Shown here piece by piece: positions 1-23,093 of a stretch of DNA of 23,093 nucleotides (position 1 is its first letter; every line of letters begins with the position of its first letter). Below the pieces are notes generated by a model that worked only from the letters and a program-made list of their open reading frames with translations, was not told the DNA's origin and made no database searches. A program made the position numbers and the translations under genes. This DNA comes from a virus: positions 1 to 23,093 of the IMG/VR virus record IMGVR_UViG_3300009553_000276; one strand, written 5' to 3'.

Positions 1-536
1 AGCTTGGGCCGCGGCTTCGGCGTCGTCGTGATCACCGCTCGAGGACGATCGCCGAGGCGCAGACCCAACCGCATCATGTCCCAGCAGGGCTGGATCTGTC
101 GCCAGGCAGCGAACTCTTCGCACCAGGCGACGTGGTGCTGGGGTCCTCGGAGTCGCTCGACGTCTTCCGGGGTATACGCTCCGAATAATTGACCGAGAGC
201 ACCGTTCGGCCATCGAAGCTCACCCCATGAACGGTGAAACGCAATATTCGGGTTGAGTCGGAGTAGTCCAGACTCGCCTTCAACGCAGATAGATCGGGCG
301 TCTCCGACAGTTGGTGCGATAACAGCGATACGAAAGCCTGGGTGACTTCGTGCCAGGGCGTCGACGAAGCGTGCTCCGGCGTGGGTTTTGCCGGCTCCTC
401 GGCCGGCCATGAGGACCCAGTAGAGCCAGTCACCCGGTGGTGGCTCCTGGTGCTGGAGCAGGGGGCTCGAGGGCGGGCTGAGTGTGGTTACCGAAGAGTC
501 CGACGAGAAGTCGAATAAGCGTCTCTTTCTGGGCAC
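1..536 (-). CDS. terL: Terminase large subunit (TerL), N-terminal part, runs off the window
   Basis: This is the ATPase motor that packages DNA into the prohead and, in the missing C-terminal part, would cut the concatemer. The reading frame is open from about 536 to the window edge and so has no stop here. It shows Walker A GRGAGKTH at 404-381 just after PPGDWLYWVLMA, then AVIAPTVGDARS, a Walker B-like HHVAWCEE, and the coupling motif ITTTPKP near the edge. This order is typical of the Terminase_6 type. The start is uncertain. GTG at 536 gives about 50 residues before Walker A and overlaps TerS by about 107 nt, but no good ribosome site is seen. A shorter 120-codon frame starting GTG at 433 is a shadow of this gene. 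The family call is firm; the start is a guess. Confidence 0.88.
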   Translation of the reverse strand, partial: MPRKRRLFDFSSDSSVTTLSPPSSPLLQHQEPPPGDWLYWVLMAGRGAGKTHAGARFVDALARSHPGFRIAVIAPTVGDARSICVEGESGLLRLNPNIAFHRSWGELRWPNGALGQLFGAYTPEDVERLRGPQHHVAWCEEFAAWRQIQPCWDMMRLGLRLGDRPRAVITTTPKPRPK

Positions 537-855
537 CCACAAGCTGGGCAAGTTCGGCAGCGGATTGTTTCTCAAGCCACTCTGGGCGAGTTGCGAACTG
601 AAGTTCGGCCGTAAGCGTCTTCGCGTGTTCGGCGACGAGGTCAAACAGCAGATCCTCTACGGCGTCGAGCCGCTCCTCGCGTGTGCGTTGCTCGGTACGA
701 ACCGTACGAACTTCGTCATCCTGGTCACGCCACGTCGCAAGCGTAGTCTTGCTGATGCCGTACTGGCGAGCCACATCGGCGAGCGATGCACCAGCCAGGA
801 CGGCGGCGACCGCTTCGGCTCGAAGCGAGACCGGGTGCGCGACACCGCGGGTCAC
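430..855 (-). CDS. terS: Terminase small subunit (TerS), helix-turn-helix
   Basis: The protein has 141 residues. The N-terminal third holds a homeodomain-like helix-turn-helix (about residues 12-50, including LADVARQYGISKTTLATWR), as in small terminases that recognise the packaging site. A long helical middle (residues about 50-120, rich in E, L and Q) could form the oligomerisation core, and the tail is Pro/Ala-rich. It lies directly upstream of TerL, which is the standard order. Its ATG overlaps the stop of the preceding small gene by ATGA, implying coupled translation. The function is inferred from the HTH plus position, because small terminases diverge strongly in sequence. Confidence 0.75.
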   Translation of the reverse strand: MTRGVAHPVSLRAEAVAAVLAGASLADVARQYGISKTTLATWRDQDDEVRTVRTEQRTREERLDAVEDLLFDLVAEHAKTLTAELQFATRPEWLEKQSAAELAQLVGAQKETLIRLLVGLFGNHTQPALEPPAPAPGATTG

Positions 856-1025
856 TCGGATTCCGACAGTTTTGCGTCACGGTTCGGGCGCCGCGGAGGA
901 TCGGGTTTGCCCTCGAGCTGGCACCGGAGACAAAGCCTGGACTTGGCTTCGGGTTTCTCGGTACAGCCGGGCGTGGCGCAGACCCGAGTCGTGCGCAGTC
1001 GCAGGACTTCGTGGGCTTTAGGCAT
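852..1025 (-). CDS. Small Cys-rich (zinc-finger-like) phage protein
   Basis: A 57-residue protein starting [12 protein letters not shown]. It has two Cys pairs, CATPGC and CLRC, separated by about 11 residues, followed by a basic tail (PPRRPNRD). This pattern suggests one bound zinc and perhaps nucleic-acid binding. The chosen ATG (1025) overlaps the end of the upstream gene by 8 nt, and its stop overlaps the TerS ATG by 4 nt, so it sits within a translationally coupled string. A longer version starting at 1133 would overlap the upstream gene heavily and is unlikely. No family is recognised. Position just before TerS is also common for HNH endonucleases, but this protein is too short and lacks the HNH residues. 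Confidence 0.62.
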
Positions 1026-1386
1026 GCGTGCACCTCGGACAACGGATGGCCTTACCGAAATCCGGATGGCCGATGTCGAGCTCGCGGCGCACGTAGCCCA
1101 GCCCGTGGCATGACGGACAAGCATTGAAGTCACCGCCGCAGTGCGGACAGTCGCCCAGCGTAGCCGTGAAGGTCGAGCGGGTTGGCAACAACGGCTCCTT
1201 GACGATGCCGGCGTGTTTCACGGCGTCCTTCGCCTGGTCCTTGCTGAGCCACGCCACCAGCCGGTCCGGCGATGGGTCGCCGACCATTGAAAAGAAACGC
1301 GACCAGGACTCGTCGAACGACGCTTCCTCGGCGAATTGCGGGCGCCACTCGGCGGCGATGGTGCGCGCCTCGTCAACCGTCAGCAT
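1018..1386 (-). CDS. Phage protein with DnaJ-type zinc-ribbon motifs
   Basis: The protein has 122 residues. The N-terminal half (1-65) is helical with no motif I recognise, starting [18 protein letters not shown]. The C-terminal half has [16 protein letters not shown] and CPRC, which resembles the CxxCxGxG repeats of the DnaJ central domain and probably binds zinc. It overlaps the upstream replication-like gene by 14 nt and the downstream Cys-rich gene by 8 nt. It belongs to the early leftward operon, so a DNA-metabolism or loader-accessory role is plausible but unproven. The function is unknown. Confidence 0.7.
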
Positions 1387-1993
1387 CCGTCACCTGGATC
1401 GGTGGCCGAGCCAGTCGCTCCTGCACTTCCGGTGGCAAATTCGTGTAATCCGCCGCTGCTGCCGCCGCCGCCTTCCGACGACCCCGCGGCAGCAAAGATC
1501 CAAGCGATTTAAAATCGCCGCCGCCGCCGCCGTTGGTTTCCCCCACACCCCCTTCCCTTACAGCAACAGCGTCAGTCTTTAAGTAATTACTATCCGTTAA
1601 GGAGACGTGCTTGGATTTCGCTTGAGCACTCGCTGCACCGTTCGGTTGACCGCGCGCCCGGGCGGATGCTCGACCACCCGCTTGACCGTTCGCTTGCTGT
1701 TGCTTGTGATATTCCTGCACCTGTTCGCGGCTCGGGTTGTAGTCCAGGTAGTCATGCACCTGGTAGCCGCCGTCTACCCGCTCCCACAAATCTACCTCGA
1801 CCAGGCGATCCACCAGCTTCAATGGTTGCCGGACGCTCGCCAGCCGTGGCACCCGGTCATTCGGAATGAACCCGTCGGTCAAATTGCGTGCGCAGTACGC
1901 CCACGCGCACACGTTCAGCCACGCCGCCTCATGGCCGACTCGTTCAACCTTCGGATGCTCCGGATACCCGCCATCCAATCGCACCCACGACAT
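1373..1993 (-). CDS. Replication initiator-like phage protein (winged-helix N-terminus)
   Basis: The protein has 206 residues. It starts [20 protein letters not shown] and continues with a helical segment containing [20 protein letters not shown] and a segment ending [16 protein letters not shown]. This pattern is characteristic of phage DnaD/DnaT-like replication proteins, in which the first 100 residues form a winged helix that recruits the host helicase machinery. The C-terminal half is low complexity, with runs of Gln, Gly and seven Ala, and probably acts as a flexible linker. A GGAGGG ribosome site lies about 12 nt upstream. It sits between recombination genes and small zinc proteins, which fits a replication module. 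The family call rests on pattern memory, not a search. Confidence 0.66.
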
Positions 1994-2012
1994 ATGTAAG
2001 TGGCAGCCCTCC

Positions 2013-2360
2013 TCAGTTCAGTAGGTTCCAGATCTCCGCCTCATCGCTCGGACGCCAGACATACGTCTCAATGCCAGGACAGCCCTCGTAAATGACGCGC
2101 GCCCGCTTCTGGTCTTGCGTCAGGTGGCCGTGCTGCGACTTGAGCTCCGCGTGAATCACCCGCGGCGGCCGATACAGCCGCAGGTCGAACTCCCCCGGCG
2201 CGCAACCGATGCTGTCGGCCGTGTAGAACACCAACCAGCCGCGGAACTTTGCGAACTTCATGACGCGCCGTCGGAACAACGACTCGGCCTCGTCGCCGCG
2301 CACCTCGTAGACCGGGTTCGCCAGCCGCGGATTCGGACGAGGCGCCGGTACGACTCTCAC
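2013..2360 (-). CDS. VRR-NUC domain nuclease
   Basis: A 115-residue single-domain PD-(D/E)xK nuclease of the VRR-NUC type, a family found alone in phages and in FAN1 and type III restriction enzymes. Residues E24/E26 sit in the first helix, then GEFDL (E57, D59) and HAELKSQ (E72, K74) give the metal-binding core. LTQDQK (Q82) is the conserved glutamine-containing helix. The family cuts branched or flap DNA, often as a structure-specific or Holliday-junction enzyme. Its start overlaps the stop of the upstream annealing-protein gene by 4 nt, so nuclease and annealing protein are probably made together as a phage recombination pair. Confidence 0.82.
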   Translation of the reverse strand: MRVVPAPRPNPRLANPVYEVRGDEAESLFRRRVMKFAKFRGWLVFYTADSIGCAPGEFDLRLYRPPRVIHAELKSQHGHLTQDQKRARVIYEGCPGIETYVWRPSDEAEIWNLLN

Positions 2361-3076
2361 GCCGGTACTTCCACCTCCGCCTTGCGCGCCTTGATCAGGT
2401 CCGCGAGCTGCATCCCCTCATCAATCAGGTCGGTGCGCTCGAGCGGCAAGCGCAACGGCTTGCGCGGGATGCCCAGCCCCTGCGCCTCGGCCAGCACCTT
2501 CATGTAGCGCTGCCACAGCCGATCGTCCGCATTGCGTACGACGTCTACCTCAGGACCGAGGACCTCGCCCGTGGTGTGATCCACCGTCACGCGCTGCGCA
2601 TCGGCCACCGTGTCGACCTCGGTCGTATCCATGAACCCGAGCCCGCACATCGAGAGGGTCAGTCGCCGCTTGGCCTTTGTCTCGGCCTTCATGATCGCGT
2701 TCGCCAGCGCCTCGCCCTGGACGTTCTTGATATAGACCGCGCCCTGCGCGCTATCGATGCGGCCATCCTTGTCCTTGCCGTACGCCGTCACCACGTACAC
2801 GCCTTGCACCTCGGATTGCTCCACCTTCGTCACCGAGATGCCGTGCAGGTGACGCAACTGGTCGGTCGCGTTCCGCGTCGCGTAGAGCGTCAGCTTCCCG
2901 TTCAGTCGCAGGTAATCTAACGGTTTGGTAAACGCGTTCAACCCCAATGATTCGCATACGGCGTTGTAGTAGTTAACGCGCTCTTTCGGTGTCAGAACGG
3001 ACAGGTCGCCCTCGATGATTACCCGCTCTAAAACGTCACCGGGATCGGACTTCGAGATGGCCGTTTCGGTCGTCAT
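2357..3076 (-). CDS. Putative single-strand annealing (RecT-like) recombination protein
   Basis: The protein has 239 residues. Recognisable segments are NYYNAVCESLGLNAFTKP, DYLRLNGKLTLYATRNAT, a middle ending YIKNVQGEALANAIMKAETKAKRRLTL (read here as two blocks), and SMCGLGFMDTTEV. These segments recur in phage proteins annotated as RecT-like or as conserved hypothetical recombination proteins. Such proteins coat single-stranded DNA and anneal complementary strands. The C-terminal part (from about 165) is variable and helical. It overlaps the VRR-NUC gene downstream and a 45-aa Cys-rich gene upstream, each by 4 nt. The nuclease partner supports a recombination role. The gene is real; the exact family is less certain. 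Confidence 0.62.
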   Translation of the reverse strand: MTTETAISKSDPGDVLERVIIEGDLSVLTPKERVNYYNAVCESLGLNAFTKPLDYLRLNGKLTLYATRNATDQLRHLHGISVTKVEQSEVQGVYVVTAYGKDKDGRIDSAQGAVYIKNVQGEALANAIMKAETKAKRRLTLSMCGLGFMDTTEVDTVADAQRVTVDHTTGEVLGPEVDVVRNADDRLWQRYMKVLAEAQGLGIPRKPLRLPLERTDLIDEGMQLADLIKARKAEVEVPA

Positions 3077-3210
3077 GGTGCCTCCAGTTTATCGCGTTTG
3101 ATCTTCGCCAGGATCTCGGCTTGCTTGGCCTCACACGGCCACGGCACACCGCATTTGCTGCACACGATCTTGCGCCGAATGGTGTCCTTGAACATGACGT
3201 GCTCGCTCAT
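3073..3210 (-). CDS. Small Cys-rich phage protein
   Basis: A 45-residue protein with CSKCGVPWPC in the middle, three cysteines that could form part of a zinc site, and a basic C-terminal helix (EILAKIKRDKLEAP). The ATG at 3210 overlaps the stop of the upstream membrane-protein gene, and its own stop overlaps the start of the annealing-protein gene. A much longer frame through the same stop (to 3507) is an artefact of the Rpf gene read in another frame. The small C..CG..WPC motif is common in actinophage early proteins of unknown function. Confidence 0.62.
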   Translation of the reverse strand: MSEHVMFKDTIRRKIVCSKCGVPWPCEAKQAEILAKIKRDKLEAP

Positions 3211-3373
3211 CCGTAGACCCTCGCCAGAACGCCGATGACGACGCCGACCAGGAACAACGCGAGGCCGACGCCGAGCGCCATGTCGACCAGGAACGTCGGC
3301 CACCAGCGCACGCGCTTCGGATGACGGTGCGCCTCGAGCCACACGAGGTCCTCGACATCGCGCATCCTCGGCA

Positions 3374-3374
<1 letters not shown>
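3207..3374 (-). CDS. Small single-span membrane protein
   Basis: A 55-residue protein beginning MPRMRDVEDLVWLEAHRHP. It has a basic patch (KRVRWW) and one long hydrophobic stretch (about residues 27-51, LVDMALGVGLALFLVGVVIGVL), so it is probably inserted once in the host membrane. Its ATG overlaps the stop of the Rpf-domain gene by 3 nt (TGATG arrangement), so the two are likely coupled. It could help localise or regulate the Rpf protein, which is inference only. No family is recognised. Confidence 0.6.
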
Positions 3375-4205
<831 letters not shown>

Positions 4206-4212
<7 letters not shown>

Positions 4213-4331
4213 CAGCCGAGCACCTTGAAGACGAACGCGAACAGCGCCGCCCAGGCCAGGCCACCGAGCACCGCGCCGACGATCGAGCCGATCGCGAAGC
4301 GCGCGCCAACACCGGGCGTGCTTGCCGTCAT
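4206..4331 (-). CDS. 41-aa membrane peptide
   Basis: A short gene with ATG at 4331 and TAG at 4206. The protein starts MTASTPGVGARFAIG and has one hydrophobic segment (about residues 12-37, rich in Gly, Ala, Leu and Phe) ending FKVLGWW. The ATG overlaps the stop of the Xis-like gene by ATGA, and the stop overlaps the GTG of the next gene. This is exactly how the neighbouring real genes are joined, so it is very probably translated. The function is unknown. It could be a small membrane modulator. Confidence 0.6.
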
Positions 4332-4528
4332 GCGGCCTCGTCGATCAGTCGGCGGATGTACGCCTGGACGGCGGAGTTCGGGACGAGTCGACGTCGCCCA
4401 CGCTTGACCGAAAACAACTCGCCCGAGGCGATCAATCGCTTGGTCGCCGCATATGAGGCGTCGATGATTTTTCCCGCCTCACGGACATTCAAGAAGCGAT
4501 CTTCGACCACGACCTGGGGTACAGGCAT
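4328..4528 (-). CDS. Excisionase-like winged-helix DNA-binding protein
   Basis: A 66-residue protein starting MPVPQVVVEDRF. The segment LNVREAGKIIDASYAATKRLIASGELFSVKRGRRRL is the typical HTH_17/MerR-like fold of excisionases and small phage regulators, with recognition helix around AATKRLIASG and a basic wing (KRGRRR). A clear GGAGGT ribosome site is placed 6-8 nt before the ATG. It is the first gene of the leftward early operon, immediately divergent from the repressor. It could be Xis, acting at the attP about 700 bp away, or a Cro-like regulator. The fold is likely; the exact role is inferred from position. Confidence 0.68.
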   Translation of the reverse strand: MPVPQVVVEDRFLNVREAGKIIDASYAATKRLIASGELFSVKRGRRRLVPNSAVQAYIRRLIDEAA

Positions 4529-4568
4529 CACCCACCTCCGCGCTAAATGCCAGTGACCTGCACGCAAT

Positions 4569-4588
4569 TTCCCGCAAGGTCGCGGGAA
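4569..4588. promoter_or_regulatory. Palindrome TTCCCGC-N6-GCGGGAA, candidate operator
   Basis: A perfect 7-bp inverted repeat with a 6-nt centre (AAGGTC), about 40 bp upstream of the Xis-like gene. Closely related palindromes occur at 5446-5463 and 8638-8655, and shorter-spaced ones at 5317-5331, 5361-5375 and 5423-5437. Its location fits repressor control of the leftward early promoter. Confidence 0.55.
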
Positions 4589-4649
4589 GGCTCGTAACGG
4601 CCATCCTAGGCTCAGCCCGCGACGGTGTCTACGCCCAAACCCACCCAAA

Positions 4650-4670
4650 GCGGGAACCCCGGCATCCCGC
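4650..4670. promoter_or_regulatory. Inverted half-sites GCGGGA-N9-TCCCGC
   Basis: The same half-sites as the other palindromes but facing the other way, 9 nt apart, in the repressor/early intergenic region. It may be a second operator of a cooperative pair or a coincidence of G+C-rich DNA. Confidence 0.3.
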
Positions 4671-4737
4671 ATTAGGGATTCGTTAACTCTTGTGCGCCGC
4701 CGTGAAACCGTCTGAGCCGTCAGTAGCCTAAGGCGGG

Positions 4738-4743
4738 TACGAT
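4738..4743 (+). promoter_or_regulatory. -10-like box TACGAT, probable leaderless promoter of the repressor
   Basis: The hexamer fits TANNNT and ends 8 nt before the repressor ATG at 4752. No ribosome-binding sequence fits between them. This spacing predicts transcription starting at or just before the ATG. No strong -35 is visible. Confidence 0.45.
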
Positions 4744-4751
4744 GTCACAAA

Positions 4752-5168
4752 ATGCCGTCCTCATTCGAAGTGGGAGCGCTGGACCCGCAAACCAGCGACA
4801 TGTCGGCCATGGTGCTCAATGGACCCGCAGGACTCGCCAGCGATGCTGATCTGGCCCGCTTTTCGTCAAACCTCAGTCGACTCAGAGAGGCACACAAACT
4901 CTCACGCGCCGCGCTCGGTCACCAGATCGGCGCCAGCGGAAAAATGATCGAACATTGGGAGGCTGGGACTGGGAACCCGGCCGTCCGTTACATCGTGCGC
5001 CTGGCACAGTTCTTCGGGCTGAACACCGATGATCTGTTAGGGGTTGGCCCGCGGCCGGACGAGGAACGCAGTCGCCTCGGCATGCTGCTCAAATACCACG
5101 AGCACCTGGAGGCGATCGAGCAACGGGTGCAGGAACTTGAGAGGGCGCGCGAGCATCCCCAGCACTGA
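4752..5168 (+). CDS. Cro/C1-type (XRE) phage repressor
   Basis: The protein has 138 residues. An HTH_3 domain occupies about residues 38-96 (LSRLREAHKLSRAALGHQIG, then ASGKMIEHWEAGTGNP and LAQFFGLNTDDLLGVG). A C-terminal coiled coil (103-133, ending HLEAIEQRVQELERARE) probably dimerises it. There is no S24 autocleavage domain, so induction would not follow the LexA/CI self-cleavage route. It is divergent from the early operon and next to attP and integrase, the usual position of an immunity repressor. It probably starts leaderless from TACGAT upstream. A later ATG (residue 17 or 20) could also serve as start. Confidence 0.75.
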   Translation: MPSSFEVGALDPQTSDMSAMVLNGPAGLASDADLARFSSNLSRLREAHKLSRAALGHQIGASGKMIEHWEAGTGNPAVRYIVRLAQFFGLNTDDLLGVGPRPDEERSRLGMLLKYHEHLEAIEQRVQELERAREHPQH

Positions 5169-5180
5169 GTGGATGCAGTT
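5169..5180 (+). repeat. Arm-like 12-bp motif, copy 1 (GTGGATGCAGTT)
   Basis: First of four copies of GTGGAT[GT]CA[AG]TT around the attP core. It starts 1 nt after the repressor stop and is inverted relative to copy 3, so that copies 1 and 3 also form a 14-bp-stem hairpin (5167-5207). Integrase arm-type sites or a terminator are the two readings. Confidence 0.6.
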
Positions 5181-5192
5181 AATTGAATCCAC
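5181..5192 (-). repeat. Arm-like 12-bp motif, copy 2 (GTGGATTCAATT on minus)
   Basis: Identical in all 12 bases to copy 4 at 5400-5411. It abuts copy 1 head to head. It lies in what would be the loop of the hairpin formed by copies 1 and 3, which a plain terminator would not need. Confidence 0.6.
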
Positions 5193-5193
5193 A

Positions 5194-5205
5194 AACTGCA
5201 TCCAC
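5194..5205 (-). repeat. Arm-like 12-bp motif, copy 3 (GTGGATGCAGTT on minus)
   Basis: Identical to copy 1 but on the other strand, and in direct orientation with copy 2, 13 bp apart start to start. It completes the cluster of three sites on the repressor side of the attP core. Confidence 0.6.
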
Positions 5206-5264
5206 TCGGCCGATTTTGAGACTTGTCTCACGAAAACGTATGCTCCGCAATCTCATTTGTGTAG

Positions 5265-5307
5265 TGCCGAGGGGGAGAGTCGAACTCCCGACACCGCGAT
5301 TTTCAGT
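5265..5307 (-). other. attP core: 3' half of a tRNA-Phe(GAA) gene
   Basis: Read on the minus strand, the sequence has a complete anticodon loop CTGAAAA (anticodon GAA), the 3' anticodon strand TCGCG, variable loop GTGTC, a perfect T-arm GGGAG-TTCGACT-CTCCC, acceptor 3' strand CCTCGGC and discriminator A. The next bases are CTA, not CCA. The 5' anticodon strand CGCGA is absent, and there is no D-arm or 5' acceptor, so this is not a full tRNA. It is the part a phage carries to restore the host tRNA upon integration. Confidence 0.82.
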
Positions 5308-5316
5308 TTCGTTTTT

Positions 5317-5331
5317 TCCCGTCTCACGGGA
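5317..5331. repeat. Palindrome TCCCG-N5-CGGGA, copy a
   Basis: A perfect 15-bp inverted repeat (TCCCGTCTCACGGGA) 10 bp from the attP core. It is the same half-site family as 5361-5375 and 5423-5437. It overlaps a second inverted repeat, GGGAGCT-N6-AGCTCCC, at 5328-5347. Confidence 0.55.
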
Positions 5332-5360
5332 GCTACGGGAAGCTCCCTGAGATTGACGGT

Positions 5361-5375
5361 TCCCGCTGAGCGGGA
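5361..5375. repeat. Palindrome TCCCG-N5-CGGGA, copy b
   Basis: A perfect 15-bp inverted repeat (TCCCGCTGAGCGGGA) between attP core and the fourth arm-like site. It has the same spacing as copies a and c. Confidence 0.55.
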
Positions 5376-5399
5376 CTGAGCTTTGGTGATTCAGGGCCC

Positions 5400-5411
5400 A
5401 ATTGAATCCAC
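5400..5411 (-). repeat. Arm-like 12-bp motif, copy 4 (GTGGATTCAATT on minus)
   Basis: An exact match to copy 2, on the integrase side of the core. It is not part of any hairpin, which argues that the motif is a protein-binding site and not just half of a terminator stem. Confidence 0.6.
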
Positions 5412-5422
5412 GATTTCTGGTT

Positions 5423-5437
5423 TCCCGTGTGGCGGGA
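5423..5437. repeat. Palindrome TCCCG-N5-CGGGA, copy c
   Basis: A perfect 15-bp repeat (TCCCGTGTGGCGGGA), 46 bp from the integrase stop and immediately followed by a longer-spaced relative. Confidence 0.55.
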
Positions 5438-5445
5438 GGCGTGCT

Positions 5446-5463
5446 TCCCGCGAGGTGGCGGGA
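5446..5463. repeat. Palindrome TCCCGC-N6-GCGGGA downstream of integrase
   Basis: The arms extend to CTTCCCGC/GCGGGAAG (5444-5465), making it the longest palindrome of the family, with centre GAGGTG. It ends 18 bp before the integrase stop. It could alternatively act as a terminator hairpin for integrase, though it lacks a T-run. Confidence 0.5.
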
Positions 5464-5482
5464 AGAATTTCTCACCAACTTG

Positions 5483-6682
5483 TCACAAAGTCGCGGTGTC
5501 ACCCAACGGACGGAACAAGACGTTCATGCGGTCGGCCACTGAGCGCCGCGTCTTGGGGTACAGGTGGCCATACGTGTCGACCGTGAGCTGGTAGCTGGCG
5601 TGACCGAGGATCTTGGATACGTCGTGCAATGCGATGCCCTGGGCAAGCATCTGCGACGCCGCGGTATGCCGCAGATCGTGCAACCGCTGCGTGAAGCCGG
5701 CCGCGGTGCGAATGCGATCCCAGATCCGATAGAGCGTGGTCGTTTCGATGCCGCCACCCTCATCCGAACAGAACACCAGGTCGCGGTCTTCCCACAGGTT
5801 GAGCGCTGACTGACGCTCGAACGCCTGGCGATCGCGGTGCGCGAGCAGCACATCGACCAACCCCTGGGGCATATCCAGTGTTCGCCGCGATGCCTCAGAT
5901 TTGTTCTCGTCGAAGTCCAGCCGGCGCGCACCATCCTCTTTCTTCTCGACGAGTTGCCAATACACGCGCACCTCGCGTTTGACCAGATCGAGGTACGACC
6001 AGCGCAGGCCCAGCAACTCGCCGCGGCGCAGGCCGAGTGAGACTGCCATCAAGAAAAGGGCTTCTAGACGCTCGCCAGCCAACGCGACTCGCAAAGCGTC
6101 GATCTGCTCATCGTTGAGTGGTTGGATACGTTTCTGAGGTTGCTGAACAACACGTTTGCGACCCTTACGGCGCGCGACCAGGGCGGGGTTCCGCGGCAGC
6201 AGCTCGAGCTCGACCGCATCGCCTAGAGCGACCTTCAACGTGGCCATGATGTAGGTCACGGTCTTCTCGGCTAGACCTTTGGCGCGCAGCTCACGTCGCA
6301 ATGTCTGGACGTGCTTCGGCCCAAACTCACCCAGGCGAACGCCAGCTATCGATGATTCGCAGATGTGGTTGGTGATGTTGACGGCATAGCCACGCAGCGT
6401 TGAGTCGCGCCGCTCGCGATCCTCTCGCGCGCCGGCGATCCAGTCTTTGAGGAAACTGCGCACCGTGTCTTTGTTTGAGGCCCGCGGCAGACCGGCGGCC
6501 GTATCGACGAGCACCTTTTGTGCCTGCAGGATCAAGGATTGCTGGTCGGCGTCCCGCAACGTCGTGCGTTTCCCGTTGAGCGAGACCTGCATGACCCAGG
6601 GTTTGTTCTTGCGCCTGGGATCTGGGTCATAGCGGGGCTTCGAACCCAGTCCGTTGACCTGGCGCCCACGGCCGGTTGTCAT
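5483..6682 (-). CDS. int: Tyrosine-type phage integrase
   Basis: The protein has 399 residues. An N-terminal AP2/arm-binding-like region (about 15-65, with KPWVMQVSLNGKRTTLRD) is followed by a SAM-like core-binding domain (72-160) and the catalytic domain (188-390). The catalytic set is complete: R219 in GLRRGELLGLRW, K261 in NKSEASRR, H335 and R338 in HDLRHTAAS, H361 in LGHAS, and the nucleophile Y371 in VDTYGHLYP. It performs site-specific recombination between attP and the host site. The gene ends about 180 bp from a tRNA-Phe 3' core, the usual int-attP arrangement, so a host tRNA-Phe gene is the predicted target. Its ATG overlaps the upstream ribbon-helix-helix gene by 4 nt, so both come from one leftward transcript. 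Confidence 0.95.
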   Translation of the reverse strand: MTTGRGRQVNGLGSKPRYDPDPRRKNKPWVMQVSLNGKRTTLRDADQQSLILQAQKVLVDTAAGLPRASNKDTVRSFLKDWIAGAREDRERRDSTLRGYAVNITNHICESSIAGVRLGEFGPKHVQTLRRELRAKGLAEKTVTYIMATLKVALGDAVELELLPRNPALVARRKGRKRVVQQPQKRIQPLNDEQIDALRVALAGERLEALFLMAVSLGLRRGELLGLRWSYLDLVKREVRVYWQLVEKKEDGARRLDFDENKSEASRRTLDMPQGLVDVLLAHRDRQAFERQSALNLWEDRDLVFCSDEGGGIETTTLYRIWDRIRTAAGFTQRLHDLRHTAASQMLAQGIALHDVSKILGHASYQLTVDTYGHLYPKTRRSVADRMNVLFRPLGDTATL

Positions 6683-6900
6683 TGGCCGTTGTTGCCCTCG
6701 ACTTCCTGCTGCTCGCGTTCAGTGACATAGCGGCGTAGGGCATAAACGACCAACGAATTGAAGTTGCGATCTTCGGCTTGGGCGACTGCGAGCGCCCGCT
6801 TACGCAAATCCGGAGGAAATCGGATGGTAACTGCCACGCCCTGTTCAGGTGGCTCGGGTATGTCTTTACTACGACGTGGCATGTTCTTGACTGGACTCAT
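6679..6900 (-). CDS. Ribbon-helix-helix (Arc/CopG-like) regulator
   Basis: A 73-residue protein. A basic N-terminus (MSPVKNMPRRSK) leads into VAVTIRFPPDLRKRALAVAQ, the beta-strand plus first helix of a ribbon-helix-helix fold, then NFNSLVVYALRRYVTERE as the second helix. Such proteins bind DNA as dimers through the strand. It is the first gene of the integrase transcript and overlaps int by ATGA, so it may regulate int or act as a directionality factor at attP. A TANNNT box (TAGACT on minus, 6913-6908) ends 7 nt before the ATG, so translation may be leaderless. Confidence 0.75.
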   Translation of the reverse strand: MSPVKNMPRRSKDIPEPPEQGVAVTIRFPPDLRKRALAVAQAEDRNFNSLVVYALRRYVTEREQQEVEGNNGQ

Positions 6901-6982
6901 GGTAACGAGTCTATATCAAAAATTGATGCACTGCTACCTTCATGGTTACACTTACCACCATCGTGGCGTATAGTGAAGCCTT
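6901..6982. promoter_or_regulatory. Divergent promoter region, RHH/integrase versus rightward cassette
   Basis: An A+T-richer 82-bp gap. Rightward, TTACAC (6946-6951) and TATAGT (6969-6974) are 17 nt apart, and TATAGT ends 8 nt before the ATG at 6983. An alternative pair TTGATG/TACACT (6923/6947) lies upstream. Leftward, TAGACT at 6913-6908 on minus ends 7 nt before the RHH ATG. Confidence 0.58.
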
Positions 6983-7171
6983 ATGCCCCCGTTCATCGAG
7001 GTCACGCATCTTGGGGAGGTGATCTGGGTCAACTCAGGGTCGATAACCACAATTGGCCCGCATGATCCAGCCGGCTCTGTGCTCATGTTGCTCAACGATG
7101 CCCGTATCGTCGTCGATCAGTCGCCGGTCGAAGTGCTCGCACTCTTGGAGCACGGCTGGAAGATCCATTGA
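6983..7171 (+). CDS. Small FlbD-like protein
   Basis: A 62-residue protein with the layout of FlbD family proteins: FIEVTHLGEVIWVNSGSITTI, a spacer, then VLMLLNDARIVVDQSPVEV and a final helix (EVLALLEHG). FlbD is a small flagellar-locus protein, and phages and plasmids carry similar stand-alone domains of unknown role. It is the first gene of the rightward cassette, preceded by a good promoter with no room for a ribosome site, and followed by a strong hairpin. The resemblance is by eye only. Confidence 0.55.
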   Translation: MPPFIEVTHLGEVIWVNSGSITTIGPHDPAGSVLMLLNDARIVVDQSPVEVLALLEHGWKIH

Positions 7172-7185
7172 CCCGTAGAATCAAT

Positions 7186-7216
7186 GGCCGCCGCGCTGCG
7201 GAAACAGCCGGCGGCC
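7186..7216 (+). terminator. Strong hairpin after the FlbD-like gene
   Basis: GGCCGCCG-c-GCTG pairs with CAGC-CGGCGGCC around a CGGAAA loop, giving 12 G+C-rich pairs with one bulged C. It starts 15 nt after the stop at 7171. There is no T-run, as in many high-G+C terminators. It could instead shape the leader of the TcmP-like gene. Confidence 0.45.
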
Positions 7217-7242
7217 CGACACCAAGGGAGGATGACCCCTCG

Positions 7243-7344
7243 ATGCACAACCAGCCTAGCAGCGAGTCGAAACTGCCTGCGACGCTGGTCGAACTCCGCG
7301 TTTCACCAATAGGAGGCCGTCATGACGGTGTCTGGTGGGGCTAG
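7243..7344 (+). CDS. Possible 33-aa leader peptide before the TcmP-like gene
   Basis: ATG at 7243 follows GGGAGG at about 14 nt, and the frame runs to TAG at 7342-7344, overlapping the start of the TcmP-like gene in another frame. It begins MHNQPSSESKLPATLVELRV. It could be an upstream coupling ORF or chance. Support is only the ribosome-like site and the overlap. Confidence 0.2.
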   Translation: MHNQPSSESKLPATLVELRVSPIGGRHDGVWWG

Positions 7345-8251
7345 GCCGGGCGGGCGTCAATTGCCGCTGCAGCAATCGGAACTGGATCGGCTGATCGAGC
7401 ATATGCGGGCGGTGCAGCCTGACCCGCCCATGTTCGGCACACCAGTCGGCTGCTCGAGGGCGACGGGCTCGAAGCACGCGGTGTACCTGGGGGTGGTGCA
7501 TTGGTTCGCCAAGATGCACACCGTGTCGGTCAAGAAGGGGCGCCAGTTCTTCATGGGCGAGACGCACGCCGGCCCGGCGTGGTACCTGAACAGCGCCACC
7601 GGCGAGGACACGGTCGGCACGCCAATCATCGACCTGGACGTGCTGGACAAGCTGCCCCTGTTCAGTGAGCAGGGCTACCGCTACCGCGCGGTGTTCTGCG
7701 AGCGCGGCAAGCCGAAGGCGATCGTCACCCAGCTGCGGCATTCGATCGAGGCGAGCGGCTTTGGCCAGCACGGCGACGTGGCGGTGCTGGACGGCGAGTT
7801 CGAGAAACGCCTGCCCGAGTACCTGGAGGGACTGCCGCGCGGAACGCACCTGTGCGGCGTGCTATTCGTCGACGGCAACGGCTCGATCTCGCGCGATCTG
7901 ATCGAGATGTTCCAGTACTACAGTCGCGAATTGCACTACGTGGACGTGGCGATCTGGCACCAGGCGCACGTGCGACATCGGTTCGCGGGCTTGGGCCCCG
8001 CGGCGATCGCGCCTGGCGGAGCGTGGCATGGCCATGTCCAGAAGTACGATTACCGACCCTTGTGTGAGGTGCTACCGGATTTCTGGAAGCGCCGCTGGCT
8101 GATCCGACGCCCGTTCAACGCGGGCAATGGCACGGCGTGGACGATGCTCGTCGGATCGAACTGGGTCAAGCTGCCCGAATGGCGTGCCGGCGAAATGTAC
8201 CTGCTGCACACGCTAGATGGACAGAAGATCCTGAAGGAGTGCGACGAATGA
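7322..8251 (+). CDS. TcmP-like (three-Cys-motif partner) protein, methyltransferase-like fold
   Basis: The protein has 309 residues. It shows a degenerate version of the TcmP pattern: GETHAGPAWYLN (79-90, compare the family DTFAGPG-type loop), a Gly/Thr stretch ending VGTPI (98-102), AVFCERG (123-129, acidic position after strand 2), DVAVLDGEF (152-160) and GVLFVDGNG (179-187). These resemble the motifs of a class I SAM-methyltransferase fold. TcmP proteins are known to occur beside gp37/gp68 three-Cys proteins, exactly as here. The next gene starts inside its stop (ATGA), so the two are co-translated. A strong AGGAGG lies 7 nt before the ATG. The biochemical function of the family is not established to my knowledge. 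The C-terminal third (220-309) is less familiar. Confidence 0.66.
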   Translation: MTVSGGARPGGRQLPLQQSELDRLIEHMRAVQPDPPMFGTPVGCSRATGSKHAVYLGVVHWFAKMHTVSVKKGRQFFMGETHAGPAWYLNSATGEDTVGTPIIDLDVLDKLPLFSEQGYRYRAVFCERGKPKAIVTQLRHSIEASGFGQHGDVAVLDGEFEKRLPEYLEGLPRGTHLCGVLFVDGNGSISRDLIEMFQYYSRELHYVDVAIWHQAHVRHRFAGLGPAAIAPGGAWHGHVQKYDYRPLCEVLPDFWKRRWLIRRPFNAGNGTAWTMLVGSNWVKLPEWRAGEMYLLHTLDGQKILKECDE

Positions 8252-9831
8252 CCGTGAGCATGTTGCCGGCGCTGGAGGCGACGCGCTGGCCGATCGAGCG
8301 GCTCGTGCCGCACCCCAAGAATAAGGAGATCTACGGCGACACGGCCGACGACGAATTGCTGCGCAGTGTGCGCGTGCACGGGGTGCTGACCCCAATCACC
8401 GTGACGGCGGGCGGCGTGGTGGTATCAGGTCACCGACGCTTGGTGGCGGCGCGTGCAGCCGGCCTGACCGAGGTGCCGGTGACGCCGTTTGGGTCGGAAG
8501 ACGAGCTGGACATCGTTGAAGCGCTGATCGAGTCCAATCGTCAGCGCAGCAAGAGCAACGAGCAGATTGGCCGCGAGGCCGTCGAATTGTTCGCGGTTAT
8601 CTCAGCACGCCAACCGCAGGGCGGCCGGGGGAAAACCTCCCGCAACATCGCGGGAAGTTTGTCGAGGAAAGAGCGCGAGACGACAGCCCAGGTCGCCTCG
8701 AAGTTGGGCGTTGGCCAGAAGAAAGCCGAGGAAGCGCGACGCGTCGTGCAAGCCGTCGACCAGCTCGCAGCCGACGGCAAAACGCAAGAGTCAGAACGGC
8801 TACGACGAACACTCAACGGCCACTCGGTGCACCGTGCGTATACCGAAGCCGAACGCAACGGTTACATCGCGCCCCAGACGAAGCCTGAACAGGTGGCCGA
8901 CCTGGTGGCGCCGCCGCTCATCCTGCTGGGCGAAGATCCGTCGATCCCACGTCTCGTGACGCTCCCAGTATGGAAGAAGCTGACGGAGGACCAGCGGCAG
9001 CAAGTGCTGGCGCGACCGCGGTCAAAGAGTGCGACGTTCAACTGGCAGGTGTCCGATGACATCGAGTGGGCGCGCTGGTCGTGGAACCCGGTCACCGGCT
9101 GCAAACATGACTGCAGTTACTGCTACGCACGGGAGATCGCTGAGCGGTCGGACGCCTACCCGCAGAAGTTCATCCCAACGTTCTTACCCGAGCGACTGGC
9201 AGCACCGGCAAACACGCGCTACCCGGCGGCCGAGGACATCCGCCGCGAACCCGCTCGACAAAACGTGTTCACGTGCTCGATGGCCGATCTGTTCGGCCGC
9301 TGGGTACCTGACGCATGGATCGAGGCGGTCCTACAAACGGTCCGTTCGAATCCACAGTGGAACTACCTGTTCCTGACGAAGTTTCCCCAGCGCCTACCGG
9401 ATATCGACTTCCCCGACAACGCGTGGGTCGGCACAACGATCGATGCCCAGGTGCGCGTGAAGGTGGCCGAGCAAGCGTTCGAGCGCGTTAATGCACGGGT
9501 CAAGTGGCTGAGCTGCGAGCCTCTCCTAGAGAACATCCACTTCGAACGGCTGGACCTGTTCGACTGGGTAGTCATTGGCGGGGCGAGTCCCAACGCCGAG
9601 AGCGGGACGCCGGCGTTCCGTCCGCCACGACAGTGGGTCTTTGACCTGTGGGCCCAAGCACGTGAGGCCGGGTGTCTGATCTACGAGAAAACGAACCTGC
9701 TCGAGCGCGTGCGAGAAATGCCAGGAGCACGCGAGTTGCCAGCAGTCGATGTGCCAGGCGCCTTCAAGATGAAGTACCTGCAGCGCGATGTGCTGGCATC
9801 GAAATCCTACGCCCAGGAGATGGCCCGGTGA
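8248..9831 (+). CDS. Fusion of ParB-like DNA-binding domain and gp37/gp68 three-Cys (radical-SAM-like) domain
   Basis: The protein has 527 residues. Residues 10-100 form a ParB/Srx-like domain (WPIERLVPHPKN, VHGVLTPITV, VVVSGHRRLVAARAAG). About 100-200 holds a ParB-type helical region with an HTH (VASKLGVGQKKAEEARRVV). From about 264 the Phage_Gp37/Gp68 domain begins: TFNWQVSDDIEWARWSWNP, then GCKHDCSYCYA with C285, C289 and C292 in a CX3CX2C arrangement like that of radical SAM enzymes. FTCSMADLFG, FLTKFPQRL, WVGTTI, WLSCEPLL, WVVIGGASP and CLIYEKTN follow, all usual for the family. The start at 8248 overlaps the TcmP-like stop. The domain plan suggests targeting of a modification enzyme to DNA, which is inference. 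Confidence 0.85.
   Translation: MTVSMLPALEATRWPIERLVPHPKNKEIYGDTADDELLRSVRVHGVLTPITVTAGGVVVSGHRRLVAARAAGLTEVPVTPFGSEDELDIVEALIESNRQRSKSNEQIGREAVELFAVISARQPQGGRGKTSRNIAGSLSRKERETTAQVASKLGVGQKKAEEARRVVQAVDQLAADGKTQESERLRRTLNGHSVHRAYTEAERNGYIAPQTKPEQVADLVAPPLILLGEDPSIPRLVTLPVWKKLTEDQRQQVLARPRSKSATFNWQVSDDIEWARWSWNPVTGCKHDCSYCYAREIAERSDAYPQKFIPTFLPERLAAPANTRYPAAEDIRREPARQNVFTCSMADLFGRWVPDAWIEAVLQTVRSNPQWNYLFLTKFPQRLPDIDFPDNAWVGTTIDAQVRVKVAEQAFERVNARVKWLSCEPLLENIHFERLDLFDWVVIGGASPNAESGTPAFRPPRQWVFDLWAQAREAGCLIYEKTNLLERVREMPGARELPAVDVPGAFKMKYLQRDVLASKSYAQEMAR
8638..8655. repeat. TCCCGC-N6-GCGGGA palindrome inside the ParB-fusion gene
   Basis: Same arms and spacing as 4570-4587 and 5446-5463, but inside codons about 131-136 of the ParB/gp37-68 gene. 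It could be a stoperator, an autoregulatory or ParB-type binding site, or coincidence. Confidence 0.4.
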
Positions 9832-10130
9832 TGACCACAGATGACCAGCCCCGCGAGCCCGACGGCCATGACACGGTCGAGGGCACGCTGCCCGATGAAG
9901 AGTGGCGCGCTCACGTGCACGCCGCGCTCGAGGATGACCAGCTCGCTCTGGAGGCCATGTACAGCGATGAGTTCCTGCGCCACTGGTACCGGTCGGCCAA
10001 GGATCACCTCGCCCACGCTGCGTTCCCACATCTGGTCGGCCTGAGCGAACTCCGCGAAGTAATGCTCGCCAACGAAGGCCAGTGCCGCGAAACCTTCCTG
10101 GTTCTGTGGCCCATTCCCGAAAACCCATGA
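9831..10130 (+). CDS. Hypothetical protein downstream of the ParB fusion
   Basis: A 99-residue acidic protein starting MTTDDQPREPDGHDTVEG. Its ATG shares one base with the stop of the ParB fusion (TGATG), so it is part of the same translated string. A helical region (about 25-85) contains EFLRHWYRSAKDHLAHAAF and LSELREVMLANEGQ. No motif is recognised. Its tight linkage suggests a place in the same cassette, but a function cannot be assigned. A longer frame starting at 9672 overlaps the ParB fusion and is rejected. Confidence 0.6.
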   Translation: MTTDDQPREPDGHDTVEGTLPDEEWRAHVHAALEDDQLALEAMYSDEFLRHWYRSAKDHLAHAAFPHLVGLSELREVMLANEGQCRETFLVLWPIPENP

Positions 10131-10240
10131 CCGAAGGAGAAGAGTTGCGAGCCGAACTACGTAAGTTCAGAGGCCAACTCCTGACGGCGATGGTGGTGAT
10201 TGCCGGCGTTGCCCTCATCATCGCCAAGGTCTGGCTGTGA
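10127..10240 (+). CDS. 37-aa single-span membrane peptide
   Basis: ATG overlaps the stop of the preceding gene by ATGA. The sequence starts MTEGEELRAELRKFRGQ and continues with a hydrophobic segment (about residues 18-37, MVVIAGVALIIAKVWL at its core). A charged helix followed by one membrane span is also the plan of the next gene. The function is unknown. It might be a small holin-like or anchoring peptide. Confidence 0.55.
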   Translation: MTEGEELRAELRKFRGQLLTAMVVIAGVALIIAKVWL

Positions 10241-10243
10241 GCC

Positions 10244-10444
10244 ATGACGCTGCTCGATCCGGCTGAGGCCCGGCTACGCCACATCGAGGCCGATCTGACC
10301 CAGATCAAGGCCGACCTGGCCGCCATCAAGGCACGGGTCGATGCGTTGCCGACGCGGTGGATGTTCTGGCTCTTCTTCGCCAGCGCGACTATTCCGATCT
10401 ACGGCATCCTTGTCACGCTGCTATGGACCACGGTGCACCGTTAG
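10244..10444 (+). CDS. Small coiled-coil plus membrane-span protein
   Basis: A 66-residue protein with an N-terminal heptad-like helix (AEARLRHIEADLTQIKADLA, then AIKARVDALP) and a C-terminal hydrophobic helix (about 39-62, MFWLFFASATIPIYGILV). The gap to the preceding gene is 3 nt. It resembles small phage proteins of the hemolysin-XhlA type, which have the same coiled coil then membrane span and are linked to lysis in some phages. That assignment is tentative, since the main lysis cassette is on the other strand nearby. Confidence 0.62.
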   Translation: MTLLDPAEARLRHIEADLTQIKADLAAIKARVDALPTRWMFWLFFASATIPIYGILVTLLWTTVHR

Positions 10445-10462
10445 TCCCAGACCCAAGGAGTT

Positions 10463-10687
10463 ATGACGACCAACATCGAGCCTGAAGAACTGACCCTGAT
10501 CCTGGCTGCCATCCAGAAGGTGCAGCGCGAGCGCGACGAACTGCGCGCTAAAGTCGATGACCTGAGGAATGCCGCAACCACTGCCAAGAACCTGCTCTCG
10601 CGCAAGCATCCGCATAGCGTGGCTGACGTTGACGGCGATGCCTGGGAGGCGTGGGCCGTACTTGAGGCTGCGCTAGTCAGTGAGTGA
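10463..10687 (+). CDS. Small coiled-coil protein
   Basis: The protein has 74 residues and is mostly one amphipathic helix (LTLILAAIQKVQRERDELRA, then KVDDLRNAATTAKNLL), ending with a Trp/Glu-rich helix (DAWEAWAVLEAALVSE). AAGGAG lies 6 nt upstream of the ATG. No family is recognised. It neighbours another coiled-coil gene, and the two may interact. Confidence 0.6.
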   Translation: MTTNIEPEELTLILAAIQKVQRERDELRAKVDDLRNAATTAKNLLSRKHPHSVADVDGDAWEAWAVLEAALVSE

Positions 10688-10688
10688 T

Positions 10689-11144
10689 ATGCCTGACAAG
10701 TTGAGCACCGACGAACTCGAAGGCTTACGCGTTTCGGAGGCGATCCGGCGAGGCGTCCTGGCCGAGCGCAACGAACTGCGCGCCATTCTGGACTCGCACC
10801 GTGTCTGCATAAGCAATGCTCAACTCCCCGTCTGGGTTTGTGAGGCCGAGGTCGAGCGGCATGAGCGACGATTTCGGGAAACCGAGGCTGAGTGGGTGGA
10901 CCGGTTCCAAGCCCTCGAAGCCGAGGTCGAGCAGCTGCGTTCGTTGAAGGCAGGCACGGTCACGGTAGAACTCGCCAATGGGCTGTTCGGATCAGACAAG
11001 TACGTGCCAGAGCAGCGAGCCCGTGGGTTAGAAGCCGAGATCGAGCGGCTGCGGGCGGCGCTCGAAGGGGTTATCGCTGAAGCAGATCGAAAGACGGCTG
11101 CGTTTGACAGAGCACACGCTGCGCTTGCCCGTCATAAGAAATAA
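10689..11144 (+). CDS. Coiled-coil hypothetical protein
   Basis: A 151-residue protein dominated by long charged helices. Repeated pieces such as RFQALEAEVEQLRSL and RGLEAEIERLRAALEG flank a middle with TVTVELANGLFG. The start is ambiguous. GTG at 10680 overlaps the upstream stop and adds three residues, whereas ATG at 10689 follows 1 nt after it. I chose the ATG because the downstream gene begins with the same ATGCCTGACAAG. The function is unknown, perhaps structural or a scaffold. Confidence 0.58.
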   Translation: MPDKLSTDELEGLRVSEAIRRGVLAERNELRAILDSHRVCISNAQLPVWVCEAEVERHERRFRETEAEWVDRFQALEAEVEQLRSLKAGTVTVELANGLFGSDKYVPEQRARGLEAEIERLRAALEGVIAEADRKTAAFDRAHAALARHKK

Positions 11145-11145
11145 A

Positions 11146-11352
11146 ATGCCTGACAAGATCACCGATCCCGAAACCGGCCAGTCATGGTCAGTGGTGGCTG
11201 AGTGGCGACAGGAAGAGGCGCCTGGGATCATGGCCTGCACAAACTATGAGGTCACCCGCGGACCGAAACGTTACGCTCGCCGCTGGGATTGCTTGCCTGA
11301 TCGGATCGAGTGGGGCTGGGTACTGAATCCCGCTGCCCAACTCGTCGAGTAA
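11146..11352 (+). CDS. Hypothetical 68-aa protein, last gene of the rightward cassette
   Basis: Starts MPDKITDPETGQSW one base after the previous stop. It is rich in Trp and aromatic residues (WSVVAEWRQEE, NYEVTRGPKRYARRWD, IEWGWVLNP), with beta character and no Cys cluster or membrane span. No family is recognised. It ends in a convergent intergenic region facing the late genes. Confidence 0.52.
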   Translation: MPDKITDPETGQSWSVVAEWRQEEAPGIMACTNYEVTRGPKRYARRWDCLPDRIEWGWVLNPAAQLVE

Positions 11353-11472
11353 GGTCGGTCGCCGGCGGGCCACAGTCGGGCAACTCCGAAGCCTCCCACG
11401 GCAGGTCGGTGTCGGAGATACCGCCTCCGCTGACTGCCCGCCCGCCAGGCGACGCTGCGACTATCGCAAGTA
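11353..11472. terminator. Convergent intergenic region with long-range inverted repeat
   Basis: The rightward cassette and leftward lysis genes converge here. GTCGCCGGCGGGC (11358-11370) pairs with GCCCGCC-a-GGCGAC (11440-11453), with one bulged base and a loop of about 69 nt that itself holds CGGAG-N7-CTCCG. Bidirectional termination is a reasonable role. No T-run is seen. Confidence 0.4.
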
Positions 11473-11694
11473 TTAAGCCTGATGGGCGCGCCGGGGCCGG
11501 CTGGTCGTCACCAGACCGAAGCTCGCACCGATCACCACACCGATCAGTGCAATCGCCACTGACGAGTACTCTGGACGGAGCAGCAACAGCAGCCCGCCGC
11601 CGATGAGCACGGTCAGGATGACCACAGTCACACACACCAAGCGCGTGATCGATACCGACGTCGGCTCGGGATAGCCGGTCGGCTCCGTCAGCAC
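11473..11694 (-). CDS. Holin-like membrane protein (two spans)
   Basis: The protein has 73 residues with a GTG start and a GAGGGCTGG-like ribosome site. There are two hydrophobic segments (about 18-40, ITRLVCVTVVILTVLIGG and following, and 44-64, SSVAIALIGVVIGASFG), a short turn between them, and a basic tail (TTSRPRRAHQA). Two spans, a charged C-terminus and small size are classic for holins. It is the last gene of the late leftward run, downstream of the endolysin. The call is based on topology and place, because holins share little sequence. Confidence 0.62.
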   Translation of the reverse strand: MLTEPTGYPEPTSVSITRLVCVTVVILTVLIGGGLLLLLRPEYSSVAIALIGVVIGASFGLVTTSRPRRAHQA

Positions 11695-11703
11695 CCAGCC
11701 CTC

Positions 11704-11853
11704 TTAGCGGGCGACGAACGACAGAAAGCTCGCCGCGAAGAACGCCAGACCGACCGGAATCAACCGCCCGCCCCAGGGCGTGCTGGGCGACCACCATAAC
11801 AGTGCGTCAATGATGAACAAGATCACCGCGACGATGACGAACGCTTCACGCAT
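11704..11853 (-). CDS. Small membrane protein, possible holin or antiholin
   Basis: A 49-residue protein starting MREAFVIVAVILFIIDALLWW, with a second hydrophobic segment (about 31-47, PVGLAFFAASFLSFVAR). GGGGAGGG lies 9 nt upstream of the ATG. The chosen start removes 34 codons that overlap the gene above. It lies between the 77-aa gene and the two-span holin-like gene, so together they form a typical paired-holin arrangement. Confidence 0.58.
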   Translation of the reverse strand: MREAFVIVAVILFIIDALLWWSPSTPWGGRLIPVGLAFFAASFLSFVAR

Positions 11854-12056
11854 CGTTTGAGTCCCTCCCCTTCCAGGAGCTGGGTGCGCAGGTAGCGCGC
11901 AAATAACAAGCCGTCGAGCCATCGTTGGTCGAGCATCGCCGCGTGCGCACCGCACGGGCTACCCGACTGACAGGCGCAGTTGTGCCTGATCGCGATCTCG
12001 AGTGCGGCGGCGTCCTCCCTGCTGCCGTGCCAAACGGTGACCGCCACCCAAGGCAC
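11823..12056 (-). CDS. Hypothetical Cys-containing protein in the lysis cassette
   Basis: A 77-residue protein. NCACQSGSPCGAHAAMLDQR (a CxC..C..H cluster that may bind metal) is followed by LDGLLFARYLRTQLL. This frame is preferred over another at 11846-12079 because it keeps this ordered motif and does not become a Ser/Arg/Pro-rich shadow. The ATG lies 4 nt after the endolysin stop. The C-terminal tail overlaps the start of the next membrane gene by 31 nt. The function is unknown. Confidence 0.58.
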   Translation of the reverse strand: MPWVAVTVWHGSREDAAALEIAIRHNCACQSGSPCGAHAAMLDQRWLDGLLFARYLRTQLLEGEGLKRCVKRSSSSR

Positions 12057-12060
12057 ATCG

Positions 12061-12540
12061 TCACCAGGAGTTGAACCATACGGCCGAGAACGGCCCGAGC
12101 GTGTCGAAGTCGACGGGGTCGAGGATCTGATAGACCTCCTGGTAGCCCGGCGCCGGGTTCATGAGCGCCAGCATGTTCGGGATGCGATCGGGCGCCGGCG
12201 CCGGCCCCATCCGCACGGCCACCCAGTGGCCCCAGGCACGGCCGCCAATGACCATTGGCTGAAAGCCCGCGGCGTCGATGAGCTCTTGCCAGCTCGCGTC
12301 GGGATTGTTCGATGCGTTGACGCCAATCTCAGCCAGCCACTCGACCAGGCCGGCACCACTCGCGTCCATCAGCCCATAGGTCGCCGTGATGCGGTTCGGG
12401 CCGAGCCCGGCGATCACGTCCTGCTCGCTGTAGTCGTAGCCGACCGTCCTGAGCGCCCAGGCCGTCGAGCAGGCTGAGCAATCCCAGGGGTAATCCTGGT
12501 TATCCCGCGGTAACAGCCAGTTCCAATTGGTGAGCGACAT
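12061..12540 (-). CDS. Papain-fold (C39-like) peptidase, probable endolysin
   Basis: A 159-residue protein showing the C39-like layout: Q15 six residues before C21 (DNQDYPWDCSACSTAWALR), then GHWVAV with H105, and LMNPAPG with N128 as the likely third residue. Members of this fold cut peptide or amide bonds, and in phages they act as endolysins or tail-associated wall peptidases. The neighbours are two small membrane proteins downstream and tail genes upstream, which points to host lysis. There is no signal peptide, so export would depend on the holin. A close second Cys (C24) could confuse the assignment of the nucleophile. A non-peptidase phage-tail role cannot be excluded. Confidence 0.72.
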   Translation of the reverse strand: MSLTNWNWLLPRDNQDYPWDCSACSTAWALRTVGYDYSEQDVIAGLGPNRITATYGLMDASGAGLVEWLAEIGVNASNNPDASWQELIDAAGFQPMVIGGRAWGHWVAVRMGPAPAPDRIPNMLALMNPAPGYQEVYQILDPVDFDTLGPFSAVWFNSW

Positions 12541-12555
12541 TGGTCCTCCCTCCCC

Positions 12556-13437
12556 TTAACCCACGATCGTCGCCAGCTTCGCCGGGATACTCACCAGCGG
12601 AACCACGATGGCGTTGCCTGCATATTCATTGACCTGGAACGTCTCAGCAGCCTGACTGCCGGTCACACCCGTGACGGTCGGAGATGGAGTCACGAGCCCA
12701 CTCCCACCAGGCACTGCGGCCTGCGGCGTATAGACCGCGATTGCGGCGCGCAGACCAACCGCCGCCGCTGTCGTGATGTCTTCCCAGCCTGGGGTGTTCT
12801 CTGCCGTAACCACCGGTGGATTGGTCGTGGACCAGCTATCCGAGGCGTACAGCCCCAGGATGCCCAGCGGTGCCGGGTCGATAATCGCACTGGCAACCAG
12901 CGGCGAAGGATCCGGCGTAGTGGGGGGGTAGCGCGGAGGCGGATAAATCTGCCGCGACTGGCCGCCCAGATAAAAGAAGTTGCGGTCATCGAGTCCACTG
13001 AAGTCGCGTAACAGGGCGACCGTGATGACGCCTTCGAGCCGCATCTGCTGGCCGACAGAATTGATGCCAATGGTGACGTTGACAGTGCCCCCCGGAGCAA
13101 AGTCATGCTTGAACATTCGGCCTTGCAGCGTGGACCCCTTCTCGCCCACCAGAACGCCGGTCAGGGTGGCATTCGATTCGTACGTGCTGCGCTCCGTGCG
13201 ATCGACTGTCAGCACCACGCCGCCAACCGTGACGCCACAGTTCAAGCGATAATCGGCTGACCAGTCCACACCGCCCAGGTTGGTGTTCCGCCCGGCAACG
13301 CAGAACACGAGCGTCGCTAAGGGACCCAGGTCCGCAATCGCGGGAATGGAGAAAGCCCACACATTGCGGTCTGGCGTCGCCGACGTCCAGCTCTCGTCGA
13401 AGGTCGAGGATGAGCTCCAGGCCAACGTAGCGGGCAT
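12556..13437 (-). CDS. Virion-associated (tail appendage/fibre) protein
   Basis: The protein has 293 residues. It is beta-rich and low in charge, with Ser/Thr/Gly/Pro-rich stretches (SSSTFDESWTSATP at the start, then the proline block PPPRYPPTTPDPSP about two thirds along). The middle (about 20-160) looks like one compact beta domain containing VDWSADYRLNCGVTVGG and GGTVNVTIGINSVGQQM. A C-terminal beta segment follows. No family is recognised. Its place between tail and lysis genes suggests a host-facing tail component. It begins right after the 105-aa beta protein. Confidence 0.6.
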   Translation of the reverse strand: MPATLAWSSSSTFDESWTSATPDRNVWAFSIPAIADLGPLATLVFCVAGRNTNLGGVDWSADYRLNCGVTVGGVVLTVDRTERSTYESNATLTGVLVGEKGSTLQGRMFKHDFAPGGTVNVTIGINSVGQQMRLEGVITVALLRDFSGLDDRNFFYLGGQSRQIYPPPRYPPTTPDPSPLVASAIIDPAPLGILGLYASDSWSTTNPPVVTAENTPGWEDITTAAAVGLRAAIAVYTPQAAVPGGSGLVTPSPTVTGVTGSQAAETFQVNEYAGNAIVVPLVSIPAKLATIVG

Positions 13438-13438
13438 C

Positions 13439-13756
13439 TCACTCAGGGCATTCGATCAACAGGTAGGGCGCCCAGACTTTGTTGACGGCGACCTCGAGCT
13501 GCATCACTAGCCGATACCGCTTGCGCGGCACGAGGCCCGTCACCGTCTGCGTCACCTCGGTGCCGGCTACCGCGGGATTGCCCAGCCGGCCATTGGCGTA
13601 CTCGAGGCCAGTGTCGATCTGCACGAGCTCGGCCGTGGCGTTGCTGATGGTCTCGCCCTCGAGCAACAGCGAGGTGGCATCGAACGTCAGCGGCAGCGTC
13701 TCCTGGGAGCCCATCAGAAACACTTGCGGGCTGACCGCGATACTCGAACACGTCAT
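13439..13756 (-). CDS. Small beta-sandwich phage structural protein
   Basis: A 105-residue protein starting MTCSSIAVSPQVFLMGSQET. The core phrase LPLTFDATSLLLEGETISNA and the end KRYRLVMQLEVAVNKVWAP resemble small phage Ig-like accessory proteins that sit near the baseplate or fibres. It abuts the repeat protein upstream with no gap. The role is inferred from position and fold impression only. Confidence 0.58.
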   Translation of the reverse strand: MTCSSIAVSPQVFLMGSQETLPLTFDATSLLLEGETISNATAELVQIDTGLEYANGRLGNPAVAGTEVTQTVTGLVPRKRYRLVMQLEVAVNKVWAPYLLIECPE

Positions 13757-14761
13757 CTAGCGCACCTCCACGGTGAAGCGAACGCGGCGACCCGCGGGCG
13801 TGAACCGATGCTCCCGACCGAGCGCGACGAACGTGCCATCGCGTGTCTGGGCGACGAAGTGTTTGGCCGGCGCGCCCGTGCTCGCCTGGCTCAAGGCGAC
13901 GTGCTGGCCGATGGTGGTCGTCACCAGGACGTCGTAGCGCGGCGTGACGTTGACCCATTCGAGACTGGCACTAGTGGCCACCGTGACCGCGATGTTGATG
14001 CTCACGCCGCGCAGCAGCGTCGCCAGCGTCGGCTGGACGACCGTGTGCCGTAGTGCGGTGTCGCGCACCAGGACGGCGAACGTGCCCTGCTGGAGGACGC
14101 GGGTAAGCGAGACCGCGCGACCCAGGTCGAGGCTGCGCGTCTGCACCGCGCTGATGACGCGGAGCTGCACGGGCAGGGCGGCGAAGACCACCGATTGCGC
14201 CTGCTGGAGCGCGCGACCGAGGCGAACCTGCTTGAGCAAGCGAAGGCTCGTCGGCTGGCTCGCTCGGAGCACGCGGCCGGTGATGCCGCCGAGTTGCACG
14301 CTCGTCTGGACGCGGTTGGTGCCCGTCGTCCGCCGCATCAGGCCGATCTGCTTGACGAGACGTGTTGCCTGCGCTTGAACGGCTGTCAGCGTGCGCCGAT
14401 AGCCGCGGCCGAGCGTAGCCGTTGCAGTCTGCGCCTGGGTGGCCGTCAGGGTGAGCCGCAGCAGCGTCTGGTGAAGATTGATACTGACCGACTGCGCTTG
14501 AGTAGCGGCCCGCGTGATCTGGGACTGGCGACGCAGCGCAGCGGTCTGTGTTTGACTCAGACTGCGAATGACTGCGGCACTACCAGCACGACCGACCGTC
14601 GTCGCCTGTGTCGCCGTGACCGTGAGCGAATACGAAGTAGTGGCACTCGGTGCCAGATCGACGTTGACACCCAGCCCACCGATCTGACGGTTGAGCGTGA
14701 TGCCTGGACGTCGATCGAGATCGACGGTGACGCCGACGCTGCCGGTCTGGCGATCGGTCAT
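13757..14761 (-). CDS. Repeat-containing tail protein (about 11 copies of a 20-residue repeat)
   Basis: The protein has 334 residues. The N-terminus has two copies of a VDL-containing motif (VGVTVDLDRRPG, LGVNVDLAPS). About residues 45-250 are degenerate tandem repeats whose key Gln (or Asn) falls at 52, 70, 88, 109, 129, 149, 169, 187, 207, 225 and 243, so the period is 18 to 21. The pattern is roughly L-T-A-x-Q-x-x-x-x-x-x-L-x-R. The C-terminal 70 residues form a separate beta domain (VRFTVEV at the end). It sits between the LamG-like protein and the small beta protein, among tail appendage genes. The repeats may make a fibrous or solenoid stalk. No family is recognised. Confidence 0.66.
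   Translation of the reverse strand: MTDRQTGSVGVTVDLDRRPGITLNRQIGGLGVNVDLAPSATTSYSLTVTATQATTVGRAGSAAVIRSLSQTQTAALRRQSQITRAATQAQSVSINLHQTLLRLTLTATQAQTATATLGRGYRRTLTAVQAQATRLVKQIGLMRRTTGTNRVQTSVQLGGITGRVLRASQPTSLRLLKQVRLGRALQQAQSVVFAALPVQLRVISAVQTRSLDLGRAVSLTRVLQQGTFAVLVRDTALRHTVVQPTLATLLRGVSINIAVTVATSASLEWVNVTPRYDVLVTTTIGQHVALSQASTGAPAKHFVAQTRDGTFVALGREHRFTPAGRRVRFTVEVR
14009..14629 (-). repeat. Coding region of about 11 degenerate repeats of 18-21 codons
   Basis: Conserved Gln codons recur every 18-21 codons through residues 45-250 of the tail protein. The repeats diverge strongly at DNA level, so they are old or selected for amino-acid pattern, not recent duplications. Confidence 0.55.
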
Positions 14762-14768
14762 GCTTGAA

Positions 14769-15845
14769 TTAGCGGACGGTCGTGCCCGCCTCCAGGGCGT
14801 TCACGGCCGAGACCGTCCAGGCCGCGCTGGTCGCAGGGTCGGTCTCGTAGAGCTGGCGGAAATACTGCGCGGTGATGCCCAGCCCCTGCGCCGTGCCCTC
14901 GTTCGTCGTGGCGCCGCTCTTGACCGTCAGGCCCAGAGACCCAGCACCCGCATCCGAGTTCTGGGCATAGGCCAGAACTTCGCAGCAGTTGACCGTCCAG
15001 GAACCGGCGGGCACGTTCTCGAGCGCATAGGTGTCGCGGGTGGCAGCCGTGGCCGAGAAGACATATTGCGACATCGATGGCGGCAGCTCGTTGACCTGGC
15101 TGAAATTGGCGCCGGTGTCAGTGCCGCCGCGGGTCTGGCTGGTATTCGAACCCGCACCATTCGGCTTGAGTAGGAACACGTTGCCGTCGAAGATCTGGCC
15201 AGAGTTCGCCGTCCCAGCGGTGTCGTTGATGGCGAGGTCGTCGAAAGCGTAGTAGAAACCCGCGATCGCAGAAGCGAGTGTGCTAGAAGGTTGCCCGATT
15301 AACAGAAACTGGACATTGGCGCTGGTTGCACCCGCCGTGTTATCGCCCGAGAAATTGATAACGCGCGCGCCATCCAGCCAGACTTCAGTGATACCACTCG
15401 TGGTACTGGAGATCTGCACTCGCCACTCGATCAGATGCCAGGCGTCGCCAGACACGGTCAAGCTGCTCGTGCCGAGCAATGTACCCGCGTTACCTATGCC
15501 CTGACGGGCGCGGATCAGGCCGTCGCTGGCGGTGTAAGTCAGGCAGATCTGGGCATTTCCACCCGAGTCTTGGAAACCCGCGAATGGCACTTCGGCCGTA
15601 GCAGTCAGAGGATGGATGAACATGCCGAAGCGCACCCAGACATCCGTCTTGGCAGCGGCCAGAGTGAACCGCTTATGCGTCGTCGAAAACGTACCGATAG
15701 ACGTCGCGGCCTTGAGACAATACGTACCACTGCGCGGCGTCGGCGTACTACTGACGACGGTGAGCGTGGCACTCGCACCAATCGTGTTCGCCCCAGCCTC
15801 GGCGAGATCTCCTGTCTCGTAACCGCACGTCAGCAGGCGGGTCAT
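14769..15845 (-). CDS. LamG/concanavalin-like tail protein
   Basis: The protein has 358 residues. About 1-215 is a jelly-roll domain like LamG/concanavalin A lectins: SGTYCLKAATS, VWVRFGMFIHP, FQDSGGNAQICLTY, WHLIEWRVQISS, ITEVWLDGARV and YYAFDDLAIN are the usual strand phrases. A C-terminal beta domain (about 225-358, starting FDGNVFLLKPNG) follows, with a YFRQLYETDPAT segment seen in phage fibre proteins. Such proteins bind host surface sugars or decorate the tail. The ATG lies 2 nt after the upstream gene's stop. Confidence 0.68.
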   Translation of the reverse strand: MTRLLTCGYETGDLAEAGANTIGASATLTVVSSTPTPRSGTYCLKAATSIGTFSTTHKRFTLAAAKTDVWVRFGMFIHPLTATAEVPFAGFQDSGGNAQICLTYTASDGLIRARQGIGNAGTLLGTSSLTVSGDAWHLIEWRVQISSTTSGITEVWLDGARVINFSGDNTAGATSANVQFLLIGQPSSTLASAIAGFYYAFDDLAINDTAGTANSGQIFDGNVFLLKPNGAGSNTSQTRGGTDTGANFSQVNELPPSMSQYVFSATAATRDTYALENVPAGSWTVNCCEVLAYAQNSDAGAGSLGLTVKSGATTNEGTAQGLGITAQYFRQLYETDPATSAAWTVSAVNALEAGTTVR

Positions 15846-15847
15846 GG

Positions 15848-16243
15848 CTAGGTGAATTGCACGCGCGCGGTCAGTTGGATGCTGTCGCCCGAGTTGAGCG
15901 CCTGGTTCAGCCCGTCGAAGATGGCGTACAGCGCGCCTCCGCTGGGCGGCGACCCGGTGCCCGCGGCGTCGAAGATGCCGACGTTGGTGATCGTCTTGTT
16001 GGCGTTAGCCGTGAGCGTGCCGACGACCTGGTGGGTGTCACTGGTCACCGTCGTCGTGAACTGCGAGCTGGTGCCCGTGGCCCGCGCCTCGGTGGCCGCG
16101 GTCGAGACGTCGGTACTTGAAGCGGCACCGGCGCCGGCACCCGTGCCCCAACCGAGATAGCGCGGCTCGGCCTGCGAGGGCGACGTGCCGAACATGCGAC
16201 CACTAATGACTGCTTTACCCGCGTTTGGAACGAGACTGGCCAC
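15848..16243 (-). CDS. Phage tail/fibre structural protein
   Basis: A 131-residue protein with a GTG start and GGAGGG ribosome site, starting VASLVPNAGKAVISGR in translation. Key phrases are PRYLGWGTGAGA, DVSTAATEARATG and NVGIFDAAGTG followed by LYAIFDGLNQALNSGDSIQL. This is a familiar pattern in phage structural proteins near the fibres, whose C-terminal region resembles gp37/long-tail-fibre-associated proteins. The longer upstream frame (to 16426) overlaps the preceding gene and lacks a good start. The family is not firmly named. Confidence 0.63.
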   Translation of the reverse strand: MASLVPNAGKAVISGRMFGTSPSQAEPRYLGWGTGAGAGAASSTDVSTAATEARATGTSSQFTTTVTSDTHQVVGTLTANANKTITNVGIFDAAGTGSPPSGGALYAIFDGLNQALNSGDSIQLTARVQFT

Positions 16244-16245
16244 GT

Positions 16246-16482
16246 TCAGGGCCCTCCTGGATGGGTGATATCCCTGAGCCACTGGCCCAGGCGTTCGCGG
16301 AATGTCGGCTGCGGATTGCCGTACATGAGCACGGTCTGCTGGGCATCGAACGACGCGATCTGGCCGAGGTCCTCGACCTCGCGGTACTTGCATTGCAGCG
16401 AGCACGTCCCAGTGTGCCGCTTGCACGCGCGGATGATCTTCGCCTCGAGACTGCCGCTCGTCGGCTGCGGCGTCTCGGTCAC
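16246..16482 (-). CDS. Small Cys-containing protein in the tail cluster
   Basis: A 78-residue protein from a GTG start that overlaps the upstream stop by GTGA. CKRHTGTCSLQC could bind one metal ion. The C-terminal helix contains FRERLGQWLRDITH. The GTG-starting fibre-associated gene begins 2 nt after its stop. The function is unknown. The tight spacing on both sides supports expression. Confidence 0.58.
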   Translation of the reverse strand: MTETPQPTSGSLEAKIIRACKRHTGTCSLQCKYREVEDLGQIASFDAQQTVLMYGNPQPTFRERLGQWLRDITHPGGP

Positions 16483-16946
16483 GGCTCGAGTCGCTTGATA
16501 CGCAGTGCGAGATGCACGCGCGTAATCGTCGTTGCGCTCGCGACCGAGAAGCGCAGATAGTCGCCGCGGTCGATGTGGATGTCCGACCAGGCGGTCACGT
16601 CCTCATCGGCGAAGTAGCGACCGCTGCTGATGGCCAGCCCGCTCGAGATCGTCGTCCAGGATGGCGACGGGCCGCCCTGCGCCTTCGCGACGGTGACCGC
16701 GACCGAGCCACTCGTACCGTCGAACTCCTGTAGGAAGGCACCGGTCACGCGCGCCCGAAAATCGACGCGCAGCGCCGCGGCCACGCCGGCCACGATCGCG
16801 CTGGCGCCGTCGCCGATGATCACGTTGATCGAGTCGACCTCGACGCCGCCCGGTTCCAGACGCTGCATCGCGAGCAGATCGCGGATCTGCTTGTCCGTTC
16901 GGCGGTAGACCTGTTCCCACAGCAGGATCGCTTCCTTGTCTGGCAT
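16479..16946 (-). CDS. Tail appendage/fibre protein
   Basis: A 155-residue protein starting MPDKEAILLWEQVYRRTDKQ. An N-terminal helix leads to a beta domain with FRARVTGAFLQEFDGTSGSV, SGLAISSGRYFADEDVTAW and GDYLRFSVASATTITRV, the usual strands of small phage receptor-binding or decoration proteins. The chosen ATG shares one base with the stop of the upstream hub-like gene. The longer frame is rejected because it overlaps that gene by 141 nt. Confidence 0.6.
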   Translation of the reverse strand: MPDKEAILLWEQVYRRTDKQIRDLLAMQRLEPGGVEVDSINVIIGDGASAIVAGVAAALRVDFRARVTGAFLQEFDGTSGSVAVTVAKAQGGPSPSWTTISSGLAISSGRYFADEDVTAWSDIHIDRGDYLRFSVASATTITRVHLALRIKRLEP

Positions 16947-18022
16947 CAGCCGCCGCCTGGGATGTCCTCGGGTGCCAGCCCACCGCCGGTCAACCCGTAT
17001 GTCGCAATCCAACCACCGTCTTCGCCGACCTCCCAGGCATAGCGCGCCAGCCACAACGGCTCGTTCGTGAGCAACCGCTCGGCACATGCCAAGAAGACGG
17101 TCATACCCGGCTCGTGCGTCCCATCCAGCCAGGTCGGCACGCTGGCCTCGACGAACTGTTTGTTGACGTCGGACAGCACCCAGGTCGCGACCAGGCCCGC
17201 GTCAACGCCGGGCGGGTCCTCGATCAGGTTGCTCGAGAATTCCTCGGCATGGCACGTCGCCTCGACGTCGCCCGGTCCCTGAATGGGGTTCGACCCTGCC
17301 GCGGTGCCCTCGACCTGGTCGTCGGGGCCGAAGCTATACCCGAGCACGTGGGCGTAGTTGCGCGTGCGCTGGGTGTCGCGCGTGAGCGTCGCCCCGTCGA
17401 GGACGTGCGCGTCGGTGATCGTGAAATCGGGCGTGTCATTGGGATGCCCGACCATCAGCGAGCGGCGGATCGTGCCGTCCGCGGTCTGGAAGGTGCGAAA
17501 CAGCGTCGCGCGGTCGATCTGCTTGATATAGCTCCACGCCGACATGCCTGCCTTCCAGTCGAACGCCTCAGGGGCGATGGTGCCCATGACCGCGCCCCAG
17601 CCCTCGAGGTCGGCCGCGTTATAGGTGACGTTCGGGACGTGGTCGAGTGCCCAGGCCACGATCGCCTCGTCGTGCGCACCAGCCGGGAACTCCTCGTCGA
17701 AAAAGATGTCTTCGGAAGGCGCCCACTCGTCGGCGTAGGCCAGGTAGCCCTGCGCCTGGATCTCGACGCCTTTGGGAAAGGCACTCGGCCGGTAGCGGCG
17801 CACGACGCCCGTGAAGCGCACGATGTTGTTACCGGCGCCGGCGGTGACCGTAAGCGGTGCCTCCTGCAACCCTGCCGCCTCGCCCGGCTTTTCGGTCACG
17901 TAGACGGAGCAGTTCTGCCAGCCACTATCGGCGACGATCTCGCCGCGCGCGCTGATGATGTTCTCGAGGGGCTCGCCGGCGAGTGTCGCCGAGAGGCTGA
18001 CGTTTCGAATGGTGATGGCCAT
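16946..18022 (-). CDS. Tail hub/baseplate-like protein
   Basis: The protein has 358 residues. It starts MAITIRNVSLSATLAGEPLE and shows beta segments followed by AWALDHVPNVTYNAADLEGWG, AWSYIKQIDRATLFRTFQTA, DGTIRRSLMVG and WLARYAWEVGEDGGWI. The layout, after the distal tail protein and before fibre proteins, matches tail-associated or hub proteins (gp27/gp44-like fold in known siphophages). Residues from about 110 show features of the adaptor with the first domain wrapping the tail tip. The exact family is not certain. Its ATG lies in the TGATG overlap with the upstream gene. Confidence 0.66.
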   Translation of the reverse strand: MAITIRNVSLSATLAGEPLENIISARGEIVADSGWQNCSVYVTEKPGEAAGLQEAPLTVTAGAGNNIVRFTGVVRRYRPSAFPKGVEIQAQGYLAYADEWAPSEDIFFDEEFPAGAHDEAIVAWALDHVPNVTYNAADLEGWGAVMGTIAPEAFDWKAGMSAWSYIKQIDRATLFRTFQTADGTIRRSLMVGHPNDTPDFTITDAHVLDGATLTRDTQRTRNYAHVLGYSFGPDDQVEGTAAGSNPIQGPGDVEATCHAEEFSSNLIEDPPGVDAGLVATWVLSDVNKQFVEASVPTWLDGTHEPGMTVFLACAERLLTNEPLWLARYAWEVGEDGGWIATYGLTGGGLAPEDIPGGG

Positions 18023-18375
18023 CAGAACGTGCCACTCGTGACCAGGAAGTCGGCGGAGCCCATTGTGCGTCCACCCGTGGGCAACCATCGGTCACGGCGC
18101 AGGTCGACCAGAAGGGCCAGGCCCGTCCCGAAAGCGTCGACCGTCAGGGTGCCCACGCCGGGGCCGCGCACGATGTCGATGACCACGTCCGCACCGACCG
18201 GTGAGTGGACGTGATACTTGGTCGTCACCATCGGCAGCAGGGTCGGCCAGGTCAGCGGGTCGTCGAGGTAAACCGCGAGCGTGAGTCGCTGCAGGTCGCC
18301 CGTCGCCTGGCTCGATCCCTGGATGAGGGCGTGAAACGTCGCGGTGTTAGGCGTGATCGTGAACGTCGCGGCCAC
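18022..18375 (-). CDS. Distal tail-like protein
   Basis: A 117-residue protein whose GTG start follows directly after the tape-measure stop. A beta-rich sequence (TFTITPNTATFHALIQGSS, LAVYLDDPLTWPTLLPM, VVIDIVRGPGVGTLTV, LALLVDLRRDRWLP) fits one small domain. In siphophages the gene after tape measure usually encodes the distal tail protein that forms the ring at the tail tip. The assignment rests on position and size. Confidence 0.55.
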   Translation of the reverse strand: MAATFTITPNTATFHALIQGSSQATGDLQRLTLAVYLDDPLTWPTLLPMVTTKYHVHSPVGADVVIDIVRGPGVGTLTVDAFGTGLALLVDLRRDRWLPTGGRTMGSADFLVTSGTF

Positions 18376-20649
18376 TCAACGTCGCCTCAAACCTGACAAC
18401 TCGATGGCCGGCGGGATGACGGCCTGCTGGTTGGCCTCGATCAACTCGGAATAGGTGTCAACCCGCCCGTCCGCATGGGTGATGTTGACCGACAGCATGA
18501 TCGGCGTTTTCTGCGGCTCGGCTATCTTCTGAAGCAACTCCTGCTGCGCCGCCAATACCGCGGTCGTGATCGTCTGCTGGAGCTGGTTGGCCTGGGTTGC
18601 ATCGAGCACCGGTTGAAGGGCACGAGCGTCGGCGATGGCCTGCAGTTGCGCCACGATGTCCACGCGTGCGGCCGCGCGCCCGGCTTCGAGCTCAGCTTGC
18701 TGGGCCTGGGTCGCGGCAATCTGCGCCACGGCCAGGGTGGCCTGCTCGGCGAGGTCCTTGAGTTGCTGCTCGAGACTGGCTCGATCTGCCGCACGCTTGG
18801 CCTCGAGCTCGCCCTGCTGCGCCTGGTTCGCGGCGAGCTGCGCGGTCGCGAGTGCTGCCTGGTCGGCGAGGTTCACCATCTGCTGCTGGATGTCGGCGCG
18901 CTCGCTGGCACGGCTGGCACTCGTTACCCCACGCCCCGCCTCGAGCGCACTAAGCGCGACGCCCGGTTCCTGTCGGTTCAACTCGCGCAGCTCGCGTCGG
19001 GCCGCAGATCGCTCGCTGGCCGACGCGTTCCGGTTCGACGCAATAAGCCGTGCGCGTTGCTGCTCGTAGTTCAGGTCCTCGAGCGCGTTGCTCGCTGGCA
19101 TGGCCGCCAGTCGTGCCTGAAGCATGTTCTGCTGCAGAGTGGTATCCGCCTGCTGTACCAGGCGCGCCATCTCCTGAGCACGCTGCAGATCTTCGAGAGC
19201 CTCGGCAGCCGGTAGTGCGGCCATACGCGCGCGGATCTGCTGCTCCTGCAGCGAGGTATTGGTCGCCTGGATCAGATGACTGACCTGTTGCGCCCGTTGG
19301 AGGTCCTCGAGCGCTTCGGTCGCGGGGAGCGCAGCCATCCGCGCGCGGAGTTGTTGCTCGGCGATATCGCGCTGTAGGGCGGCCATCTGTTGCTGCGCTG
19401 GCAGGAGCGATTGCCGAACCCGCGCTTCCTCGGCAGCCAGGTCGACCGATTGCCGTTGCAGGTCGACCAATTCCACCTGCGACTGCTTGACATCGCGGAA
19501 GGCCGCCTGGAGTTGGTCCTTAAACGCGATGCTGGCGAGTTTGCCGGCCTGGTCGCTCGTTTCCTTCAAGTCCTGTAGCGCACTGCTGATAACGGTGACG
19601 CCTGGACGTACAGCCGCTTCGGCGTCGTCCTTCAGCCGTTTCGCTGCGGCCGCGGTGTCATAGAGTGCCTTGGTTGCCCCTGGCGCCGCATCCTTGATCT
19701 TTGCGAGTTCAGGGCTGATCACCGTAACGCCAGGGAAGGCGAATGACTGAGCCGCCGTCGCCGCACCTGCTAGTGACTGGCCCTTGCCCAACTCCTCAAG
19801 GAACTTGCGGAAGCGCACGGCGCCTGTATCTTTGCCCTCAAAGCCCTCGGCGAACGCACGCGCCGCTCTCTCGAGCACGTTCAGCCCCGCTATGGTCGGA
19901 CCCTTCGTGAATTCGCCGAAGGCGACTTGCAACCGATGCGCGGAGGTTTCCGCTCGACCGAACGAAGCATCGAGCGAGTCGGTCTTCGATGTGGCCAGAT
20001 CCGTGAATTGACCCGCCTGCTTGAGCAGCTCGCTGTACCGAACCTGCGCCTTCTGCACGTCGGTCATGGTCCCGAACGTCGTCTTAAGCGACCCGTTCAT
20101 CGCCTGGTTCGTCAGGAACGTGTCGTTCAACGTCAGACCCAAGTATTCGCTCGCCTCGGCTTCGCCGCGGATCGCCGACTGGACGCGCTCAAACGATTCC
20201 GCGATGCCGATGCCGCGAACTCGAGCCAGGTCGGCCGAGACCCTGATCAGTTTCTGCGTCTGGTCGATCGTCAGCCCGTAGTTCTGGCTGAGCGTTCTGG
20301 CACTGAGGGCGGCCTCAAGAATTGCGTCACTTGTGAACCCGGTCGTCGCCTCGAGTTGAGAGGCGAACTTCTGATACTGACTTGCCGCCTCTCCATACGC
20401 CATCGAGGAAGCGCGAATGACACGTTCATGCTGTCGAGCAGCGTCTACGGATGAACTGAACGCCTGACCGAGTGCCTGCACGGCATCCGTCGCTTTGTCG
20501 GCCGCGAACCCGGCTACCCCGCCAATCGCGGCGGCACCGGCAGCACTCAGCGAACGCCGCGTTTCCTGAACCGCTCGCTGCGTCTCTTTGACGCCCGACG
20601 TATCCGCAACCGTGCGAATGTAGACGCGTAGTTCTTCGGTAGCCGGCAT
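18376..20649 (-). CDS. Tail tape measure protein
   Basis: The protein has 757 residues, the longest in the window, and is mainly helical and Ala/Gln-rich. It sets tail length and helps DNA ejection. The N-terminus (MPATEELRVYIRTVADTSGV) is typical, with a hydrophobic stretch (39-60, AAIGGVAGFAADKATDAVQA) that may insert in the membrane. Residues 70-240 contain the conserved phrases YGLTIDQTQKLIRVSADLAR and LTLNDTFLTNQAMNGS. From about 385 the protein is coiled coil with two repeat families of 38 and 39 residues. A PGVTVIS peptide occurs at 306-312 and 349-355. It follows the tail-assembly genes, as expected. Confidence 0.88.
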   Translation of the reverse strand: MPATEELRVYIRTVADTSGVKETQRAVQETRRSLSAAGAAAIGGVAGFAADKATDAVQALGQAFSSSVDAARQHERVIRASSMAYGEAASQYQKFASQLEATTGFTSDAILEAALSARTLSQNYGLTIDQTQKLIRVSADLARVRGIGIAESFERVQSAIRGEAEASEYLGLTLNDTFLTNQAMNGSLKTTFGTMTDVQKAQVRYSELLKQAGQFTDLATSKTDSLDASFGRAETSAHRLQVAFGEFTKGPTIAGLNVLERAARAFAEGFEGKDTGAVRFRKFLEELGKGQSLAGAATAAQSFAFPGVTVISPELAKIKDAAPGATKALYDTAAAAKRLKDDAEAAVRPGVTVISSALQDLKETSDQAGKLASIAFKDQLQAAFRDVKQSQVELVDLQRQSVDLAAEEARVRQSLLPAQQQMAALQRDIAEQQLRARMAALPATEALEDLQRAQQVSHLIQATNTSLQEQQIRARMAALPAAEALEDLQRAQEMARLVQQADTTLQQNMLQARLAAMPASNALEDLNYEQQRARLIASNRNASASERSAARRELRELNRQEPGVALSALEAGRGVTSASRASERADIQQQMVNLADQAALATAQLAANQAQQGELEAKRAADRASLEQQLKDLAEQATLAVAQIAATQAQQAELEAGRAAARVDIVAQLQAIADARALQPVLDATQANQLQQTITTAVLAAQQELLQKIAEPQKTPIMLSVNITHADGRVDTYSELIEANQQAVIPPAIELSGLRRR
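18613..18900 (-). repeat. Tape measure 39-residue repeats
   Basis: Residues 584-622 and 623-661 are two full copies (RADIQQQMVNLADQAAL and RASLEQQLKDLAEQATL at their starts, each later containing TQAQQ/NQAQQ and ELEA). A partial third copy begins at 662. The exact period is 39. Confidence 0.7.
19030..19359 (-). repeat. Tape measure 38-residue repeats
   Basis: Residues 431-468, 469-506 and 507-540 repeat the phrase R/Q-ARMAALPA-x-EALEDLQRAQ (the last copy has ARLAAMPASNALEDLNYEQ). The period is 38, with the third copy truncated. Tape-measure length is tied to tail length, so gain or loss of a unit would be expected to change the tail. Confidence 0.72.
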
Positions 20650-20717
20650 CAGCGCTTCATCAAATCGTCATCTTCGGAGGTTCGTACGGCGACTGCGATC
20701 GGCCATAACCCGCCTGG

Positions 20718-21038
20718 ATGAAAATCGCTTCGATGCTGTTGGGCGCAGTCGCTTCGCTCCTGGTTCTGGTCGGATTGTGGAAACTCGGTGCCACGGGCTT
20801 TCTGATGGGAATCGCGTTCTTATTGGCTGTGCCGCTGTATTGCTTGCCTTCGATCCTCGGCCGATCCACGCGCAATTGGAAAGGCATCATGGCCGTCAAT
20901 CTTTTGTTGGGTTGGACCGGGGTTGGTTGGGGAGCCGCGCTCATTTGGGCTGCCTGGTCGCTTCGATGCGAGCGTGAAAAACGCGCCGTCTACTCATCAT
21001 CCACAAACACGACCTCGTCGCCCGTCGCCATCCCCTGA
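20718..21038 (+). CDS. imm: Superinfection immunity (Imm-like) membrane protein
   Basis: A 106-residue protein on the strand opposite to all neighbours. The segment YCLPSILGRSTRNWKGIMAV, then NLLLGWTGVGWGAALIWAAW, is the signature of the Imm_superinfect family (T4 Imm-like), which blocks DNA entry of a second phage. Three hydrophobic segments lie at about 4-22, 27-44 and 57-80. An in-frame TAA at 20706 fixes the start at 20718. The C-terminal tail (81-106) overlaps the last 49 nt of the leftward tail-assembly frame, an unusual tail-to-tail overlap. No strong ribosome site is seen. As a gene expressed apart from the late transcript, it looks like a moron active in lysogeny. Confidence 0.8.
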   Translation: MKIASMLLGAVASLLVLVGLWKLGATGFLMGIAFLLAVPLYCLPSILGRSTRNWKGIMAVNLLLGWTGVGWGAALIWAAWSLRCEREKRAVYSSSTNTTSSPVAIP

Positions 21039-21582
21039 TAGGCGCGCGAGACCTCGGCCTCGACGCTGAGCAACTGGAGCAAACGCTCACGTTCCACGGC
21101 CCCCACCTCCCAATACGTGAACGGCGTCCCGCCGAAGCGGTCGGCCAACATGACGGCGAGGTACTGGTCGGGTGGACGGGCACCTACTCTCCGATCGGGC
21201 GCTCGACGCTGGTCGTTGAGGAACTCTCGGAGCTGATGACGGGTACTTTTGGGAGGCCGATGCTGACCCGAAACTCCTCGATATAGCGCTTGTAGATAAA
21301 CCCGACGACGCCTACCGGCAGATCAAGGTCTTCCTCTGAGGCGAGCTCACTGGGTAGCGGGAATGGCTGACTATCCTCGTCGGCGAAGTTCCACGACTGG
21401 ACGATCTTGCCGAACGCCTGCCACCACCGCGGCATATCGTCAACGGCCACAAAGCTGTCATAGACGGACGCGCGCGGATTAGTGCGCATCGTGACTACCC
21501 ATCCGGGGTAGCCGATCTCATCCAACCCAATGTCGACAGTGTTGATCGGCAGCGCGACCGTGCCACTCCGCTCGAGCAGCAT
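20990..21582 (-). CDS. Tail assembly chaperone, long -1 frameshift product (GT-like)
   Basis: The short protein's frame slips back one base at the CCCAAAA heptamer (21253-21247), avoids the stop at 21184, and reads on to TAG at 20992-20990. The added segment contains HQLREFLNDQRRAPDRR, PPDQYLAVMLADRFGG, FTYWEVGAVERERLLQLL and ends GDEVVFVDDE. This sequence is clearly protein-like and is open through the whole interval. In siphophages such pairs (lambda G and GT) act as chaperones that load tape measure protein, and they lie just before the tape measure gene, as here. The frameshift itself is inferred from sequence. The reader should treat the product as a joined CDS: 21582-21247 and then 21247-20990 in the -1 frame. 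Confidence 0.75.
21184..21582 (-). CDS. Tail assembly chaperone, short form (G-like)
   Basis: A 132-residue protein starting MLLERSGTVALPINTVDIGL. Its ATG lies in a TAATG overlap with the major tail gene. It contains PGWVVTMRTNPRASVYDSF and FADEDSQPFPLPSELASEED, and ends with a Ser/Thr-rich stretch after GLPKVPVISS. It matches the size, position (after the major tail protein, before tape measure) and compact helical start of siphophage tail assembly chaperones. The ribosome can terminate at 21184 or slip to make the longer product. An extended frame to 21675 is rejected because it overlaps the major tail gene. Confidence 0.72.
   Translation of the reverse strand: MLLERSGTVALPINTVDIGLDEIGYPGWVVTMRTNPRASVYDSFVAVDDMPRWWQAFGKIVQSWNFADEDSQPFPLPSELASEEDLDLPVGVVGFIYKRYIEEFRVSIGLPKVPVISSESSSTTSVERPIGE
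21247..21253 (-). promoter_or_regulatory. -1 ribosomal frameshift slippery site CCCAAAA
   Basis: In the zero frame it reads C-CCA-AAA, exactly the X-XXY-YYZ form, and re-pairs as CCC-AAA after slipping. It is followed by CTCCGA and, about 37 nt later, the complementary TCGGAG, which may form a stimulatory stem. The downstream -1 frame is open for 86 codons. Confidence 0.72.
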
Positions 21583-21983
21583 TACAACTGGTTGACCATG
21601 TTGCCGCGCGATGTCCAGTTCCCCGTGATGGTGACCGCGGCATCGACGGCTGTGTTCAGACTGTAATTGACCCACGCCGGCCCACCGAAGTAGCGCGCCA
21701 TCGCGAAACGGCTCGGGTAGACCGCAATGTTGGTCCCATCGGGACTGTTCGACGCGTCGCGCAGCGTGGTGTCGTCGGTTGCCCAGAAGCCCTCGAAGGT
21801 GCCGCTCGAGCTCGGGAAGCCTTGCACCGCGGTTTTATTGCTGGCACCGAACTCGGTGGTGTCGATTTCCTCGCGCGAGTTATCCAGCGTGAACGCGCGG
21901 AACCCGCCGGCGAGCGTGGGCGTGCCCGTGCCCGTGGACGACATGTAGATCAACCCGTTCGCGCCCGAATACTTGACCGCCAT
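21582..21983 (-). CDS. Major tail (tube) protein
   Basis: A 133-residue protein starting MAVKYSGANGLIYMSSTGTG. It is beta-rich and compact, with phrases FTLDNSREEIDTTEFGASNK, GFPSSSGTFEGFWATDDTTL and AVTITGNWTSRGNMVNQL that are typical of small siphophage tube proteins. It lies just upstream of the chaperone pair and tape measure, the canonical place. AGAGAGGAG lies just ahead of its ATG. The longer frame (to 22106) overlaps the glycosyltransferase and is rejected. Confidence 0.82.
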   Translation of the reverse strand: MAVKYSGANGLIYMSSTGTGTPTLAGGFRAFTLDNSREEIDTTEFGASNKTAVQGFPSSSGTFEGFWATDDTTLRDASNSPDGTNIAVYPSRFAMARYFGGPAWVNYSLNTAVDAAVTITGNWTSRGNMVNQL

Positions 21984-21987
21984 TCGA

Positions 21988-23049
21988 TCATGCTCCTCTC
22001 TGGAGTAGTTGGGGCCGCTCGACCAGCTCGAGGTCGGCCAGGACTTTGCCCGCCCGCGCGGTGAAGGTATGGGGTTCCACGGCGAGACGTGCCTGCCGCG
22101 CGGCATGGTGTCGGGCCGGGCTGTCCTGCAGGTACGCGCGGATCGTCCGCTCGAGGGTGCTCGTGTCGACCATCGGCACCGCGTCGCCGAACAGCTCGTA
22201 GATTTCGAGTCGAACGTCAGACACCTGGAACAGCCCGCAGGCCGCGAGCTCGTAGGTGCGCGGATTCGCGCTTTCCGCGTGGGCTACACGCGCTGCGCCG
22301 CGGCCATAGGTCTTGCTGGACCGGTGCAGGTTCAGGCCGATCTTCGCCCGCCTGTAGAGCCCTACGGCGGTCTCATTACTGACGGGGCCCGAGCGCACAA
22401 ACTGCCGCAGTTTTGAGGTCGGCCCGAGCAACCCCCACTCGCCGTACAGACCCAGGTCGATGCCCGTCCAGTCGATGCTCTTGAGGATCTCGATGCGCTC
22501 CGGAAAGCCCGAGCCGACGAACACGACGTCATGCGCCGGCAGGCTGAGGTCGAGCGGCACGTCGGTCCGATGCCGCGCGGGATCGTAGGCGTGGCGCATG
22601 TAACCCGCGTGTAACCGGTGTGTCGATGTCCGCTCGGTCGTCCAGCAAATGTCCGCTAGAGCGGCCATCGTGGCCTGCTGCTCGTCCTCGTACGGCGACT
22701 CGGTGAACAGCACCGCGGTCCGCAGCCCAGCCCTGCGCATCATCTCGAGCACGTCCGGGTGAAAGAACATGCCCGAGACAATGAACACCCAGTCGGCCTG
22801 GAACCGAAGGGCCATCTCGAGCGCCTCGACACTGCCGCGGTAGATCGCGTCGGGCCAGCCGGGCCGGTCCTCAGGCTTACCGCCGCGGCGGCGCCAGAGC
22901 TTGTGCACCCACTCGCGCGCCAGGCTGAGCCGCGTACCCAGGTCGTACAGCCACACCTCGGCGTCCGTCGCGCGCAGGGCAGCCAGGTAGCCGTCCTCGA
23001 CGTCTCGAGTCGAGAAGGCCGCGCCGGCGCCGACGAGCAGGATGCGCAA
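21988..23049 (-). CDS. CgeB-type glycosyltransferase
   Basis: A 353-residue cytoplasmic enzyme with a TTG start at 23049 and opening MRILLVGAGAAFSTRDVEDG, a Rossmann-like first strand. WVFIVSGMFFHPDVLEMMR, TAVLFTESPYEDEQQ, VVFVGSGFPERIEIL, GLYGEWG and the C-terminal phrase NPRTYELAACGLFQVSD are typical of CgeB/GT4-like glycosyltransferases, with E (in NPRTYELAAC) as the probable donor-site acid. No signal peptide or membrane span. It is placed just before the major tail gene, so a virion protein or host glycan may be its target, as reported for some actinophages with glycosylated virions. The substrate is not visible. Upstream gene stops 2 nt before the TTG. Confidence 0.78.
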   Translation of the reverse strand: MRILLVGAGAAFSTRDVEDGYLAALRATDAEVWLYDLGTRLSLAREWVHKLWRRRGGKPEDRPGWPDAIYRGSVEALEMALRFQADWVFIVSGMFFHPDVLEMMRRAGLRTAVLFTESPYEDEQQATMAALADICWTTERTSTHRLHAGYMRHAYDPARHRTDVPLDLSLPAHDVVFVGSGFPERIEILKSIDWTGIDLGLYGEWGLLGPTSKLRQFVRSGPVSNETAVGLYRRAKIGLNLHRSSKTYGRGAARVAHAESANPRTYELAACGLFQVSDVRLEIYELFGDAVPMVDTSTLERTIRAYLQDSPARHHAARQARLAVEPHTFTARAGKVLADLELVERPQLLQRGA

Positions 23050-23051
23050 GC

Positions 23052-23093
23052 CTAGTCGCCGCCGCTGACTCGCTTGCTGGGGTCGGTGAGCTG
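23052..23093 (-). CDS. C-terminal end of an upstream head/tail gene (partial)
   Basis: The last 13 codons of a frame entering from the right edge, ending LTDPSKRVSGGD at TAG 23054-23052, 2 nt before the glycosyltransferase start. It is too short to identify. The location (before the tail tube region) suggests a head-tail connector or completion protein. Confidence 0.35.
   Translation of the reverse strand, partial: QLTDPSKRVSGGD

Follow-up and report, generated by a model that had tools for sequence, protein, structure and literature searches.

A two-gene unit in a viral genome fragment looks like an undescribed way of chemically marking nucleic acid, with its chemistry predicted. The unit occupies positions 7322-9831 (+) of the window, as we call the whole stretch of DNA analysed (23,093 nt, IMGVR_UViG_3300009553_000276). 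Homology and predicted structure show that its second gene joins a predicted ParB-type NTP clamp to an HTH and a spore photoproduct lyase (SPL)-like radical-SAM domain, and that the co-encoded partner is predicted to be RlmJ-like. In addition, we show statistically that most genes of this family bear a long palindrome in their own coding sequence. Re-checking found the coordinates, the frames and the ATGA overlap of the two genes, all described in the initial annotation, to be correct (Table 1), and the same -4 spacing is also seen in about half of the relatives that have no HNH module. No HNH module was found beside the window pair, and Rfam gave no match anywhere in the window.

Table 1. Positions of the gene pair, its domains and motifs, and the palindrome copies in the window
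Feature	Position	Strand	Basis
TcmP-like protein with predicted class I methyltransferase fold, 309 aa, fusion partner (protein 1)	7322..8251	+	partner HMM, predicted structure
Lys51, invariant in 61/61 partners; likely counterpart of RlmJ motif X Lys18	7472..7474	+	alignment, PMC3814359
GETHAGP, SAM-binding motif I; family D-x-x-A-G, E80 here, RlmJ DTHAG	7556..7576	+	alignment
Glu127, motif II acidic residue; RlmJ E118	7700..7702	+	alignment, PMC3814359
D184-G-N-G, motif IV; family consensus DPNG, RlmJ DPPY	7871..7882	+	alignment, PMC3814359
ParB-HTH-DUF5131 (predicted radical-SAM) fusion protein, 527 aa (protein 2)	8248..9831	+	profiles, predicted structure
ATGA stop-start overlap	8248..8251	+	sequence
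ParB CTPase-fold N-domain, residues 10-101, box GHRR 61-64	8275..8550	+	PF02195, predicted structure
In-gene palindrome, degraded in the window: AACCTCCCGCAACATCGCGGGAAGTT, codons ~130-137	8634..8659	.	sequence, family statistics
HTH (KorB/Noc-type) domain, ~residues 140-205	8665..8862	+	predicted structure matches
DUF5131 predicted radical-SAM domain, SPL-like fold, residues 238-482	8959..9693	+	PF07505, 4fhf match
CX3CX2C cluster motif, C285, C289, C292	9100..9123	+	invariant 69/69
Second palindrome copy, between divergent excisionase-like gene and HTH repressor gene	4569..4588	.	motif scan
Third palindrome copy, beside integrase stop codon	5445..5464	.	motif scan

The ParB box VVVSGHRRL (residues 57-65) and the three cysteines C285, C289 and C292 that had been claimed for protein 2 were both located, and profile searches recovered ParB_N (PF02195, E 1.5e-6, 28.6 bits against a cut-off of 26.3) as well as DUF5131 (PF07505, E 2e-40, 139.2 bits against a cut-off of 28.9). 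In the predicted structure, the ParB N-domain matched 7bnr (Z 14.1, rmsd 1.6, 87 aa, 32% identity), and together with the HTH it matched 5k5d (Z 12.0, residues 9-206) and KorB, 8qa9 (Z 11.8, residues 10-205), while G61 and R64 of the GxRR box are 98% conserved across relatives. We model this domain as a CTPase-type clamp fold for which NTP binding and clamp closure are predictions; of the ParB-fold proteins tested elsewhere, 17/28 were without NTP binding, and nucleotide preference is not predictable (PMC12704722).

For the DUF5131 part, the best fold match was SPL, 4fhf (Z 14.1, rmsd 3.9, 223 aa), followed by RlmN (Z 11.7) and viperin (Z 10.7), and the radical SAM profile PF04055 reached 17.5 bits on protein 2, below its cut-off of 29.5. 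The three cysteines of CX3CX2C are invariant in 69/69 aligned fusions, and the alignment of these 69 homologous fusions rules out a chance or mis-called fusion. C343 is 96% conserved. As modelled, the DUF5131 half is a predicted radical-SAM enzyme with an SPL-like barrel and a CX3CX2C motif, its cluster and SAM cleavage being putative. Because this half folds in the first place like SPL and a ParB half is present, a nucleic-acid target is likely. The same best match could be read literally, as a repair module in which an SPL-like radical-SAM enzyme, brought to phage DNA, undoes a photoproduct or some other lesion; the domain is, however, only ~11-13% identical to SPL in sequence, and repair would leave the methyltransferase-fold partner, the HNH module of some relatives and the domain swapping described below unexplained, so that we consider it highly improbable.

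In protein 1, the GETHAGP, ERG and DGEF motifs noticed previously lie at residues 79-85, 127-129 and 157-160. The proposed TcmP identity was not upheld by the family profile itself, since the protein, unlike TIGR04474 TcmP, scored under the cut-off (19.2 bits against 53, E 9e-4), but homology was recovered through an intermediate HMM. Built from the upstream partners found in other phages, with the protein's own clade left out, this HMM matched it full-length at E 4.7e-26. TIGR04474 was matched at E 0.01 or better by 37 of the 61 partner relatives. A tblastn search of phage and plasmid records with protein 1 returned zero matches because the protein is too divergent. The suggested methyltransferase fold was found in its AF2 model (pLDDT 89.1), with RlmJ as the best structural match (Z 14.4, rmsd 3.5 over 210 aa). 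Motifs I, II, III and IV are collinear with those of RlmJ on a Rossmann-like fold, at ~15% identity and with a sub-threshold sequence match to RlmJ chains (E 0.03). In RlmJ, the motif X Lys18 is catalytic, as is D164, and E118 binds the SAM ribose (PMC3814359); the apparent counterparts of K18 and D164, Lys51 and Asp184, are both invariant among the 61 partners. Motif IV (DPNG in the family, DGNG in the window) is without the aromatic residue of DPPY. As far as the model goes, protein 1 is a remote TcmP relative with a class I methyltransferase fold nearest the RNA m6A enzyme RlmJ, and fold and motifs predict a class I SAM-dependent methyltransferase whose motif IV departs from DPPY. Of the inference drawn in the initial annotation, the anatomy of a ParB domain with a radical-SAM-like and methyltransferase-like pair stood, by clamp fold, radical-SAM fold, methyltransferase fold and co-occurrence, and the purpose ascribed to it (base modification, anti-restriction or defence) stays conjectural.

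The pair is a member of a widespread phage family. In a set of 81 distinct loci with N-extended DUF5131, a TcmP-like gene lies directly upstream in 71, bearing out the expected co-occurrence. An HNH module accompanies the pair in 31/81 loci; as a constant third component it can be ruled out by this count, by its absence beside the window pair and by the palindrome, whose presence is independent of that of HNH (Fisher p 0.61). DUF5131 was kept through at least 5 exchanges of the N-terminal DNA-binding half; the tree gives 12 exchanges, at least 5 of them forced, and these counts depend on the typing, because the N-terminal types were set by ParB box and by eye, single-linkage clustering having merged types through the shared linker. 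ParA (PF13614) occurs in 1/34 records, which are fragments, and is absent from the window record; with ParA nearly absent, a standard partition system was ruled out.

The window DUF5131 matches the PADLOC models PDC-M30B and PDC-M41B (E 4.5e-37 and 2.9e-36), and host TcmPs match PDC-M30A/M41A; window protein 1 gives no match to these A models, and the relative L024 matches a PDC A model at E 3.4e-8. The host homologues are candidates for phage defence (PDC-M30/M41). The phage pair may likewise be a defence or superinfection-exclusion module whose radical-SAM and methyltransferase components attack or mark incoming foreign nucleic acid, with the ParB part as sensor or regulator. Host pairs occur on mobile elements and next to a restriction enzyme of type ISP, in S. 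meliloti the gene listed right after the Hna defence gene is a TcmP, the HNH module of some phage loci would fit, and the window pair adjoins the integrase, where cargo genes are commonly found. However, the in-gene palindrome would send such an enzyme to the phage's own DNA, some copies lie within phage replication gene clusters (as in L004), the window pair has no adjacent HNH, and PDC systems are, to our knowledge, candidates without tested members. We regard defence as unlikely.

The palindrome that had been noted inside the fusion gene was confirmed as one of three copies of the motif TTCCCGC-N6-GCGGGAA in the window (4569, 5445 and 8637), and it falls in a low-confidence linker between the ParB N-domain and the HTH. 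Taken alone, the in-gene copy is not a strong palindrome, those at 4569 and 5445 being better. Comparison with relatives shows more than chance: L001 has a perfect palindrome of 26 bp, and long in-gene palindromes (score of at least 9) occur in 42/67 non-redundant fusion genes, compared with 4.8% of genes after codon shuffling. At a score of at least 12, the figures are 22/67 and 0/670, and these controls rule out a by-product of codon use. The palindromes reach 32 bp, lie within the coding sequence, mostly at the ParB-HTH linker, and vary in sequence between phages; a strong one is missing in 25/67 fusion genes, among them the close relative L003. Control genes rarely have one (TcmP genes 1/60, host DUF5131 genes 4/77), and among ParB-N6-methyltransferase phage fusions, a small control, 1/9 reaches the threshold, at codon 243 and outside the linker, which speaks against a general trait of phage ParB-fold genes. 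A window inverted repeat at 5169-5192 was ruled out as a member of the in-gene motif family, a second match being absent.

Similarity between palindromes tracks the DNA-binding half, with a partial r of 0.26-0.33 (0/2000 permutations); DUF5131, which it does not track, gives a partial r of 0.04 (483/2000 permutations). The correlation with the DNA-binding half can mean co-inheritance and not binding, because the palindrome lies within that half of the gene. Both arms change together between related phages, for example L021/L156/L160, L163/L167 and L101/L107, a count biased by the palindromes having been selected. Since 9/20 non-ParB N-domains also have a palindrome, it is not attributable to CTP clamping alone.

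Of the window's three copies, two lie at the flanks of the HTH repressor gene and the integrase, as would suit a phage repressor operator, or a site that the HNH or the methyltransferase uses as substrate or for homing, and not a site of the fusion. Yet the fusion gene holds the sole copy in most other records (single-copy in 13/16 scanned; the window and L001 have three copies each, and G056 has an additional weak match), L101, whose fusion is 52% identical, has the same core in its fusion gene only, and palindrome presence does not depend on HNH; we find this alternative quite improbable. The copy that precedes the repressor gene in the divergent region, together with KorB among the clamp matches, could instead indicate a KorB-like autoregulator acting on the palindrome, in a module whose RlmJ-like and radical-SAM enzymes modify rRNA, tRNA or phage mRNA. 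In fold, the partner is nearest to RNA m6A methyltransferases, RlmJ and, slightly lower, METTL16, and RlmN comes next after SPL for the radical-SAM domain; indeed, against a DNA reading, the similarities to RlmJ and RlmN equally allow an RNA substrate. On the other hand, SPL, a DNA enzyme, clearly outscores RlmN (Z 14.1 against 11.7), a DNA clamp fused to an RNA enzyme requires a special reason, and an operator ~390 nt into the second gene would be unusual. An RNA-directed module seems to us distinctly unlikely.

The reading we prefer, tentatively and at somewhat less than an even chance, is a phage-encoded nucleic-acid modification module with a palindrome-addressed clamp acting in cis. The palindrome would be a parS-like address bound by the HTH, and this binding would load the clamp, which would close and slide along the address-bearing DNA, that is, the phage's own genome or the prophage region. 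The radical-SAM domain and the partner would then act in cis on that DNA, the product being perhaps a covalent base change that makes a difference to how sensitive the DNA is to restriction or defence, and exchange of the DNA-binding half and partner would give the module a new target. The in-gene copy of the window phage has decayed, and with the better copies flanking repressor and integrase, the protein may also act there. A stricter form is possible, if doubtful: a unique in-gene address would load the ParB clamp only there, so that only module-bearing genomes are chemically marked by the radical-SAM domain and partner, and exchange of address with reader would furnish every phage with a mark of its own.

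Phages, plasmids and mobile elements commonly carry TcmP and DUF5131, both of which figure among listed defence candidates. To these the phage family adds three handles: the clamp-radical-SAM fusion, the SPL-like and RlmJ-like fold assignments, and, for each of ~40 systems, a candidate DNA site in cis. Were the palindrome a loading site, the substrate would be DNA in cis, and if the preferred reading is true, ParB-type clamps would not only move DNA but also bring chemistry to a single selected DNA molecule.

Known pairs of TcmP and DUF5131 (phage Gp37/Gp68) resemble the window pair in having both families side by side, a conserved CX3CX2C and a profile-homologous TcmP; in the literature we found incidental mentions of TcmP, DUF5131 and Gp37/Gp68 only, and no paper establishing their role. 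Host DUF5131 proteins, unlike the phage fusion, have <100 residues before the domain, no DNA-binding half and no palindrome. Phage fusions of the ParB CTPase fold to DUF3850, DUF4417 or an N6_N4 methyltransferase (PMC12704722) are similar in being clamp-fold fusions, orphan without ParA, whereas the window family adds an HTH, a co-encoded partner and the in-gene palindrome, which the ParB-N6MTase controls do not have in their linker; the main text of that paper leaves DUF5131, radical SAM, TcmP and palindromes unmentioned. SPL shares the CX3CX2C radical-SAM type and the fold with the DUF5131 half, a similarity of fold only, and the window fusion differs from it by its extra ParB/HTH half and methyltransferase-fold partner. 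RlmJ, the 23S rRNA A2030 N6-methyltransferase, shares fold, collinear motifs and the K18 and D164 counterparts with protein 1, and differs from it in having DPPY where protein 1 has DPNG/DGNG. In ParABS, parS lies inside the spo0J/parB gene of B. subtilis, and the window family likewise combines a ParB-type protein with a palindrome within its own gene; unlike ParABS, it has almost no ParA and longer, phage-specific palindromes, and an enzymatic domain replaces the C-terminal dimerisation domain in the window fusion.

The record under study comes from IMG/VR and is a virus fragment 23,093 bases long. Besides a tail gene it has one for a replication-initiation protein, and the genes for its TcmP-like protein 1 and ParB-HTH-DUF5131 protein 2 adjoin an integrase on the opposite strand. 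The initial annotation had described two genes overlapping by ATGA; their coordinates and frames were confirmed, and all the motifs it named were found in the two proteins. As revealed by Pfam searches, protein 2 carries ParB_N at residues 27-95 (E 1.5e-6) and DUF5131 at residues 271-476 (E 2e-40), together with a weak Radical_SAM match under its cut-off, and a profile built from 69 relatives, in all of which (69/69) the cysteines of CX3CX2C are unchanged, gave E values of 1e-8 to 1e-10 against crystal chains of ParB/Noc. In the AlphaFold2 model (pLDDT 88.6), residues 10-101 fit ParB with CTP analogues bound (7bnr; Z 14.1, rmsd 1.6, 87 aa, 32% identity), and a longer segment that takes in the HTH, residues 9-206, fits ParB/KorB (Z about 12). 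Residues 238-482 match spore photoproduct lyase (entry 4fhf, with Z 14.1 and rmsd 3.9 over 223 aa), ahead of RlmN (11.7) and viperin (10.7); Foldseek also placed the lyase top of its radical-SAM entries (E about 1e-3). A repair enzyme is one rival reading of the module.

Direct profile evidence for protein 1 is weak, TIGR04474 giving 19 bits with a cut-off of 53. An HMM built on 11 partner proteins encoded upstream of the fusion in other phages, leaving out the window's clade, matched it along its full length (E 4.7e-26) and matched none of the reversed sequences used as control. The AlphaFold2 model (pLDDT 89.1) has a class I methyltransferase fold, for which RlmJ is the top structural match (Z 14.4, 210 aa; Foldseek 4e-7), with further methyltransferases close behind. 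Family motifs D-x-x-A-G, GSP, E, GD and DPNG are collinear with those of RlmJ in a profile-to-chain alignment, and Lys51 and Asp184 are unchanged in 61/61 partners. In RlmJ the catalytic residues are K18 and D164, and SAM is bound by H42, E118 and D143 (PMC3814359); by position and conservation, Lys51 is the probable counterpart of K18. Since motif IV reads DPNG in the family and DGNG in the window protein, neither being DPPY, the predicted reaction may differ from N6-adenine methylation.

Scans of viral contigs yielded 13 and then 80 loci, and host genomes 80 further ones. DUF5131 domains at least 44% identical to the window's bear an N-terminal extension, mostly of 160-400 residues, which is short or absent in host proteins. 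A TcmP-like gene lies immediately upstream in 71 of 81 distinct loci, two of the remaining ten being cut off at the 5' end, and stop-to-start distances peak at -4. Pfam ParB_N scored in 26 of 69 fusions; counting by ParB box and inspection gave 55 ParB-type versus 21 other N-terminal halves, a label that switches 12 times on the DUF5131 tree, at least five switches being forced by well-supported branches. Partners also vary: the related locus L003 has a fusion with 81% identity to the window's but a partner with only about 21-23%, suggesting partner exchange or very rapid divergence, so that the partner would evolve or be exchanged much faster than the fusion. An HNH-like module (C-x2-C...HH...N...C-x2-C-H) occurs in 31/81 loci, between the genes, immediately downstream or fused to the partner, at times at its C-terminus; PF01844 was over its cut-off in two of eight tested and matched three others more weakly, and none adjoins the window pair. 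A partition system was counted against, ParA being nearly absent.

Features of the window and of related loci
Feature	Coordinates	Strand	Remark
Protein 1 gene	7322-8251	+	309 aa
Protein 2 gene	8248-9831	+	527 aa
Integrase	5483-6682	-	
In-gene palindrome	8634-8659		low-confidence linker, ParB N-domain to HTH
TTCCCGC-N6-GCGGGAA, intact	4569-4588		between divergent repressor and excisionase-like genes
TTCCCGC-N6-GCGGGAA, intact	5445-5464		next to integrase stop
Overlapping inverted repeats	5162-5207		directly after HTH repressor gene
GCCGCCG...CGGCGGC	about 7192-7222		directly 3' of preceding small ORF
Inverted repeat	7250-7289		18-nt arms, 78%
L003 partner	L003:4187-4987		
HNH-like module, fused	L115, L163, L168		
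HNH-like module, other examples	L004:6332-6631; L123, L140, L172 and others		
Region with a DUF5131-TcmP pair, Rhizobium plasmid pC6.5b	L182:2151-12756		adjoins type ISP restriction enzyme
DUF5131-TcmP pair, P. aeruginosa pF046	L178:4913-8070		apparent Tn3-family mobile element, integrases adjacent

The odd palindrome reported inside the protein 2 gene is indeed present; its 26-bp equivalent is perfect in the relative L001 and near-perfect in L002. TTCCCGC-N6-GCGGGAA has two further window copies, both at equivalent places in L001, which raises the question whether the repressor or the ParB fusion uses these as operators; L101 (fusion 52% identical) and L169 have the motif once each, within the fusion gene. 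When all fusion genes were searched, most contained a palindrome (up to 32 bp, median codon 134) of differing sequence. Score 9 was reached by 42 of 67 non-redundant fusion genes versus 4.8% of codon-shuffled genes, and score 12 by 22/67 versus 0/670; controls gave 1/60 for partner genes of the same loci, 4/77 for host DUF5131 genes, and 1/9 at threshold, outside the linker, for phage ParB-N6-methyltransferase genes. Of 16 records scanned, 13 hold a single copy, the window and L001 three each, and G056 one additional weak match. The commonest centre spacing is 0 (26/44), which is more in keeping with a DNA dyad than with a hairpin in RNA. Palindrome similarity tracks the ParB and HTH parts after DUF5131 correction and the reverse does not hold, a correlation that physical linkage could also produce. 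Both arms are altered between related pairs, a count biased because palindromes were selected; L021/L156/L160 and L163/L167 are plain homologous cases.

Other repeats were also observed. Those at 5162-5207 (GAGTGGATGCAGTT / AACTGCATCCACTC, 14/14) belong to another palindrome family; GCCGCCG...CGGCGGC, conserved in L001 and L002, is possibly a terminator or leader hairpin; and the repeat about 35 nt upstream of the TcmP start occurs in L001 and is absent from L002.

What the computation shows is the anatomy of the module, its predicted folds, the partnership of the two proteins, the exchange of domains, and a palindrome exceeding chance. We propose that the palindrome would be a parS-like site loading a clamp, that the radical-SAM domain and partner would then act in cis on the loaded DNA, and that the resulting mark may change restriction or defence. 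An RNA-directed enzyme with KorB-like autoregulation is another rival. A defence module is itself a rival, favoured by host TcmP-DUF5131 pairs being the PADLOC candidates PDC-M30/M41, and by the listing of a TcmP adjacent to Hna in S. meliloti. On pC6.5b a second TcmP lies next to a DEAD/DEAH helicase, resembling that Hna-TcmP neighbourhood.

The main text of a ParB survey (PMC12704722) makes no mention of DUF5131, radical SAM or palindromes, and a literature search, with preprints and most subscription journals outside its scope, found no paper on TcmP or DUF5131 function. Pairs of TcmP and DUF5131 in hosts are already known, as are ParB-fold fusions in phages; the mechanism of the ParB-HTH-DUF5131/TcmP module is possibly categorically new.
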